DNA from: Onishia taeanensis | GTDB lineage: Bacteria > Pseudomonadota > Gammaproteobacteria > Pseudomonadales > Halomonadaceae | Reading direction: 5' to 3' | Assembly (NCBI RefSeq): GCF_900100755.1 | Contig: NZ_FNCI01000004.1 | Span: 250,089-314,088 of the forward strand | Length of the DNA stretch: 64,000 nt | Shown here: positions 1 to 64,000 of the stretch, piece after piece | Layout: each line of letters begins with the position of its first letter | Numbering within the stretch: position 1 is the stretch's first letter | Translations under genes and position numbers: made by a program | The notes under the pieces: model-generated | Database searches by the model: none | What the model saw: only the letters and a program-made list of their open reading frames with translations | Told to the model about the DNA's origin: nothing

Positions 1-346
1 TCAGCGCCAGGGCACCGACATTATTCATCACCGCCGAGAGCACCAGCACCGTGCCCGTCAGCACAAGCACCTGCCATACCAGCTTCTCGCCGACTTTCAG
101 CGTCTGCTCGGCGATCACATCGACAAGCCCGGATCGCTCGAAGCCACGGCTCAGCACCAGCACCGCCGCCACCGTGATCACCGCCGGGTGGCCGAAGCCC
201 AGGAAGGCCTCATTGGCCGGCACCAGCCCCGTCAGCGTCGTTGCCAACAGAGCCGCCAATGCCACCAGGTCGTAGCGAAAGCGCCCCCAGGCAAAGGCTG
301 CCAATGTCAGGCCAAGAATCAGGAATATCTGGGTACTGTCGGCCAT
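1..346 (-). CDS. SLC13/ArsB-type permease, N-terminal part
   Basis: Reading the minus strand from the ATG at 346 gives 115 codons with no stop before the window edge, so the gene is cut at its C-terminal side. The visible part is almost all hydrophobic segments, with the pattern FGHPAVITVAAVLVLSRG around residues 50-67 and VMNNVGALAL at the edge. Both patterns are typical of the SLC13/divalent anion symporter permeases, in which the MNN motif sits in a re-entrant loop. GGAGGTGAG lies just before the start. The substrate (sulfate, dicarboxylate or other anion) cannot be told from this part. It runs in the same direction as iolB but is separated from it by a terminator. Confidence 0.7.
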   Translation of the reverse strand, partial: MADSTQIFLILGLTLAAFAWGRFRYDLVALAALLATTLTGLVPANEAFLGFGHPAVITVAAVLVLSRGFERSGLVDVIAEQTLKVGEKLVWQVLVLTGTVLVLSAVMNNVGALAL

Positions 347-435
347 GCGTCTCACCTCCCTGTGGCAACACCTCGAGCGGAGCTACTTGGTTAAGAACAC
401 CAGCATGCAGACGAAAAGGCCAGCAACAAGCTCAC

Positions 436-457
436 AAAAACCCGGCCGAAGCCGGGG
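436..457 (-). terminator. Rho-independent terminator after iolB
   Basis: A CCCGGC/GCCGGG stem (441-446 with 451-456) closes a four-base loop, and on the minus strand it is followed by a run of five T. It lies about 50 bases after the iolB stop, so it ends the rpiR-iolG-iolB transcript before the downstream permease gene. Confidence 0.8.
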
Positions 458-509
458 TGCTGATATCAACAGCCAATTGGGAGAAAGCTTACATAACACC
501 CACTAAGGG

Positions 510-1313
510 TCATTGCCTCACGATCCAGTCATGATCCGGGTCGTTCTGAAACTTCCATTCACGCTTGGGACCAGCCATCACATTGAGGTAATAGAGTTCA
601 TAGCCGTGGGGAACCCCGGCCGGATGATAGCCACGCGGCACCATCACGCAGCAGCCGTTCTCCACGCTCATGGTCTCATCAAGAGAGCGATCATCCGTAT
701 AGACGCGCTGGAAAGCGAAGCCCTGGGACGGGTTCAGACGATGGTAATAGGTTTCCTCCAGGCTCGATTCCTGTGGCAGGTTATCGACATCATGCTTATG
801 GGGAGGGTAGCTCGACCAATGGCCTGCCGGGGTATAGACCTCGACCACCAGCAGACTGTCGGCCGGCTCGGAATCCGGCAACACATCCTGAATATGCCGG
901 GTATTGGTGCCGGTGCCTCGGGTGCTGCGCTTGATCTTATCCGGTGTAATAAGGCGTAACCCATGGTTGCCATGCCCGGGTGCGCTGCATACCGCAAGTT
1001 CCATGTCCGTGGTCGCTTCGACCTCGAAACCCACCCCGTTGGGCAGATAAACGGCATAGGGCGGCACCTTCTCGAAGATATCCATGCGCTCACCGATATC
1101 TTCCCAGCGATGCTCGCCGCTGCTGACGGTTGCCTTACCCGAGAGCAATACCAAACAGTGCTCACGATCCCCGGTATGGCCTTCGATGCGCTGACCCTTG
1201 GCGAGCTTATGCACTCGGAAGCCAACGTGATGCCAGCCCGCAGAGGCCGGGGTCACTTCAAGCACTTTGCCCTGCTCATCGGGCTGCTGCGGACGAACCA
1301 GTAACGACGTCAT
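510..1313 (-). CDS. iolB: 5-deoxy-glucuronate isomerase
   Basis: The 267-residue protein belongs to the KduI/IolB cupin family and converts 5-deoxy-D-glucuronate to 5-dehydro-2-deoxy-D-gluconate in the cytoplasm, the step after IolD in myo-inositol breakdown. The HKHD pattern in YPPHKHDVDNLP and the EETYYHRLNP segment fit the family's metal-binding double cupin. The length is normal for IolB. An ATG five codons upstream (1328) is possible, but GAGGTGG stands directly before the ATG at 1313, so that start is preferred. It is the last gene of the minus-strand rpiR-iolG-iolB unit. Confidence 0.93.
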   Translation of the reverse strand: MTSLLVRPQQPDEQGKVLEVTPASAGWHHVGFRVHKLAKGQRIEGHTGDREHCLVLLSGKATVSSGEHRWEDIGERMDIFEKVPPYAVYLPNGVGFEVEATTDMELAVCSAPGHGNHGLRLITPDKIKRSTRGTGTNTRHIQDVLPDSEPADSLLVVEVYTPAGHWSSYPPHKHDVDNLPQESSLEETYYHRLNPSQGFAFQRVYTDDRSLDETMSVENGCCVMVPRGYHPAGVPHGYELYYLNVMAGPKREWKFQNDPDHDWIVRQ

Positions 1314-1359
1314 ATCCACCTCATTCACGTTAATAGTCTTGATTCAGTGGTCGGGGCAT

Positions 1360-2355
1360 TCAGCGAATATCATCCAAGGCAATACGCCGCCCTTCCTTGA
1401 GGGAGCGCTCCGCGGCCTCGGCCAGCCGCAGTGCCTCGAGTCCGTCATGTGCGCTGGTCAAAGGTGCGCGCTGCTGCTGCCAGGCGGTCACGAAATCGTC
1501 GATCTCACGGGCGAAGGCCGCCGCATAGCGCTCAAGGAAGAACCATTGAGGCTTTTCCTCAACCTGTCCGCCCTCGCCGGTGAAGCGCAGCCGGGTTTCG
1601 GTTTCGTTCTGGGCCTGAAGCATGCCACCGCTGCCGAAGGCCTCGATACGCTGGTCATAGCCGTAGCAGGCACGCCGCGAGTTATTGATGTGGCACAGCC
1701 GGCCACTGGCGGTGGTCAAGGTCACCATGGCGGTATCCACATCCCCTGCCTCGCCAATGGCCGGATCGATCAGGCAACTGGCTGTCGCCTGAACAAACGT
1801 AATGGGCTCATCTAACAGCCAACGTGCCATATCGAAGTCGTGAATCATCATGTCGCGGAATAGCCCACCAGACGCCGCCACGTACTCAGCGGGTGGTGGT
1901 AACGGGTCACGGCTGATGATGCTTAGCGTCTCGAGTACGCCAATACGTCCCTCGGCCACTGCCTGCTTGAGCGCCGAGAACTGCGGGTCATGGCGACGGT
2001 TGAAACCGAGCGCACAGGTCACCGGATTTGAGGACAGAACATCCAGCGCCTCGCGAGTACGCGCCAGGTCCAGGGCAATGGGCTTCTCACAGAGCACTGC
2101 CTTGCCCGACTGGGCCGCCTGCTCAAAATACTCCGCATGGGTCGGCGTGCTAGAGGCGATCAGCACTGCATCGATGGTCTCGTCGGCGAAGATGGCCTCC
2201 GTACTCATGGCCTGACTGCTATAGGTCAACGCCAGCGCCTCGGCGGCCTCATGCCGGAAGTCGGCGATAGCGGCAAGCTTCACCCCGGGATGGGCGGTGA
2301 TAGCCTGGGCATGAACCTGGCCAATACGGCCGGCTCCGATCAGGGCGAGTTGCAT
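1360..2355 (-). CDS. iolG: myo-inositol 2-dehydrogenase
   Basis: This 331-residue Gfo/Idh/MocA oxidoreductase has the N-terminal nucleotide-binding pattern IGAGRIGQVHA (about residues 6-16) and the family motif CEKPIALD near residue 93, whose lysine is part of the active site. It oxidises myo-inositol to scyllo-inosose (2-keto-myo-inositol) with NAD, the first catabolic step. AGGAGACATCT precedes the ATG. It sits between the RpiR regulator and iolB in one minus-strand unit. The locus has a second family member on the opposite strand (6472-7602); this copy is the better IolG because of its length and its position next to iolB. Confidence 0.88.
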   Translation of the reverse strand: MQLALIGAGRIGQVHAQAITAHPGVKLAAIADFRHEAAEALALTYSSQAMSTEAIFADETIDAVLIASSTPTHAEYFEQAAQSGKAVLCEKPIALDLARTREALDVLSSNPVTCALGFNRRHDPQFSALKQAVAEGRIGVLETLSIISRDPLPPPAEYVAASGGLFRDMMIHDFDMARWLLDEPITFVQATASCLIDPAIGEAGDVDTAMVTLTTASGRLCHINNSRRACYGYDQRIEAFGSGGMLQAQNETETRLRFTGEGGQVEEKPQWFFLERYAAAFAREIDDFVTAWQQQRAPLTSAHDGLEALRLAEAAERSLKEGRRIALDDIR

Positions 2356-2422
2356 AGATGTCTCCTAGTTGTCGCTTCTTGTTAGTGAACTGACTGCAGC
2401 TGATTGAAGGCTCGCTGGTGCC

Positions 2423-3280
2423 TCAAGCATCCGATGCCGACGAGCTTTCGCCGGCTTCAAGCCCTTGGTCCTGACGAATGCCCAACGAGATCGCCAGGGT
2501 TTGCGTCAAGCACAGAGAGGCCGTCAGCCCTCGGAAACTCTTGACCTCTGCCTCGTGGACGATGAGTGCCACATCCGCCAGGCGCGCTAGGGGGCTCAAG
2601 CTGGAATCCGTGATGACCACCAGGGGAATACCGCGTTCCTTCGCCTCGGCTGCGGCATCCTGTGACTCCTGCGCGTAAGGGGAATAGCTCACCAGCAGAA
2701 GGGCGTCGCTGGCACCGATAGAGCGTATCTGCTCTCGAAACATGCCGCCCTGGCCATTAATCAGAAAGGCACGCTTTTCGATGTGATGCAGGGCGTAAGT
2801 GAGATAGCTGGCCACCACAAAGCTGCGTCTTGCCCCCATTACGTGAACCGCCTGCGCCTTTTCGAGCAGGTCAAGGGCTTGTTCAAGATCTTTTGGGTTG
2901 ATCCGCCCGGGTAACTCCTCAAGCACTTCGCGATTGGCATCAGCGAACTCCCACAGCAGCTGGGTGCTATCCGGGGTCTCGCCGGTAGCCGAACGCACCG
3001 CACGGATGCGTTCGGCATAGTTCGGCAATTCATTCATCAGTCGGCCCCGAAAGAGCTGCTGCATCTCCGAGAATCCCGTAAAGCCGAAGCTGTTGGCGAA
3101 GCGAATCAATGTCGAGGGCGTCACATCGGCTTGCTCGGCGAGCTTGGCCACTGTGGCGAAGGCCACCTCCTGGGGATGATCGAGCAGGAAGCGCGCCGTC
3201 TGTTGCAGCCGGCGGCTCAACGTGGGGTAGTCCCGCCCAATGCGGGCCTCGAGTTCGGTGAAATCCTGAGGGGTCGTCAT
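2423..3280 (-). CDS. RpiR-family regulator of the inositol locus
   Basis: The 285-residue protein has an N-terminal RpiR-type helix-turn-helix (about residues 1-80, including VTPSTLIRFANSFGF) and a C-terminal SIS sugar-phosphate-binding domain (about 130-260, with VMGARRSFVVASYL and VSYSPYAQESQDAA). Such regulators bind a phosphorylated sugar or inositol intermediate and repress the catabolic genes. It is the first gene of the unit that includes iolG and iolB and faces the importer gene across a 220-base intergenic region with two identical-arm dyads. The role as IolR equivalent is inferred from position and domain type. AGGAATAGGGACCC precedes the ATG. Confidence 0.88.
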   Translation of the reverse strand: MTTPQDFTELEARIGRDYPTLSRRLQQTARFLLDHPQEVAFATVAKLAEQADVTPSTLIRFANSFGFTGFSEMQQLFRGRLMNELPNYAERIRAVRSATGETPDSTQLLWEFADANREVLEELPGRINPKDLEQALDLLEKAQAVHVMGARRSFVVASYLTYALHHIEKRAFLINGQGGMFREQIRSIGASDALLLVSYSPYAQESQDAAAEAKERGIPLVVITDSSLSPLARLADVALIVHEAEVKSFRGLTASLCLTQTLAISLGIRQDQGLEAGESSSASDA

Positions 3281-3360
3281 GGGTCCCTATTCCTGCGCTA
3301 GCCAGCTCCCCCAGAGGAAACCGGCATGATGAATCGATGCTGTGGTAAGCCTAGCCTTTG

Positions 3361-3376
3361 TGGAACAAATATTCCA
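3361..3376. promoter_or_regulatory. candidate IolR-type operator, site 1
   Basis: The sequence is a perfect TGGAA-N6-TTCCA dyad. GGAA-N6-TTCC is the published recognition pattern of the RpiR-type IolR of rhizobia, and the adjacent gene encodes an RpiR-type regulator. It lies in the divergent promoter region between the regulator and the importer genes. Confidence 0.7.
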
Positions 3377-3420
3377 AACATACCAAAGTATAAAACATTT
3401 AATTTGCTGAATGATGAAAA

Positions 3421-3436
3421 TGGAATCTATATTCCA
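3421..3436. promoter_or_regulatory. candidate IolR-type operator, site 2
   Basis: This is a second perfect TGGAA-N6-TTCCA dyad, exactly 60 bp from the first (about six helical turns). Even phasing suits two dimers on one DNA face or a loop. It lies about 70 bases before the importer start at 3504. Confidence 0.7.
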
Positions 3437-3503
3437 AACGGGGTCGGCAAAGACCGGCCGTGATGCGAATTACAACGAAAAAAGCAAAGAGGACCTCTTC
3501 ACC

Positions 3504-4439
3504 ATGCCACGACTCAGCAAACTTCTTATCGCCTCAGCGGCTACCGCCACCATGATGAGCGGTATCGCTCATGCCGATGCTAACCGTTTCGTCATGGTCA
3601 CCCATGGCATCCCGTCAGATCCCTTCTGGACAGTGGTCAAGAACGGCGCAGAGGCCGCTGCAGAAGAGGTCGGTGCAACAGTCGAGTATCGCGCGCCCTC
3701 TACCTTCGATATGGCCAAGATGCAGCAACTGGCACAGGCCGCGGTGGCCTCCAATCCGGATGGCCTGATCATTTCCTTCACCGATGAAGATGCCCTGGGA
3801 AAGGTGGTTCAAGACGCCACTGACAACGGCATTCCCGTCATCACCATCAACTCGGGTGGCGATGTAGCTGCTCAGTACGGGGCCAGGCTGCACATTGGGC
3901 AGAGTGAATATGAGGCAGGCAAACAGGCTGCCGAACGCATGCAAGAGATGGGCGTCGAGAGCGGGCTTTGCGTTAACCACGAACAGGGTAACCAAGGGCT
4001 CGACCAGCGCTGTAACGGTTTCATCGATGGATTCGACGGTAATGCCGATCAGTTGGCCACCAGCTATGACCCGGTAGAGATCCGCAACGCCATCATGGCC
4101 TACCTGAACCAACACCGTGATATTGGCGGCATTCTTACCCTAGGCTCACTGGCAGCCGATCCGATGATGAAAGCCATGCGCGAACAGGGTGCCACCGACA
4201 TGTTCGTGCTGGGTACTTTTGATCTCTCTCCCAGCATCCTCGAGTCCATCAACCAGGGTGAACTCGACTTTGCCATCGACCAGCAGCAGTACCTGCAAGG
4301 CTATCTCCCCGTCATCTTCCTCAATCAGTACGCCAAGAATGGTCTCTTGCCCGCAGGCGACGTGCCCACTGGGCCTAGCTTCGTCACCCAGGAAAACGCC
4401 AGCCAGGTCATAGAGCTGAGCCAGCAAGGCATTCGGTGA
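3504..4439 (+). CDS. sugar/inositol ABC transporter, periplasmic binding protein
   Basis: The protein (311 residues from the ATG at 3504) starts with a signal peptide ending near GIAHADA and continues as a type-1 periplasmic binding fold of the ribose/fructose/inositol group, with VTHGIPSDPFWTVVKNGAEA and SNPDGLIISFTDEDAL. An in-frame ATG at 3411 would add 31 polar residues before the signal sequence and overlap the second operator, so 3504 is preferred; AGAGGA lies upstream. It is the first gene of the plus-strand importer unit inside the inositol locus, so myo-inositol or a relative is the likely ligand. That ligand assignment is from context. Confidence 0.85.
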   Translation: MPRLSKLLIASAATATMMSGIAHADANRFVMVTHGIPSDPFWTVVKNGAEAAAEEVGATVEYRAPSTFDMAKMQQLAQAAVASNPDGLIISFTDEDALGKVVQDATDNGIPVITINSGGDVAAQYGARLHIGQSEYEAGKQAAERMQEMGVESGLCVNHEQGNQGLDQRCNGFIDGFDGNADQLATSYDPVEIRNAIMAYLNQHRDIGGILTLGSLAADPMMKAMREQGATDMFVLGTFDLSPSILESINQGELDFAIDQQQYLQGYLPVIFLNQYAKNGLLPAGDVPTGPSFVTQENASQVIELSQQGIR

Positions 4440-4491
4440 TCATCCGCCAACCAGAAGGGCCCGGACACTCGGGCCCTGGGAGTCGAACAGT

Positions 4492-5622
4492 ATGAATTCC
4501 AATCCATCTCCACAGGCCACAAGCGCAGCGGAAGAGCCGCAGGATGAGCGCCTGCGGCAACTTCCCTTCTGGAAACTAGCGCTGAGCCGCCCCGAATTTG
4601 GTGCCCTGGCCGGCACGGTTCTGGTCCTTGCCTTCTTCCTCGTTGCCGCCAGCGGTTCCGGTATGTTCACACCATCCGGTATCGTCAATTTCCTCGAAGT
4701 GGCCGCTCAGTTGGGCATTCTCGCCACCGCTGCCGCGCTGTTAATGATCGGCGGAGAATTCGACCTGTCCATCGGGTCGATGATCGGACTGGCCGGCATC
4801 CTGATCGCCATTCCCGCCGTGCAGTTCGGCTGGCCACTGTGGGCGGCCATCATTCTGGCTTTCGCCTGTGCAGGACTGGTGGGCTGGATCAATGGATACT
4901 TGGTCAACCGCACCGGGCTTCCCTCTTTTATCGTCACTCTCGGCTTCCTGTTCATTCTGCGCGGGCTGGCTATCGGCATCAGCCGTCTATTGACCGGACG
5001 TACGCAGATCGGCGGCGTCCAGGACCATATCCCCGGTGACTGGTTCGCCTCTCTCTTCTCAGGCGAGGTGGGCACGAGCTTGTTCAGTTGGATGGCGTCA
5101 CAGGGCTGGATCGCCACCAACTTCGCTGGCAACCCCGCGGTCACGGGAATACCGGTTTCCATCGTCTGGTGGCTGGGACTGACCGCCGTGGCGACCTGGG
5201 TGCTGCTGTTCACGCCCTACGGCAATTGGATCTTCGCCAGCGGCGGTGATGCCAATGCGGCGCGCAATTCAGGGGTGCCAGTGCATCGGGTCAAGATATC
5301 CCTGTTCATCTTCACCGCTTTCTCGGCAACGATCTTTGCTTGCCTGCAGGTAATGGATACCGGCTCGGCGGACACCATTCGCGGTTTGCTAAAAGAACTC
5401 GAAGCAATCATTGCCGTGGTCATAGGCGGCGCCCTGCTCACCGGCGGCTATGGCTCGGCAATCGGCGCAGCACTGGGGGCTCTGATCTTCGGCCTGGTGC
5501 AGATGGGGATCTTCTACACCGGGGTTAACACCGACTGGTTCAAGGTATTCCTCGGCGTGATGCTGCTGGTAGCCGTGCTGTTCAACAACTTTATGCGCAA
5601 GAAGGCGATGGAGGCCAAGTGA
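4492..5622 (+). CDS. sugar/inositol ABC transporter, permease
   Basis: The 376-residue inner-membrane protein belongs to the RbsC/FrcC permease family. It has about ten hydrophobic segments and the family patterns [18 protein letters not shown] (about 84-101) and [18 protein letters not shown] (about 310-327). A polar cytoplasmic N-terminus of about 35 residues precedes the first membrane segment. It follows the binding protein by about 50 bases and is followed by the ATPase gene after a single base, so the three are one transcript. It forms the channel of the importer. Confidence 0.9.
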
Positions 5623-5623
5623 G

Positions 5624-6439
5624 ATGACAGAACTCAAGCCGATGATCGAGATGCGCAACGTCAGCAAGCACTTCGGCAGCGTGATCGCCCTGAGCGATAT
5701 CTCGTTGAAGGTCCATTCCGGTGAGGTGATGTGCCTGCTAGGCGATAACGGCGCCGGCAAGTCCACGCTGATCAAGACCCTGTCTGGGGTGCACAAGCCT
5801 ACCCACGGCGAGATGCTTTTAGACGGCAAACCCGTGCGTTTCAAGTCCCCCGCCTATGCGCTTGATGCGGGTATTGCCACCGTATTTCAGGACCTGGCAA
5901 TGATTCCGCTGATGTCGATCACCCGCAACTTCTTCATGGGCCGAGAGCCCACCGTGGGCTGGGGTCCCATGAAACGCATTGACTGGAAATATGCCGACCG
6001 CATCGCCAAGCAAGAGATGGCCAAAATCGGCATCGACGTACGAGACCCAGGCCAGCCGGTGGGCACCCTATCCGGCGGCGAGCGTCAGTGCGTGGCCATC
6101 GCTCGAGCAGTGTACTTCGGTGCCAAAGTGTTGATTCTCGACGAGCCGACCTCGGCACTGGGTGTGAAGCAAGCCTCAGTGGTACTCCGCTACATCGCCA
6201 AGGCTCGCGCCGATGGCCTGGCAGTGATCTTCATTACCCATAACGTCCATCACGCCTATCCGGTCGCTAATGCTTTCACCCTGCTCAAGCGCGGCGGCAG
6301 CCTCGGTTCCTTCCGCAAGGAGGAGATCACCCGCGAGGAGGTCCTCAACATGATGGCGGGCGGCGCCGAACTCGAGAGCCTAGATGCCGAACTGGCCGAA
6401 TTTCAGCGCAGCGACCAGCAGCAAAGCCAGGTTGCCTGA
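5624..6439 (+). CDS. sugar/inositol ABC transporter, ATP-binding subunit
   Basis: This 271-residue protein has a single nucleotide-binding domain: Walker [10 protein letters not shown], signature LSGGERQ, Walker [13 protein letters not shown] and the switch histidine in IFITHNVHH. RbsA-type importers usually have a fused double domain of about 500 residues. A single domain fits the FrcA-like branch and would act as a homodimer under the permease. The start is one base after the permease stop, so translation is probably coupled. Confidence 0.9.
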
Positions 6440-6471
6440 ACGCAGCCGAAGTGCCTGACACGGAGAACGCC

Positions 6472-7602
6472 ATGACATCCCTGCACATCGGACTGATCGG
6501 CACCGGCTACATGGGCAAGGCTCATGCCATTGCCCTGCACGCCGCACCCCGGGTGTTCGATCTGCCCGCGACACCGGTTTGCGAGCTGCTCGCCGAGGTC
6601 GACGAGACGCTTGCGGTCCGCAAGGCAAGTGAACTGGGCTTCGCTCGCGCCACCGGCAACTGGCATGAGCTAGTAGCCGACTCCAGGGTCGACGTGGTGG
6701 ACATCTGCGCGCCGAACTTCCTGCACAAGGAAATGGCCCTCGCCGCCATCGCCGCGGGCAAGCATGTGTATCTGGAAAAACCCATGGCCCTGAATGACGC
6801 CGACGCTGCCGAGATGGTCGCGGCGGCAGAGCGCGCCGGCGTCAAAACACTGGTCGGCTTCAACTACGTGCGCAATCCCGCCACCCAGCTGGCCCGAGAG
6901 ATCATCGCCAACGGCGAGATTGGAGAAGTCATCCACTTTCGTGGCCGCCACAACGAGGATTACCTTGCCGACCCGGCCAAGCCTCACGACTGGCATACCT
7001 TCCGTGAAACCGCAGGTGCTGGCGCCTTAGGCGATTTGGGTTCTCACATCCTGCACATGGCCGAATACCTCACAGGGCGCACTATCAAAAGGGTCTGCGG
7101 CCAACTCCAAACCGTGATCACAGAACGCTCCCTGGCGAATGGTAGTGGCATGCGACCGGTCGAGAACGATGACCATGCCCAAGCACTACTGCACTTCGAC
7201 AACGGCCTGATAGGCAGCATCGAGACTTCACGTGTCGCCTCGGGCCGCAAGATGGGGCTGGCCTACACAGTTACCGGCACCAAGGGCGCTATCACTTTCG
7301 ATCAAGAGCGTATGAGCGAACTAAAGCTCTATCAGCAGGAAGGCCCGAGCGGACGTCGAGGCTTTCGCACCCTGCTGGCTGGCCCGGATCACCCCGACTA
7401 CGCCGCCTTCTGTCCGGCCGCCGGGCATGGGCTTGGCTACAACGACCAGAAGATCATCGAGATCCGCGACCTGATCGAAGGACTGACCGGTCGCAGGCCG
7501 CTCTCTCCCGATTTCCGGCAGGCCAGGCGGATCAACACACTGATCGAGGCCATCGAGCGCTCGCATCACGACGGTAACTGGGTGGAGCTCGCGGACGCCT
7601 GA
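6472..7602 (+). CDS. Gfo/Idh/MocA oxidoreductase of the inositol locus
   Basis: The protein (376 residues from the ATG at 6472, GGAG upstream) has the Rossmann pattern IGLIGTGYMGKAHA, the active-site motif YLEKPMALN and the GGxH-like catalytic segment GDLGSHILHMAEYL. It is longer than IolG and belongs to a different branch. Known second enzymes of this family in inositol loci act on scyllo-inositol, scyllo-inosose or other inositol isomers, so it probably widens the substrate range. The substrate is not deducible here. An upstream ATG at 6451 is possible but has no ribosome site. It follows the importer genes in the same direction. Confidence 0.75.
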   Translation: MTSLHIGLIGTGYMGKAHAIALHAAPRVFDLPATPVCELLAEVDETLAVRKASELGFARATGNWHELVADSRVDVVDICAPNFLHKEMALAAIAAGKHVYLEKPMALNDADAAEMVAAAERAGVKTLVGFNYVRNPATQLAREIIANGEIGEVIHFRGRHNEDYLADPAKPHDWHTFRETAGAGALGDLGSHILHMAEYLTGRTIKRVCGQLQTVITERSLANGSGMRPVENDDHAQALLHFDNGLIGSIETSRVASGRKMGLAYTVTGTKGAITFDQERMSELKLYQQEGPSGRRGFRTLLAGPDHPDYAAFCPAAGHGLGYNDQKIIEIRDLIEGLTGRRPLSPDFRQARRINTLIEAIERSHHDGNWVELADA

Positions 7603-7645
7603 TCCATCAGGCTTCGACCCACTTCATATGACGAGAGCACGCGCG

Positions 7646-8449
7646 ATGAATCAACACACAAGTATCTGTCCCTTCACTCTGGCCGCCTGTGCCGAAATGC
7701 TCTTTCGCGACCTGCCTATTGTAGAGCGGGTGCGCAAGCTCGATGCAATGGGCTTCCAGGTGGAGATCTGGGACTGGACGCGCCACAACATCGATGCTCT
7801 GGCCAACACAGGCGCTACCTTTTCCTCCATGACCGGCTATATCGAGGGCACCCTTGGCGACAAGGAAGGCGCCGACCGCCTAGTCGAAACGGCCAAGGAA
7901 TCCATCGCGGTAGCCAAGCGACTGGGCATTCCCCGCCTCAATCTGCATGGCACCGGCCTCAATGGAAAAGGCCTTCCGCTCAAGCCCAGCGACCGGATCA
8001 CGGGCGCCATGTGGATTTGCGCCCACGACACCCTGACCCGCCTAGCCGACCTGGGTCGGCAGCATGACGTCACCTTCGTGCTCGAGAACCTCAATACACA
8101 AGTCGACCACCCCGGCGTGCCCTTCGCCCGCGCCGAGGACGTGCTGGAGCTGGTCGCGAACGTCGATCGTCCCGAGGTGCGGATCATGCTGGATCTCTAC
8201 CACGCGCAGATCGGTGAGGGGAACCTGATCGAGCTCGTGCATCGCTGTGGACCCTATATCGGCGAGATCCAGGTCGCCGACGTCCCCGGGCGCTTCGAGC
8301 CCGGCAGCGGCGAGATCCACTACCCCGCCATTGCGCGCGCCCTCGACAGGATGGGCTACCGGGGCACCGTTGGCTTCGAGGGATGGGCCTCGGGTGACGA
8401 CACGTCCGCCCTCAGGCGCTTCAGGGATACCTTCACTTTTCACCATTGA
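7646..8449 (+). CDS. hydroxypyruvate isomerase-like TIM-barrel protein
   Basis: The 267-residue protein is a xylose-isomerase-like TIM barrel. It has the patterns VLENLNTQVDHPG (metal-binding Glu), IMLDLYHAQIGEGNL, IGEIQVADVPGR and GSGEIHYPAIARAL, which are characteristic of the hydroxypyruvate isomerase/Hyi group. In inositol loci such proteins are called IolI- or IolH-like and isomerise or epimerise keto-inositols. The family match is clear but the exact reaction is open. An in-frame ATG at 7628 is the other possible start; neither has a strong ribosome site. Confidence 0.75.
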   Translation: MNQHTSICPFTLAACAEMLFRDLPIVERVRKLDAMGFQVEIWDWTRHNIDALANTGATFSSMTGYIEGTLGDKEGADRLVETAKESIAVAKRLGIPRLNLHGTGLNGKGLPLKPSDRITGAMWICAHDTLTRLADLGRQHDVTFVLENLNTQVDHPGVPFARAEDVLELVANVDRPEVRIMLDLYHAQIGEGNLIELVHRCGPYIGEIQVADVPGRFEPGSGEIHYPAIARALDRMGYRGTVGFEGWASGDDTSALRRFRDTFTFHH

Positions 8450-8534
8450 ACTATACATGCGCCGTAGCGCCTAGCGAGGCCCATGGCCTTCCCCACGCAT
8501 CGGCAAGACGTCATCGGCGACGCGGAGAAACGAT

Positions 8535-10487
8535 ATGCAAACAACAACGACACATACACCATCGCTGGACCTGATTTGCCTCGGCCGCGTCGCGGTGGAC
8601 CTGTACTCGGAACAGGTCGGCAGCCGCCTGGAAGACGTGGCCAGCTTCTCCAAGTATCTGGGTGGCAGCTCCGGCAATATGGCCTACGGTACCGCACGCC
8701 TCGGCCTGAAATCCGCCATGCTCTCCCGGGTCGGTAACGAGCAGATGGGCAATTTCGTGCGCGAGGAGCTCGCCCGTGCCGGCGTCGACGTGAGCGCACT
8801 ACAGACCGACCCCGAGCGCCATACTGGCCTGGTGCTGCTGGCCCTCAAGGATCGCGACAGTTTTCCGCTGCTATTCTATCGCCGTGACTGCGCCGACATG
8901 GCCATCGATCATGCGGCCATCGATCCGGCCTTCATTGCCCGAGCCAAGGCGCTGGCCATCACCGGCACCCACTTGTCCACCGACACCACTGCACGCGCCT
9001 GCCGCAAGGCACTGGATGCCGCCGCCGAGCATGGCGTCAAACGAGTCCTGGATATCGACTACCGCCCGGTACTGTGGGGGCTAACCTCACCCGGTGACGG
9101 CGAGACCCGCTTTATCGCTGACGAGGCCGTGACGGAGAACCTCAAGCCCTGGCTTGCCGACTTCGACCTGATCGTCGGCACCGAGGAAGAATTTCATATC
9201 GCCGGCGGCAGCACCTATACCCTCGCCGCACTGCGCGCGGTGCGCGAGGTCAGTAAAGCGACGCTGGTATGCAAGCTCGGCGCCCTGGGCTGTGTGGTGA
9301 TCGAAGGCGAGGTCCCACAGCGCCTCGAGGAGGGCATCCTCGTCGAAGGCGTCAAGGTTGAGGTGCTCAACGTGCTCGGCGCAGGCGACGCCTTCATGAG
9401 CGGGCTGCTGCGCGGCTGGCTGCGGGGCGAAGACTGGCAAACCAGCGCCATCTACGCCAATGCTTGCGGCGCACTGGTAGTCTCGCGCCACGGCTGTGCC
9501 CCAGCCATGCCCACCGAGGCCGAGTTATTTGACTATGTGGCCCGCCGAGACACGGTCAAGCGACCCGACCAGGATGCCGGCCTCAACCATTTGCATCGCG
9601 CCACGACCCGAGTACCCAAGGAATGGCCCATGGTTTGCGGCCTGGCCTTCGACCACCGCCGCCAGCTAACCGATATGGCTCGCGAGGTCCGTGCCGACCC
9701 CGCCCGCATCCCGGCTCTGAAGCAACTGCTGGTAAAAGCCGCCGAGGAAGGGGCCAGCCGTACCGGTCTCCCCACACCAGCGATCCTGGTCGATGACGTC
9801 TTCGGTCAGGACGCCCTGAACGATGCCACCGGTAAGGGCTGGTGGATCGGCCGCCCAGTGGAATTGCCGAGCTCCCGACCGCTTCGCTTCCAGCACGGCG
9901 ATGACCTAGGAAGCCGCCTCAAGCACTGGCCCCGGGAGCATATCATCAAGTGTTTGGTCTTCTACCACCCGGACGATCCGGTCGAACTACGCCTCGATCA
10001 GGAAGCCCGCCTGCGCCAACTCTATCAGGCAGCCTGCGCCAATGGTCTGGAGCTTCTGGTCGAGGTGATCCCACCTAACCAGGCCGACATCGACGACCAG
10101 ACCCTGGCCCGGGCCATTCAGCGCTTCTATCACCTCGGCATACGCCCCGACTGGTGGAAGCTCCCGACCCTGTCGGATACCGCCTGGGCAGCGGTCAGCC
10201 AAGCCATCGAGGCCCAGGACCCGCAATGTCGCGGCGTCGTGCTACTGGGGCTCGACGCTCCCATGGATGACATGAAGCGTGGCTTCACCGCGGCCGCCCG
10301 TCACCCCCAGTGCAAGGGCTTCACCGTCGGCCGCACGCTGTTTTCCGCCCCCAGTCGCGATTGGCTGGCCGGCACCATCGATGACGGCCAGCTGATCGAT
10401 CGGGTGGCCAGCAACTACGCCGAACTGATCCAGGCCTGGCAGCAACTGCGCAGCGCCCATCCCATCGCAGAGGACGCCCTGTCATGA
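8535..10487 (+). CDS. iolC: 5-dehydro-2-deoxygluconokinase fused to DUF2090 aldolase domain
   Basis: This 650-residue protein is a two-domain fusion. Residues 1 to about 325 are a PfkB-type kinase with the substrate loop GGSSGNMAYGTARLG and the catalytic motif GAGDAFMSG near residue 281. Residues about 345-645 are a DUF2090 domain that acts as the 5-dehydro-2-deoxyphosphogluconate aldolase. One polypeptide thus phosphorylates DKG and cleaves the product to malonate semialdehyde and dihydroxyacetone phosphate, which explains why no separate iolJ is present. GGAGAAACGAT precedes the ATG. It overlaps iolD by four bases. Confidence 0.93.
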   Translation: MQTTTTHTPSLDLICLGRVAVDLYSEQVGSRLEDVASFSKYLGGSSGNMAYGTARLGLKSAMLSRVGNEQMGNFVREELARAGVDVSALQTDPERHTGLVLLALKDRDSFPLLFYRRDCADMAIDHAAIDPAFIARAKALAITGTHLSTDTTARACRKALDAAAEHGVKRVLDIDYRPVLWGLTSPGDGETRFIADEAVTENLKPWLADFDLIVGTEEEFHIAGGSTYTLAALRAVREVSKATLVCKLGALGCVVIEGEVPQRLEEGILVEGVKVEVLNVLGAGDAFMSGLLRGWLRGEDWQTSAIYANACGALVVSRHGCAPAMPTEAELFDYVARRDTVKRPDQDAGLNHLHRATTRVPKEWPMVCGLAFDHRRQLTDMAREVRADPARIPALKQLLVKAAEEGASRTGLPTPAILVDDVFGQDALNDATGKGWWIGRPVELPSSRPLRFQHGDDLGSRLKHWPREHIIKCLVFYHPDDPVELRLDQEARLRQLYQAACANGLELLVEVIPPNQADIDDQTLARAIQRFYHLGIRPDWWKLPTLSDTAWAAVSQAIEAQDPQCRGVVLLGLDAPMDDMKRGFTAAARHPQCKGFTVGRTLFSAPSRDWLAGTIDDGQLIDRVASNYAELIQAWQQLRSAHPIAEDALS

Positions 10488-12334
10488 GCACCACTCGACT
10501 CACCATGGCCCAGGCACTGGTCAAGTACCTGGCCGCCCAGTACATCGAACTCGACGGCCGCGAGGAAGTACCGCTGTTTGCCGGCACATTCGCGATCTTC
10601 GGTCACGGTAACGTGGCCGGTCTCGGCGAGGCGCTCTATCAAGCCAAGGACCGCCTGCCGACCTATCGCGCCCACAACGAGCAAACCATGGCACATGCCG
10701 CCATCGCCTACGCCAGGGCCAACGGGCGGCGACGGATGATGGCGGTCACCAGCTCCATAGGCCCCGGCGCCGCCAACATGGTCACCGCCGCGGCGCTGGC
10801 CCATACCAACCGCCTGCCGGTACTGCTGCTGCCCGGCGACACCTTCGCCACCCGAGAGCCTGACCCGGTGCTGCAGCAACTCGAGCATTTCAATGACCCG
10901 ACGATCACCGTCAACGACTGCTTCCGCCCGGTGTCGCGCTACTTCGACCGCATCATGCGCCCGGAGCAGTTGCTGACCAGCCTGCCCCAAGCCATCGCCA
11001 CCCTGCTCGACCCCGAGCACTGCGGGCCGGCCACCCTGTCGCTGCCCCAGGATGTGCAGACCTTCAGCTATGACTTCCCGGAGCGCTTCTTCGAGCGACG
11101 CCTGCATCGCATTCGTCGCCCAGCACCCGAACTCCGGGAGTTCGAGACAGCTCTCGAGGCACTACGCAACGCCAAGCAGCCACTGATCATCGCCGGTGGC
11201 GGCGTACATTACGCCGGTGCCTGTCAGGCGCTGGATGACTTCGCCCGAGCTCACGGCATTCCCGTGGCCGAGACCCAGGCCGGCAAGGGTGCACTGCCCG
11301 ACGCCCATCCGCAAAGCGTCGGCGCCATCGGTGTCACCGGCAGCGCGGCCGCCAACTGCCTCTCCGAGCAGGCCGACGTAATACTGGCCGTGGGCACCCG
11401 CCTGCAGGACTTCACCACCGGCTCCCGGGCGCTGTTCGAGCGCGACGACCTGCGCTTAGTGGCCTTGAACGTCGGCCGCTTCGACAGTGCCAAGCACCAC
11501 GCCCTGCCCTTGAGCTGCGATGCCAAAGTGGGCCTCGAACAACTTTCCTCGGCGCTCGGCGACTGGCGTAGCGAAGATAAGTGGCGCGAGCAGGCCGGCG
11601 GCCTAAAGCGGGAATGGAAGGTAGTGGTAAACCACACCACCGCCGACGCCGGCCTTGCCCTACCCACCGACGCCCAAGTCATCGGAGCCGTGAATCGTCA
11701 AGCCGGCGACGACGGCACCGTGGTCTGCGCAGCAGGCGGTTTGCCCGGCGAGCTTCACAAGCTTTGGCAGGCAGCAGGCCCCAGCAGCTATCACGTCGAA
11801 TATGGCTTCTCCTGCATGGGCTATGAGATCGCCGGTGGCATGGGCGTGAAGATGGCAAAACCGGAGCGGGAGGTCTTCGTGATGGTCGGCGACGGCAGCT
11901 ATCTGATGCACAACTCAGAGCTCGCCACCTCGGTGATGCTCGGCCACAAGCTGATCGTGGTGGTGCTCGACAACCGCGGTTTCGGCTGTATCAACCGGCT
12001 GCAACACGCTACCGGCGGTGCCGGTTTCAACAACCTACTAAAAGACTGCCGGACGGTACCGGAGGGAGCGCCCAAGACCGACTTCGCCGCCCACGCCCGC
12101 GCTCTGGGCTGCCAGGCCGAATCGGTCAGCGGTATAGCAGCCCTGGAAGCCGCACTCGTCCGCGCCCGCCAGGCCTCGTCGACCTACGTGATCGCCATGG
12201 ACACCGACCCGCTGCCGAGCACCGCCGAAGGGGGCGCCTGGTGGGACGTCGCGGTACCGGAAGTCTCCGAGCGCGAGGAGGTTAACACGGCCTATCGCGG
12301 CTACGTCGAGGCCAAGACCCGTCAGCATCGCTGA
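10484..12334 (+). CDS. iolD: 3D-(3,5/4)-trihydroxycyclohexane-1,2-dione hydrolase
   Basis: This 616-residue thiamine-diphosphate enzyme opens the ring of the diketo-inositol intermediate to 5-deoxyglucuronate. The catalytic-glutamate region AHNEQTMAHAAIAYA and the cofactor segment VMVGDGSYLMHNSEL (GDGS with downstream N) are visible, in the normal order of the family: PYR domain, central domain, PP domain. The ATG overlaps the iolC stop as ATGA, so translation is coupled. The length is usual for IolD. Confidence 0.94.
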   Translation: MSTTRLTMAQALVKYLAAQYIELDGREEVPLFAGTFAIFGHGNVAGLGEALYQAKDRLPTYRAHNEQTMAHAAIAYARANGRRRMMAVTSSIGPGAANMVTAAALAHTNRLPVLLLPGDTFATREPDPVLQQLEHFNDPTITVNDCFRPVSRYFDRIMRPEQLLTSLPQAIATLLDPEHCGPATLSLPQDVQTFSYDFPERFFERRLHRIRRPAPELREFETALEALRNAKQPLIIAGGGVHYAGACQALDDFARAHGIPVAETQAGKGALPDAHPQSVGAIGVTGSAAANCLSEQADVILAVGTRLQDFTTGSRALFERDDLRLVALNVGRFDSAKHHALPLSCDAKVGLEQLSSALGDWRSEDKWREQAGGLKREWKVVVNHTTADAGLALPTDAQVIGAVNRQAGDDGTVVCAAGGLPGELHKLWQAAGPSSYHVEYGFSCMGYEIAGGMGVKMAKPEREVFVMVGDGSYLMHNSELATSVMLGHKLIVVVLDNRGFGCINRLQHATGGAGFNNLLKDCRTVPEGAPKTDFAAHARALGCQAESVSGIAALEAALVRARQASSTYVIAMDTDPLPSTAEGGAWWDVAVPEVSEREEVNTAYRGYVEAKTRQHR

Positions 12335-12458
12335 ACCACCTCCAGTGAGCGATCGCGGACTAACCAGCAATCACTAACTAACGAGCACTGACTCACACGC
12401 ACAATGAGCGGTCGCCTGACGCCATGCCGGCGGCCGCATCACCCTCAAGGAGCACGCC

Positions 12459-13358
12459 ATGACCATTCGCCTCGGCATCAATCCGCTGACCTGGACCAAC
12501 GACGACCTACCGAGCCTCGGCGGCGACACACCGCTTGAAACCTGCCTGACCGAAGGGCGTGAAGCGGGATTCTCAGGCTTCGAGCTTGGCCAGAAGTTTC
12601 CCCGCACCCCTGATGCACTCTCGAAAGTGCTGGGCGACCATGACCTGTCGCTGGTCTCCGGCTGGTACTCCAGCCGCCTGTTGGAGCGCAGCCCGGAGGA
12701 GGAAATCGAGGCGGTCAAGGATCACCTCAACCTGCTCAAGCAGTGCGGCGCCAAGGTCATGGTATTCTGCGAGGTCAGCCACTGTATCCATGGCGATCAG
12801 TCCCGCCCCGTGTCCCAGCGCCCGACCCTTGGCGAGGACGAATGGGCCCGGCTCACCGACGGCCTCAACGTGGTCGGCGACTACCTCAGGGAGCAGGGCG
12901 TGCACATGGCCTACCACCACCACCTCGGCACGGTAGTGGAAAGCCAGGCCGATATCGAACACATGATGGACGCCACGCGCGACTCTGTGGGCCTGCTGCT
13001 CGACTTTGGGCATCTGGTTGGTGCCGGCGGTGATCCGCTCACCATCGCTCAGCGCTATGCCTCGCGCATCAAGCACGTGCACTGCAAGGACATGCGTTTC
13101 CCTGTCCTGAACGAACTGCGCAACCGCGACAAGAGCTTCCTTGATGGGGTGCTCGATGGCCTCTTCACTGTCCCGGGAGACGGCAATATCGACTTCGCGC
13201 CCACCCTAATGGCGCTTCGCGAGAGCGGCTATGAGGGCTGGCTGGTGGTAGAGGCCGAGCAGGATCCTAAGGTGGCCGACCCTCTGGCCTATGCGCGCCT
13301 GGGCTATCGCAACCTGCACGCTCTGGCCGAGCAGGCCGGCTTCACGATCGACAAGTAG
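12459..13358 (+). CDS. iolE: myo-inosose-2 dehydratase
   Basis: The 299-residue TIM-barrel protein dehydrates scyllo-inosose to the trihydroxycyclohexanedione substrate of IolD. The family patterns GINPLTWTNDDLPSLGG at the N-terminus, AYHHHLGTVVE, LLLDFGHLVGAGG and HVHCKDMR carry the probable metal-binding residues. AAGGAGCACGCC precedes the ATG. It is separated from iolD by 124 bases with no clear terminator, so it may still be on the same transcript. Confidence 0.94.
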   Translation: MTIRLGINPLTWTNDDLPSLGGDTPLETCLTEGREAGFSGFELGQKFPRTPDALSKVLGDHDLSLVSGWYSSRLLERSPEEEIEAVKDHLNLLKQCGAKVMVFCEVSHCIHGDQSRPVSQRPTLGEDEWARLTDGLNVVGDYLREQGVHMAYHHHLGTVVESQADIEHMMDATRDSVGLLLDFGHLVGAGGDPLTIAQRYASRIKHVHCKDMRFPVLNELRNRDKSFLDGVLDGLFTVPGDGNIDFAPTLMALRESGYEGWLVVEAEQDPKVADPLAYARLGYRNLHALAEQAGFTIDK

Positions 13359-13459
13359 GCCGCCCGCGATGCCATCGCCTGGCTCTGAGCAACTCATGGC
13401 AGGCGTCATCGCCATTCGATACGAATGTTCGATGACGCAGATATTCGGCGCCATGGGTC

Positions 13460-13502
13460 TTTAACGACCATCAATCTTTGACGACCCCTCAGTATTTGAC
13501 GA
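13460..13502 (+). repeat. three TTTRACGA direct repeats before iolA
   Basis: The octamer TTTAACGA at 13460 and two copies of TTTGACGA at 13477 and 13495 are spaced by 17 and 18 bases in the 158-base leader of iolA. The spacing is near two helical turns, which could suit a regulator or be chance. They do not resemble the TGGAA-N6-TTCCA sites of the locus. Confidence 0.3.
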
Positions 13503-13516
13503 AATAGGTATCCGAC

Positions 13517-15019
13517 ATGCACCAGATTCACCACTTCCTCAACGGCAGCATTGTCGAGGGCCGCAGCGAGCGCTACGCTCCGGTCTTCAACCCGGCCACT
13601 GGCGAGCAAAGCGCCCAGGTCGCACTGGCTACCGCCGACGAAACCCGCGATGCGGTGCGCATCGCCAATGACGCCTTCGCCAGTTGGTCCAAGATCTCGC
13701 CTCTCAAGCGCTCGCGCATCCTCTTCAAGTTCAAGACCCTGGTCGAGGCCCATACCGACGAGCTGGCGGCCATGATCTCCCGCGAGCACGGCAAGGTATT
13801 CTCCGATGCCAAGGGCGAGGTAACACGGGGTCTGGAGGTCGTCGAATTTGCCTGCGGCATCCCGCACCTGCAGAAGGGCGAGCACTCCATGAACGTCGGC
13901 ACCGGCGTGGATAGCTACTCGATGATGCAGCCGCTGGGCGTCTGTGCCGGCATCTCGCCGTTCAACTTCCCGGCCATGGTGCCGATGTGGATGTTTCCCA
14001 TCGCCCTGGCCTGCGGCAATACCTTCATCATGAAGCCGTCCGAGAAGGACCCTTCCACGCCCATGCGCTTGGCCGAGCTGCTCAAAGAGGCCGGGCTGCC
14101 CGACGGCATTTTCAATGTAGTCAACGGCGACAAGGAGTCGGTGGACGTGCTGCTCACCGACGAACGGGTTCAGGCGGTTAGCTTCGTCGGTTCCACCCCC
14201 ATCGCCGAGTACATCTATGCCACGGCCTCGGCCCACGGCAAGCGGGTTCAGGCACTGGGCGGGGCCAAGAACCATATGGTCATCATGCCCGATGCCGACC
14301 TGGACCAAGCGGTCGACGCACTGATGGGGGCGGCCTACGGCAGCGCCGGCGAGCGCTGCATGGCAATCTCGGTGGCGGTGCCAGTGGGTGAAGAAACTGC
14401 CGAGCGCCTGCGGGAAAAGCTCATCGCCCGTCTTGAGACGTTGCGTGTTGGTCCGGGTCTAGTCGACGGCCCCGACAACGACATGGGGCCGCTAGTCACC
14501 AAAGAGCACCTGGAGAAGGTCAAGGGCTATATCGCCACCGGCGTCGAGGAAGGCGCGGAGCTGGTGGTGGATGGCCGAGAAACCACCATCGAAGGCGCCG
14601 GCAATGGCTACTTCGTCGGCGGCTCGCTGTTCGATCATGTCACACCAGGCATGCGCATCCACACAGAAGAGATCTTCGGCCCAGTGCTGGCCATCACCCG
14701 CGCTGCCAGCTTCGACAGCGCCGTTGCCATGATCAATGACCACGAGTTCGGCAACGGTACCGCCATCTTCACCCGCGACGGCGATGCCGCTCGCCAGTTC
14801 TGCGAGCAAATCCAAGTCGGCATGGTCGGCGTCAACGTACCGATCCCGGTACCCATGGCCTTCCATAGCTTCGGCGGCTGGAAGCGCTCGCTGTTCGGCC
14901 CCCTGCACATGCACGGGCCTGATGGCGTGCGCTTCAATACCCGCATGAAGACCATCACCCAGCGCTGGCCCAGCGGTATCCGCGAAGAAACCAACCACTT
15001 CACCATGCCCACTCTCTAG
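13517..15019 (+). CDS. iolA: (methyl)malonate-semialdehyde dehydrogenase
   Basis: The 500-residue CoA-acylating aldehyde dehydrogenase (MmsA/IolA) converts malonate semialdehyde to acetyl-CoA, the last inositol step, and often also methylmalonate semialdehyde to propionyl-CoA. The NAD-binding segment AGISPFNFPAMVPMWMFP, the FVGSTPIAEYIY region and the catalytic cysteine at codon 281 in GSAGERCMAI are present. It ends the plus-strand iol unit and is followed by a strong stem-loop. Confidence 0.92.
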   Translation: MHQIHHFLNGSIVEGRSERYAPVFNPATGEQSAQVALATADETRDAVRIANDAFASWSKISPLKRSRILFKFKTLVEAHTDELAAMISREHGKVFSDAKGEVTRGLEVVEFACGIPHLQKGEHSMNVGTGVDSYSMMQPLGVCAGISPFNFPAMVPMWMFPIALACGNTFIMKPSEKDPSTPMRLAELLKEAGLPDGIFNVVNGDKESVDVLLTDERVQAVSFVGSTPIAEYIYATASAHGKRVQALGGAKNHMVIMPDADLDQAVDALMGAAYGSAGERCMAISVAVPVGEETAERLREKLIARLETLRVGPGLVDGPDNDMGPLVTKEHLEKVKGYIATGVEEGAELVVDGRETTIEGAGNGYFVGGSLFDHVTPGMRIHTEEIFGPVLAITRAASFDSAVAMINDHEFGNGTAIFTRDGDAARQFCEQIQVGMVGVNVPIPVPMAFHSFGGWKRSLFGPLHMHGPDGVRFNTRMKTITQRWPSGIREETNHFTMPTL

Positions 15020-15062
15020 GCAATGTTTCGCTACGTGCAGACACCATGAGGATTGCCTAAAC

Positions 15063-15097
15063 GACGACGCCCACCATTTTTTATGGCGGGCGTCGTC
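15063..15097. terminator. stem-loop between iolA and the convergent qor gene
   Basis: A 15-base stem with one mismatch (15063-15077 with 15083-15097) closes a five-T loop between two convergent genes. T-rich stretches follow on the plus side. It probably ends the iolA transcript and may serve the minus-strand gene as well. Confidence 0.65.
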
Positions 15098-15128
15098 ATG
15101 TCGGCCGTTTTATTCCCCCTTCAGCGGG

Positions 15129-16106
15129 TCAGGGCACCAGGATCGTCGAGCCGGTGGTCTGGCGGGCGGCCAGGGCCTCCTGGGCCTTGGCCGCGTCGGC
15201 CAGCGCAAAGCGTTGGCCGATATCGATGCTGATCTTGCCGCTCTCGAGCATCGCGAAGAGTTCCTCGCTCATGGCCTCAAGCCGCTCGCGGGTATCGGCA
15301 TAGCCATTGAGACTCGGACGAGTGACGAAGAGCGAGCCTTTCTGGTTGAGGATGCCGATATTGACGCCCTCCACCGGCCCCGAGGCGTTGCCGAAACTGA
15401 CCATCAGGCCACGCTTCTTGAGGCAATCCAGCGACATCTCCCAGGTGTCCTTGCCGACCGAGTCATAGACCACATCGACCATCGCGCCACCAGTGAGCTC
15501 GCGCACGCGTTCGACGACGTTCTCCTTGGTGTAGTCGATGGTCGCCCAGGCGCCATTCTTCTCGGCAAGCGCCGCCTTCTCGGGTGAGCTGACGGTACCA
15601 ATCAGCTTCACGCCGAGCGACTTAGCCCACTGACAGGCGATCGAACCGACACCGCCGGCGGCAGCATGGAAGAGAATGGTCTCGCCACCCTGAAGCGGAT
15701 AGGTCTGGCGCAGCAGGTACTGCACCGTGAGGCCCTTGAGCATCGAAGCGGCGGCAGTCTCTACGTCTACGCCATCAGGCAGGCAGACGACCTTCTCGGC
15801 AGGCAGCGTATGAAGCTCGCCATAGGCCCCCAGAGGCCCTTGCGCATAGGCGACCCGATCACCGACCTTGAGATGCGTCACCCCCTCGCCGACGGCATCG
15901 ACTACGCCAGCGCCCTCGGTACCCAGGCCCGAGGGTAGAGACGGCACCGGATAGAGGCCGGTACGCACATAGATGTCGATGAAGTTGAGCCCCACCGCCT
16001 GGTTGCGAACCCGCACTTCTCCTGCCCCGGGCTCTGCGGGGGTGAAATCGATGAACTCGAGAACCTCTGGGCCGCCAGTGCTGGCGAGCTGAATGCGCTT
16101 GGCCAT
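15129..16106 (-). CDS. qorA: NADPH:quinone oxidoreductase
   Basis: This 325-residue medium-chain dehydrogenase/reductase lacks the catalytic zinc ligands and has the QOR patterns VGLNFIDIYVRTGLY and LFHAAAGGVGSIACQWAK, the latter being the NADPH-binding glycine-rich loop. It reduces quinones by one electron in the cytoplasm. The length and start (MAKRIQL) match the bacterial QorA family. It converges on iolA across the shared stem-loop and has no functional link to it. Confidence 0.88.
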   Translation of the reverse strand: MAKRIQLASTGGPEVLEFIDFTPAEPGAGEVRVRNQAVGLNFIDIYVRTGLYPVPSLPSGLGTEGAGVVDAVGEGVTHLKVGDRVAYAQGPLGAYGELHTLPAEKVVCLPDGVDVETAAASMLKGLTVQYLLRQTYPLQGGETILFHAAAGGVGSIACQWAKSLGVKLIGTVSSPEKAALAEKNGAWATIDYTKENVVERVRELTGGAMVDVVYDSVGKDTWEMSLDCLKKRGLMVSFGNASGPVEGVNIGILNQKGSLFVTRPSLNGYADTRERLEAMSEELFAMLESGKISIDIGQRFALADAAKAQEALAARQTTGSTILVP

Positions 16107-16377
16107 GAAATATCTTCCTTGTGTTCTTGTGTTGAAACATGCGTGAACAGGGTAAAGAAACTACATCTATCCAAGCGCCCGCAACGCAAGGGGTCAAGCT
16201 CGCCATTAGCAACAACCGCCGGGACAACAGCGGTTGCTATCTTGCTTGTTATGACTAGAAGGCATAACGAGAGCCATGCCCAATTATCCTGACAAGGGGC
16301 CTAACTGAGGAAGCTTATCGCCGGGACGACTGACAGCGTAGTGGCTTTGCAACGCCATCGTTTAGGGCTCAACTGGC

Positions 16378-16950
16378 TTACAGCGTGGTCGGAAAGGATT
16401 CAAGCCCGCGCACAAAACGTGACTTGTAGCTCTCGAAGACCTCTTTATCTTGCTTGAAAGAGGCCACCACCGAGCCCTCATCGAAGGCGAGGGTGCGCGT
16501 TACGTCATCAAGCCCCTCGGCCGGATGCTGGGCACCGAGCCCGATGCGCCGCCCCTGCTCGCCATCAAACCAGCGCTTGATACCGGCGTCGCGGAACATG
16601 GTCTCCTGCTTGGAATCGGTGGCCACCACCTTCAGCGGCGCCCTGAGGGCCAATTCCTGCACCAGGCGCTGGACGGGGTTTGCCACGCTGCTCTCCTCGA
16701 GGGCGCTGAGCAACGACACCTCCATGCCCTGGCCCGCCTCATCCAGCACCAGCAGCGCCAGGGCAACCGGGCGCGACTGATTGTCGACCAGCGCAAACAC
16801 GCGGGCGGCCTCCTGCTTGACCAGCACGCCTAAGGTGCCAGCAAAGGTCGCCAGTGGCGCCAGACCGGCCTGGTGGCCGTAGACCTCGGCACACAACCGG
16901 GCGAGGCAGGACTCGCGTTGCTGAACGTTATTGACGTGCACGACTCTCAT
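16378..16950 (-). CDS. protein of unknown function, 190 residues
   Basis: I do not recognise a named family. The sequence has an alternating sheet/helix pattern, with AARVFALVDNQSRPVALALLVLDEAGQGMEVSLLSALEE cut into short strands around residues 48-90, that loosely resembles the N-terminal half of an acetyltransferase fold; the acyl-CoA loop is not visible. It is soluble, with no signal peptide or membrane segment. It stands alone between qor and the glycerophosphodiesterase. The codon use is like its neighbours, so it is probably a genuine gene. Confidence 0.55.
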   Translation of the reverse strand: MRVVHVNNVQQRESCLARLCAEVYGHQAGLAPLATFAGTLGVLVKQEAARVFALVDNQSRPVALALLVLDEAGQGMEVSLLSALEESSVANPVQRLVQELALRAPLKVVATDSKQETMFRDAGIKRWFDGEQGRRIGLGAQHPAEGLDDVTRTLAFDEGSVVASFKQDKEVFESYKSRFVRGLESFPTTL

Positions 16951-17145
16951 CGACTTACCCCTATCGCAGCACCCGCCAGCGCGGGCCTTGATGTAAAAAA
17001 GCCGCAGCCTAGCACAGTCAGGCGCCGCTGGCCCCGTTCCCTAGTTCCACAGCTGAATGCTGGACCAAGCGATTCATCGGCACTGCACTGCCCGCCCCAT
17101 ATCGTTTAGTCTGAAAACCGTCCCCTCCCGCTCAGGAGCCACCAC

Positions 17146-17943
17146 ATGTCGGCCTCTTCCAACGCTGCGCCAGAGGCGTTGTCGCCCTCCCCCATGGCAG
17201 CGCTGCCGCGGCTGATCGCTCATCGCGGCCTTTCGGCTAGCGCACCGGAAAACACCCTTGCCGCGGTGCGAGCCGCCCATGAGGCCGGCATCACCTGGGT
17301 GGAGCTGGACGTCCAACTGCTCGCCGACGGCACGCCGGTCATCTGGCACGACGCCACCCTCAAGCGTTGCTCGAATGGCCGCGGCCGGCTGGCGAAACTC
17401 AGCCTTGCCGAGGCCCGGCGGCTGGACGTGGGCGCCTGGTTCGACGCGGCCTTCACCGGGGAGCGCATGGCGACCCTAGACGAGATGCTCGCGCTGATCG
17501 ACACCCTGAGCATGGGGCTCAATCTGGAACTCAAACTCGCCCGTGGCCGCGACCCGGCGGCGCTTGCCGAGGCGGCAGTGCCCAGGGCCATGGCAAAGCT
17601 GCCCACCACACGGCTGATCGTCTCCTCCTTTTCTGGCCCGGCCCTCGAGGCCGCCCGGGGACTCGAGCCAGACCCCACGCGGCTCAGGCTCGGCCGGCTC
17701 TACGACAAGATAGCCAAGGGCTGGGAAGCGGAGGCGCGCAGTCTCGAGGCATTCAGCGTGCACGGAGACTGGACGCGGCTGACCGAAGCTCGCGCCCGGG
17801 CGATCAAGGCCGCCGGCTATCGGTTGATCTGCTACACCGCCAACGACCCAGAGGCCTTCGCACCGCTCTGGCAATGGGGGGTCGATGCGGCCATCAGCGA
17901 CGACCCGCGACGCTTTTGCGGCCGGCTGCCCGATGCCGTCTAG
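17146..17943 (+). CDS. ugpQ: glycerophosphodiester phosphodiesterase
   Basis: This 265-residue GDPD enzyme hydrolyses glycerophosphodiesters to glycerol-3-phosphate and an alcohol. The catalytic segment IAHRGLSASAPENT (His, Glu and Asn near residues 25-38) and the metal site WVELDVQLLADGTPVIWHD (Glu, Asp, His) are intact. It has no signal peptide, so a cytoplasmic UgpQ-like role is likely. An inverted repeat, CCATCTAG with CTAGATGG at about 17949-17975, lies just after the stop but has no T run. Confidence 0.88.
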   Translation: MSASSNAAPEALSPSPMAALPRLIAHRGLSASAPENTLAAVRAAHEAGITWVELDVQLLADGTPVIWHDATLKRCSNGRGRLAKLSLAEARRLDVGAWFDAAFTGERMATLDEMLALIDTLSMGLNLELKLARGRDPAALAEAAVPRAMAKLPTTRLIVSSFSGPALEAARGLEPDPTRLRLGRLYDKIAKGWEAEARSLEAFSVHGDWTRLTEARARAIKAAGYRLICYTANDPEAFAPLWQWGVDAAISDDPRRFCGRLPDAV

Positions 17944-18087
17944 CGAATCCATCTAGGTGAAATCTGGCTAGATGGGGCACAATTCCTGGCAAGAATTGAT
18001 CTGGATCAAGCCGGCGCGACACTCTGGTCAAGAACGTCACCCAGGTGCCGATGACGTTTCATGACTTCCCACGGACCGGAGATGTGC

Positions 18088-18936
18088 ATGAACCCGTCGA
18101 CGCTGATCGGCATACTGGCAAGCATTGGCCTGCTAGGCACCGTATTGCTGTTTACCGCCGAATCGCCTCAGAGCTTCATCAACGTACCTGGGCTCGCCAT
18201 CGTCGTCACCGGCACCCTAGCCGCCACCTTCATCAGCTATCCCCTCAGGGAAGTCGTGCGCGTGGTGCGCCTGGTGGGCCTGGTCTTTCGCCGCGAGAAC
18301 ACCTACACAAGTGGCGATATCCAAGAGCTCGTGGCCATCTCGCGGCTGTGGTTCAAGGGCGATGTGCGCGCGGTTGAGCAGTCTCTGGAAAAGGCCAGTA
18401 ACCCCTTCCTGCGCACCGGCGTGCAGTTGGTGATCGCCAACACCAAGGAAGAGGATATTCTCGAGCTGCTGCGCTGGCGCATCGCCCGCCTCAAGGCAAG
18501 AGAATACGCCGAGGCCCAGATATTTCGCACCATGGCCACCTATGCCCCGGCCTTTGGCATGATCGGCACCCTGGTCGGTCTAGTGAATATGCTCGAGGTC
18601 ATGGAGGCAGGCGATATCGGTGTGATCGGCCCCCGTATGGCGATTGCCCTGCTGACCACCTTCTACGGCATTCTGCTGGCCAACCTGGTCTTCAAACCCA
18701 TCGCCGTGAAACTCGAACGCCGCACCGAAGAACGGCTGATCGCCATGAACATGGTGCTCGAAGGCATCTCGCTGATCTGCCGGCGCCGGTTGCCCTCTTT
18801 CATCGAAGAGACCCTCAACTCCTTCATGGCCAACTATCGCGACGAGATCCGCGATGTGCCGCCGGGAATCGACGTCGAGAGCATTAGCCCAGACACCAGG
18901 GGCTCCGGAGGTCAGGAGGCCCGACAGGATGGCTGA
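18088..18936 (+). CDS. MotA/PomA-family ion-channel subunit
   Basis: The 282-residue inner-membrane protein has the four-helix MotA/ExbB/TolQ layout: two N-terminal helices (about 3-22 and 32-50), a cytoplasmic region, and the conserved segment APAFGMIGTLVGLVNML followed by helices 3 and 4. It partners the next gene to make a peptidoglycan-anchored stator-like channel. GGAG lies before the ATG at 18088; the upstream in-frame ATGs at 18061 and 18082 are less well placed. No flagellar gene is nearby, so a dedicated stator of the PomAB/MotCD type or another PG-linked role are both possible. Confidence 0.82.
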   Translation: MNPSTLIGILASIGLLGTVLLFTAESPQSFINVPGLAIVVTGTLAATFISYPLREVVRVVRLVGLVFRRENTYTSGDIQELVAISRLWFKGDVRAVEQSLEKASNPFLRTGVQLVIANTKEEDILELLRWRIARLKAREYAEAQIFRTMATYAPAFGMIGTLVGLVNMLEVMEAGDIGVIGPRMAIALLTTFYGILLANLVFKPIAVKLERRTEERLIAMNMVLEGISLICRRRLPSFIEETLNSFMANYRDEIRDVPPGIDVESISPDTRGSGGQEARQDG

Positions 18937-19597
18937 TTCAGATGACGCCCTGCTGCCAGGCGCCGGCCAAGCCAACAAGGACAGCGACGGCGAGAACTGG
19001 CTGACCAGCTACCTGGACGTGCTGACCCTGCTGATCACTCTCTTCGTGCTGCTGATCTCGATGAGCGGTGGTGAAGCAGGCGATGCCACGTCATCCCAGG
19101 CAACGGCCACCCCCAGCTTTAGTCCCCTGGCCAAGGTAGGCGAACGTCAGGCGGGGATACTGCCGCGCCAAGGCGATGGCGTGAACGCCGCCTTCGACGA
19201 CCTAGCAGTAGACGGCGTGGTGGTGGCCCGCCACGCCCAGGGCACGATGCTGCGTATCGCCGATCACCTGCTGTTCGACAGCGCCAGCGCCTCGCTCACG
19301 CCCAGCGGCGAGGCCACCCTTGCCCAACTGACCGACAAGCTGAGCGCCTTTCCGGGGCGTATCTCCGTCGAGGGGCACTCCGACAATCGCCCCATTACCA
19401 CCTCGCGCTATCCTTCCAACTGGGAGCTATCCAGTGCGCGAGCAAGCGCGGTGCTGCGCTTTTTAACCCAGCAGGGCATCGATGCCACGCGCCTGCGTGC
19501 CATCGGCTATGCCGACACCAAGCCGCTGTCTTCCAACGACGACGCCCAGGGCCGGGCCAGCAACCGCCGCGTGGAACTGGTGCTGCACAACGACTGA
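18929..19597 (+). CDS. MotB/OmpA-domain stator subunit
   Basis: The 222-residue protein has one N-terminal membrane helix with the channel aspartate in YLDVLTLLITLFVLLIS (about residues 27-43) and a C-terminal OmpA/MotB peptidoglycan-binding domain with ISVEGHSDNRP, NWELSSARASAV and NRRVELVL. CAGGAGG stands before the ATG at 18929, which overlaps the motA-like stop by eight bases, so the subunits are translationally coupled. A palindrome TGATGCC/GGCATCA straddles the stop. Confidence 0.85.
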   Translation: MADSDDALLPGAGQANKDSDGENWLTSYLDVLTLLITLFVLLISMSGGEAGDATSSQATATPSFSPLAKVGERQAGILPRQGDGVNAAFDDLAVDGVVVARHAQGTMLRIADHLLFDSASASLTPSGEATLAQLTDKLSAFPGRISVEGHSDNRPITTSRYPSNWELSSARASAVLRFLTQQGIDATRLRAIGYADTKPLSSNDDAQGRASNRRVELVLHND

Positions 19598-19629
19598 TGC
19601 CCAGGCATCAGCCGGGATCGGTTCTGGCA

Positions 19630-21135
19630 TCAGTGCCGGCCAACCAGCTCGAGCACCTGCGCCATATCGAGCTGTTCTTCCAGCGCATCGGCGAGTCGGT
19701 CGAGCTCGCGCTCGCGGTGGGCCGCGTAGTCCACCGCCGCCGCTTCTGCATCCCCTAGGCCCAGCCGGGCCAGCAGCTCGGTGCAAGCGCTCGCCTCCTC
19801 GAACAGCCCGTGCAGGTAGGTGCCCAGGAGCTGGCCATCCTCACTGACCGCCCCGTCCGGGCGACCCTCGAGCTGCATCAAGGGCCTTTCCAGCGCCGGC
19901 CCCTCGCTAATGCCGTTATGGATTTCGTAACCGCTCACCGCCACGCCCTCACCGGCCTGGTTGGCCAAGACAGTACCGACACAAGGGCCGACGCGAGAAC
20001 CGACAAGTGTGCCGCGCACATTGCGCAGTTGCTTGCCCGCCACCATGCGGGTGCGCATGGGCAGCAGCCCCAGCCCCGGCGTCACCCCTGGCGCGCCTTC
20101 CAAGCCATCGGGGTCGTCGATGGTCTCCCCCAGCATCTGAAAGCCGCCGCAGATACCGAGCACCTTGCCGCCATAGCGCAGTTGGCGCTGGATCGCCGCC
20201 TCCCAGCCCTGTGCGCGCAGCCAGGCAAGATCGCTGACCGTTGCCTTGCTGCCGGGTAGCAGGATCACATCGGCCGGCGGAATCGGCTGGCCCTCGCTGA
20301 CCAGGCTCAAGGACACCCGCGGATGCAGACGCAGAGGATCGAGGTCGGTGTGATTGCTGATGCGAGGCAACATCGGCACCACGATATGCAGCTCGGGCCG
20401 GTCCGTTTCCTGGCCGGCGAGCCCGACGCCATCTTCTGCATCGAGTAGCAGGCCCTCGAGGTGGCGCAGAACGCCGAGCACCGGCTTGCCGGCATAGGTT
20501 GTCAGCCAGTCGAGGCCGGATTCCAGCAGGGCAATATCGCCGCGAAAGCGATTGATGATGAAGCCTTGGGTACGGGCCCGTTCTGTCTCGGAGAGAAGCG
20601 ACAGGGTTCCCACCAGTTGGGCGAAGACGCCGCCCCGGTCGATGTCGCCGACCAGCAGCACCGGGCAGTCGATGGCCTCGGCGAAGCCCATGTTGGCGAT
20701 ATCGCCTTCGCGCAGGTTGACCTCGGCGGGGCTGCCCGCCCCCTCGGCGATAATCACCTCGAAGCGACTCGACAGCCGCTCCCAGGCCGCCAGTACCGTC
20801 TCGCGGGCCTGGCGTTTGAAGGCATGATAATCGAGCGCGCCCATGTGGCCATAGACTCGACCATCGAGAATCACCTGAGCGCCATGATCGGTCTCGGGCT
20901 TGAGCAGCACCGGGTTCATATCGCAGTGAGGGGCAATGCCGGCGGCTCGTGCCTGCAGGGCCGTAGAACGGCCGATCTCACCGCCCTCTGGCGTCACGGC
21001 GCTGTTCAGCGCCATGTTCTGAGGCTTGAAGGGCGCCACCGAGATACCACGACGAGACAGAGCGCGGCACAGCCCCGCCACGACCGTGCTCTTGCCGGCA
21101 TCCGACGTCGTGCCCTGGATCATCAGAGTCGTCAT
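19630..21135 (-). CDS. cobQ: cobyric acid synthase
   Basis: This 501-residue glutamine-dependent amidotransferase adds four amide groups to adenosyl-cobyrinate diamide. The N-terminal ATPase half has the P-loop-like TTSDAGKST (residues 9-17) and the C-terminal class I amidotransferase half has the nucleophile region [11 protein letters not shown]. The start has AAGGACAAGGCC upstream. It is the last gene of the riboswitch-led btuBFCD-cobO-cobQ unit and follows cobO by about 20 bases. Confidence 0.93.
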
Positions 21136-21154
21136 GGCCTTGTCCTTATAGGCG

Positions 21155-21766
21155 TTACAGCTCCACGCCTTTCTGGGCCTTGATGCCCTGGTCCTTGAAG
21201 GCGTGCTTGATCACTTTCATCTCGGTCACGGTATCGGCCAGCTCGACCAGCGGCTCCGGTGCATGGCGGCCGGTGACCACGACGTGCTGCATGCCTGGGC
21301 GCGCCTGCAAGTCGTCGAGCACGGTATCCAGGTCCAGGTAGCCGTGGCGCAGGGCGATATTGAGCTCATCCAGCAGCACCAGGGCGTAGCGTTCGTCGGC
21401 AAGCATGCGCCGAGCCTGCTCCCAGGCGGCTTCAGCGGCGAGAATGTCGCGCTCGCGATTCTGGGTATCCCAGGTATAGCCGTCCCCCATGACGTGATAA
21501 TCCACGCCGGGCAGGTCACGGAAGAATGCCTCCTCGCCGGTGCTGAATGCCCCCTTGATGAATTGCACCACGCCAACCTTCATGCCGTGGCCAAGCGCAC
21601 GGGCGACCATGCCGAAGCCTGAACTGCTCTTGCCCTTGCCGGGGCCGGTGAGCACCAGCAACACGCCCTGCTCCTTGTCGGCGGCTTTGATCCGCTCGTT
21701 CATGATGCGCTGCTTGGCGGCCATGCGCTGCGCATGACGCTCGGGGTCGATGGAGGCTCGACTCAT
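21155..21766 (-). CDS. cobO: cob(I)yrinic acid a,c-diamide adenosyltransferase, copy 1
   Basis: The 203-residue CobO/BtuR enzyme attaches the adenosyl ligand to cobalt. The P-loop [14 protein letters not shown], the VVQFIKGAF segment, [13 protein letters not shown] and [16 protein letters not shown] are family hallmarks. AAAAGGAGATACC before the ATG at 21766 fixes the start; the open frame extends 22 codons further upstream without a ribosome site. It sits between btuD and cobQ. A second copy is at 36903-37502. Confidence 0.92.
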
Positions 21767-21850
21767 CGGTATCTCCTTTTCAAAACGGCTGGGCTTATCA
21801 AAACGGACTGGATGTTCAGAACGGCTCGGCACCGAGGAAGACTCGTCATA

Positions 21851-22660
21851 TCAGCGCTTGGGGACGAAGACCGGCGCGCCATCCACCATGGCGGTGGTCA
21901 ACGCCTGGCCGTAGAGGCCTTCAAGGGCTGACGGCACCAGCATGCTGTCCGCCTCACCCCAGCAGACTTCGCCGCCGGGATAGAGCAGCAGCAGGTGGCT
22001 ACACCAGCGGGCGGCCAGGTTCAGATCGTGCAGACACATCACCACGCCGCAGCCCCGTGCGGCCTGCTCGGCCAACAGCTCCATGACCGCCACCTGGTGG
22101 TGCAGGTCGAGATGGTTGGTGGGCTCATCGGCCAGCCACAGCTGGGGCGCCTGAGTCAGCAGGGTCGCGAGACTGACCCGCTGACGCTCGCCGCCGGACA
22201 GGGTCGAGAGCTCGCGGTCAGCCAGGTGCGAAAGGTCGAGACGCTCCAGCGCTGCCTCGGCCCGGGCCAGATCTTCTGGCCCCTCCTGCTGCCAGGGGAC
22301 GATAAAGGGATGGCGGCCAATCAGCGCGGTCTCGCGAACGGTGGCCGGAAAGTCGTCGTGGTGGGTCTGAAAGACGATGCCCAGCCGGCGTGCCAGGGCC
22401 CGGCGCGTGAGGCGTGACAAGGGCTTGCCGCCCAGGCGCACCTCCCCTGAGCGGGGTGCCCGCAGCCCGGCCAGGGTATGCAACAGCGTCGTCTTGCCGG
22501 CACCGTTGGGCCCGAGCACGCCCCAACGCTCGCCGGGCGCAATCCGCAGGTACAGCGGCCTGCCTGCCGGGCGGCCAGGAATGTCGATGACCAGCTCACG
22601 GGCTTCGAGGGTCTCTATCAGCGGCTCGGGGATGGCCGGCGACGGTTTCGAGATAGCCAT
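21851..22660 (-). CDS. btuD: cobalamin ABC transporter ATPase
   Basis: The 269-residue ATPase has Walker A GPNGAGKTT, signature LSGGERQRVS and Walker B QLWLADEPTNHLDL, as in the FecE/BtuD group. The true ATG at 22660 overlaps the permease stop as TGATG. The frame stays open another 94 codons upstream, but that stretch is the btuC gene read in another frame. It energises vitamin B12 import through BtuC. Confidence 0.9.
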   Translation of the reverse strand: MAISKPSPAIPEPLIETLEARELVIDIPGRPAGRPLYLRIAPGERWGVLGPNGAGKTTLLHTLAGLRAPRSGEVRLGGKPLSRLTRRALARRLGIVFQTHHDDFPATVRETALIGRHPFIVPWQQEGPEDLARAEAALERLDLSHLADRELSTLSGGERQRVSLATLLTQAPQLWLADEPTNHLDLHHQVAVMELLAEQAARGCGVVMCLHDLNLAARWCSHLLLLYPGGEVCWGEADSMLVPSALEGLYGQALTTAMVDGAPVFVPKR

Positions 22661-23658
22661 CAACGGCTCCGTGACAGCAGGTAGAGGAAGCTCGGCACCC
22701 CAAGCAGCGCGGTGATCACGCCCACCGGCAACTGCTGAGGCGCTATCAGGGTCCGCGCCAGGGTGTCGGCCAGGGTCAAGAGCGTGCCCCCGGCCAGCAG
22801 GCTTGCCGGCAGAATCAGCCGCTGATCGTTGCCGAGCCTCAAGCGCAGCATATGGGGCACCATCAGGCCAACGAAGCCCACGCTGCCGGCCGTGGTGACT
22901 GCCACCGCCGTCAGCAGGCTGGCCAGCAGGTAAAGGGTCCACTCCAAGGGGCGAACCGCCACGCCCAGGGCCGCCGCTTGAAGGCCGCCGCGAGCCAGCA
23001 CGTTGAGGGTTCTCCCTAGGGGCGTTACCACTAGAAGGCTGATCACCGCGACGCTCAACACCGGCCAGGGGCTACCAGCATAGGCCAGATCGCCCATCAG
23101 CCAGTAGAGCATGCCGGGCAACTGATCCACGGGGCTGACCGCCAGCAGAAAACTGATCAGGGCGCCCCAGCCCGCGGCCATCACCACCCCGGTGAGCAGC
23201 AGGCGAGTCGGCGTCCAACTGCCGGTACCATGGGCCAGGCCGAAGACGATCAGGATCGATACCAGGGCACCGACAAAGGCCGCACCGGAAACCAGCGCCA
23301 TGCTAGCCCCAGCCAGCATCGCCAGCAGCGCCGCCACCGAGGCGCCGCCGGACAGCCCCAGCACATAGGGGTCTGCCAGTGGATTGCGCAGCAGTATCTG
23401 CATCAAGGCACCGGCCAGGGCCAGCAAGGCACCGGTGCCGAAGGCGGCCAACGCCCGGGGCAGCCTTAGCTCCAACACCAGCGTCTGGTGAAGGGCATCG
23501 CCACCGCCCAGAAGCACCGCCGCCAGTTCATCCGGGGCAATACCGACACTGCCCAATGCCAGGGCGATCGCTAGCGCCAGCAGCGCGGCGAGTGCCAGCC
23601 AGGCCAACGGCCTCAGGCGCCGCTTACGGCTTACCCTATGAACGCTAGCGTCGGCCAC
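22660..23658 (-). CDS. btuC: cobalamin ABC transporter permease
   Basis: This FecCD-family permease (332 residues from a GTG at 23658) has about ten membrane helices and the family segments NPLADPYVLGLSGGASVAALLA and GSVGFVGLMVPHMLRL. The GTG start overlaps the end of btuF by 14 bases; an ATG at 23718 would add 20 polar residues lying wholly inside btuF. It forms the inner-membrane channel for cobalamin in the btuB-F-C-D unit. Confidence 0.88.
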   Translation of the reverse strand: MADASVHRVSRKRRLRPLAWLALAALLALAIALALGSVGIAPDELAAVLLGGGDALHQTLVLELRLPRALAAFGTGALLALAGALMQILLRNPLADPYVLGLSGGASVAALLAMLAGASMALVSGAAFVGALVSILIVFGLAHGTGSWTPTRLLLTGVVMAAGWGALISFLLAVSPVDQLPGMLYWLMGDLAYAGSPWPVLSVAVISLLVVTPLGRTLNVLARGGLQAAALGVAVRPLEWTLYLLASLLTAVAVTTAGSVGFVGLMVPHMLRLRLGNDQRLILPASLLAGGTLLTLADTLARTLIAPQQLPVGVITALLGVPSFLYLLSRSR

Positions 23659-24556
23659 GCGCAACCTCCAAACGCTGACAGAGCTGCCGGGTCCCTTCGA
23701 CGAGACGCGGCGTGGCACGCTGCACCAGATCCGGGTCGACGAAGAAGAGGTTGTCGCGCTGTACCGCCGTCAGTTGGGGAAAATCGCGCCAGGCCTCGAG
23801 CCAGGTGGAGTCGGGCTTGCCCATGCCGCCGGTGATAATCGCTTCCGGGTCGCGGGCCAGCACCGATTCGACGCCGATCCTCGGCGCCAGGGTCGACTCA
23901 TCGGCAAAGAGGTTGACCCCACCACACAACTCGAGCGAACGGCTGATCCAGTGCTCACCATTGATGGTCATCAGCGGCTGCTCCCAGACCTGATAGAAAA
24001 CCGGCACCGGGGCGGCGTTGGCATACCGCTCCCGCAGCGTCGCCACCTCTTCGCGCAGTGAGGCCGCCGTAGTTGCGCCGACCTCAGGCGTGCCGGCCAG
24101 GGTGCCAAAGCGCTCGAGAGTCCCGGCGACGCCGGCAAAGTCTTCCACGTCAGAGAAGTAGACCGGCAGGCCGAGTCGCGATAGCCGCTCGACCTGCTCA
24201 CGGGGGTTGCCACCCTGCCATGCCACCACCAGGTCAGGCTCCAGGGCCAGCAGGGCTTCGAGATCGAGACGGTCGTAGCTACCGACCCGGGGCAGCGCCT
24301 GGGCCGCGACCGGGTAGTCGCTGAAGCTGACCGCCCCCACCACCCGCTCGCCAGCCCCCGCAGCGAAGAGCAGTTCGGTGACGCCGGGTGACAGCGCAAC
24401 GATACGCTTAGCCGGCGCCTCCAGGCAGAGTTCATGCCCGGCGTCATCGCCCACGCAGACCTCCGCCCGGGCAATGCCGGGCAGACCAGCCCCGAGCCCT
24501 ATGATCAAGGTTAGGGGCAGGACCGCCATCGAGACCGAGCGCGCGCGCTTATGCAT
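23645..24556 (-). CDS. btuF: cobalamin-binding periplasmic protein
   Basis: The 303-residue protein has a signal peptide (about residues 1-29, ending AGLPGIARAEV) and a class III binding-protein fold with RIVALSPGVTELLFAAGAG and GSYDRLDLEALLALEPDLVVAW, typical of BtuF. It takes B12 delivered through BtuB and hands it to BtuCD. The ATG overlaps the btuB stop as TGATG. Confidence 0.88.
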   Translation of the reverse strand: MHKRARSVSMAVLPLTLIIGLGAGLPGIARAEVCVGDDAGHELCLEAPAKRIVALSPGVTELLFAAGAGERVVGAVSFSDYPVAAQALPRVGSYDRLDLEALLALEPDLVVAWQGGNPREQVERLSRLGLPVYFSDVEDFAGVAGTLERFGTLAGTPEVGATTAASLREEVATLRERYANAAPVPVFYQVWEQPLMTINGEHWISRSLELCGGVNLFADESTLAPRIGVESVLARDPEAIITGGMGKPDSTWLEAWRDFPQLTAVQRDNLFFVDPDLVQRATPRLVEGTRQLCQRLEVARGRR

Positions 24557-26406
24557 CACTCGCCGAACCGCACGCTGAGGAAGGCCGCGCGGCCAGGACT
24601 GTTATAGCCCTCGACGGTCTGGTAGTGCTTGTCGAGCAGATTTTCCAGCGTCAGGCGAGTCGACCAGCGCGGCGCGAAGTGCCAACCGGCGCGCAGGGCG
24701 AGAGTAGCGAAGCCGCCGAGTCGCTCCTCGTTGTCCGCATCGTCATAGCGATGGTTCTGGGCGATCACCGAGCCACCCAGTGTCCAGTCGCCAAGCGCGC
24801 GGTCAGCGTCGAACCGCAGGCTGCGCGAAGCGCGGCGCGCGAGGCGCTTGCCGGTCGCGCGGTTCTCGGGATCGGTATAGGTCAGAGCCGCACGCAGGGT
24901 CCAGTCGTTGACATCCGCGCCGGTGGCAAGCTCCACGCCGCGAATTCGGGCCCGGGAGACGTTATCCGAGGTATCGACGCTGCCATCGCCGTCGGTATCG
25001 ACCGTGGTGATCATGTCATCGATATCGCTCTGATAGACCGCCAGATCCCAGAAACCCAGCCCAAACTGGCCCCGAATGCCCAGCTCATAGGTCTCCGAGG
25101 TCTCCGCATCGAGATCCGGGTTGCCTTCGTAGAAGCCATCGTCTGGGTAATAGAGGTCATTAAAGGTCGGCGCGCGGAAGGCGGTACCGTAACTGGCGCG
25201 CAGGGTATGGATCTCGTCTAGCGCATAGCCCAGCCCCAGGCTGCCGGTAGTCTCTTCGCCATAGGCCTGGTTGTCATCGTGGCGCAGCGAGGCCTGTACG
25301 GTCAGCGGTGAGAAATCCATCAGCGCCTGAGTGAACACCGCCGTGTTGTCGCGGCTGTCCTCGTCGAAGGCAGTGCTGGAGTCGACCTCATCGCGGGAAT
25401 ATTCGGCGCCGGCGACCAGCTCATGACGCCCCAAGGCCAGGGTATTCTCTAAGCGAGCGGTGCGCGTTTGAGTGTCGAAGACGCTGCTATACACAGGCGT
25501 TTCCTGTTCGTCCCGCGCTTCGCTGAGGGTCAGGCGGCTGGACCAGGCCTCGGTGATGGGCAGCTCAGCGTAAATGCCGGCCACCTGCTGCACGTAATCG
25601 GTCTCGCCGGGCGAGCCGTAGGCATCGAACTCGGTATTGCCGCGCCCCCGCAGCCCCAGCACACCCAGCTCGGCACCACCGGCGAAGGTGTGCGAGAGGC
25701 GTACCAGACCGGTGGTGTTGTCATAGCCCTTGTCGCCCTCGCCGTCGACGATCTCGTAGCCGTCGCTCTCCAAGCGGCTAGTGGACACATAATAACGCGT
25801 ACCGCTCTCGGCCCCGGACAGCGAGGCGGTGGCGCGGCGGGTATCGAAGCTTCCTCCCCCCAAACTGATGCTTGGCGTGGGCTCGCCCTCGCCTTCCGGC
25901 GTAAACAACTGGACCACACCGCCCACGGCATCGGCGCCATAGAGGCTGCCGCGCGGGCCGCGCACGACCTCGACCCGCTCGAACATGCGCGGATCGAGGA
26001 ACTGCCAAGAGGGGCTACCGGCGGTGGCTGAACGCAGCCGGATGCCATCGATCAGCAGCGGCGTGGACTCGCTGCCGGTGCCGCGCAGATAGACGCTCGT
26101 GTTCTTGCCAAAGCCGCCGCTGGAGGAGACATCCACGCCGGGCTGGGCGCGCAAGATATCGGTGATGTCCTTGGGGTCCTGGCGGCGCAGATCGGCTTCA
26201 TCGATCACCGTGACCGAGGCCAGGCTTTGGTCGGCGGTGCGCGGCGCGAGAGTCGCGGTCACCACCATGGGGTTGAGCACCTGCTGGCTAGCGGCAGTGT
26301 CGGAAACGGCCTCAGAGGACGCCGTGTCGGAAGCGGCGCTGGCAAAAGGCGCGACGCCAATACACAGGGCGACCAGGCCCTGACGGCGGGGGAATAGTGT
26401 CATCAT
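24556..26406 (-). CDS. btuB: TonB-dependent vitamin B12 receptor
   Basis: This outer-membrane barrel (616 residues from the ATG at 26406) has a signal peptide, a TonB-box-like NPMVVTAT, a plug domain (ILRAQPGVDVSSSGG, RVEVVRGPRGSLYGADAVGG) and a 22-strand-type barrel ending in aromatic RAAFLSVRFGE. It is first in the unit btuB-F-C-D-cobO-cobQ and has a B12 riboswitch in its leader, so it is expected to be shut off when adenosylcobalamin is abundant. The frame extends 13 codons upstream, but AGGGA lies before the ATG ATG pair. Confidence 0.92.
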   Translation of the reverse strand: MMTLFPRRQGLVALCIGVAPFASAASDTASSEAVSDTAASQQVLNPMVVTATLAPRTADQSLASVTVIDEADLRRQDPKDITDILRAQPGVDVSSSGGFGKNTSVYLRGTGSESTPLLIDGIRLRSATAGSPSWQFLDPRMFERVEVVRGPRGSLYGADAVGGVVQLFTPEGEGEPTPSISLGGGSFDTRRATASLSGAESGTRYYVSTSRLESDGYEIVDGEGDKGYDNTTGLVRLSHTFAGGAELGVLGLRGRGNTEFDAYGSPGETDYVQQVAGIYAELPITEAWSSRLTLSEARDEQETPVYSSVFDTQTRTARLENTLALGRHELVAGAEYSRDEVDSSTAFDEDSRDNTAVFTQALMDFSPLTVQASLRHDDNQAYGEETTGSLGLGYALDEIHTLRASYGTAFRAPTFNDLYYPDDGFYEGNPDLDAETSETYELGIRGQFGLGFWDLAVYQSDIDDMITTVDTDGDGSVDTSDNVSRARIRGVELATGADVNDWTLRAALTYTDPENRATGKRLARRASRSLRFDADRALGDWTLGGSVIAQNHRYDDADNEERLGGFATLALRAGWHFAPRWSTRLTLENLLDKHYQTVEGYNSPGRAAFLSVRFGE

Positions 26407-26549
26407 TATGCTGTAATCCCTGAGCCACACGCACCCGTGCGGCAAGAACCCTTGAAGGGCCGGGAAACGAAGGGAAAGACAGGTCTGCCAGCGAGGAAAA
26501 AAGCACGAGCCCTGCCCAAGGATCGCCCTCCGCGTCCTGGCATGCGCTC

Positions 26550-26795
26550 ACCGGCCGGTATCCGGACTGACGAACGAAGGGCCTAGCACAGCAAAAATGC
26601 ACTGCGAGCTAGATAGGCACCTTCCGGACCGCCGCCTTCCCATGCCGCAGGGGCACAGTGGCATACCATTCGTTAGAGGTAGTGGCGGACCTTGATTCGA
26701 TCACCGTTGCGGGGGCAGTGTCGGAATGGCCGTTTGGCATCACCGACTTCCCGTTTAAACCCGGCCCATCTGCGCGGGCCTGGGTCACCTGAGAG
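26550..26795 (-). promoter_or_regulatory. cobalamin (B12) riboswitch
   Basis: Read on the minus strand, the leader shows the consensus landmarks in order: a GGGAAgtcGGTGA block, CACTGCCCCCGCAACGGT, the B12-box core GCCACTG followed by GGGAAGGCGG, and the closing AGTCCGGATACCGGCC at about 26553-26569. The element ends about 145 bases before btuB. A run of six T lies in the spacer at about 26504, but I could not draw a convincing terminator stem before it, so the output (termination or ribosome-site masking) is open. It starts about 45 bases after the stop of the upstream cobU-like gene. Confidence 0.9.
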
Positions 26796-26841
26796 TGGAG
26801 GTAAGCTAGCAACCGGGGGTAGGCGAGTCAACGCGAATCCC

Positions 26842-27297
26842 TCAGCAGGGCCGCTTCAGGCATTGGGCCAGCCCGTGGCGCACGTACCAGACAGCATCGG
26901 CACGGCAGGCCGCATCCTGATTGAACCAGCCGGCAAGATCGCGCCAACGGCGTTCCTCGCTCGCCAATGGCACGATGCCGCGCCCCATCTCCGGCAGGAT
27001 CAACACGACCTCCCCGCCCGTTTCTTTCTCGGCCTCGAGCATGACCTGAAGGATATCGACCAAACGCTGGCGCAACCGGTCGTCATCGCCTTCATCGGCA
27101 AGAGCTCGCGCAAGCCAATCGGCCCACCCGGTGATCACGACCACCGGCGCTGACGCGAGCCGCTCACACCAGCCGGCCAGCGCATCGCCCTTTCCCACCA
27201 CTCCCAGCGTTCCCGCCTTCAGCCAACAGGCATCAGGGAAGCGCGCGGTTACGATGTCGCCTTTGCCGGCGCAGGCACCACCGATGAAGAGCTGCAT
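26842..27297 (-). CDS. CobU-like protein with degenerate P-loop
   Basis: The 151-residue protein matches the start and end of the adenosylcobinamide kinase/GMP-transferase family: an N-terminal IGGACAGKGD where CobU has GGARSGKS, and the canonical C-terminal run MGRGIVP, RRWRDLAGWFNQ and ADAVWYV. The middle RHRxxR-type GMP-accepting histidine motif is missing and the P-loop serine is replaced by glycine-aspartate. A second, full-length CobU lies three genes upstream. It may be a diverged paralogue with a partial or regulatory role. Its ATG lies 49 bases inside the end of cobC. Confidence 0.7.
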   Translation of the reverse strand: MQLFIGGACAGKGDIVTARFPDACWLKAGTLGVVGKGDALAGWCERLASAPVVVITGWADWLARALADEGDDDRLRQRLVDILQVMLEAEKETGGEVVLILPEMGRGIVPLASEERRWRDLAGWFNQDAACRADAVWYVRHGLAQCLKRPC

Positions 27298-27899
27298 GAC
27301 CAGCCATCCTCCTGGAACGTAAAGGTGAAACAGCGCCCCTGGGCCTGGCCGACCACGCCGTCCCAGAAATCGGCCGCCTCGAGGCGTCGACGCAGTTCGC
27401 GGATGGTGCCACCATGGCTTACCGCCAGCACGCGACGCTGCTGGCGCTGGCGTGCCTCGGCGAGCACCTCATCGAGCCAGGCCGATAGCCGCGCCCAGAG
27501 ATCATCCGCCGATTCCCCACCGGGTGTGGCCAACCGGCCCTGGCTGTCGACCCAGGCTCGGTAGTCGGGGTCGTCCTTGAGCGCGTCCCAGGTCTGCCCT
27601 TCATAGTCGCCGAAGTTCAACTCGCGCAGCCGGGCATCGTAGCGTGGCGTATCAGGATGGCCCTTGCGCACCGCCTCGAGCGTCTGACGACAGCGAGTCA
27701 GATCACTGCAGTAGACGGCATCGAAATCGGTATCTGCCAGGTGCTCACGCAGCCGCTCCAGGTCTGGCTCAGCGTCGGGTAGCAGCAGCGGAATATCGCG
27801 GTGGCCCTGATAGCGACGCTGCTGGTTCCAACTCGTCAGACCATGGCGGACGACCACCACGTCGAGGCAGCGGGTACCGTCCAGGTGAAAGTCGCTCAT
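27249..27899 (-). CDS. cobC: histidine phosphatase, alpha-ribazole phosphatase type
   Basis: The 216-residue protein belongs to the phosphoglycerate-mutase-like histidine phosphatases. It has the catalytic VVVRHGLTSWN (about residues 15-25), the second arginine in LTRCRQT, the acid in RELNFGDYEGQTW and the second histidine in AVSHGGTIR. In this operon it should dephosphorylate alpha-ribazole 5'-phosphate or adenosylcobalamin 5'-phosphate. Its last 16 codons overlap the cobU-like gene and the tail is serine-rich. The RHG-coding stretch is part of a 32-base direct repeat shared with the end of cobS. Confidence 0.82.
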   Translation of the reverse strand: MSDFHLDGTRCLDVVVVRHGLTSWNQQRRYQGHRDIPLLLPDAEPDLERLREHLADTDFDAVYCSDLTRCRQTLEAVRKGHPDTPRYDARLRELNFGDYEGQTWDALKDDPDYRAWVDSQGRLATPGGESADDLWARLSAWLDEVLAEARQRQQRRVLAVSHGGTIRELRRRLEAADFWDGVVGQAQGRCFTFTFQEDGWSCSSSSVVPAPAKATS

Positions 27900-27954
27900 C
27901 GACGCTCTTCCTCTTTACAAACCCAACTCGTCAGACCATGGCGAACGACCACCA
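27828..27954. repeat. 32-bp direct repeat, cobC start and cobS end
   Basis: Bases 27828-27859 (inside cobC, coding for the RHG active-site region) recur at 27923-27954 (last codons and stop of cobS) with one mismatch in 32, offset by exactly 95 bases. The two copies are read in different frames by the two genes. This looks like a local tandem duplication that rewrote the end of cobS. Confidence 0.85.
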
Positions 27955-28689
27955 GCTCCAGGCGATCATCAACAACCATAATTCTCCTCCCTCAATGGCG
28001 GCACCGACGATATCGCCATTGATGCCGCCGAAGGCCCGGCGCATCGCCAGGCCGTAGATGATGATAAAGGCCGCAAGGCCGATCAGTAGCCAAGCCATGC
28101 TGGGCATGATGACCAGCGCGGCCAGCGGCAGCAGCGCCGCCAGGACGAGGTCCTTAAAACCGAGACTCTGCTGCCAGGCATGCGCCAGGCCCTCGGGCCG
28201 GGCCGCCGGCACCCACACCAGCAGGCCGACGCCACCCAGCCGCCCCAGGGCGGCAACGGGCACCAGCCACCAAGGGCTGGCACCCGCCTCGAGGAGCGCC
28301 CATAGCAACACGGCCTTCCAGGCCAGATGAAAGACCAGCGCCAATATGGCGAAGCTGCCCACCTGGGAATCCTTCATGATCGCCCAGCGCCGCTCCAGCG
28401 GCGCATTGCTGCCCAGGGCATCTGCCAGGTCCATCAGGCCGTCCAAATGCAGGCCACCTGAGAGCGCCACCCAGAGACTCAGCAGCATGAGGGCCAGCAT
28501 GGGAGTGGGCAGCAGCGGCTGCAGCAGCACGCCGATCCCGCCCACCAGAGCGCCAATTAGCGCTCCCACCAGCGGATAGGCCCGTGCCGCCCAGCGCCTG
28601 GTGCCAGCGTTCCAGGGGCAGGCCACGGGTACCGGCAGCCGGGTCAGAAACTGGATCGCCAGCAGTACGCCGAAGATCGCGTCCTTCAT
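27931..28689 (-). CDS. cobS: adenosylcobinamide-GDP ribazoletransferase
   Basis: The 252-residue integral membrane protein joins AdoCbi-GDP to alpha-ribazole (phosphate) to finish the nucleotide loop. The N-terminal AIQFLTRLPVP, the aspartate-rich GGLHLDGLMDLADALGS and a run of hydrophobic helices are characteristic. The ATG overlaps the cobU stop as ATGA. The C-terminal WSWWSFAMV comes from the copied cobC sequence described separately, so the last residues may differ from those of relatives. Confidence 0.9.
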   Translation of the reverse strand: MKDAIFGVLLAIQFLTRLPVPVACPWNAGTRRWAARAYPLVGALIGALVGGIGVLLQPLLPTPMLALMLLSLWVALSGGLHLDGLMDLADALGSNAPLERRWAIMKDSQVGSFAILALVFHLAWKAVLLWALLEAGASPWWLVPVAALGRLGGVGLLVWVPAARPEGLAHAWQQSLGFKDLVLAALLPLAALVIMPSMAWLLIGLAAFIIIYGLAMRRAFGGINGDIVGAAIEGGELWLLMIAWSWWSFAMV

Positions 28690-29276
28690 GAAGCGTCTCC
28701 CTTGCCATCATCGGATGGCTTGCCGTCGGCGGAGTTCTTTTCGCAGGCCGCGCCCTTCCAGTCGATCGAGCAACCGGCCACCACCTCGACCACCCGGTCA
28801 GCCTGATGGGCCAGGTCGCGGTGCAAGCGCTGCAGGAAAGCCAGGTAGCGCCAGACCATCTCATCTCGCGGCGGCAGGTCCTCGTTGAGGTCGTTGGAGA
28901 CCACCACCAGCGTTATCTCGCGACGGCGCGCCGTATCGATCAGCTGACGAAGCATCCGTCGCCCGGCTTCTTCGTCAAGACCGGCCTCGAACATCACCTG
29001 ACTGGCCCAGAGCGTCAGGCAGTCGAGCAGCACGCTGCTGCCGGCCGGCACATGATCCAGCGCAGCGGCTATCGCCCGCGGCGCCTCCAGGGTCAACCAG
29101 TCCTCGCCGCGGTCACGACGATGCCGAGCGATCCTGGTGGCCATCTCCTCATCGCTGACCCGGGCCGTGGCCAGATACACCAGCCCACTAGGTTCAGGCG
29201 AGCGCCAGACCCGAGCCAGCGCCTCGGCCACTGCACTCTTGCCGCTGCGGGCACCACCGGAGACGAAGGCGATCAT
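28686..29276 (-). CDS. cobU: adenosylcobinamide kinase/guanylyltransferase
   Basis: The 196-residue protein has the P-loop VSGGARSGKSAVAE (residues 5-18), the histidine-bearing RIARHRRDRGEDW near residues 48-60 that accepts GMP in CobU, and SSVLLDCLTLWASQ. After VVVSNDLNED it diverges from the usual GIVP...FRD..G..NQ pattern, which is present instead in the small cobU-like gene downstream. A polar 18-residue tail follows. ATGA overlaps tie it to both cobD upstream and cobS downstream. Confidence 0.85.
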   Translation of the reverse strand: MIAFVSGGARSGKSAVAEALARVWRSPEPSGLVYLATARVSDEEMATRIARHRRDRGEDWLTLEAPRAIAAALDHVPAGSSVLLDCLTLWASQVMFEAGLDEEAGRRMLRQLIDTARRREITLVVVSNDLNEDLPPRDEMVWRYLAFLQRLHRDLAHQADRVVEVVAGCSIDWKGAACEKNSADGKPSDDGKGDAS

Positions 29277-30370
29277 GCTTGCCTCCCGGCGGCCAACGCT
29301 TCGAGTAAAAGGGCGTTGTCTGCGCTGTCGCGTAGCGCCAGGCGTAACCAGCGCCCATCCAGGCCGGGAAAGTTATGGGTATGCCGAGCCAACAGGCCAC
29401 GGCGCAGCAAGAAGGCGAACAGCGCTTCTGCCTCGGCGGCACCTCCGGCGTCCAACAGCATGAAGTTGGCCTGTGTTGCCGGCACCCCATAACCCAGCGC
29501 CCGCACCGCATCGACCACGCCAGGTCGCACATCGCCGAGCCAGGCTTGCGTGCGGGAAAGGTAGTCGGCGTCAGCCAATAGCGGCGCGACTAGCCCCAGC
29601 GCCAGGGCATTGACGCTCCATGGCATCTGCAGGCCACGGGCACGTTTAACCATCGAAAGCGAGCCGAGCATGTAGCCGATTCGCAGGCCCGGCAGGTCAT
29701 AGAGTTTGGTCAGCGAGCGCAGCAGCACCAGATTGGGAGCCGACGCCAGCAACGGCGTGAGGGCTTGCTGATTACTGAAGTCAATGAAGGCCTCGTCGAC
29801 CACCACAGTGGTGCCCGTTTTGAGGCCTCGCGCCAGCAGGCGTTCAACGGCCTGAGTCGCCACCAGCGTGCCGGTGGGATTATTGGGGCGACACAAGAAG
29901 AGCAGCGCGGCAGAGTGGGTCGTACCCGCCATGGCCCGCTCGGCCGCGTCGATGTCGAGCTCGAACGTTTCACCTTGCAGCCTAAGCGACTCGACCGAAA
30001 GACCATAATGGGCACAGGCAAGTCGGTACTCGCTGAAGGTCGGTTCGACCACTAGCGCCCGGCCACCGGCGTGCAGAGCCGCGGCCAGATAAATGGCTTC
30101 GGCACCGCCGTTGGTCGCCAGTACCTGCTCGGGCAGCACGCCGTCGCGTTTGGCGATGGCCCGAGCAGGCGTCTCGTCATCTGGGTTCGGGTAGACCGCC
30201 AACCGCTCGGTGGCCCCGCTCAGCCAGTCGTTCAACCAGGCGGGCGGGCCCAAGGGGTTGAGGTTGGCGCTGAAATCGATCAGCGGATGATCCGCCGGCA
30301 GGCCGAAACGCGCCAGCAAGGCCGCCCGGCGCCCGCCGTGATCGGGCCAATTCGTGCTCCCCGGCGTCAT
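29273..30370 (-). CDS. cobD: threonine-phosphate decarboxylase
   Basis: This 365-residue fold-type I PLP enzyme makes (R)-1-amino-2-propanol phosphate for the aminopropanol arm. The patterns IDFSANLNPLGPP at the N-terminus, LCRPNNPTG, VVDEAFIDF and the PLP lysine in LRSLTKLYDLPGLRIGY are all present. The ATG at 30370 overlaps the cbiB stop as ATGA, which decides it over the frame start at 30379. It may also be named cobC in other nomenclature. Confidence 0.9.
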   Translation of the reverse strand: MTPGSTNWPDHGGRRAALLARFGLPADHPLIDFSANLNPLGPPAWLNDWLSGATERLAVYPNPDDETPARAIAKRDGVLPEQVLATNGGAEAIYLAAALHAGGRALVVEPTFSEYRLACAHYGLSVESLRLQGETFELDIDAAERAMAGTTHSAALLFLCRPNNPTGTLVATQAVERLLARGLKTGTTVVVDEAFIDFSNQQALTPLLASAPNLVLLRSLTKLYDLPGLRIGYMLGSLSMVKRARGLQMPWSVNALALGLVAPLLADADYLSRTQAWLGDVRPGVVDAVRALGYGVPATQANFMLLDAGGAAEAEALFAFLLRRGLLARHTHNFPGLDGRWLRLALRDSADNALLLEALAAGRQA

Positions 30371-31383
30371 AACAGCCACTCCCGCATCAGCACCAGGGGT
30401 GTCGCCAATAGCAGGAAGACCAGCCAGCCCCCGTGCATGTAGCGGATAGCCCGCTCGATGTGGGCGACGCTCAAGGCCTCGTGGGACGTACCCAAGGTAG
30501 CGCGCTGAGAGGGGCGCCCGGCGTAGTGATTGAGACCGCCTAGCTGCACCCCCATCAGGTTGGCCACCATGGCCTCCGGCCAGCCCGCATTGGGGCTAGG
30601 GTGCCGAGGCGCCTCGCGGCGAGTGCTTGCGAGGGCGCCGCGCCAACGGCTGCCGGGAATGCTCAAGGCAGCCAGCCACAGCGTCAGGGCGGTGAGTCTG
30701 GCCGGCAGCCAGTTCGCCGCATCGTCGAGGCGTGCAGAAGCGCGACCGAAATCTTCGAAGCGCGGGCTGCGATAGCCGACCATCGAATCCAGGGTATTAG
30801 TGGCCTTGTAGGCCAGCGCCAGCGGTGCACCGCCCAGCAGCGCCCAGAACAGCGGTGCGGTGATGCCATCTACGGTGTTTTCGGCCACGGTTTCCACCGC
30901 GCCCCGGGCAAGCTCACTCTCGTCAAGGCCGGCCGTGTCCCGGCCCACGATCATGGAAAGCGCTTGTCGGGCGGCCTGCATATCGCCCTGTGCCAGCGGT
31001 ACGGCTACCGCTCGTGCGGCCTCGGCAAGCCCCCGAGCTGCAAGCGTAGTGGCCAGCAACACCAGCTCCACGGCCACAGACAGCCAGGGGCTGACCCAGG
31101 CGATAACGGCAAGCACGCCCCAGGCGAGCGCCCATGTGGCACCCACCACCAGCGCCACCAGCCACTGGCCGCGCCGCCGGCGATCGGCCGGCGAACCGTG
31201 GTTCCAGGCTCGCTCAAGCCGCGCGATGATCCGGCCGATGCCGACGACCGGGTGAGGGAGCCAATGCGGATCACCCAGCAACGAGTCGAGCAACAGGGCG
31301 GCACCCACCAGCGCCAGCAGCTCGATAGACAGGGGCGCCACGATCATTGATTCAGCCAGCATGGAACCGAGTGCACCTGGCAT
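30367..31383 (-). CDS. cbiB: adenosylcobinamide-phosphate synthase
   Basis: The membrane protein (338 residues, or 326 if the ATG at 31347 is used) attaches aminopropanol phosphate to adenosylcobyric acid. The family motifs LLDSLLGDPHWLPHPVVGIGR, MIVGRDTAGLDE, ETVAENTVDGITAPLFWALLGG and YKATNTLDSMVGYR are clear. Four to five hydrophobic helices are spread over the protein. It lies between cobT and cobD and overlaps the latter by four bases. Confidence 0.9.
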   Translation of the reverse strand: MPGALGSMLAESMIVAPLSIELLALVGAALLLDSLLGDPHWLPHPVVGIGRIIARLERAWNHGSPADRRRRGQWLVALVVGATWALAWGVLAVIAWVSPWLSVAVELVLLATTLAARGLAEAARAVAVPLAQGDMQAARQALSMIVGRDTAGLDESELARGAVETVAENTVDGITAPLFWALLGGAPLALAYKATNTLDSMVGYRSPRFEDFGRASARLDDAANWLPARLTALTLWLAALSIPGSRWRGALASTRREAPRHPSPNAGWPEAMVANLMGVQLGGLNHYAGRPSQRATLGTSHEALSVAHIERAIRYMHGGWLVFLLLATPLVLMREWLL

Positions 31384-31412
31384 TGCATGAGCAGAGTTCG
31401 GCGGGCATCGGC

Positions 31413-32462
31413 TCAGTGGGCCTCATGGTTGTCGACCCCGGCAGCGGCAAAGGTCGCCATCTCCGCGAGCATGGCGGCGGCCGCCTCGAGCAGCGGGAAC
31501 GCCAGGGCGGCGCCGCTGCCCTCTCCCAGCCGCAGGGAAAAATCCAGCAGAGGGTCGGCGTCCAGCGCCGCCAGGACGCGGTCATGGCCAGGCTCCTGGG
31601 AGCGATGTCCGAAGATCAGATAAGGCCGCAGTGACGGGTCGATGCGACAGGCGGTCAGCGCAGCGACAGTGGCAATAAAGCCATCGACGAGAATCGGCAG
31701 GCGCTTGGCAGCGGCGCCGAGATAGGCCCCCACCATGGCAGCGATCTCGAGGCCCCCGAGGCGCGCGAGCACATCCATCGGGTCGTCGGGATCGGCCTCC
31801 CGAGCGATCAGGGCGGCCTCGATGACGGCCAGCTTCTGGGCCAGGGCATCGCCGGTCACCCCCGTGCCCGGCCCTACCAGCTCGGCCACCGGCACATCGA
31901 TCAGTGCCGCCAGCATGGCCGTGCTGGCGGAGGTATTGGCGATCCCCATTTCGCCGACGATCAGGCAGCGACAGCCGGCCTTTATGGCGCGCTCGGCGGC
32001 ACGCCGGCCGACCGCAATGGCCGCCTGGGCCTCCTGCTGAGTCATGGCGTCCTCGCGCGCCAGATTTCGCGTTCCCGGACGTACCTTGTCATGCACGACT
32101 CCCGGAGCGGGCAAGTCGCTTGCCACACCGACATCGACCACTTCCAGCCGAGCGTCAATGCGTCGCGCAAAGACATTGATCGCCGCCCCGCCGGCAGCGA
32201 AATTCGCGACCATCTGGGCGGTCACCGCCTGGGGAAAGGCCGAAACGCCCTCCTCTGCCACGCCATGATCGGCAGCGAAGACCACCACCCCGGGCGGGCT
32301 GACGCGGGGAAAATCCTCGCCGGTCACAGCGGCCAGCGTCACCGCCAGAGACTCGAGACGCCCCAGGCTGCCGGGAGGCTTGGTGAGGGTATCGAGATAG
32401 CGGCCAACCCGCGTGGCACAGGCCGTGTCGAGCTCGGGGATCAGTGGCGATGAATCATTCAC
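31413..32462 (-). CDS. cobT: nicotinate-nucleotide-dimethylbenzimidazole phosphoribosyltransferase
   Basis: The 349-residue enzyme activates the lower ligand base to alpha-ribazole 5'-phosphate. The segments KPPGSLGRLE, VVVFAADHGVAEEGVSAFP, VGEMGIANTSAS and GHRSQEPGHDRVL are hallmarks of CobT. The start is a GTG preceded by GGAGACGCCCC; no in-frame ATG lies near. It begins the minus-strand unit cobT-cbiB-cobD-cobU-cobS-cobC-cobU-like. Confidence 0.92.
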   Translation of the reverse strand: MNDSSPLIPELDTACATRVGRYLDTLTKPPGSLGRLESLAVTLAAVTGEDFPRVSPPGVVVFAADHGVAEEGVSAFPQAVTAQMVANFAAGGAAINVFARRIDARLEVVDVGVASDLPAPGVVHDKVRPGTRNLAREDAMTQQEAQAAIAVGRRAAERAIKAGCRCLIVGEMGIANTSASTAMLAALIDVPVAELVGPGTGVTGDALAQKLAVIEAALIAREADPDDPMDVLARLGGLEIAAMVGAYLGAAAKRLPILVDGFIATVAALTACRIDPSLRPYLIFGHRSQEPGHDRVLAALDADPLLDFSLRLGEGSGAALAFPLLEAAAAMLAEMATFAAAGVDNHEAH

Positions 32463-32674
32463 GGGGCGTCTCCGGAGATGCTTTTCAAGCCAGGCATCTT
32501 AACAGAGGCCTGCCGGCGCAGCCCGTCCGCTCAGCCTGCTCGCGGGACTTCACCGAGGTGCTAAGCTGATTAAGGTCAAGAGGATCAGTCATCCCCCGGC
32601 CCGTGTCTCACCCGCCTCTCTTGTGGAAGGTACGGGGTGAGTCAACCGAACCGGGAGAGCGAGGAGTCAGCGCC

Positions 32675-34000
32675 ATGACCAAAAAGACACCACCGACCCG
32701 TGGCCTGCATGAGCTCTACGCCGAAGACCCGACGGCGGCCGATCGCCGCCTCTGGGGGCGAGAGGTCGACCCTCTGACCCGCCGCGGCTTCCTTCAGCGC
32801 TCGAGCCTGCTGGCCATGGCCGCCGCCCTGGGCGCCTCGATTCCCTTCGCCGACAAGATGCCGGGCGGCCTGATTCCCGCGGCCCTGGCCCAGAGCGACG
32901 AGCCCTTCACTCTCGTCGGCAAGGAAGGCCTGACGGTCCTCAACGACCGGCCCATCAACGCCGAAACGCCGCCGCACCTGCTGGATGACGACATCACCCC
33001 GGCCAAGTACATGTTCGTGCGCAACAATGGCATTCCCCCCGAGGCTCAGGGCATCGACGTCGCGAACTGGACCCTGAGCATCGAGGGTGAGTCCTGCCTG
33101 ACGCCCACCACCTTCACCCTGGCCGAGCTCAAGGAACGCTTCACTCAGCACACCTATCAGCTACAGGTCGAATGCGGCGGCAACGGGCGCAGCGAGTTCG
33201 TGCCCTCGGCCAGCGGCAACCAGTGGACCACCGGGGCCGTGGCCTGCCCAAGCTTCACTGGCGCCAGGCTAAGTGACGTGCTCGAGGCCTGCGGTATCGC
33301 CGATGACGCCGTCTATATCGGCTACTACGGCGCCGACACCCACCCGAGCGGCGCCCCCGGCAAGGAGCCGATCTCGCGTGGCGTGCCTATCTACAAGGCC
33401 ATGGAAAAAGAGTCGCTGATCGCCTGGGCCATGAACGGCGAGGACATTCCCTACCTTAATGGCTATCCATTGCGCCTGGTCTGCGGCGGCTGGCCGGGCT
33501 CGGTCTCCGGCAAGTGGCTGACGCGGATCCTGGTGCGCAATCAGAAACACGACGGCGCCAAGATGGCCGCGCCCTCCTACAGCGTGCCCCGCTACCCGGT
33601 CGCCCCGGGCACCGAGGTGCCGCTTTCCGACTTCGAGACCATCCACTCGATGCCGGTCAAATCGCTGATCACCTTTCCTCGCTCGGGCATAACCCACCCG
33701 CTGGGCGAATCGCTCGAAGTACGCGGCCATGCCTGGGCCGGCGATCTGGCAGTGCGCGAAGTGCATGTCTCTCACGACTTCGGCGCCACCTGGCAGCCAG
33801 CCGAACTCCGTGACGCGCCCAACCGGTTAGCCTGGCAGCGCTTTACTACCCGCCTCGACTTCCCCGAACCCGGCTATTACGAAATATGGGCGATGGCGGT
33901 GGACGACGAGGGCCGCGCCCAGCCGATGGTAGTTCCCGGCTGGAACCCCAAGGGCTATCTCAACAACGCCTGCCATCGCATCGCGGTGCAGGTGGTCTAG
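32675..34000 (+). CDS. soxC: molybdopterin sulfite dehydrogenase, catalytic subunit
   Basis: The protein (441 residues from the ATG at 32675) has a twin-arginine signal, TRRGFLQRSSLLAMAAALGA, so it is exported folded with its cofactor. The molybdenum-binding cysteine is in QVECGGNGRSEF (about residue 167), followed by the sulfite-oxidase fold and a C-terminal dimerisation domain. It oxidises sulfite to sulfate in the periplasm and passes electrons to the cytochrome encoded next. GAGCGAGGAG lies upstream. SoxC and SorA cannot be separated with confidence; no other sox genes are in view, so a stand-alone SorAB-type pair is more likely. Confidence 0.85.
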   Translation: MTKKTPPTRGLHELYAEDPTAADRRLWGREVDPLTRRGFLQRSSLLAMAAALGASIPFADKMPGGLIPAALAQSDEPFTLVGKEGLTVLNDRPINAETPPHLLDDDITPAKYMFVRNNGIPPEAQGIDVANWTLSIEGESCLTPTTFTLAELKERFTQHTYQLQVECGGNGRSEFVPSASGNQWTTGAVACPSFTGARLSDVLEACGIADDAVYIGYYGADTHPSGAPGKEPISRGVPIYKAMEKESLIAWAMNGEDIPYLNGYPLRLVCGGWPGSVSGKWLTRILVRNQKHDGAKMAAPSYSVPRYPVAPGTEVPLSDFETIHSMPVKSLITFPRSGITHPLGESLEVRGHAWAGDLAVREVHVSHDFGATWQPAELRDAPNRLAWQRFTTRLDFPEPGYYEIWAMAVDDEGRAQPMVVPGWNPKGYLNNACHRIAVQVV

Positions 34001-34009
34001 GAGGTTGCC

Positions 34010-34396
34010 ATGCACAAACATCCAACCGCCATCGGTGGGCTGCTATCGGCAACGCTGCTGCTCTGCCCGCCCGCGCTCGCCCAGGATACCGACCCGGCGA
34101 CCGGCCTGGTCATCGCCGAGGGTTGGCAGGTGGTCAGCGCTAATTGCACCGTCTGCCATTCGGCGAAGCTGGTGACCCAGAACAGTGGCTCGCGCAACCA
34201 CTGGCAGGGCTTGATCCGCTGGATGCAGGACACTCAAGGCCTATGGGCCTTCACCCCGGAGATGGAAACCACCATCCTCGACTACCTCACCGCCCACTAC
34301 GGCCCCAAGGAAGGCGCGCGACGTCCGCCCCTGGCACCGTCGCTGCTGCCGCCCAATCCATACAAGCAAGGCGATACCCAGCCCGGGGCGTCCTAG
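34010..34396 (+). CDS. sulfite dehydrogenase cytochrome c subunit
   Basis: The 128-residue protein has a signal peptide ending PPALAQ, one haem-binding CTVCH near residues 45-49 and a short C-terminal proline-rich tail. The distal methionine could be in WMQDTQG or PEMET. It starts nine bases after the sulfite dehydrogenase stop and is probably its electron acceptor, as SorB is for SorA. Confidence 0.82.
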   Translation: MHKHPTAIGGLLSATLLLCPPALAQDTDPATGLVIAEGWQVVSANCTVCHSAKLVTQNSGSRNHWQGLIRWMQDTQGLWAFTPEMETTILDYLTAHYGPKEGARRPPLAPSLLPPNPYKQGDTQPGAS

Positions 34397-34505
34397 CTCT
34401 TCCACACCAGACCCTGACCTGAATCAACCCGCATCACGCTAATTCGGTTAGCCTGAGCGGAAGGCACCGAGAACATATGTGAAAGGAACATAAGAGTGGC
34501 TGAGG

Positions 34506-34991
34506 ATGACGACAGAGGGCATGACGATGCGCTTTCATCAGGTAAGAGAGCTGGTGCACTGGGCGGCTAGTTATCATCAACGCTTGGCTGAGCACTACAC
34601 CCAATGCGCCAGCGGCAATGTCAATGAACGGGTACGCATAGCACTCGAGTACCTGGCCAGTCATGAACGCACCCTGCAGGCAAATCTCGAGGGATACTTC
34701 ACCGACGGCAGCAACCACCGCGCCGTGCTGGATACCTGGTTCGACGACCCGGCCGACTTTCCCCACCTGCCGATTCTCGATCAGCTTCCTGACTGCATGG
34801 ACTGCAGCAACGTGCAGGACGTGCTGGACACGGCCCTTTCTACCCACAAGACGCTTCAGCATCTCTACCAGCACCGGGCCGACCGGGCCAGCATCGAGGA
34901 GGAGCGCGAGTTTTTCACCGCCCTCGCCGCCGGACACGACGGCGAAGTACGCCGGCTGGCTCGGGATATTCAGCGTCTCGAAGATTATTGA
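34506..34991 (+). CDS. small helical protein, ferritin-like pattern
   Basis: The 161-residue protein is predicted all-helical and acidic. It has repeated His/Glu-rich stretches such as YHQRLAEHYTQCA, ALEYLASHERTLQ and LAAGHDGEVRRL that recall four-helix ferritin-like bundles, but the metal-binding ExxH pairs are not complete enough to assign it. In-frame ATGs at 34521 and 34527 are alternative starts. The minus-strand open frame over the same bases has no coding signature. It stands alone after the sulfite dehydrogenase pair. Confidence 0.65.
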   Translation: MTTEGMTMRFHQVRELVHWAASYHQRLAEHYTQCASGNVNERVRIALEYLASHERTLQANLEGYFTDGSNHRAVLDTWFDDPADFPHLPILDQLPDCMDCSNVQDVLDTALSTHKTLQHLYQHRADRASIEEEREFFTALAAGHDGEVRRLARDIQRLEDY

Positions 34992-35107
34992 AGCGTTGCC
35001 AACAGAACAGGAATGCCAAAGGCGGCCAGTACCGGCAGGCATCGTCAGGCTTTACGCAACACCTGCCTCACGTAGGATAAGTAAGCCATTCGCTGCCAGG
35101 AACGCCG

Positions 35108-35410
35108 ATGTCTTCCAGCCAAATCAGCAAGACCAAGACCAGCTTCTATCGCCGCCTTTATGTGGCTTACCTGATCGATCAGGGCATCGCCAGCGTGCCT
35201 GCCCTGACCGAGGCCACCGGCATGCCAAGGCGTACCGCCCAGGACACGCTTAACGCCCTAGCCGAGCTGGACATCGACTGCCGGTTCGAGCCCGAGCCGG
35301 GCGAGCGCCACAACATCGGCCGTTACGTGATTCATGACTGGGGCGCCATCAACCCCGAGTGGATCGCTCGCCACCAGGGCGCCATCAAGGCAGCGCTGGG
35401 CTATCCATAA
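35108..35410 (+). CDS. small winged-helix DNA-binding protein
   Basis: The 100-residue protein has a helix-turn-helix in SVPALTEATGMPRRTAQDTLNAL (about residues 29-51), followed by a wing-like EPGERHNIGRYVI. It resembles the short YfeC-like winged-helix proteins of gammaproteobacteria. No effector domain is present, and the target is unknown. The codon use is like the core chromosome. Confidence 0.7.
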   Translation: MSSSQISKTKTSFYRRLYVAYLIDQGIASVPALTEATGMPRRTAQDTLNALAELDIDCRFEPEPGERHNIGRYVIHDWGAINPEWIARHQGAIKAALGYP

Positions 35411-35465
35411 GGGTCACAGCAAGCCGCGCTCGCCAGCCGACTCGCGCACTCTATTCGCACACTCT

Positions 35466-36722
35466 CTAGAAACGATCCGCGCGAAAAGGTGCCATATCAA
35501 TGGCCGGCGTCTCGCCGTCCATCAGCTCGCCGAGCAGGCGCCCGGTCGCCGGCCCCAGCGTGAAGCCCTGGTGGCCATGGCCGAAGGCAAACCACAGCCC
35601 CTTGTGTGCCGGCGCCGGGCCGATCACCGGCTTCATGTCCGGCGTACAGGGGCGAGCGCCCTTCCAGGGCGTGTCATCGCATCTCGCTCCCAGCGGCACC
35701 AGCTTGCGAGCCACCGACTCGGCCGCATCCAACTGATCCAGGTCCGGCGCCGCATCTCGGTTCGCCAGTTCCGCCCCCGTGGTCAGGCGGACACCGGCGC
35801 GCATCGGTGCCAGCAGGTAGCCGACCTCGGCATCCATGACCCAGTGGTTGAGCGCATGCCCTTCCTGCATGGCGTAATGCATGTGGTAGCCGCGCTTGAC
35901 GAACAGCGGCAGCCGATACCCCAAGCGGCCCAACCAGTCGCCGGACCAGGGGCCCATGGCCATCACCAGTTCTGCGGCTTGCAGAGGGCCAGCATCGGTT
36001 GCCACTCGCCAGTCGTCAGCGCCCTGTTCAACCGACTCGACGCTTGCCTTGACCACCTTGCCGCCCAACGCCTTGAAGGCGTCGGCATAGGCCGCCACCA
36101 GCCCACCGGGATCGGCGACGGTCCAACTATCCCGCCACAGAATCGCGCCGACGATCTCGCTCGCTAGATCGGGTTCCTGCTCGGCAAGCGCTGCACGATC
36201 GAGCCGGTCATAGGTAAGGCCATGCTGCTTGGCCAGCGGAGCGACCTTGGCCAGACGCGCCTCGAAAGCCTCAGGCGTGCGATAGAGCTCCAGCCAACCG
36301 TTGCGGCTGACCAGAGCATCCGCCCCGGCCGCCTCGATCATCGGCGCATGTTCCTGAGTCGACAGCGCAATCAATGAGGCGTATTCCGGCTGAATACGCG
36401 CATAGGGACCGGGCGCCGAGTTCTGCCAATAGCGAAACAACGCGCTGGCCGATTCCAGCATGCCGCTGGGCCGGTAACGTATGTCTACTCGCCGGTTGGG
36501 CACGACCTGCATCAGCGTCTTGGCATCCCTTGGAAAGGCATAGGGCGCCACCGCTTCGCGCTGAATGATGCCGGCATTGCCAAACGAGGTCTCATGGCCC
36601 GGCTCCCGGCGGTCGACCAGCACGACCGAGCGCCCCCGCTTGGCCAAGTGATAAGCAATCGACACACCGACCATGCCGGCCCCCAGGACGATGGTATCGC
36701 TGACATCATGTTCCTTGGACAT
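35466..36722 (-). CDS. FAD-dependent D-amino-acid dehydrogenase family protein
   Basis: This 418-residue DAO-family flavoprotein has the FAD-binding VLGAGMVGVSIAYHLAKRG (about residues 12-30), TSFGNAGIIQ, and the C-terminal GLWFAFGHGHQGFTLGPATG. The layout matches DadA-like dehydrogenases that oxidise D-amino acids or glycine derivatives and pass electrons to the respiratory chain. AGGAGTGCCC stands before the ATG at 36722, two codons inside the longest frame. No dadX racemase is adjacent, so the substrate is not fixed. Confidence 0.82.
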   Translation of the reverse strand: MSKEHDVSDTIVLGAGMVGVSIAYHLAKRGRSVVLVDRREPGHETSFGNAGIIQREAVAPYAFPRDAKTLMQVVPNRRVDIRYRPSGMLESASALFRYWQNSAPGPYARIQPEYASLIALSTQEHAPMIEAAGADALVSRNGWLELYRTPEAFEARLAKVAPLAKQHGLTYDRLDRAALAEQEPDLASEIVGAILWRDSWTVADPGGLVAAYADAFKALGGKVVKASVESVEQGADDWRVATDAGPLQAAELVMAMGPWSGDWLGRLGYRLPLFVKRGYHMHYAMQEGHALNHWVMDAEVGYLLAPMRAGVRLTTGAELANRDAAPDLDQLDAAESVARKLVPLGARCDDTPWKGARPCTPDMKPVIGPAPAHKGLWFAFGHGHQGFTLGPATGRLLGELMDGETPAIDMAPFRADRF

Positions 36723-36902
36723 GGGCACTCCTGACCTTGAGAGAAGAAAACCGGCACCTACCGGACCTCCATTCTAGAGTATACGCTGGTGCATGCCATG
36801 CCGATCCAGATGGGCATGAGCGCCTCGGCTCCAGTTGGACGGCTGACGCCATGGCACGGCTCGCGTAAGCTTGAGTGCATCCACTTTCCCGCTGGAGCTC
36901 CC

Positions 36903-37502
36903 ATGACCGATCGCGATACGCGCCACCAGCAGTCGATGCAGAAACTCAAGGCCCACGTCGACGACAAGGTGGCCAACGCCACCGAGGAACGCGGCCTGCT
37001 GATGGTCTTCACCGGTAACGGCAAGGGCAAGACCACCGCCGCCTGGGGCACCGTGACCCGAGCACTGGGCTACGGCTACAAGGTCGGCGTGATCCAGTTC
37101 ATCAAGGGGCTATGGGAATGCGGCGAACGGGAGCGGCTCAACGACGACGCCAACCTGGAAGTCGCGATCATGGCCACCGGTTTTACCTGGGACACCCAGA
37201 ACCGGGAGAGCGATACAAAGGCCTGCCAGGAAGTCTGGCAAGAAGCCAAACGCATGCTCGAGGACCCAGAGATCTATCTGGTGGTGCTCGATGAGATCAC
37301 CTACATGATGAAGTACGGCTACCTGGACGTCGCCGAAGTGATCGCCGCACTCGAGAATCGCCCAGCAGAGCAGACGGTGATCATTACCGGCCGCAACGCC
37401 AACCGCGAGGTGGTCGCCATGGCAGATACGGTGACCGAAATGCAGGAAACTCGCCACGCCTTCAACGCGGGGCTCAAGGCACGCCGCGGCATCGATTTCT
37501 AG
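36903..37502 (+). CDS. cob(I)yrinic acid a,c-diamide adenosyltransferase, copy 2
   Basis: The 199-residue protein is a second CobO/BtuR member with P-loop [40 protein letters not shown] and VVLDEITYMMKYGYLD. Its P-loop is closer to the classic CobO consensus than copy 1. It lies outside the cobalamin operon, next to unrelated genes and with no riboswitch in its leader, so it could serve salvage when the riboswitch unit is off. The start at 36903 is favoured by the length of homologues; the frame continues 38 codons upstream. Confidence 0.88.
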   Translation: MTDRDTRHQQSMQKLKAHVDDKVANATEERGLLMVFTGNGKGKTTAAWGTVTRALGYGYKVGVIQFIKGLWECGERERLNDDANLEVAIMATGFTWDTQNRESDTKACQEVWQEAKRMLEDPEIYLVVLDEITYMMKYGYLDVAEVIAALENRPAEQTVIITGRNANREVVAMADTVTEMQETRHAFNAGLKARRGIDF

Positions 37503-37593
37503 GCGACGAACTTTCTCGCCGCCTACGGCTCACACATGATGACGCCCTCGCCTCACAGGCCGAGCTGGCCCCATGCGCAAATGGAGACGACCA

Positions 37594-38307
37594 ATGAATG
37601 CCAAGGGAATCCTCGATCAACTGATGAAGCAGGCCAGCGGCAAAAGCAATTCCAGCGGCGGCTTCGATGCCCAGCAACTGGTCAAAGGCCTTTCCTCTCA
37701 GTTCGGTGGCAATAGCGGCAAGGAAGGCGCCTCCAGCGGTGGCTTCGACGTCAAGAGCCTGCTCGGCGGTGGCGCCATGGGCGCGCTGATCGGCTCCAAA
37801 CGTGGCCGCAAGATGGGCGGCAAGGCCCTCAAGTACGGCGCCATTGCTGGCGTCGGCGTGCTGGCCTGGAAGGCGTGGCAGAATCGCCAGACCAGCGGTG
37901 ACTCTGCACAGGAAGGCGCGCCCATCGACGACCTGGACGGCCAGGCCCAGGAGCAGCGCAGCCTGGAGATCCTGCAGGCAATGATCATGGCGGCCCGGGC
38001 CGACGGCCACATCGACGACAGCGAGCGCCAACAGCTGGGTGAACAGATAGAAGCCCTGGGCGCCGACGCTGAGCTACAAGCCTGGGTCGAACAGCAGTTT
38101 CAGGCCCCGCTGGATGCCGAAGCACTGGCCCAGCAGGCCGACTCGCCCCAGGCTGCCCGGGAGATCTATCTTGCCAGCGTGGCGATCATCGACGACCAGA
38201 ACCCCATGGAGCGCGCCTGGCTCGACCAGCTTGCCGCCGCCTTGGAGCTGGACGCCGAGATGCGCGCCGAGCTGGAGCGTCAGGCCCTGGGTGCCGCACA
38301 GGGCTGA
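37594..38307 (+). CDS. TerB/DUF533 family protein
   Basis: The 237-residue protein has a glycine/serine-rich N-terminal half (with two SSGGFD repeats), a glycine-rich hydrophobic stretch around residues 65-90 (LGGGAMGALIGS, AIAGVGVLAWKAW) and a C-terminal helical TerB-like domain with AMIMAARADGHIDDSERQQL. DUF533 proteins of this shape are inner-membrane associated and of unknown function. GGAGACGACCA precedes the ATG at 37594. Confidence 0.82.
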   Translation: MNAKGILDQLMKQASGKSNSSGGFDAQQLVKGLSSQFGGNSGKEGASSGGFDVKSLLGGGAMGALIGSKRGRKMGGKALKYGAIAGVGVLAWKAWQNRQTSGDSAQEGAPIDDLDGQAQEQRSLEILQAMIMAARADGHIDDSERQQLGEQIEALGADAELQAWVEQQFQAPLDAEALAQQADSPQAAREIYLASVAIIDDQNPMERAWLDQLAAALELDAEMRAELERQALGAAQG

Positions 38308-38367
38308 ACGACCCGACGCTTACTGGCAGGCGCTTATGACATAGCCCCAAAGGCTAGAGAGTTACCG

Positions 38368-38730
38368 CTAACGATGGCCGAGCCGGTCCAGTAAGGCCGC
38401 ATCATCGACCACGGGTTCGGTCATCTCGGGCAACACCTCGGCCGGCAGCGCCATGATGCCGGCCTCCTCATGGATAGTAAGCACCCACTCTTGGCAGCGC
38501 CGGCAGCGCAGTTTCTCGCCACCGTGCCTGGCGCGATGATGCTCCAGCTCATCGAAGCCGCCGGCGAACTGCACCGATACCTCTGGCCAGAACAACAGCC
38601 TGGTGGCGCTACCATCCTCGCCGCAGCAATCCGGACAATCGCAGTCTGCCGCACCCAGCGGTGCCCCGGTGGCCATTAGCGTTACCGCCCCGCAGCCACA
38701 GTCGCCCTGGTAGAAAGGTCCATTGCTCAT
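38368..38730 (-). CDS. GFA/CENP-V-like zinc protein, copy 1
   Basis: The 120-residue protein begins YQGDCGCGAVTLMATG and has cysteine pairs in CDCPDCCGED and LRCRRCQEW, matching the zinc sites of the glutathione-dependent formaldehyde-activating (GFA) family. Its base composition is that of the core chromosome, unlike the two GFA genes inside the island to its right. The frame runs on to 38943, but the extra 71 residues look non-coding. Confidence 0.65.
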   Translation of the reverse strand: MSNGPFYQGDCGCGAVTLMATGAPLGAADCDCPDCCGEDGSATRLLFWPEVSVQFAGGFDELEHHRARHGGEKLRCRRCQEWVLTIHEEAGIMALPAEVLPEMTEPVVDDAALLDRLGHR

Positions 38731-38945
38731 GATGGGCTCCATTGGCCAACAATGATGTTGCCAGTGTGACAGCGACCGGCAGCACCCAGCCAGCATCGTT
38801 CTCGTCGCATCAACGAGGAACACCGAATGGCGTACATGGCTACCGATGATGCCTTGCCTATCTGCAAGCTTCGCTATTGATTCAGTGCCAGTGGGAGTGA
38901 GCACCAAAGAAGCCCAGAATAATTGCCACCCTATTGACCACATTG

Positions 38946-39341
38946 TTAAGCATTGATCTGGCCAATAAAGCCGGCTTCATCCCTGACACCTACTCGATTG
39001 CCATCTGGATCATTGATATTGATCGTCCTGCCCCAAGCATTCTCTGTGATGGCCGCTTGAATGCCCCATGCCCTGATGTCTGCTAAGGCATCCTCCAGGT
39101 TCTCGACGTTGAAACGCAGCTTAACGCTCCCCTCTTCCAAAGACTTGGTGCTGTCTTTTGCTTTACCACCCGGCTCAATCATCAAGTAGCCATCGCCGTA
39201 CTCGAGGCAGACGAGCCTGAAACCGTCCTCATCTTTCTCGAAAAGCTGACGCAGACCGAAGAGGTCTCTATAGAATGCCACGCACTGATCAAACCTTTCC
39301 GTATTGAGAATTAACCCGTAGCGAGCAATGTTCGCCTGCAT
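38946..39341 (-). CDS. VOC-family (glyoxalase-like) protein
   Basis: This 131-residue protein has the paired beta-alpha-beta modules of the vicinal oxygen chelate fold: RYGLILNTERFDQCVAFYRD in the first half and KLRFNVENLEDALADIRAWG with ININDPDGNRVGV in the second. The ends of both modules carry possible metal-binding glutamates (YLMIEPGG). AAGGAGCTTTC precedes the ATG at 39341 and rejects the longer frame start at 39389. The stop TAA is part of GCTTAACAA, an attC R''-like box, so this is the last recognisable cassette on the left. Confidence 0.8.
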   Translation of the reverse strand: MQANIARYGLILNTERFDQCVAFYRDLFGLRQLFEKDEDGFRLVCLEYGDGYLMIEPGGKAKDSTKSLEEGSVKLRFNVENLEDALADIRAWGIQAAITENAWGRTININDPDGNRVGVRDEAGFIGQINA

Positions 39342-39465
39342 GAAAGCTCCTTGTTTTTGGTACGATGGCATGGACACGAGAGCATCCAAATGCTGTGTCA
39401 GTTAGCGCCCTTAGCACCGAGCCATATGGAACACAGGGTAGAAATTCCGTAAGTGATTGTGCCTG

Positions 39466-39783
39466 TTAAATACCGTAGTCACGCTCAACCTTCGAGATAC
39501 GGGTTCTGAATGATGAATACCACTTCTCATGGCCAAGTCTTTGAGCCTCTTGGTGCTCTGCATTGGCTTTCCACTGCTTGATCGACTCAAGGTCAGACCA
39601 GTATGAAACAGTGATTCCGACATCCTCTCTTGCAGATTCCACTCCCAAAAAACCGGGCTGCTCTGATGCCAGCTCAACCATCCTCTCCGCCATTTGGCCA
39701 TATCCCTCGTGCACTTCCGTTAGGTGAGATGTAAAAATCACTGCGTAGTAAGGCGGCTTCGGCGTTTTAGCGATGAGGGACAT
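39466..39783 (-). CDS. antibiotic biosynthesis monooxygenase-like (ABM) protein
   Basis: The 105-residue protein has the ABM/dimeric alpha-beta barrel pattern: YYAVIFTSHLTEVHEGYGQMAE, QPGFLGVESARE and ISYWSDLESIKQWKAN-like spacing in VSYWSDLESIKQWKANAEH. Such proteins are small oxygenases or unknown-function barrels that are common in cassettes. The stop lies in TTTAACAG. The 220 bases upstream to the next gene hold no gene that I can support. Confidence 0.8.
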   Translation of the reverse strand: MSLIAKTPKPPYYAVIFTSHLTEVHEGYGQMAERMVELASEQPGFLGVESAREDVGITVSYWSDLESIKQWKANAEHQEAQRLGHEKWYSSFRTRISKVERDYGI

Positions 39784-40004
39784 CAGAACTCCTTCAAATA
39801 TTTAACGTCAACCATAGCAACCCAAGTACGAGCCTCAGGCCTCAGTTGAGAGTCGCCCAGTACCTGGCCCCATCGGCCGTCGTTAACTCAGTGCTGGCTT
39901 GCTGAGTTTTCTCCACCGGGATCATGTTCAGCATCGTTTTCTTCTTGCGACGCTATCGATGCGTATCCAATGAATTGGGCGAAGAAAACCTGATGCCTGT
40001 CTGA

Positions 40005-40472
40005 TTATTCGCTTGTACGGATGGCATGTATATCCTCGATATCCACTGGGCGTGAGAGCACAGATTTATACTGAATCAAGTCCTCCTTCGGCATAAGGGG
40101 AAGCTCAAGCCCCAGCAAGTTAACAGTCACATACCGGGAAAAATCTATGCCAAGGGGAACCCAACCCTGGTGGCTCGCATCGAAAATTTGCGGACCGTCA
40201 GCGCTACCCACTTCCACCTTGACGCCCTCGTACTTGAATTGGATGTAGGTTAGATCCCAGCCCTCCTCCTGGCGGTGAGCGGCAGCTTTGGATACAAACG
40301 CCTGTCCGGCCTGAACCACTGATAAGAAGTGTTCACCGGGAACGAAGAGGTCAATATCATGCAGATCACGCTCAGAGCCATAGCCCCTCGCAGCGAGCCC
40401 GCCACAGATCAGAAAGGGAATATTCCTATCCCTTAGTAACCCCACAATCCACTGAGCCGCTAGATGATGCAC
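40005..40472 (-). CDS. nucleotidyltransferase-like protein
   Basis: The protein (155 residues) has the nucleotidyltransferase core GGLAARGYGSERDLHDIDLFV, with two aspartates in the DxD position and a later VKVEVGS. The start is a GTG at 40472 with a textbook AGGAGG five bases upstream; the frame's first 41 codons to 40595 have no coding character. Minimal nucleotidyltransferases of this type include antibiotic-modifying enzymes and toxin-antitoxin MNT partners. No HEPN partner is next to it. Confidence 0.75.
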   Translation of the reverse strand: MHHLAAQWIVGLLRDRNIPFLICGGLAARGYGSERDLHDIDLFVPGEHFLSVVQAGQAFVSKAAAHRQEEGWDLTYIQFKYEGVKVEVGSADGPQIFDASHQGWVPLGIDFSRYVTVNLLGLELPLMPKEDLIQYKSVLSRPVDIEDIHAIRTSE

Positions 40473-40604
40473 GCCGCCTCCTGTTACACATAATGTCTGA
40501 GTTCCGTTGACACCTGGGCTGGAACTGATGGAAGTCCCTCTGAAGCAGGAAAGCGCTATGGGCCGTCGACTGCGAGGGTTTTCTGTACAGTGCACTCCTT
40601 ATGT

Positions 40605-41033
40605 TTAGGTGAGCGCAATGATAAAAATCACAAACGAGACAATGCTGGCACCAATGCGAAATGCATGGAGAAGAGACCACTTATCAAGCAAGGTTTCCGC
40701 TTCTTCGGAGGCAGCATCCAAGCCGGAGTCTTCCAGCCTGTCGTTCGTCGGCTTGATAACCAGAAGCGTGAAAGGGACCACCGCTAATAAGAAAATGGCT
40801 CCGGTTAGCCAAAGCCATCCATTCCCGAGCCAACACGAAACTAAGGCAGATACCGAGCCGATGAGTGCTAGCGAGGCCTGAAATGGTGCCGCCTTGGCGT
40901 ACATGGGGCCAAAGAATTTAACCGCACCCGCAGTACCAAGCGTTCGGGCCGCCGGTTGCTGGACGAGGCTTATGTAGGTTGCGGCGCCTGCAAAAAAGCC
41001 AGCACACATGACGGCGACAATTCCAAACAGCAT
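40605..41033 (-). CDS. DUF1772-like membrane protein
   Basis: The 142-residue protein has four hydrophobic helices (about 1-22, 50-68, 74-92 and 124-141) and the N-terminal pattern GFFAGAATYISLVQQPAA typical of DUF1772 (anthrone-oxygenase-like) membrane proteins. The function is unknown. It lies in the cassette region in the same orientation as its neighbours. An attC before the next gene is not clear. Confidence 0.75.
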   Translation of the reverse strand: MLFGIVAVMCAGFFAGAATYISLVQQPAARTLGTAGAVKFFGPMYAKAAPFQASLALIGSVSALVSCWLGNGWLWLTGAIFLLAVVPFTLLVIKPTNDRLEDSGLDAASEEAETLLDKWSLLHAFRIGASIVSFVIFIIALT

Positions 41034-41132
41034 GTTCGGTACCTGGTTGATGCCCAGCGGTGGTCAGCATACTCGGCGATGAGTGGAGATGAAGCCACAG
41101 TGTAGTAGATGCCGCTGTAATCGACCTGTGGA

Positions 41133-41675
41133 TCAGCTATGTTTCTCCCAGTGTTCTTTGCTTATCTTGTACAGGACATGTTCACAAAGTGGGTCTGAAG
41201 GCTCCAGGTCCGGATGTTCAAAATTGCTGGCATAGGACATGCCGATTTTTTCCATGACGGCTTGAGAGCGAAGGTTGTTTACTGTCGTAAAAGAGACCAC
41301 CTCTTCTAGCCCCAATTGAGTAAAAGCATACCGCAATGCCTCATTGGCAGCCTCTGTCGCGTAACCCCTCCCCCAATAAGCTTTAGCAAGACGCCAGCCG
41401 ATTTCCACACAAGGCGAGAACGGCATGCTGTCATTGGGAGTGTGCAGCCCGACAAAGCCAATAAAGTGACTTTCACCGGGAACTTCAACGGCCCAGAACC
41501 CCCAGCCACGTTCAGCAATGAGGGACTTGATGTTCCGCCCCATGCTGTAGCTTTCTTCCTTCGTCAGTCTCTTTGGGAAGAATTCCATCACCTCTTTATC
41601 TCTGCACATTTCCGCAAAGGGGGAGAGGTCTTCGTCATTCCACTGCCGAAGTATTAATCTTTCCGTTCTCATCAT
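41133..41675 (-). CDS. RimJ/RimL-type GNAT acetyltransferase
   Basis: The 180-residue protein has the RimJ/L pattern: TERLILRQWNDEDLSPFAEM at the N-terminus, FIGFVGLHTPN, EIGWRLAKAYWGRGYATEAANEAL (acetyl-CoA loop) and VSFTTVNNLRSQAVMEKIGM. It transfers an acetyl group to an amine of a protein or small molecule; the substrate is not predictable. It is the first gene after the attC-like site at 41692-41752. Confidence 0.85.
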   Translation of the reverse strand: MMRTERLILRQWNDEDLSPFAEMCRDKEVMEFFPKRLTKEESYSMGRNIKSLIAERGWGFWAVEVPGESHFIGFVGLHTPNDSMPFSPCVEIGWRLAKAYWGRGYATEAANEALRYAFTQLGLEEVVSFTTVNNLRSQAVMEKIGMSYASNFEHPDLEPSDPLCEHVLYKISKEHWEKHS

Positions 41676-41691
41676 GGGTCAACTGATTCCT

Positions 41692-41752
41692 TTCTACCAC
41701 CAGCCATCAACCGCGCGATATACGCGCGACGGCTGTGATGGCTTTGTTCGGC
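41692..41752 (-). repeat. attC-like site after the middle GFA gene
   Basis: An R''-like GCCGAACAAAG follows the GFA stop by nine bases. The site then folds through AGCCATCA/TGATGGCT (41702-41709 with 41736-41743) and an inner CCGCGCG/CGCGCG-A-CGG stem with a bulged base. The R' end is degenerate. The next start lies about 20 bases on, as expected for a cassette junction. Confidence 0.5.
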
Positions 41753-41760
41753 ATTGCCGA

Positions 41761-42156
41761 CTATTTTGGCGCAAATTGCTCAAAAACCTGCTGCCCCGTT
41801 AACGTCTTTACTTGATTACTAAAATCATAGTAACCGGGTTTCTCTTCAATAAATATTTGGCTAGCGAATGAGAAATCTTGTTCTTGAAACAGACCTACAG
41901 GAAGCACGTACTCGCCAGTAGGTAACAAACAGTAGAAAAGGTGCGTACCGCAATGGGAACAGAAGCCACGCTCAGCCCAATCAGACGACTGGTACCTTGA
42001 TGGTGTACCACCACTAAAGCGAACATCTGCACCGCAGTGCACAGCGAACATAGGACCGCCAGCCCATCGACGGCATGTAGTGCAGTGGCAGACCGAAAGG
42101 TCAGTTTGATCCGAAGCCTCGACCTCTATACTTCCACACAAGCATTGCCCTTTCAT
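41761..42156 (-). CDS. GFA-family zinc protein, copy 2
   Basis: The 131-residue protein has the complete GFA zinc pattern: GQCLCGSIEVEA, CHCTTCRRWAGG and GFCSHCGTHLFY. Family members bind zinc and are often annotated as glutathione-dependent formaldehyde-activating or CENP-V-like, but most have no proven substrate. GAGGAAAAGCC precedes the ATG. It is flanked by attC-like sites on both sides. Confidence 0.85.
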   Translation of the reverse strand: MKGQCLCGSIEVEASDQTDLSVCHCTTCRRWAGGPMFAVHCGADVRFSGGTPSRYQSSDWAERGFCSHCGTHLFYCLLPTGEYVLPVGLFQEQDFSFASQIFIEEKPGYYDFSNQVKTLTGQQVFEQFAPK

Positions 42157-42178
42157 GGCTTTTCCTCGGTTGAATTAG

Positions 42179-42254
42179 CGCACCTAGCGCCGGCCAACAT
42201 GCACGGTTTCTGATCTGGGGAACCCGGGCCCGACTGATGCATGTGGTTAGATGC
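42179..42254 (-). repeat. attC-like site after the nuclease-like gene
   Basis: GCATCTAAC (42246-42254) is a textbook R'' box and contains the stop of the upstream gene. CCAACATGCA (42194-42203) pairs with TGCATGTGG (42238-42246) leaving one extrahelical A, a hallmark of attC. The R' end reads GCGCTAGGTGC, one base off the GTTRRRY core. Confidence 0.5.
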
Positions 42255-42789
42255 TTGCCCGGCCACCCTTGTCCCAAGAATAACCCCTTACGCTCTCACT
42301 ATACATCTCGTCGTGCCAAGGACAGGATATTGCCAACAGCGTGCCAATGGCTTCAGAAGGCCAATGCAGAATGAGCCTTCTCATAGTCTCTAGGCAAACA
42401 CGCTCATTAGAGGTGTCAGTATAGGCGAAGACCATGATTTTTATCGGTGCCGCCATGTTCACCACCTTCCTGAAATCGTAAAGGACTTTTTCGACCGTCT
42501 GCTTAGGCGAGGCCATAGTGCCCCACTCACTCTCAAGTGCAAGCAGTACCCGACCGTGTTCATTGTGGAAGGTATAGTCGCACAGGAATTCTCGCCCTGC
42601 CTTGCCATTCCAAAATGCCTTACCTCTCAGCGGAAAATAGCCAGATTGAGCTTTACAGGCGAGATCCACAGCGCGGAACACACGTTCGGTATCAATAGCA
42701 TTATAAGCTTTGCCCTCAATGAGGAGGTTTCTTGTCTGGTCTAGGCTTTTTTTGAAAGCTAGGAAGAAAGACTGTGAACAGAAAGTCAA
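42247..42789 (-). CDS. unknown protein with nuclease-like pattern
   Basis: The 180-residue protein is not in a family I recognise. The central part, FLCDYTFHNEHG followed by VLLALESEWG and then VEKVLYDFRKVVNM, has the D...ExE/hydrophobic-strand arrangement seen in PD-(D/E)XK nuclease folds, but the lysine is replaced. The start is a TTG at 42789 with GAGG upstream; no in-frame ATG precedes the conserved-looking part. In the cassette setting a defence or modification role is possible but unproven. Confidence 0.55.
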   Translation of the reverse strand: MTFCSQSFFLAFKKSLDQTRNLLIEGKAYNAIDTERVFRAVDLACKAQSGYFPLRGKAFWNGKAGREFLCDYTFHNEHGRVLLALESEWGTMASPKQTVEKVLYDFRKVVNMAAPIKIMVFAYTDTSNERVCLETMRRLILHWPSEAIGTLLAISCPWHDEMYSESVRGYSWDKGGRASI

Positions 42790-42850
42790 ACATCAATCCT
42801 CATATGAAGCACCAAAAATCATCTCATCATGAACCTAGAACCGGGCGCCT

Positions 42851-43366
42851 CTATAAGGTCGCCATGTGAACACCACCCGACGTTTCCCGTAGAAAAACCG
42901 GAAAGTCAGTAGTTGGTGGCGAAACCTCGAGCTGATAAAGGATACCGGCCGCATGACCACGGTGGTAGGTAGCGTGATTTACGACATGCATGAGTATATC
43001 TCGACGACTCATTTTCCCGGCACCGCCACCAATGAACTCAAACTCTATGACATCCTCAAACTCGTCCTCTGCTGTCGTTTTCGCGTAGTCAACATACCAC
43101 ACATTTATGCTACGCTGTTTTGCGAACAACTCATCCTAATCCGGACAGTCCTCAGGGTTGCGGGTAGTTAAACCATGGGATTTTCCTAGCAGGTGGCATT
43201 TCCAGACATAGTCCATTTGGTAGGCATGATTAAGCGTGCGGATCAGGCTACCAAAGACGATGGGACGCGGTGCGGTAAGCTCCGCCTCGGGAAGCGAATA
43301 CAAGGCTGAGAGGAACTGGCCGTCTGCCCAGGCCTTGTAGCGGGTAAGAACCTCCAAATCTTTCAC
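42851..43366 (-). pseudogene. DinB-family gene with in-frame stop
   Basis: Two open segments in the same frame together make one DinB-like protein: VLTRYKAWADGQFLSALYSL with RTLNHAYQMDYVW from the first, and ILMHVVNHATYHRGHAAGIL from the second, giving the three metal-binding histidines of the family. A single TAG at 43136-43138 (context GAT TAG GAT GAG TTG) separates them after PEDCPD. There is no shift. The likely start is the GTG at 43366 after AAGGGTGATGTT. Unless the stop is suppressed or restarted at the TTG, the protein is not made. Confidence 0.75.
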
Positions 43367-43470
43367 AACATCACCCTTCTTTAATTTAACACCGAAATTG
43401 AGAAGCACCCGACTGAGTCATCCAGTGGAGAGCCATCACTGTAAATTCAGAAAAATCCTTTATGGACTTA

Positions 43471-43971
43471 TTATGAACATGAACTAGCCCTTAAAACTGG
43501 CGTATCAATACGCAGCTTTTTTGTCGAAACTCTTTCCAGTGTATGCGGCGATTCAGGCGCAACCCATATGGGATTATCCCACACCCAGCATGACGGCATT
43601 TCAACAAGATCGCCATTTGTATCAATATTCAATAAATCAGCCTTAACTACCCAGCAACGGCCAGCCGATCCATATGGATAGTCAATCACTCTTCTGATTT
43701 TTAGCCGTGTTCCAGGCGCCAATATTCTTATCAACTCTCCACCACCATAACCCCCTCGGTTGCGATCTTCGCTCACTGCACTAACAAACAAGTAAGACTG
43801 CGTAAACTTCATAACCTGCTCTTTATCTGAGCCTTTTACCCTAATCACCTCTGCAGGTTCCCTAAATTCATAGCAATTGCCAACAAGATCTCTTGCCACA
43901 TCAGTTTCCGAAACATCAACTGCAGCGCATCCGGATAAGAGTGCTAAAAATGCAAAGACAATTAGCTTCAT
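43471..43971 (-). CDS. lipoprotein of unknown function
   Basis: The 166-residue protein starts with a lipoprotein signal, MKLIVFAFLALLSGC, with the lipobox cysteine at residue 15. The mature part is rich in strands and includes GNCYEFREPAEVIRV and AGRCWVVKADLLNID; the cysteines could form a disulfide. No family is recognised. The start lies just after the fragment of an IS3-type transposase. Confidence 0.7.
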   Translation of the reverse strand: MKLIVFAFLALLSGCAAVDVSETDVARDLVGNCYEFREPAEVIRVKGSDKEQVMKFTQSYLFVSAVSEDRNRGGYGGGELIRILAPGTRLKIRRVIDYPYGSAGRCWVVKADLLNIDTNGDLVEMPSCWVWDNPIWVAPESPHTLERVSTKKLRIDTPVLRASSCS

Positions 43972-43978
43972 GGTGTAC

Positions 43979-44156
43979 TCATAAAATTTTCTCGGCGACG
44001 CCTTTAACGCTCCGGTGGACCTGGCGATTCCACTCTACCAGTTTGACTTCGAACCCAGTACTATACCGCTGGATTTTCTTCCCACTGACCATTTCCGGCA
44101 TCGATTCTTCCCTCTCCAAATTAGCGACTCGAGTCCACTGAAGTGGGGGAAGTCCA
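43979..44156 (-). mobile_element. left-end fragment of an IS3-type element
   Basis: Minus-strand bases 44156-44145 read TGGACTTCCCCC, like the terminal repeat of IS3-family elements. From the ATG at 44101, 40 codons read like the start of an OrfA transposase (RYSTGFEVKLVEWNRQ, HRSVKGVAEKI) and then hit TGA at 43979-43981. The rest of the element is gone. The insertion lies about ten bases after the ATAACAAG box that follows the GFA gene, so it appears to have broken that cassette's attC. Confidence 0.65.
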
Positions 44157-44187
44157 CGCCCGTCTTACGCTGCTTGTTATCATTTAC

Positions 44188-44586
44188 TCAGTCATTCTCA
44201 GTGAACTGAGGTAAGTCGTCAGTAATCTCGAACCACGGTGCCTTGCTGCCTACGAAAACATGGCGGTTTGCACGCACGCCTGGATCGGTATCGAGGGTGC
44301 CCAATGGAAACGCGTAGACCTTCGGATTTGCATTGAACTTCGTATAAATGCTTGACCCGCAGTTCGAACAAAAAACCTTGAACTCTCCTGGTGATGACTC
44401 GTAAGTTTTGAGCAGTTCTTGGCCTTTGACGGTCCGCCACTCATCCGCCCTTACCTTTGCACAAGTCCGGAAAGCGGCTGCATGGAGCTTGCGGCACATA
44501 GAGCAATGGCAGTTGTAGATGTCACTAAGACCGCCATGCACTTCATATTCAACGCCCCCGCAAAGGCAGCTGCCTGATAAGGTCAT
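44188..44586 (-). CDS. GFA-family zinc protein, copy 3
   Basis: The 132-residue protein has the GFA zinc sites: SGSCLCGGVEYEVHG, CHCSMCRKLHAAAFR and VFCSNCGSSIY. The strong ribosome site GGGGGAGAG precedes the ATG. It is a different branch from copies 1 and 2. Seven bases after the stop comes an R''-like ATAACAAG, then the IS3-type fragment. Confidence 0.85.
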   Translation of the reverse strand: MTLSGSCLCGGVEYEVHGGLSDIYNCHCSMCRKLHAAAFRTCAKVRADEWRTVKGQELLKTYESSPGEFKVFCSNCGSSIYTKFNANPKVYAFPLGTLDTDPGVRANRHVFVGSKAPWFEITDDLPQFTEND

Positions 44587-44609
44587 TGACTCTCCCCCTT
44601 TGTAGTACC

Positions 44610-44664
44610 GCCAGAACGCACCAGTGCGCCCTTTAGTGCGTCCGCGTGACGCGAATTGTTAGCC
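44610..44664 (-). repeat. attC-like site after the right GNAT gene
   Basis: GGCTAACAATTC overlaps the stop of the GNAT gene and matches the R'' box. GACGCAC and GTGCGTT pair across the middle, and a degenerate R' (GCGTTCTGG) lies 25 bases before the next start. The outer stems are weaker than at 45172-45227. Confidence 0.45.
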
Positions 44665-45168
44665 AACACGACGAACATAGCGAAGCTCCTCGACTATAGC
44701 GTCGCCAAGTTCAAACGGCTTGCGAGACTGGGGGTCTACTGCAAATCCTGCGCGCTCGTAGAATCGCAACGCTCTTTCATTATTAGCAAGAACCCACAGG
44801 CTGACCGATTTATATCCTTCCTCCATAATGCGTTGACGCGCCTGTTGCCACAGAAGACGACCGGCACCCATAGACCAACATGCAACGTTGACATAGATGG
44901 CAAAGATCTCTGCTCGGTCGATGGGCGCTTCCTCGTCACGCGATGCCCCGAAGGCGACAAAACCAACAACCTCGCCAGCCGCACAAGCCACCAGCAATTG
45001 CCCCGGCTCCAACTCGACCATCCGACGCCACATAGCCTCACGCTCTGACACCGATAAGGCCGCCAGGTAATGCTTCGGAAGAACGCCCCGGTAAGCGTGC
45101 TGCCATACATGAACGTGCAACTCAGCGAGGGCTCGGCAATCTTCGAAAGTGGCTATACGTATTTCCAT
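44659..45168 (-). CDS. GNAT-family acetyltransferase
   Basis: This 169-residue protein has a GNAT fold: RIATFEDCRALAELHVHVWQHAYRG at the N-terminus, VGFVAFGASRD, IFAIYVNVACWSMGAGRLLWQQA (with the acetyl-CoA loop reduced to GAGR) and SLWVLANNERALRFYERAGF. The target is unknown. Its ATG lies four bases after the R' box of the attC at 45172-45227, exactly where a cassette gene should begin. Confidence 0.87.
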   Translation of the reverse strand: MEIRIATFEDCRALAELHVHVWQHAYRGVLPKHYLAALSVSEREAMWRRMVELEPGQLLVACAAGEVVGFVAFGASRDEEAPIDRAEIFAIYVNVACWSMGAGRLLWQQARQRIMEEGYKSVSLWVLANNERALRFYERAGFAVDPQSRKPFELGDAIVEELRYVRRVG

Positions 45169-45171
45169 GAT

Positions 45172-45227
45172 GGCTAACGCTTCAATCAGCCGACGCGTCA
45201 GCGGTGGGCTGCATTGACTTGTTATCG
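45172..45227 (-). repeat. attC recombination site of the graspetide-type cassette
   Basis: Minus-strand GATAACAAG (R'') and GCGTTAGCC (R') bound a 56-base imperfect palindrome. TCAATCAGCC (45182-45191) pairs with GGCTG-C-ATTGA (45207-45217), leaving a single extrahelical base as in classical attC sites. The site encodes the last residues, MQPTADASAD, and the stop of the upstream membrane protein. This tail is a known read-through signature of cassette genes. Confidence 0.75.
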
Positions 45228-45901
45228 TCTATATCAGCTGACACACCGCTAATTGCAGCTTTACTGTTGTCTGCTTTCTCTAGCGCTGCATTATTACTGA
45301 TTATATTTGAATCAGTTTCCTGGATAATTAATCCAACCAAAGAACCGATCAACGCTACGAGCAGTACAAGGAAACCGTTCCGAAGTGACTGATATGCGGC
45401 TTCATTTCTAAGATGCCGAACGACATTCATCCTCTCTTGTGCATATAGAGCTTGACTCAAGTAGGATACGCCACCATTTTTCTGTCTGAGCGCATGTTGA
45501 GTTCCATATCCGTAAACGGCCAACGTTTTTAGAGCACCTAACGCCGTAACTCCAGCAAGCAGCATATATATCGATGCGAATCCACATGCTATTGATACGA
45601 GCCCTGCATATGGGTTTGCGGGTACAAACTTCGCAAAAGCACCGCTGGCCGCTGCCAAAACGGTCAAGCTTACACTTAGCCCTAAAGTGAATTTTGACGT
45701 TTTTTCATCAATTTTCGTTGCGCGCTCATGCTCTTCTTCTATACGGTCCTTTAAGCACCCTTCGTCAAGCGCTGCATACGGTGCGGATTTCTCCGCAACC
45801 AGCGCTTCATCACTCACATCTATCATTATTTTTCTTTTGTTTCTCAAGAACGCAAATAAAGGAAGAGCTTCCTCAAAGGCCCTACACGCGTACTGTTTCA
45901 T
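45182..45901 (-). CDS. three-helix membrane protein of the graspetide-type unit
   Basis: The 239-residue protein has a charged N-terminal region with a likely coiled coil (KDRIEEEHERATKIDEKTSK, about 51-70), then membrane helices at about 71-92, 99-126 and 176-193, and a polar tail. The helix pair after a charged coil recalls small membrane effectors and some peptide-transport partners, but no family is recognised. The ATG overlaps the ATP-grasp stop as ATGA, so the two are made together. Export, immunity, or action as an effector controlled by the peptide are all open. The last ten residues are encoded by the attC site. Confidence 0.75.
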   Translation of the reverse strand: MKQYACRAFEEALPLFAFLRNKRKIMIDVSDEALVAEKSAPYAALDEGCLKDRIEEEHERATKIDEKTSKFTLGLSVSLTVLAAASGAFAKFVPANPYAGLVSIACGFASIYMLLAGVTALGALKTLAVYGYGTQHALRQKNGGVSYLSQALYAQERMNVVRHLRNEAAYQSLRNGFLVLLVALIGSLVGLIIQETDSNIISNNAALEKADNSKAAISGVSADIDDNKSMQPTADASAD

Positions 45902-46839
45902 TTGTCACCCACCAACCATGTGGCAATGTCTACATCGAACCTACGCTCATCACTAACAAGCCAGCCCCACTCGCCTGTCGGGTTGATTTCAATAAAATAA
46001 TATTTTCCATCACTCTCTATTAAGTCGATTGCCCCAAAGCTAAGGCCGAGAACTTCTAGCAACCTCAAACACTTCCTCTCTATATCATGGGGAAGTTCAA
46101 CTTCCGTATATTCAATAGATTTACGATCAACAACTCGCCAGTCTTCGTCTATCCCACGTCCAGCCGAAGTAATTTTCACTGCGGTCACTTTCCCTCCAAT
46201 CACCGTCACCCTAAGGTCAATTTTTGGTGACACGTATTCCTGTACGGTCAGGGGGACTCCAGAAATATTTTCATCAGTAAGCTCTGTCGAGCTTTCTACA
46301 GTCGAGTAGGTAAATAGGCTATCATTATTGTCCCGAAGCAATACGGTGTCCAACGACTTGATAATCACCCTATTTTCTATCTCTCGGAGCCTAGTATAGT
46401 CATTCCCTATCAATGTCTTTGGTATTTTGAACCCGATTTTCCTGGCTACTGTCAATTGATATGCTTTTGTTTCTGCTAAATACGTAGCGTTCAACGGATT
46501 CATCCATCTAGCTTCGTCGAAAATAGCGAGACTTCTTAGAAACCCCATCCACTGGCTCCGGGACAATTGTTCATCGATACTTAATAACTCCCCGGGTGTA
46601 TTCCTTAAGAAAACCGGCTGTCGATAATACACAGCCTTAAGATCTGTTGTTATACGATAGTTGGCTCCGTTCATTTTAACTTCGAGGGACGATTCATGGA
46701 CATCCATAGTTAAACGGTGATTCTCAAATTTTTCTCGGTTCAAGCGGACGTATTTCGCTTTTCGCCTCTCCAGTTCCTGAACGACGAGATCCGCTGAGAA
46801 GTCATAGATACTAGAAATTACTAGACAATCAACGTTCAT
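45898..46839 (-). CDS. graspetide-type (MvdC/MvdD-like) ATP-grasp peptide ligase
   Basis: The 313-residue protein is an ATP-grasp ligase of the class that makes omega-ester or amide links in microviridin-like RiPPs. Visible features are VYYRQPVFLRN (about 71-80), the linker RWMNPLNATYLAETKAYQL (111-129) typical of MvdC/D, Lys161 in VIIKSL, Glu201 in VQEYV, Arg210 in DLRVTVIGGKVTAVK, and the metal site GAIDLI...FIEINPTGEWGWL with Asp272, Glu284 and Asn286. All catalytic positions appear intact. The ATG at 46839 overlaps the 67-codon gene's stop as ATGA; the frame could start at 46875 but without a ribosome site. RimK or glutathione synthetase functions are less likely because of the MvdC/D-specific segments and the small partner gene. 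Confidence 0.85.
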   Translation of the reverse strand: MNVDCLVISSIYDFSADLVVQELERRKAKYVRLNREKFENHRLTMDVHESSLEVKMNGANYRITTDLKAVYYRQPVFLRNTPGELLSIDEQLSRSQWMGFLRSLAIFDEARWMNPLNATYLAETKAYQLTVARKIGFKIPKTLIGNDYTRLREIENRVIIKSLDTVLLRDNNDSLFTYSTVESSTELTDENISGVPLTVQEYVSPKIDLRVTVIGGKVTAVKITSAGRGIDEDWRVVDRKSIEYTEVELPHDIERKCLRLLEVLGLSFGAIDLIESDGKYYFIEINPTGEWGWLVSDERRFDVDIATWLVGDK

Positions 46840-47039
46840 TCCCCTTTCTGGTCCTCGCCCGTTTCCTGATCGCATTTCTTGGATACTAATGCGCCATATT
46901 TCGACCCAGGCGATACTAGAGGGGAAGATCCAGACAACCAGTAGCCTTTCTGATCGTTAAATACAGCATCTTCAGGCATCTCTGGATGTTTCGAATATGG
47001 CTTTCTCTTCGCATGCTTAAGCAATATATGACTATTCAT
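46836..47039 (-). CDS. candidate graspetide precursor peptide
   Basis: The 67-residue peptide has a basic N-terminal stretch (HAKRKPYSKHP), a central GYWLSGSSPLVSPGSKYG (about 32-49) that may be the leader segment bound by the ligase, and a C-terminal SKKCDQETGEDQKGE rich in nucleophiles (Ser, Lys, Thr) and acidic acceptors. That side-chain mix is what an ATP-grasp ligase would crosslink. It does not match the microviridin TxRxPSDxDE or plesiocin-type cores. It lies directly upstream of and overlaps the ligase gene. GGGAG lies about ten bases before the ATG. Assignment as precursor is inferred from composition and position. Confidence 0.7.
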   Translation of the reverse strand: MNSHILLKHAKRKPYSKHPEMPEDAVFNDQKGYWLSGSSPLVSPGSKYGALVSKKCDQETGEDQKGE

Positions 47040-47097
47040 TGATAGACTTCTCCCTTACTTTGATAACAGGTATTAGACAGCCCGCTCGTCTATTGAC

Positions 47098-47119
47098 TTG
47101 AACGAGCACGCGCGTTCAA
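47098..47119. promoter_or_regulatory. inverted repeat before the precursor gene
   Basis: TTGAACG and CGTTCAA form seven-base arms around eight bases, about 60 bases upstream of the precursor start. It could be an operator or part of the promoter of the three-gene unit. The flanking bases are AT-rich, with TATAAG at about 47124, a possible -10. Confidence 0.35.
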
Positions 47120-47295
47120 TATTCTTATACTTCCAAAATAACCCATTGATTTCTCAATGCATTTCCATTTTCGTGGCTATATAGCACCAATAAACGCGCC
47201 TACTGCCTTTGCCGGCAGGACCGATTTAGTTCGTAAGCCGCCATCTTAGGTACGACCATAGCCTTTTGCTTATAAAGGCACAACGCCGCCGATGA

Positions 47296-47787
47296 TTACG
47301 CCAGGCTTTCTTGTAGCGCTCGCTCCGCTTGATCGAGTTCGAACTGGCTAAACACTCGCACGCCGTGGCGTTCGAGCAATGCGGCGGTGACGCCTTGGCC
47401 GGGCACGCGCTGGCCGGTAAAGCTGCCGTCGTAGAGGGTGCGGCTACCGCAGGAGGGGCTGGCTTCGGTGAGAATAGCCACGCGGATATAATGCCGCTGA
47501 CACAGCGCCAGGGCCTGCTCGGCGCCGCTTAGGAAGGCTTGGCTGACATCTTCGCCGTCCCGGGCGATCACCCGGGCGGTACCGTCCCATACGCCAGCGC
47601 CTCCGCCGCCCTGGATCTCGGCGGGAGCGCGGGGAGTACTCAGGCCGGCCTGTACTTCGGGGCAGGCGGCCACCAGGCGCCCTTCCCGGCGCCAGCGCTC
47701 CAGGGTGGGGTCATGCAGCGTCTTGGCGCCGCCGTCGTAGCGCACCGGCTGGCCAAGCAGGCAGGCGCTGATCAGTAGTTTTTCCAT
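47296..47787 (-). CDS. DUF523 protein
   Basis: The 163-residue protein matches DUF523 (YbbK-like): SACLLGQPVRYDGG at the N-terminus, VAACPEVQAGLSTPR, AILTEASPSCGSRTLYDG and GQGVTAALLERHGVRVFS. Four conserved cysteines may bind a metal or cluster. The function is unknown. It marks the return of core-like base composition after the cassette island. Confidence 0.88.
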   Translation of the reverse strand: MEKLLISACLLGQPVRYDGGAKTLHDPTLERWRREGRLVAACPEVQAGLSTPRAPAEIQGGGGAGVWDGTARVIARDGEDVSQAFLSGAEQALALCQRHYIRVAILTEASPSCGSRTLYDGSFTGQRVPGQGVTAALLERHGVRVFSQFELDQAERALQESLA

Positions 47788-47838
47788 AAGCGCTAGCCTG
47801 CCATGCCCTACTAGTGCATGGGAATATCCTTTACCGGC

Positions 47839-48906
47839 TCAGGCCCCCTGAGCCATGGCCTGCTGGAGAAAAGCCTCGGAGCGCTGGCGCGCTGGGCGCT
47901 CGTTAAGACCAGCACAGTAAGCCTCGAACTCGGGCCGCCAGGGAATAGAGCCAAACTGCAGGCCCCAGCTCAGGTGCGCCCCCACATAGATATCCGCGGC
48001 ACTGAAGGCGTCGCCGGCGATATAGCGCTTGCCCGCAACAGCGCCTGCCAGGGTATCGGCCACCGCCTGCAGGCTGCCGCAGCCAAGCTTCATCTGCTGA
48101 CGCTCGTCCGGATAGACGCCCAGCAAGCCATTGAGCGAGACGGCGGTTTCCAGCGGTCCGGCAGCGAAGAACAGCCAGCGATAGTAGTCGCCCCGCAACG
48201 CTAATGGCGGCGCTAGCCCGGCTTGGGGGAAAGCATCGGCCAAATAGGCACAAATGGCGGCGGTCTCGGTGACCACTACGTCACCGTGGCGAATCGCTGG
48301 CACCTTACCCATCGGGTTGATGGCCAGATAGTCCGGCGCCTTCATCGAGGTGCCGTAATCCAGCACGACCGTGCGATAGGCGACGCCGAGCTCCTCGAGC
48401 ATCCAGTGGACGATGCTTCCCCGCGACAGGGGATGGGTATAGAAGACCAACTCGCCTGTCGCTGTCTCTTCCCCGCGATCACTGCCCCAGGGCCCCTCGG
48501 AGACCGGGTTGGCCGCAGCCAGACCGGCGCTGCCCTGGTCGCTCTTGAGGCCGGTCAGGCGCTGTGCCTGCTCGTCCGGCAAGGCGTCGGCCACCTTGTC
48601 ACGCAGTTGTGCGGCCGGGGCGGCCAAGGGGCCTTCCGCATCCTGGACCTTGACCAGCCCCAGCGACAGTGCATCGAGTTGCTCGTCGGTCAGCATCAGC
48701 GCTGGAAGCAGCACACCGGGCGCTAGCGTGTAGCCGGTGCCGGGTAGATGCTCGATGTCGGCACCGACCGCTTTCAGCACGGCGATATCCTGATACAGAG
48801 TGCGCAGCGAAATACCCAGCGTCTCGGCCAGGGTCGTGCCGCTCACCGGACCCTCGTGGCGGCGCATCACTAGGACAATATCCTGCAAGCGAGTCTTACG
48901 GGACAT
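47839..48906 (-). CDS. HTH regulator fused to glutathione S-transferase
   Basis: The 355-residue protein joins two domains that normally occur apart. Residues 1-62 are a YafY/DeoR-type winged helix (RLQDIVLVMRRHEGPVSGTTLAETLG, ISLRTLYQDIAVL), followed by the usual hinge (LPALMLTDEQLDALSLGL) but no WYL domain. After a linker of about 30 residues comes a GST, about 152-355, with a thioredoxin-like half (VFYTHPLSRGSIVHWMLEEL, GKVPAIRHGDVVVTETAAICAYLADAF) and a helical half. The frame is continuous with no stop or shift. It could sense an electrophile or glutathione conjugate and regulate genes; that is inference. Confidence 0.8.
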   Translation of the reverse strand: MSRKTRLQDIVLVMRRHEGPVSGTTLAETLGISLRTLYQDIAVLKAVGADIEHLPGTGYTLAPGVLLPALMLTDEQLDALSLGLVKVQDAEGPLAAPAAQLRDKVADALPDEQAQRLTGLKSDQGSAGLAAANPVSEGPWGSDRGEETATGELVFYTHPLSRGSIVHWMLEELGVAYRTVVLDYGTSMKAPDYLAINPMGKVPAIRHGDVVVTETAAICAYLADAFPQAGLAPPLALRGDYYRWLFFAAGPLETAVSLNGLLGVYPDERQQMKLGCGSLQAVADTLAGAVAGKRYIAGDAFSAADIYVGAHLSWGLQFGSIPWRPEFEAYCAGLNERPARQRSEAFLQQAMAQGA

Positions 48907-49325
48907 GTAGTTGATCTCCTCGGGTTGCTGGCACTGGCGCCATGTTCAGGGCGGGTTACTCAGAATTGGGGGGCTAAAGGCCTAAGCAAGGACTGTCTGG
49001 CAGTGCAACTCGTCAGCGCGCTACGGCCAGCAATATCAACACAGATATCGGCTCTTGAGTCATGCTGAAAGCCTCAGACATGGCGCTCTTAATGCGCTCA
49101 CCACAAAAATAGTAGCCTGCCGGGCGCGCGAACGCTTACAGACTAGCAGTAAGTGTCAAAAAACGAACGGATGCCCGTAAAAAAAAATCAACAAAGCTTG
49201 CCTGGCGGTGGACCCGGCACCAGGTCTCAGGCTGCCCCATAACTTGCCGAATCGGCGCTTGTCGAGCTAGGGCCTATAGAACTGGGGCTTATAGAACTGG
49301 GGCTTGTCGAACCAAGCACGAAACG
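48907..49325. other. 419-base gap with a 15-base tandem repeat
   Basis: No gene is supported here. The left part holds the leader of the HTH-GST gene. At 49256-49315 there are four tandem 15-base units of the type GGCTTATAGAACTGG (units 2 and 3 differ at one base, units 1 and 4 are diverged). The same GGGCTTATAGAA occurs again at the very end of the neighbouring sleB-like gene. Confidence 0.7.
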
Positions 49326-49943
49326 TCAGGGCTTATAGAAGATGAAATCGCCGACTCTGGCTGTTTCGGTGAATTCCGCCGCCCAATAGGGAGAGATGGT
49401 GCGCTGATGGAAAAACAGCGCTCCGTCAGTGCCATCTGGAAGCTGCCCATTAAGAGCCTTGCGGGCGACCTCCTTGACGATCGCATAGCGCTGCGGCTCA
49501 TTGACATCATCCCCGCGACCATCGCACCACCAGGAAAACTGGCAATAGCCCTGCTCGCCGCCCTGCTTGACCACGCCACAGATGGAGTCCGGAAAGCCTG
49601 GAGCGGCGAGCCGGTTCATCACCACATTGGCGACAGCGGCCATATCATCGGTGCCTTCGCCCTTGGCTTCCCAATAGACAGCACGCGAAAGGCAGGTGAT
49701 CGCATCATCCAGTGGTGCCGCGCCCAAGGGGTCCACCGCCAGGATGCCGGGGCGAGTGATGGCCACGTCCGGCTCGGGTCGCGAGTCACTGCCTCCCTCG
49801 ACGATGCTCTGCTCGATCAGTTCCGCCTTCTCCTGAGCGAGCGCGGACTTTTCCTCGCGGGTCAGCGACGCGCTATCCGCGGCCATCACGGGATCTGCGA
49901 GCATCAGCACTGCCAAGCAGAACGCCACAAGCGACTGGTACAT
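49326..49943 (-). CDS. SleB-type cell wall hydrolase
   Basis: The 205-residue protein has a signal peptide ending ADPVMAAD and a C-terminal Hydrolase_2/SleB domain: LSRAVYWEAKGEGTDDMAAVANVVMNRL (with the catalytic glutamate), SICGVVKQGGEQGYCQFSWWCDG and GALFFHQRTISPYWA. It should cut peptidoglycan in the periplasm. It is a single gene. The stop lies in a copy of the motif repeated in tandem just downstream. Confidence 0.87.
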   Translation of the reverse strand: MYQSLVAFCLAVLMLADPVMAADSASLTREEKSALAQEKAELIEQSIVEGGSDSRPEPDVAITRPGILAVDPLGAAPLDDAITCLSRAVYWEAKGEGTDDMAAVANVVMNRLAAPGFPDSICGVVKQGGEQGYCQFSWWCDGRGDDVNEPQRYAIVKEVARKALNGQLPDGTDGALFFHQRTISPYWAAEFTETARVGDFIFYKP

Positions 49944-50072
49944 GGTTGCACCTCCTCAAATGCAGCATCGCGATGCCATGCCGACAGGGTTTCTTGCCGA
50001 TAATACTCCAGCAGCGACATCGATGCGGACAATCCGCGCAAACGGCCAGCCGACTCAGCAGGTCTCGCCCAT

Positions 50073-50100
50073 AAAAAAACGGCGAACCGAAGTTCGCCGT
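50073..50100 (-). terminator. Rho-independent terminator after the acyl-CoA dehydrogenase
   Basis: ACGGCGAAC (50079-50087) pairs with GTTCGCCGT (50092-50100) around a CGAA loop, and on the minus strand seven T follow. It ends the acyl-CoA dehydrogenase transcript. Confidence 0.85.
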
Positions 50101-50145
50101 GGAGGAAGGTCAGAGCGCCTGACCGAGAGACCGTTGCCGTGCAGC

Positions 50146-51951
50146 TTAGATTTCGAAACCGAGACCGAAGTCCTCGGCGGAGATCGCCATCAGCGAAGCA
50201 CCACCGGCCTTGATCATTTCGGCATGGGCCCGGGTGCGCGGCAGCAGGCGCTGATAGAAGAAGCGCGCGGTATCGAGCTTGGCCCGGTAGAAGGCATCCT
50301 CATCTCCGCCAAGCGCCTGCTGAGCCTGTTTGGCGGCGCGGGCGAACAGGTAAGCAAGCGTCACGTAGCCCGAGTACATCAGGTAATCGACGCTGGCGGC
50401 CCCGACCTCTTCACGATCGTTCATCGCCTTCATGCCCACGCCCATGGTCAGCTCGCCCCATTCGGCATTGAGCTTGGCAAGAGGGGCCACGAATTCCTGA
50501 AGGGCCGGGTTATCGGCTTCTGCCTTACAGAACTGGTGAATTTCCTTGGTGAAGACCTTGAGGGTCTCGCCCTGGCTCATCAGTACCTTGCGACCCAACA
50601 GATCGAGGGCCTGAATACCGGTAGTGCCCTCGTAGAGCCGGGTGATACGCGCATCACGTACCAGCTGCTCCATGCCCCACTCCTGGATGAAGCCGTGGCC
50701 GCCGAATACCTGCACGCCCTCGTTGGTAGCCTCGAAGCCGACCTCGGTCAGGAACGCCTTGACGATCGGCGTCAAAAGGCCAAGCAAGGTCTCGGCCCGC
50801 TCGCGCTGTGCCGGGTCCTGGCCCTGCTCGACCGTGTCGACCAGCTGCGCGGTATACATCACCAGCATCCGGCCACCTTCGGCAAAGGCCTTCTGGGTCA
50901 GCAGCATACGCCGCACGTCCGGGTGCACGATGATCGGGTCAGCGGCTTTTTCCGGTGCCTGGGCGCCAGACAGTGCCCGCATCTGCAGGCGGTCACGAGC
51001 ATAGGCCAGCGAGTTCTGGAAGCTCGCTTCCATCAGCCCCAGGCCCTGGATGCCGACGCCGATGCGGGCCACGTTCATCATCGTGAACATGCAGGAGAGC
51101 CCCTTATGGGGCTTGCCTACCAGATAGCCTCGAGCGCCGTCGAAGTTCATCACGCAGGTGGCGTTGCCGTGGATACCCATCTTGTGTTCCAGCGACCCGC
51201 AGGAGACGCCGTTGCGCGCGCCAGGATTGCCGTTTTCATCTGGCAAGTACTTCGGCACCACGAACAGCGAGATGCCCTTGGAGCCTTCCGGAGCGTCAGG
51301 CAGCTTGGCGAGCACCAGATGCACGATGTTGTCGGCCAGGTCATGCTCGCCCGCCGAGATGAATATCTTGGTACCGCTGATGTCATAACCGCCATCCTCG
51401 GCCGGTACCGCACGAGTCTTGATCAGGCCCAGGTCGGTACCGCAGTGGGGCTCGGTCAGGCACATGGTGCCGGTCCAGACACCCTCGACCAGCTTGGTCA
51501 GGTAGATGGCCTTCTGCTCCTCAGAGCCATGATGACGCAAGGCATCGGCGGCGCCATGGGAAAGCCCCGGATACATGCCCCAGGCCAGGTTGGTGGCGCA
51601 GGTCATCTCGGAAAGCGCCATGCCCAGCGAGTGCGGCAGGCCCTGGCCGCCGAATTCCGGCTCAGCGGCAAGGCCCGGCCAGCCCCCCTCGACGTACTGG
51701 CGGTAGGCTTCCTTGAAGCCTCGCGGCGCCTTGACCTCGCCGCCTTCCAGCAGGCAGCCCTCGCGGTCGCCGCTCTGGTTGAGCGGCAGCAGCACCTCGC
51801 GGGAGAAGCGTGCGCCTTCTTCAAGAATGGCACCGACGACATCCGGCGTGGCGTCATCGCCGCCCGGCAGCCGTGAATAGTGGCCGGGGAAGTCCAGCAG
51901 CTCGTCCATCACGAAGCGCAAGTCGCGCAGGGGGGCCTGGTAGTCGGGCAT
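50146..51951 (-). CDS. acyl-CoA dehydrogenase
   Basis: The 601-residue flavoenzyme has the substrate/FAD motif MCLTEPHCGTDLG, the later DARITRLYEGTTGIQALDLLGRK with the catalytic glutamate, and a C-terminal extension of about 130 residues found in the long FadE-like/AcdB branch. It performs the first beta-oxidation step, probably on medium- or short-chain acyl-CoA. AGGAGTGTGCGAG precedes the ATG at 51951. Its neighbours (SDR, acyl-CoA synthetase, thiolase) are from the same pathway. Confidence 0.9.
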   Translation of the reverse strand: MPDYQAPLRDLRFVMDELLDFPGHYSRLPGGDDATPDVVGAILEEGARFSREVLLPLNQSGDREGCLLEGGEVKAPRGFKEAYRQYVEGGWPGLAAEPEFGGQGLPHSLGMALSEMTCATNLAWGMYPGLSHGAADALRHHGSEEQKAIYLTKLVEGVWTGTMCLTEPHCGTDLGLIKTRAVPAEDGGYDISGTKIFISAGEHDLADNIVHLVLAKLPDAPEGSKGISLFVVPKYLPDENGNPGARNGVSCGSLEHKMGIHGNATCVMNFDGARGYLVGKPHKGLSCMFTMMNVARIGVGIQGLGLMEASFQNSLAYARDRLQMRALSGAQAPEKAADPIIVHPDVRRMLLTQKAFAEGGRMLVMYTAQLVDTVEQGQDPAQRERAETLLGLLTPIVKAFLTEVGFEATNEGVQVFGGHGFIQEWGMEQLVRDARITRLYEGTTGIQALDLLGRKVLMSQGETLKVFTKEIHQFCKAEADNPALQEFVAPLAKLNAEWGELTMGVGMKAMNDREEVGAASVDYLMYSGYVTLAYLFARAAKQAQQALGGDEDAFYRAKLDTARFFYQRLLPRTRAHAEMIKAGGASLMAISAEDFGLGFEI

Positions 51952-51997
51952 CTCGCACACTCCTGAAAGCATCATCCACTCGGCCGCTGCCGACGGA

Positions 51998-52015
51998 TTA
52001 AAACATGTGTTTGAA
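51998..52015. promoter_or_regulatory. candidate PsrA/FadR-type operator
   Basis: TTAAAACA-TG-TGTTTGAA is a near-perfect dyad close to the published PsrA pattern (G/C)AAAC-N2-4-GTTT(G/C), a TetR-family fatty-acid regulator. It lies about 50 bases before the acyl-CoA dehydrogenase start. Confidence 0.4.
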
Positions 52016-52099
52016 ATTATCCAGCTGCCCGCCCGTAGTCAAGCGGTCGTTTGAAAAATAGCAAGCCGGAAAGCAGCATCAGCTTTCCTACCCATGGCA

Positions 52100-52133
52100 A
52101 ACACCCCCGTAGCACGGCTACGAGGGTGTGTTT
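52100..52133. terminator. stem-loop after the SDR gene
   Basis: ACACCC..GTAGC and GCTAC..GGGTGT form a long imperfect hairpin between the SDR stop and the acyl-CoA dehydrogenase leader. Only three T follow on the minus strand, so it is a weak terminator. Confidence 0.5.
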
Positions 52134-52178
52134 CTTCAAGCTTCGAGCTTATGGCCTCCAGCTCCCGGCGTCGCCGGA

Positions 52179-52937
52179 TCATTGCATCCGAATGCCTCCG
52201 TCGAGGCGGATCACCTCGCCGTTCAGCATCACGTTGGTGATGATCTGCTCGGCCAGGCTCGCAAACTCGGCAGGCTTGCCCAGGCGCTTGGGGAAAGGCA
52301 CGGCGGCAGACAGCGACGCCACCGCATCCTCGGGGATGCCGCTCATCATCGGGGTCTCGAACACCCCGGGGGCAATGCTCATCACCCGGATGCCGTGGCG
52401 CGACAGCTCGCGAGCCACCGGCAGGGTCATCCCCGCCACACCGGCCTTGGAGGCGCTGTAGGCGGCCTGGCCCACCTGGCCATCGAAGGCCGCCACCGAT
52501 GCGGTGGTGATGATCACCCCCCGCTCGCCATCATCCCCCGGGGCGTTGGCGGCCATGGCGGCGGCGGCCAGCCGCATGACGTTGAAGGTACCGATCAGGT
52601 TGATCTCGACGGTACGCGTGTAACCGGCGAGGTCTGCAGGATTGCCCTCACGATCGAGCAGTTTGGCGACGCTGACCACGCCAGCACAGTGCACCACCCC
52701 GTGCAGGCCTTCCGCGTTAACGGCGAGATCGACGGCGGCCTGAATATCCGCTTCCTGGGTCACATCGCCACGACAGGCCGTGGCAGCCTCGCCTAGCCGT
52801 TCGGCCAGTTCGTCTACTGCGTCGTTGAGGTCACAGAGCACCACTCGAGCACCGCCGGCGACCAGCCGCTCGGCAGTGGCAGCGCCAAGCCCAGAGGCGG
52901 CGCCGGTGATCAAGAAGGTTTTCGCAGTGACTTGCAT
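52179..52937 (-). CDS. HSD10-like short-chain 3-hydroxyacyl-CoA dehydrogenase
   Basis: The 252-residue SDR has the NAD motif [16 protein letters not shown], the charge pair DLND, and the catalytic YSASK with serine in [11 protein letters not shown]. The long insertion and the C-terminal [15 protein letters not shown] match type II 3-hydroxyacyl-CoA/3-hydroxy-2-methylbutyryl-CoA dehydrogenases. It should carry out the third beta-oxidation step for straight or 2-methyl-branched acyl-CoA. GGAGAGAGACC lies before the ATG. It follows the acyl-CoA synthetase by 21 bases. Confidence 0.85.
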
Positions 52938-52958
52938 GGTCTCTCTCCAGTTTAGGCA

Positions 52959-54617
52959 CTAAGACGTGCGGGCGTCGTCGACAGCCTGGGCACGCAGCTT
53001 GAAGCGCTGGATCTTGCCACTGGGCGTCTTCGGCAGCTCGTCGATGAAGGTGATGACCCGCGGAAAGGCGTGAGTCGACAGGCGCTCGCGCACCCGTTGG
53101 CGAATCTCCTCGGCCAGTTCGTCGCTGGCCTCGAAGCCTTCGCGCAGCACGACGTAGGAGGTGATGATTTCGCCGCGAATCTCGTCGGGCTGGCCGACGG
53201 CGGCACTCTCGGCCACCGCCGGGTGCGTCATCACGGTATTCTCGACATCGGTGGGGCCGACCCGGTAGCCAGCGGTGCTGATGATGTCATCGTCGCGGCC
53301 GGCAAACTGGAAGGTGCCGTCCTCGGCCTTTACCACCACGTCGCCGGTCAGGTAGTAGCCATCGGCGAAGGGTCGCTTTTCCTGCCAGGTGTAGCCTGGG
53401 AAGAAATGAGCTGGCGAATTGGCGATATCCACGGCCAGCACACCGGGCTCCCCCGCCGGCTGCTCATGATTTTCGGCATCGAGTATCACCAGGCGATAAC
53501 CGGGCATCGGCACTCCCATGGCGCCGACATGCTTGGGGTGTTCGAGGCCGTGATGGTTGCAGCAGGTCATCCCGGTCTCGGTCTGGCCGTAGTGGTCCAT
53601 CACCGCACAGCCCAGGGCCCCCTCGACCCAGTTCACCACTTCGGTGTTCAGCGGCTCGCCGGCGGAACTGGCTGCCCGCAACGACAGATCACGGTGGGCA
53701 TCATCGAAGAGCCCCGAGGCCTTCATCAGCCGATAAGCGGTCGGCGCGGCGGCGAAGTTGGTAATGCCATGGCGCTGCATGAAGGCAAGCGCGCCCTCGG
53801 CCGTGAAGCCGGCCTCGCAGAAATGCGTGGTACCACCCTGCAGCAGCGGGCCGGTGATGGCGTAATACAGGCCATAGGCCCAGCCCGGGTCGGCCATGTT
53901 CCAGAAACGGTCATCCGCGCTCAGCCCGACGGCCAGTTCCATGTAGCTGGCGAAGGCCGGCAGCGCTGCCAGCGGCACCGCGACGCCCTTGGGCTTGCCG
54001 ACGGTTCCCGACGTGAACATCTGCAAGAAGGGAGCATCGCGACTCAGGCGTGGCGGCGTTGCAGTCATCGGCGCATGGTCGATAGCCATATGCCAGTCGA
54101 GATCCTCTGGATGCGCGGCATCGGCGCCTTCCATGCACATCACCGCCGGACACTGGGTCAGGCCATCGAACTTGGCGCGATTGGCGTGATCGGTGATCAC
54201 CAACCGGGTGTCGGCCCGCGACAGGCGATAGTCGACGGCATCCGGCCCGAAGGCCGTGAACAGCGGCTGATAGACGGCGCCGATGCGCCAGGTGGCCAGC
54301 ACCGTGATCAACAGCGCCGGCGTGCGCGGCAGCATGCTGGCGATGCGATCGCCGACGCCAAGCCCTCGTTCTTGAAACCAGCCGGCCAACCGAGCGCTCT
54401 GGGCATCCAGCTCGGCATAGCTCAAGCGCGTCACCTGCCCATCGCAGGATTCGTGTACCAGAGCCGTCACCTCGCCGCGCCCAGCACGAAGCTGGCGCCC
54501 ACAACAGGCCTCGTAGGCATTGAGATGGCCGTCACGATGGTCATCGAGACGGGCCACCATGTCATCGAAAGAGAAGTGATCAGTGGGCGACTGATAGGGC
54601 TGGCGCGGTGTTGTCAT
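52959..54617 (-). CDS. AMP-forming acyl-CoA synthetase
   Basis: This 552-residue ANL-superfamily ligase has the P-loop-like FTSGTVGKPKGV, the YGQTETGM motif, GDVVVKAEDGTFQFAGRDDDI and the C-terminal catalytic lysine in TPSGKIQRFKLR. It activates a carboxylic acid to its CoA thioester to feed the adjacent oxidation genes; the length fits medium-chain or acetoacetyl/propionyl types. AGGAGAAGG precedes the ATG at 54617, which rejects the frame start at 54665. Two dyads lie in its leader. Confidence 0.87.
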   Translation of the reverse strand: MTTPRQPYQSPTDHFSFDDMVARLDDHRDGHLNAYEACCGRQLRAGRGEVTALVHESCDGQVTRLSYAELDAQSARLAGWFQERGLGVGDRIASMLPRTPALLITVLATWRIGAVYQPLFTAFGPDAVDYRLSRADTRLVITDHANRAKFDGLTQCPAVMCMEGADAAHPEDLDWHMAIDHAPMTATPPRLSRDAPFLQMFTSGTVGKPKGVAVPLAALPAFASYMELAVGLSADDRFWNMADPGWAYGLYYAITGPLLQGGTTHFCEAGFTAEGALAFMQRHGITNFAAAPTAYRLMKASGLFDDAHRDLSLRAASSAGEPLNTEVVNWVEGALGCAVMDHYGQTETGMTCCNHHGLEHPKHVGAMGVPMPGYRLVILDAENHEQPAGEPGVLAVDIANSPAHFFPGYTWQEKRPFADGYYLTGDVVVKAEDGTFQFAGRDDDIISTAGYRVGPTDVENTVMTHPAVAESAAVGQPDEIRGEIITSYVVLREGFEASDELAEEIRQRVRERLSTHAFPRVITFIDELPKTPSGKIQRFKLRAQAVDDARTS

Positions 54618-54670
54618 ATTGAGCCTTCTCCTGGGGCTTGGGCCTGTGGCGACCTTGGCTACCACATCAT

Positions 54671-54694
54671 CTAGTTAACGTTAACGTCAACTAG
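54671..54694. promoter_or_regulatory. 24-base palindrome before the acyl-CoA synthetase
   Basis: The 24 bases from CTAGTT to AACTAG read the same on both strands at 22 positions, with the core ACGTTAACGT. It resembles ACGT-rich operators of acyl-CoA catabolic regulators such as LiuR, and lies about 55 bases before the synthetase start. Confidence 0.45.
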
Positions 54695-54717
54695 TAACTT
54701 AGCAGCATGGACAGACC

Positions 54718-54733
54718 TAGCAAGCGCTTGCTA
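54718..54733. promoter_or_regulatory. candidate TetR operator, synthetase side
   Basis: TAGCAAGCGCTTGCTA is a perfect 16-base palindrome about 100 bases before the acyl-CoA synthetase. It shares the ten-base core AGCGCTTGCT with a site next to the TetR gene's own start. Confidence 0.55.
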
Positions 54734-54969
54734 CAACATCTTTAGTCGCGCACGCCACAACGCCGTGGCATGCCCTTGCAGCCAAGGTGAACGGCGATGA
54801 CAGGGGCAAGCGTCATGACAAATCGGCGCGATAAGCCAGGAAAAAGTGCCGGGAGGCAAGCCAGCGCGGCTAGGCTAATCGGTATGCAGCGCTGGGGTAC
54901 CGGGAAGGGAGTCACCGCGCCGACGGCAAGCGCCGCCGACCGCGATAGAGGATAAGCCGCCGGCGGCGG

Positions 54970-55557
54970 TTAGGCGGTCGCCGCCGTCGGTGCGCCAAGC
55001 ATGCCGATCAGCTCGCTTGCCAGGGCATCCGGCGAATAGGCACCGGCAGGGTCATACCAGCGCACCGTCCAGTTCAGGGCGCCGAGCACGAAGCGCGAGA
55101 CCAGAAACTTGTCACCGCGGATCAGGCCGGCCTCCAGAGCATCGCCGATCACGTCCTGCCAGAGCTGTTCGTAGGCATCGCGCAAGTGACCGAGGTGGTC
55201 ACGGGAAGGTTCGTCCAGCCGACGCCATTCGTAGAGGGCCACCACATGGGCATTACGGTCGGTGAGCAGGGTCTCGAGGTGCGCACGCGCCATGGCATGC
55301 AGTCTGGCCTCGGCCCCGCCGTCGCACTGTTCAAGGGCCTCGCGGGCGATGACCAGGGCGTTATGGGTGCCCTCTTCGATGACCGCACAGAGGATTTCCT
55401 GCTTGTCGCGGAAGTGATGGAAGAGGCTGCCCGATTTAATGCCCATTTCCTGAGCCAGCATGCGCACGGTGGTGCGATCGAAGCCTTCCTGAACGAACAG
55501 TTGGGCAGCGACGCGAATCAGTTCCCGGCGCCGCGGCGAGTCATTCACTACATTCAT
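54970..55557 (-). CDS. TetR-family regulator
   Basis: The 195-residue protein has the N-terminal TetR DNA-binding domain (ELIRVAAQLFVQEGFDRTTVRML, KSGSLFHHFRDKQEIL) and an all-helical ligand domain. It lies between the acyl-CoA synthetase and the divergent thiolase. A shared operator core at both promoters suggests it represses them and itself in response to an acyl-CoA or fatty acid. The frame extends 58 codons upstream of 55557, but those residues are non-coding in character. Confidence 0.85.
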   Translation of the reverse strand: MNVVNDSPRRRELIRVAAQLFVQEGFDRTTVRMLAQEMGIKSGSLFHHFRDKQEILCAVIEEGTHNALVIAREALEQCDGGAEARLHAMARAHLETLLTDRNAHVVALYEWRRLDEPSRDHLGHLRDAYEQLWQDVIGDALEAGLIRGDKFLVSRFVLGALNWTVRWYDPAGAYSPDALASELIGMLGAPTAATA

Positions 55558-55565
55558 CGCATTTA

Positions 55566-55585
55566 CACTAGCGCTTGCTTGGTTA
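55566..55585. promoter_or_regulatory. candidate TetR operator, thiolase side
   Basis: AGCGCTTGCT (55570-55579), in the context ACTAGCGCTTGCTTGGT, repeats the core of the palindrome at 54718-54733. It lies ten bases before the TetR start and about 75 bases before the thiolase start, so it could control both. Confidence 0.5.
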
Positions 55586-55655
55586 GCCTTGAGAAAACCA
55601 TAGCCCCCATCTGCGGTCAACGGCTCAGCCCTAGCGACCGCCAAGGAGTCATACC

Positions 55656-56843
55656 ATGTCCACTTCTCACGAGATCGTGATCCTGGCCGCCACCCGCACG
55701 CCGATGGGCGGCATGCTGGGCAGCCTTTCAAGCCTGACTGCGCCTGAGCTTGGCGCTGTCGCCATTCAGGCCGCCCTGTCCCAAGCGGGCATCGATGCCG
55801 CCGCCGTCGACGAGGGCATCTTCGGCTGCGTACTGCCCGCCGGGGTGAAGCAGGGACCGGCGCGCCAGGCGATGCGCCAAGCCGGAGTGCCGGATGCCGT
55901 AGGCGCCACCACCATCAACAAGCTGTGCGGCTCCGGCATGAAGGCCACCATGCTGGCCCATGACCTGATTCTCGCCGGCAGCGGCGAGCTGGTGCTGGCC
56001 GGCGGCATGGAGTCGATGTCCAATGCCCCGCATGTGCTGACCAAGGCCCGTCGCGGCTATCGCCTGGGCCATGGCGAACTCAAGGATCACATGTTTCTGG
56101 ACGGCCTCGAAGACGCCGAGACCGGGCAACTGATGGGCGCTTTCGCGCAGAATATCGCCGATCAGCGCAGCTATAGCCGCGAGCGCATGGATGACTTCGC
56201 GATCGCCTCTCTGGAGCGCGCCATGACCGCTCACGAGGCCGGGCACCTGGCCGCCGAACTGACGCCGGTCACGGTCAGCGGTCGCGGCGGTGACAGCATC
56301 GTGGATCACGACGAGCAGCCCTTCCAGGCGCGCCTCGACAAGATCCGCGACCTACGGCCGGCCTTCGCCAAGGACGGCACCATCACCGCCGCCAACGCCA
56401 GCTCGATCTCCGATGGCGCCTCGGCGCTGGTACTCGCCAGCCGCGAGGCCGCCAAGGCCCACGGCGCCCGGCCGCTAGCCCGCATCCTTGGCCACAGCAC
56501 TCACTCCCAGCACCCCAGCGAGTTCACCATCGCCCCGGTGGGAGCGGTCGGCAAGCTGATGAAGCGTCTTGACTGGACGGTGGATGATGTCGATCTGTTC
56601 GAGATCAACGAAGCCTTCGCGGTGGTCACCCTGCTGGCCATGGATGGACTGGATATCCCCCACAATAAGGTCAATGTATTCGGCGGCGCCTGTGCGCAGG
56701 GCCACCCCATTGGCTCCACCGGCTCGCGGATCATCGCCACCCTGATCAATGCGCTGCGGGTCACCGGCGGCAAGCGAGGCATCGCCAGCCTGTGCATCGG
56801 TGGCGGTGAAGCGACCGCCGTCGCGGTCGAGCTGCTCGACTAG
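55656..56843 (+). CDS. acetyl-CoA C-acyltransferase (thiolase)
   Basis: The 395-residue thiolase has the acyl-accepting cysteine at codon 91 in NKLCGSGMKA, INEAFAV, and the second catalytic pair in GGACAQGHPIGSTGSR and SLCIGGGEATA. It may act in beta-oxidation (cleavage) or acetoacetyl-CoA formation; the adjacent oxidation genes favour the former. AAGGAGTCATACC precedes the ATG. It is divergent from the TetR gene. Confidence 0.92.
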   Translation: MSTSHEIVILAATRTPMGGMLGSLSSLTAPELGAVAIQAALSQAGIDAAAVDEGIFGCVLPAGVKQGPARQAMRQAGVPDAVGATTINKLCGSGMKATMLAHDLILAGSGELVLAGGMESMSNAPHVLTKARRGYRLGHGELKDHMFLDGLEDAETGQLMGAFAQNIADQRSYSRERMDDFAIASLERAMTAHEAGHLAAELTPVTVSGRGGDSIVDHDEQPFQARLDKIRDLRPAFAKDGTITAANASSISDGASALVLASREAAKAHGARPLARILGHSTHSQHPSEFTIAPVGAVGKLMKRLDWTVDDVDLFEINEAFAVVTLLAMDGLDIPHNKVNVFGGACAQGHPIGSTGSRIIATLINALRVTGGKRGIASLCIGGGEATAVAVELLD

Positions 56844-56889
56844 CCGCCCGCCAAGCAATGCGCGATCATCTCGCTCCACAGCGAAAAAA

Positions 56890-56917
56890 GGGGAAGCCGA
56901 TTGGCTTCCCCTCTTTG
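56890..56917. terminator. bidirectional terminator between thiolase and pstB
   Basis: GGGGAAGCC (56890-56898) pairs with GGCTTCCCC (56903-56911) around GATT, with TCTTTG on the plus side and six A before it (T run on the minus strand). It lies between two convergent genes and suits both. Confidence 0.85.
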
Positions 56918-56977
56918 TATTCCATTATTCCATGGGCTATTTCAGCGTCAGCTCAGGATGCTTAATTAACGAACGAC

Positions 56978-57820
56978 CTAGCCGTAACGGCCGGTGATGT
57001 AGTCCTCGGCCTTCTTGGTATGCGGGTTGGCAAACATCGTCTTGGTATCGTTGTACTCGACCAATTCCCCCAGGTGGAAGAAGGCCGTGTAGTCCGCCAC
57101 ACGCGCCGCCTGCTGCATGTTGTGGGTCACGGTGATGATCGTGAAGTCCTGCTTGAGCTTGTCGATCAAATCCTCGATGGTCGCCGTGGAGATCGGGTCC
57201 AGCGCCGATGTCGGCTCATCCATCAGGATCACATCGGGCTGCACGGCGATGGCGCGGGCGATACAAAGACGCTGCTGCTGGCCACCGGACAGGGAGGTGC
57301 CAGGCTGCTGCAGCTTGTCCTTGACCTCGTTCCACAGGCCGGCTTCGCGCAGCGCCTTCTCCACCAACTCGTCCTGATCGGCCTTGCGGCTCACCAGATC
57401 ATGCATGCGCGGGGCATAGGCGATGTTCTCGTAGATCGACTTGGGAAAGGGGTTGGGCTTCTGGAACACCATGCCCACCCGACGCCGCAGGGCGACCTCA
57501 TCCATCTTGGCCTCGTTGACGTCGCGGCCATCCATCTCGATCAAGCCGTCGAGACGCACGCTGGGGATCAAGTCGTTCATGCGATTGAGACAACGCAGGA
57601 AGGTCGACTTGCCGCAGCCCGAAGGGCCGATCAAGGCAGTGACGTTCTTCTGGAAGACATCGATGTTGATGTTCTTCAGGGCCTGGGTGTCGCCGTACCA
57701 CAGGTTGAGATCGCGTACGCGAATGCTCAATTCGTGATTGGCCTGTTCATTGCGGGTAACCGGCTGCCCGGTATCGTGACCTGACATGGTGACTCCACGG
57801 TCAGCAACTTTCATATCCAT
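56978..57820 (-). CDS. pstB: phosphate ABC transporter ATPase
   Basis: The 280-residue ATPase has Walker [10 protein letters not shown], the PstB-specific [20 protein letters not shown], signature [10 protein letters not shown] and Walker [14 protein letters not shown]. It powers high-affinity phosphate uptake with PstCA. Both ATGs, 57820 (AGGATACG upstream) and 57787 (GGAGTCACC upstream), are credible. It is the last gene of pstS-C-A-B; phoU is not seen downstream, where the thiolase terminator lies. Confidence 0.95.
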
Positions 57821-57851
57821 AGTGACGTATCCTGTTGCAAATGCCGGTCGG

Positions 57852-59018
57852 TTACCAGCGACGTTCGAATTTCTTGCGCAACACCACGGCCGTTGCGTTG
57901 AGAGCGATCAAGATGGTCAACAGCACCAGGATGCCGCCGGCAGTCTTCTCGGTGAAGGCACGATCCGGCTCCCCGGCCCAGGTGAAGATCTGTGCGGGCA
58001 GCACCGTGGCGGCATCGGTAATGGTCGCCGAGACATCGGGAATGAACGCCACCATGCCGACGATGATCAGCGGCGCCGTCTCGCCCATGGCCTGCGCCAG
58101 GCCGATGATCGAGCCCGTCATGATCCCCGGCATGCTGACCGGCAGCACATGGTCACGCACCACCTGCCAACGCGAGCAGCCCACCCCGAAAGCCGCATGG
58201 CGAATGGTATCCGGCACGCTGCGCAGCGCCGTGCGGGTGGCGATGATGATGACCGGCAACGTCATCAGCGCCAGCGTCAGGCCGCCTACCAACGGTGAGG
58301 AACGCGGCACGCCGAAGAAGTTGATGAAAATCGCCAAGCCCAGCAGACCAAACAGAATCGAGGGAATCGCGGCCAGGTTGTTGATATTGATTTCGATGAT
58401 CTGGGTGAAACGGTTGTCAGGCGCAAACTCCTCGAGATACACCGCCGTCATCACGCCGATCGGGAAGGCCACCGCAAGCGTCACCAGCAAGGTCATCACC
58501 GTCCCCATCGCGGCAGAGGCAATACCGGCGAGTTCCGGCATCTTGGAGTCGCCGCTGGTGAAGAAGTTGGTGTCGAACTTGAGCTCGGCACGCCCCTCGG
58601 AGGCGAGCTGGTCGACCACTGACTGCTCCTTGGAGTTCAAGTTGGTGTGATGGCCCTTCAGGTATTGATCGACCTGACCATCGGCCAGCACCCATTCCAT
58701 CCGGCTGGTGCCGAGCAGGTCAGGGTTGTCTTCCATGCGGCCCGGAATCAGGCGCAGGTAGCCACGACTGACCAAGGGGCGCACGTCCTCCTCGACCGCC
58801 GCCAGGGGAAGCTGCTGGGCCCTCTCGCTGTAGTCGACCTGCACCTGAATCTGGGCCTGCTGAAATGCCGGCAGCCCCTTGATCAGCATGTCGGTGAAGA
58901 AGAACACCAGGAATAGCCCGGCCAGGCCAAGGGCGCCCATCGACATCCACTTCAGGCGAGCAGACTTGCGATGGCGGCCCTTGAGCTGGGCGCTGATATC
59001 GTCGAAGGATTGTCTCAT
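57852..59018 (-). CDS. pstA: phosphate ABC transporter permease
   Basis: The 388-residue inner-membrane protein has the permease core in the C-terminal two thirds, with [17 protein letters not shown] and [23 protein letters not shown] (the EAA-like loop). It carries a long periplasmic insertion after the first helix (about residues 50-170), longer than in E. coli PstA and usual for the large proteobacterial form. It starts 21 bases after the pstC stop. Confidence 0.92.
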
Positions 59019-59039
59019 TGTCCGATTGGCCTCAATCGA

Positions 59040-60296
59040 TCACAGGTTATTGGAGCGATACTTTTCGCGGAAACGACGGATCATGATCACCGAGACCATG
59101 TTCAACGTCAGAGTCACCACGAACAGCACCAAGCCCAGGGCGAAGGCCGAGAGTGTCTCGGCGCTGGCGAACTCCTGGTCACCGGTCAACGCGGCAACGA
59201 TGCGTACCGTCACCGTAGTCATATCTTCCAGCGGGTTGGCGGTCAGGTTGGGGCGCATGCCGGCGGCCATCACCACGATCATGGTTTCGCCCATGGCCCG
59301 CGACATGGCCAGCAACGAGGCCGAGATGATGCCCGGTAGAGCGGCAGGCACCACTACGTCCTTGATGGTTTCGGCGCGGGTCATGCCAAGGGCCAGCGAG
59401 CCCTGGCGCATGCTATCCGGGACCGCATTAATGACGTCATCGGACAGCGATGAGATGAAGGGGATAATCATGATGCCCATGACGATGCCCGGCGCCAGCG
59501 CATTGCTGAAGGAAGCCTCCAGCCCCACCATGCCGGCGAGGCTAACCACCAGCGGCGCCACGGTAATCGCCGCAAAGAAGCCGTAAACCACCGTCGGGAT
59601 ACCCGCCAGCACTTCCAGCACCGGCTTGGCGATGGTGCGCACCTTGGTCGGCGCATACTCAGACATATAGATCGCCGACATCAGGCCGATGGGAATGGCC
59701 ACCAGCATGGCGATCAGGGTGATCATGAAGGTGCCGGCAAACAGCGGCACAGAGCCGAACTCAGCGGCGCTGGCGCCCTCTTCGGCCCGCCCCGCAGCGG
59801 CCAGGAAGCTGGCACCTGGGTTCCAGGTGGTACCGGTGATGAAGTCCCAGAAGCTCTGCATCTGGAAGAAGCGGATCGCTTCGGAAATGATCGAGATCAG
59901 GATCCCGAAGGTCGTGAAGATCGATATCATCGCCGCACCGGCCAGAACGAAACGAATGGTCCGCTCGATGGCCTTGCGCGCATGGAAATCAGGACGTACC
60001 TGCGTCATTGCCACCATCAGACCGCCGGCAGCAACCACCAGGCTGGCGGCCAGCAAGTAGGGCGTGGGGATCTCCGCCCCCATCAATAACAAGGCGAAGG
60101 CGCCAATCGCCCCCACTGCCACCGCCGGCCCGGCAGTGGCCAAGGCGGCATACCAGGCATACTGGTCGGGCTGTGCATACATAGACGCGCCACTGGCACG
60201 CACCTTGGCGGCCTTGGCACGGCCCATGAAGAAGGCTATCAGCCCCAACACCAGCAAGGCGCCGCTGAATAGCAGGATCAGTTGGTTAGTCTGCAT
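59040..60296 (-). CDS. pstC: phosphate ABC transporter permease
   Basis: The 418-residue membrane protein has an N-terminal extension with extra helices (about 1-125) before the PstC core, where GIPTVVYGFFAAITVAPLV and SMRQGSLALGMTRAETIKDVVVPAALPG are found. The extended form is common in the same gammaproteobacteria that have a long PstA. It follows pstS after a 106-base spacer with a strong hairpin. Confidence 0.92.
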   Translation of the reverse strand: MQTNQLILLFSGALLVLGLIAFFMGRAKAAKVRASGASMYAQPDQYAWYAALATAGPAVAVGAIGAFALLLMGAEIPTPYLLAASLVVAAGGLMVAMTQVRPDFHARKAIERTIRFVLAGAAMISIFTTFGILISIISEAIRFFQMQSFWDFITGTTWNPGASFLAAAGRAEEGASAAEFGSVPLFAGTFMITLIAMLVAIPIGLMSAIYMSEYAPTKVRTIAKPVLEVLAGIPTVVYGFFAAITVAPLVVSLAGMVGLEASFSNALAPGIVMGIMIIPFISSLSDDVINAVPDSMRQGSLALGMTRAETIKDVVVPAALPGIISASLLAMSRAMGETMIVVMAAGMRPNLTANPLEDMTTVTVRIVAALTGDQEFASAETLSAFALGLVLFVVTLTLNMVSVIMIRRFREKYRSNNL

Positions 60297-60349
60297 GGGA
60301 AGCTCTCAGTCAACGGGGCTCGGCAAACTCACTTGCCGGAACGTACAGA

Positions 60350-60375
60350 GGCCGGCAGCTCGTCGGCTGCCGGCC
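60350..60375 (-). other. intercistronic hairpin between pstS and pstC
   Basis: GGCCGGCAGC and GCTGCCGGCC form a perfect ten-base stem around six bases. There is no T run, so it is more likely an mRNA-stabilising or partial-termination element that makes pstS more abundant than pstCAB. Confidence 0.65.
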
Positions 60376-60402
60376 GGTTCAACCATCAGGTGACATTACC
60401 GT

Positions 60403-61416
60403 TCACTTGATGTCAGACAGTTCCAGAGTCTTGTGATTGGCCACTTGCTCACGATACTCGGCGCGGACATCTTCCGGTGCCGGGATCAGGCCGATGCCCT
60501 TCAGGTAGCCCAGGTCACCGATCATCTGCTCGCTCATGAACATGTTGGCATAGGCGGCCATGGCCGGAACGTCATCCGCGTGCTGGTTCTTCACATAGAA
60601 GAACAGTGAACGAGACACCGGGTATTCGCCGCTACCGATCGCTTCGGGGGTCGGTTCCACACCGTCGATGCTTGAGCCAATCAGGGTGTCGCCGTTCTCT
60701 TCGAGGAAGGAGTAACCGAAGATACCGAAGGCATCGGTGTTCTCGGACAGGCGCTTGACGATCAGGTTGTCGTTTTCACCGGCATCGATGTAGGGGCCGT
60801 CGGCGCGGATGTCGGTGTAGGCTTCACCGCCGTAGGCGTCCATGTCTTCTGAAGCGGCTTCCATCACCAGCTCTTCGAAGGCATCACGGGTACCGGAGGT
60901 AGTGGGCGGACCATAGACGGCGATTTCACGATCCGGCAGAGAGGCGTCGATCTCGCTCCACTTGGTGTAGGGGTTATCGACCAGTTCGCCATCGACCGGC
61001 ACCTGAGCGGCCAGTGCCATGAACAGTTGTTCACGCGTCACGGGCATGGCGTCATTGGCGCTGGACTGGGCAAAGGCAATGCCGTCATAGCCGACCATGG
61101 CTTCGGTGATATCGGTAACGCCGTTCTCTGCACAGCGCTCGAATTCGGAGACCTTGATGCGACGCGAGGCGTTGGTGATATCGGGCGTGTCATCACCCAC
61201 ACCGTTACAGAACAGACGCAGACCACCGCCGGAACCGGTGGACTCGATGACAGGCGTCGGGTAGTCGGTAGTGGCACCGAACTCTTCTGCAACGTAGCTG
61301 GCAAACGGATACACAGTGCTGGAACCGACGATGCGCAGTTGGTCGCGGGCCTGAGCGGCAGTCGCAAAGCCCATAACGGCGGCAGCAATGGCGGTTGTCT
61401 TGAGAATACGGTTCAT
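60403..61416 (-). CDS. pstS: phosphate-binding periplasmic protein
   Basis: The 337-residue protein has a signal peptide ending ATAAQA and the PstS phosphate-binding patterns IVGSSTVYPF, ESTGSGGGLRLFCNG, YDGIAFAQSS and TTSGTRDAFEEL. It belongs to the PstS family with serine/threonine/arginine phosphate ligands. AGGAGTTACC stands before the ATG at 61416. It is first in the Pho-box-led pst unit. Confidence 0.93.
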   Translation of the reverse strand: MNRILKTTAIAAAVMGFATAAQARDQLRIVGSSTVYPFASYVAEEFGATTDYPTPVIESTGSGGGLRLFCNGVGDDTPDITNASRRIKVSEFERCAENGVTDITEAMVGYDGIAFAQSSANDAMPVTREQLFMALAAQVPVDGELVDNPYTKWSEIDASLPDREIAVYGPPTTSGTRDAFEELVMEAASEDMDAYGGEAYTDIRADGPYIDAGENDNLIVKRLSENTDAFGIFGYSFLEENGDTLIGSSIDGVEPTPEAIGSGEYPVSRSLFFYVKNQHADDVPAMAAYANMFMSEQMIGDLGYLKGIGLIPAPEDVRAEYREQVANHKTLELSDIK

Positions 61417-61478
61417 GCAGGTAACTCCTGTCGATGAGAGTGTCCAACCTTCGCGACGCCTAAGATGACTCAACTAGA

Positions 61479-61494
61479 TGACAACTTCGTGACA
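61479..61494 (-). promoter_or_regulatory. Pho box before pstS
   Basis: On the minus strand TGTCA-CGAAGT-TGTCA places two TGTCA half-sites 11 bases apart, the PhoB repeat spacing. It lies about 65 bases before the pstS start. PhoB control under phosphate limitation is therefore expected. Confidence 0.65.
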
Positions 61495-61672
61495 TGTGAG
61501 ACATCGACGACACGCTAGACCAACAATCTCGTCTCCGCCAGGCTGCACAGCAGCATAAACCCTTGTCGTGGCGCCTATTACCTGCCTGACAGAGTATCTC
61601 TCAACCTCCGGGGCACGCCCGACCACACTCACCGAATCACCGCCGATGTGCCCTTTCCCGCTTCACAAGATG

Positions 61673-62860
61673 TCACCCGGTATGGGGCTTTCTTCCCGCC
61701 AATAAGCGCAGACCCAGGTTGCCCAGGGTCGAGACACCCAGCATGGTCAGCACCATCGGCCAGGGGCTTTCGACCTCGAAGGCGCCGACCAGCACCCCAG
61801 CCAGGGCGCCGCAGGAAAATTGTATGCTGCCCAACAGCGCCGTTGCGGTGGCGCTCATATGGCTGAACTTCTCCAGCATCGAACTCATGGCATTAGGAGT
61901 AATCAGGCCGACCTGACCCATGAACAGCATGATCAGCGGCACCACGGTATAGAGCGAATCCACCCCCAGGGCCACCACCAGCACCAGGCTGCTGGCCGCC
62001 AGCAGCTGGACTCCAAGCCCCAGGCGCAAATTCTGCTGGGGTGAGAAGTACTTCAGAAGAAAGATGTTGAGCCGATTCGACGACGCCATGACCACCACAT
62101 TGGCGCCGAACACCACCGGGTACATGGCTGGCGACAGGCCGTAATAGTCCATGTACAGAAAAGGCGATGCGGTAATGAAGGCGAACATACCGGCAAAGGC
62201 CATCGCTACCGCACAGATATATCCCATGGCCTCGCGGTGGCGAAAAACGCTGGCGTAATTGCCAAGCACTTGCCGAAAAGACGCCGTGGGTAGGTCCGGC
62301 GAGCGCGTTTCGGGCAGCCGCGTTCCAAGCAACCAGCCAAGGAAGGCGGCATAGGCGGCCAGAAACACGAAGATCAGCCACCAGTCAGCCAGATACAAAA
62401 GGCCACTGCCCACGGCCGGTGCGGCCAACGGCGCCAGCATCATGATCATGGCCATGGTCGACATCACCTTGGCCGCTTCGCGGCCGCTGAAGCAGTCGCG
62501 CACGATGGCCGCCGAGTTGACCACGCAGGCCCCGCCGCCGAGTGCCTGGACGAAACGCAGTGCCCACAGGGTTTGCAGCGAGCTCACCTGGGTGATGGCC
62601 AGGCTCGCCAGGCAAAACACCAACAAACCGGTCAGCAGTACCGGCTTGCGTCCCAGGCGGTCGGACATGGGGCCGCCAGTCAGTTGGCCGATGGCGAAGC
62701 CGAACAGAAATACGCTGATCGACAGCTCGGTGTGATGAATGCTCGCTCCCACCGCCTCGGCGAGCGCAGGCATGGCCGGCAGATAGGCATCGATGGCAAA
62801 GGGAGCCAGCGCCGTGTTGGCAGCCACCAACACGGCCACTCTTCGGGTACTCAGTGTCAA
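61673..62860 (-). CDS. Bcr/CflA-type MFS multidrug exporter
   Basis: The 395-residue protein has 12 hydrophobic segments and the Bcr/CflA patterns PFAIDAYLPAMPALAEA, GQLTGGPMSDRLGRKPVLL and RFVQALGGGACVVNSAAIVRD. It exports drugs such as bicyclomycin in relatives. The start is probably the TTG at 62860, which has AGGAGCATCC in front; the open frame runs 14 codons further but those residues have no role in the fold. Confidence 0.87.
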   Translation of the reverse strand: MTLSTRRVAVLVAANTALAPFAIDAYLPAMPALAEAVGASIHHTELSISVFLFGFAIGQLTGGPMSDRLGRKPVLLTGLLVFCLASLAITQVSSLQTLWALRFVQALGGGACVVNSAAIVRDCFSGREAAKVMSTMAMIMMLAPLAAPAVGSGLLYLADWWLIFVFLAAYAAFLGWLLGTRLPETRSPDLPTASFRQVLGNYASVFRHREAMGYICAVAMAFAGMFAFITASPFLYMDYYGLSPAMYPVVFGANVVVMASSNRLNIFLLKYFSPQQNLRLGLGVQLLAASSLVLVVALGVDSLYTVVPLIMLFMGQVGLITPNAMSSMLEKFSHMSATATALLGSIQFSCGALAGVLVGAFEVESPWPMVLTMLGVSTLGNLGLRLLAGRKPHTG

Positions 62861-62994
62861 AGGATGCTCCTGAGAAAGGATGAGCAAAAACAGGGTAAGC
62901 AAAAAAATAGCCGGCTAAGGATAACCGATCCATCGCGATACTGCCGCCCTGACCCGCCGATACCGCAGCCTCAATGAAATATCCGGACCGGCGC

Positions 62995-63013
62995 CATGCG
63001 CATCAAGCGCATG
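62995..63013. other. short hairpin between divergent genes
   Basis: CATGCGC and GCGCATG form a perfect seven-base stem around ATCAA in the space between the MFS gene and the chemotaxis gene. It could be an operator or chance; no T run follows. Confidence 0.3.
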
Positions 63014-63132
63014 ACCTCAGGTTGTCACACTCGGCTGATAAATAAGGAAGCCATCATCAAGCATTCCTTTGAGCTCCGGGCACACGGAGCCGGGGCCTTG
63101 CGTCCCATCACTCAGCAGGGAGAAACACCCGC

Positions 63133-64000
63133 ATGCGATTCTTCGACAACATGACGGTCAAGCTCAGTGGATCATTGGTACTGATTGCCTTCACGCTGAT
63201 GATACTGGTCAGCGCAGGCCTCGGGCTGTTCGCTAATCAGTACAGCCGCCAGGCCTTCGGTACGCTCAATCAGATCAACGTCGGACAGGCTCAGGCTCTC
63301 AACCATGCCTATGTCGACATGCTGCGAGCCCGCGTAGAGTTGAATAGAGCGGCCCAGTTGGTTCGCAAGCCTTCATTCGACCGACCGGGGCCGGTCATCG
63401 ACCGCGCCGAAGCACTGATGAACTCGGCCAAGCAGGCCTTTCAGCATTTCCTGGCCTTTCCCGCTCAGCCATCTCAGGTCGAGCCCATCGAGACCCTCGA
63501 GAATCACTTCCAGTCGCTGCTCAATACCGGCCTATCGCTGCAGCTGATGGTGCTCAAGGAAGACGACGTCGGCGCCTATGACTCTGGACAGTCTCGCGTT
63601 AGCGACATGAGCAAGGCCTTCATGGAGAGCGCGGATGCCTTCTTCGCCGCCTCCGAGCAAAGCGGCAACGGCCTGGCGGCGCAGTTCGAACGCATAAGTA
63701 ACTGGATGAACACTGCCATGGGCAGCGTGGTGGCCATCACCCTGCTGCTGGTGCTGATAACCGTCTGGGGCGTCACCGTTAACGTCATCCGACCGCTACG
63801 CCGGCTCATCGAACACTTCCGCCAGATGGCAGCAGGCGATCTATCCCAGCCCATCGAGACCAAGGGCGACAATGAGATCGGTCAGCTATATAGCGAGCTC
63901 GCGCAAATGCAGCAGTCATTGGCAACGACGGTCGGCCGGGTGCGTGAGAGCAGCGCGACCATTCTCGACAGCGCCCAACGCACCAGCGAAGGTAATCAGG
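63133..64000 (+). CDS. methyl-accepting chemotaxis protein, N-terminal part
   Basis: From the ATG at 63133 (GGAG upstream) 289 codons are open to the window edge. A first membrane helix (about 9-32) is followed by a periplasmic four-helix Tar-type ligand domain (TLNQINVGQAQALNHAYVDM, RARVELNRAA), a second helix near 196-217 (GSVVAITLLLVLITVWGV) and a HAMP domain (RPLRRLIEHFRQMAAGDLSQPIE, NEIGQLYSELAQMQ). The methylation and signalling region is beyond the window. The Tar-type domain suggests an amino-acid or small-acid ligand. Confidence 0.92.
   Translation, partial: MRFFDNMTVKLSGSLVLIAFTLMILVSAGLGLFANQYSRQAFGTLNQINVGQAQALNHAYVDMLRARVELNRAAQLVRKPSFDRPGPVIDRAEALMNSAKQAFQHFLAFPAQPSQVEPIETLENHFQSLLNTGLSLQLMVLKEDDVGAYDSGQSRVSDMSKAFMESADAFFAASEQSGNGLAAQFERISNWMNTAMGSVVAITLLLVLITVWGVTVNVIRPLRRLIEHFRQMAAGDLSQPIETKGDNEIGQLYSELAQMQQSLATTVGRVRESSATILDSAQRTSEGNQ

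Follow-up and report, generated by a model that had tools for sequence, protein, structure and literature searches.

A winged helix fused to a glutathione S-transferase in Onishia taeanensis and its relation to adjoining yafY and GST genes

Introduction

YafY/WYL regulators such as CapW and PafBC consist of an HTH_11 winged helix and a WYL domain. The CapW-like members described in PMC9122588 are dimers whose paired winged helices bind palindromes. The gene analyzed here shares HTH_11 and the helices that follow it with these regulators. Its class A and B relatives, defined below, contain the WYL domain in the proteins scanned, whereas the fusion lacks WYL and has a glutathione S-transferase (GST) instead.

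Canonical GSTs are mainly dimers, as stated in PMC9599700. The best PDB sequence match to the fusion is SynGSTC1, the chi-class enzyme of Synechocystis (7pka, 8ai8, 8ai9, 8aib; E = 6e-17). The SR-x-S motif and the R, K, V and E contacts of SynGSTC1 are common to the fusion GST; unlike the fusion, the listed chain has no HTH. Foldseek alignments give about 30% identity of the fusion GST to 8ai9, 8aib and 7pka, the chi structures compared, which is below the >40% identity that defines a GST class in PMC9599700.

The NCBIfam model for SspA scores 18.1 bits on the fusion against a cut-off of 314. SspA and MglA have a GST-like fold and are described as regulators that act with RNA polymerase; to our knowledge they contain no HTH. 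Ure2p of yeast, a eukaryotic GST-fold regulator, is among the Foldseek matches listed (1k0d), and we know of no DNA-binding domain fused to it. No report of an HTH-GST or WYL/YafY-GST fusion was among the papers listed by searches of the open-access literature, which weighs lightly for novelty, and the main text of a 2014 CARF/WYL domain survey contains neither "glutathione" nor "GST" (PMC4012209). As far as these searches go, an HTH-GST fusion is unreported.

Results

A continuous HTH-GST reading frame

The window is a 64,000-nucleotide stretch of the O. taeanensis genome (NZ_FNCI01000004.1, forward-strand positions 250,089 to 314,088). A minus-strand reading frame in the window encodes a winged helix and a GST over 355 codons with no break. 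The features of the gene are as follows.

47839..48906, minus strand: HTH-GST fusion gene; ATG at 48906, stop ending at 47839, 355 codons plus stop
48721..48906, minus strand: winged helix, residues 1-62 (HTH_11 at 6-59), by Pfam and AlphaFold2
48790..48792, minus strand: codon 39, Gln; the residue is Arg throughout the 21 class A/B relatives and Gln or Lys throughout the 37 class C/D proteins
48535..48720, minus strand: residues 63-124 with helices at 74-119, remnant of the segment before WYL in YafY-type relatives, by comparison with relatives and AlphaFold2
48451..48534, minus strand: linker, residues 125-152, pLDDT<50 at 125-147, no internal ATG before the GST
47842..48450, minus strand: GST, residues 153-355, with predicted glutathione site S161, R162, K201, V202, P203, E214 and T215
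48916..48921, minus strand: GAGGAG, likely ribosome-binding site from reading of the sequence
48922..49325, minus strand: non-coding upstream stretch without a CTGACA-N5-TGTCAG-like palindrome

The fusion is real and conserved. All seven genus genomes searched contain it in a single open frame that matches over residues 1-353 or 1-355, and loci L006-L014, from other assemblies, have a layout identical to that in the window. A family sample of 250 genomes yielded matches at E<=1e-30 in 90; 15 of these 90 span residue 1 to 352-355, and the remaining matches are at this threshold mostly to the GST part alone, whatever lies upstream. The O. taeanensis genome has one full fusion copy and four weak GST matches. 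The initial annotation named two-gene relatives with a misassembled junction as the finding that would overturn it. Two-gene relatives do exist (8/80, one with a regulator of just 47 amino acids), which speaks for an assembly error, a frameshift or a chance open frame. The full-length frame in the genus genomes and in L006-L014, the existence of 27 shorter class D fusions and a GST with no preceding ATG make such an artifact wildly improbable. An error at the junction was rejected because the frame is intact in the seven genus genomes and in other assemblies and no ATG precedes the GST.

Pfam places HTH_11 at residues 6-59 (54.9 bits, cut-off 25) and GST_N_2, the thioredoxin-like N-domain, at 166-224 (56.2 bits, cut-off 25). 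GST_C_2 (20.2 against a cut-off of 24.9) and GST_C (19.2 against 20.7) score slightly under threshold. WYL (PF13280) is not among the 10 Pfam families at E<=1 in the window protein. A PF13280 search of the whole O. taeanensis genome at E<=0.001 gave no match; the same search was positive in 7/14 control genomes. The AlphaFold2 model of the fusion, built from a 51-row alignment, has a mean pLDDT of 85.9 and a pTM of 0.58. It consists of a winged helix at 3-61, three helices at 74-119, a segment of pLDDT<50 at 125-147 and a two-domain GST at 153-354. Although sub-threshold in Pfam, the helical GST C-domain is present by the fold of the model and by Foldseek alignment of whole GST chains. The 283-residue class D relative L021 has the same two domains (pLDDT 88.9, pTM 0.69), with residues 72-79 under 50. 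Both models are monomers, and relative domain placement in them is not taken as evidence. The 50 Foldseek matches listed for the whole model are GST-fold proteins throughout, so this search is uninformative on the HTH. These results bear out the initial annotation, made from the sequence alone and with the strand left unstated, of an unbroken fusion in which a YafY-type winged helix has lost its WYL sensor and a complete GST stands in its place after a linker near residues 120-150.

Several neighbors of the gene were annotated. A minus-strand gene at 45898-46875 encodes an ATP-grasp protein resembling ribosomal-peptide (graspetide) maturases; its best TIGR04187 score is 179.6 bits against a cut-off of 350, and RimK scores 23.7 against 21. 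The 239-residue product of 45182-45901, directly downstream, has no Pfam or NCBIfam match at E<=0.001. About 3.2 kb from the fusion, 44188-44586 (minus) encodes a GFA-family protein (PF04828), a family named for a glutathione-dependent formaldehyde-activating enzyme. Rfam at the gathering threshold found no match in 46000-51000, and a tRNA scan found none in the whole window.

Architectures among relatives

Relatives were the best 80 of 526 from a species-genome scan, so the counts are biased to near kin, and classes were set by open frame. Class A (8 of the best 80 loci) has separate yafY(WYL) regulator and GST genes and includes L067, the locus with the short regulator. Class B (14 loci) is a single frame of HTH, a 187-221-residue middle and GST; it is represented in Billgrantia, Halomonas sp. 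ML-15, Halopseudomonas and Alkalilimnicola and at four alphaproteobacterial loci. Class C (9 loci, 10 counting the window) has the window-like layout. Class D (27 loci) has HTH, 19-32 residues and GST, and 22 loci have a GST without a recognized upstream HTH. The linker of 19-32 residues in class D compares with 74-92 in class C. Classes C (9) and D (27) together make short HTH-GST fusions 36 of the 80 loci, and the same domain order is present in 37 of the 81 genes examined, window included. Among nine proteins scanned with Pfam, WYL was detected in L044 and L073 (class B) and in the L068 regulator (class A), and in none of L012 and L014 (class C) or L015 and L025 (class D).

The 81-row GST tree unites classes C and D and L034 in a 38-row group with support of 88/96, below the tool's star. 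Class C rows are scattered at several places among class D, and repeated loss of the middle segment is therefore probable. Classes A and B interchange, and the root is not fixed. A ligase-like family named by eye (F2) occurs at 21/37 C/D loci versus 0/22 A/B loci in crude gene calls over stretches of unequal length; this distribution fits descent of C and D at a single site.

Individual loci depart from these layouts. L034 4995-5663 (Halomonas sp. Y3) is HTH-less, has kept the GST and falls within class D by its GST sequence in the tree. Its GST start context, GAGGAAAC...CCCATG, is similar to that of fused kin, which suggests an in-frame HTH deletion. At L066 4800-5010, a locus related to class A, the regulator seems to be deleted, as flanking matches to L064 meet; the palindrome there has decayed to 3 mismatches.

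A palindrome and a start codon absent from the compact fusions

In 7/8 class A loci the regulator stop lies in or just past a palindrome close to CTGACA-N5-TGTCAG, and in most class A loci the palindrome is followed by a TATGCTG-like -10 and then the GST start. Counting sites with <=2 mismatches and a gap of 4-6 within 150 bases upstream, the palindrome precedes the GST in 7/8 class A loci, where the pattern was first noticed and the count is partly circular, and in 12/14 class B loci. It precedes 4/22 lone GSTs, and it lies ahead of the regulator itself in 3/22 A/B loci. An unseeded palindromic EM search of 16 sequences (the 21 A/B without L067, near-copies removed) recovered the same palindrome, at width 17 only, with a score of 182 versus <=29.6 in 6 shuffles. 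By the same count the palindrome lies upstream of 0/37 C/D genes. The best C/D likeness has 3 mismatches, in 6 genes (shuffled sequences average 3.9-4.6), and the nearest 150 bases upstream of the window fusion contain nothing closer than 4 mismatches.

The palindrome of class B is translated in frame as linker peptide, for example LLTESVSTPAY. A GST start of its own lies six codons ahead of the core in 14/14 class B genes (13 ATG, 1 GTG), and class B may make the GST alone as well as the fusion. A stop separates regulator and GST in L057, which the GST tree nests in Billgrantia. Class B was not accepted as an obligate fusion on these two grounds. None of 36 C/D genes (L028, missed by the pattern, was dropped) has an ATG within 8 codons ahead of the GST core, so classes C and D most likely make the GST only as a fusion. 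Five of the 36 have an in-frame GTG or TTG ahead of the core, the window gene a TTG. L070 and L074, both lone GSTs from alphaproteobacterial MAGs, are preceded by an exact CTGACA-N6-TGTCAG at a distance of about 80 bases from the start codon. The stretches fetched for them contained no YafY-like HTH of full length, and their regulator may be encoded elsewhere.

The O. taeanensis genome contains 7 one-mismatch palindrome sites and no exact site; about 8 are expected at equal base frequencies, and a reversed-pattern control gave 1. Six of the 7 are inside open frames of 939-2016 bases, and C29:509-525 is in none longer than 195. A mild excess of sites is possible against the reversed-pattern control; a surviving palindrome regulon is not claimed.

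No operator was found in the C/D upstream regions by EM or palindrome scan. Palindromic EM on 30/37 C/D sequences, near-copies removed, returned GGCATcATGCC with a score of 127 versus <=26.8 in 6 shuffles, a score inflated by relatedness. With no symmetry constraint the block is GGCATGATG, which is promoter-like. GGCATcATGCC is present within one mismatch in 10/27 class D and 1/10 class C genes and before the window gene at 3 mismatches; the conserved block before class D genes is absent in Onishia. GGCATcATGCC was not accepted as a new C/D operator because it is promoter-like when symmetry is not imposed and few genes are within one mismatch.

Changes and constraint in the winged helix

A quick-method HTH tree of 58 rows and 66 columns separates C/D from A/B on one branch with an SH-aLRT of 100. 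With L067 left out, all 21 A/B sequences share R at residue 39 and G at residue 53. Residue 39 is Q (34) or K (3) in all 37 C/D sequences, and their residue 53 is always one of H, S, R and N. These recognition-helix and wing changes are uniform in C/D, and HTH specificity seems to have changed together with the fusion. NiaR, an HTH_11 regulator of solved structure, has Gln aligned to the R39 position, so a Gln here is compatible with DNA binding. Mean net charge over residues 1-62 is 3.1 (A) and 2.4 (B) and falls to 0.8 (C) and 1.0 (D); over residues 31-48 it falls from 1.3-1.4 in A/B to 1.0 in C/D.

Nei-Gojobori median dN/dS ratios for HTH, middle and GST, with saturated pairs dropped and pairs not independent, were 0.126, 0.222 and 0.104 in the Onishia group (5 sequences, 10 pairs), 0.164, 0.443 and 0.204 in class C (45 pairs) and 0.267, 0.392 and 0.192 in class D (351 pairs). 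The winged helix is kept under purifying selection, in class D less tightly than the GST.

These data bear on an explanation in which the protein is a GST enzyme whose winged helix is a leftover that regulates nothing and is kept for folding, stability, oligomer shape or as the sole start. The loss of the operator with none found for C/D, the less positive HTH, the class D HTH ratio above that of the GST and the deletion of the HTH from L034 with retention of its GST are in keeping with a leftover domain. A domain of that kind fits poorly with an HTH ratio well under that of the middle in all three sets, an HTH_11 score still twice the cut-off, uniform changes at residues 39 and 53, and the like Gln of NiaR. 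A winged helix with no regulatory role is unlikely, with an appreciable chance of being correct.

Conservation of the glutathione site

S161, R162, K201, P203, E214 and D305 are invariant in 81/81 sequences and V202 is present in 80/81. The window protein matches the predicted glutathione site at S161, R162, K201, V202, P203, E214 and T215 by sequence. As given in PMC9599700, R11, K51, V52, E64 and S65 of SynGSTC1 contact glutathione; in the PDB sequence alignment these map to R162, K201, V202, E214 and T215. The same source attributes an approximately 250-fold activity loss to R11A and calls S10A "slightly less efficient" in its abstract, while its table gives approximately 13-fold in kcat/Km. 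Residue 215, the Ser/Thr glutathione anchor, is Thr in 5/10 class C sequences, the window included, whereas Ala predominates in the other classes (25/27 D, 12/14 B, 7/8 A), and affinity for glutathione may therefore vary within the family.

The site is conserved alike in lone, paired and fused forms, as plain enzyme activity predicts. This pattern is compatible with a DNA-binding regulator whose GST serves only to make the dimer or is carried as a working, self-regulated enzyme with no ligand control. The mainly dimeric state of GSTs (PMC9599700) points the same way, as do the very different linker lengths tolerated, because tight allosteric coupling is not expected across variable and partly disordered linkers. 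These observations fit ligand control equally, since the dimer state could itself respond to a ligand. A DNA-binding regulator whose GST has no part in signaling is judged improbable.

Discussion

The favored reading, a tentative one, is that the fusion is a one-component regulator-enzyme descended from an adjoining yafY(WYL)-GST pair in which the GST replaced the WYL sensor. The WYL regulator of the ancestral pair most likely bound the palindrome overlapping the GST promoter. In some lineages regulator and GST share a frame that, with no intervening stop, runs through the palindrome. In the Halomonas/Onishia lineage of salt-loving bacteria, WYL, the palindrome and the GST's own start would have been lost, probably in one deletion that joined the winged helix directly to the enzyme. 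We infer the order of pair, read-through and compact fusion (A, B, C/D), since A and B interchange on a GST tree whose root is not fixed. The fusion would bind DNA, with the GST dimer keeping two winged helices together in place of the WYL part. The glutathione pocket would pass the ligand signal and make DNA binding dependent on glutathione or a conjugate. The Ala that replaces the glutathione-anchoring Ser/Thr in most D, B and A sequences counts against this explanation.

Under a broader proposal, the fusion would be a novel kind of one-component transcription factor: a GST took over from the WYL sensor of a neighbor regulator, extant relatives would document the pair, read-through and compact steps, and a new DNA specificity would read glutathione or electrophile status. 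This proposal is possible and more doubtful. The redox- or electrophile-sensing transcription factor suggested by the initial annotation is plausible. A sensing transcription factor is favored by the conserved glutathione-site residues and purifying selection on the HTH, and disfavored by the missing palindrome, the lack of a new operator, the HTH charge loss and the HTH-less L034.

If the descent from an adjoining pair is correct, a regulator exchanged its sensor for the product of the adjoining gene, with apparent intermediates alive, and an enzyme that binds glutathione would be directly linked to DNA. Class B is noteworthy alone, as its operator and promoter double as linker coding sequence before a retained start codon.
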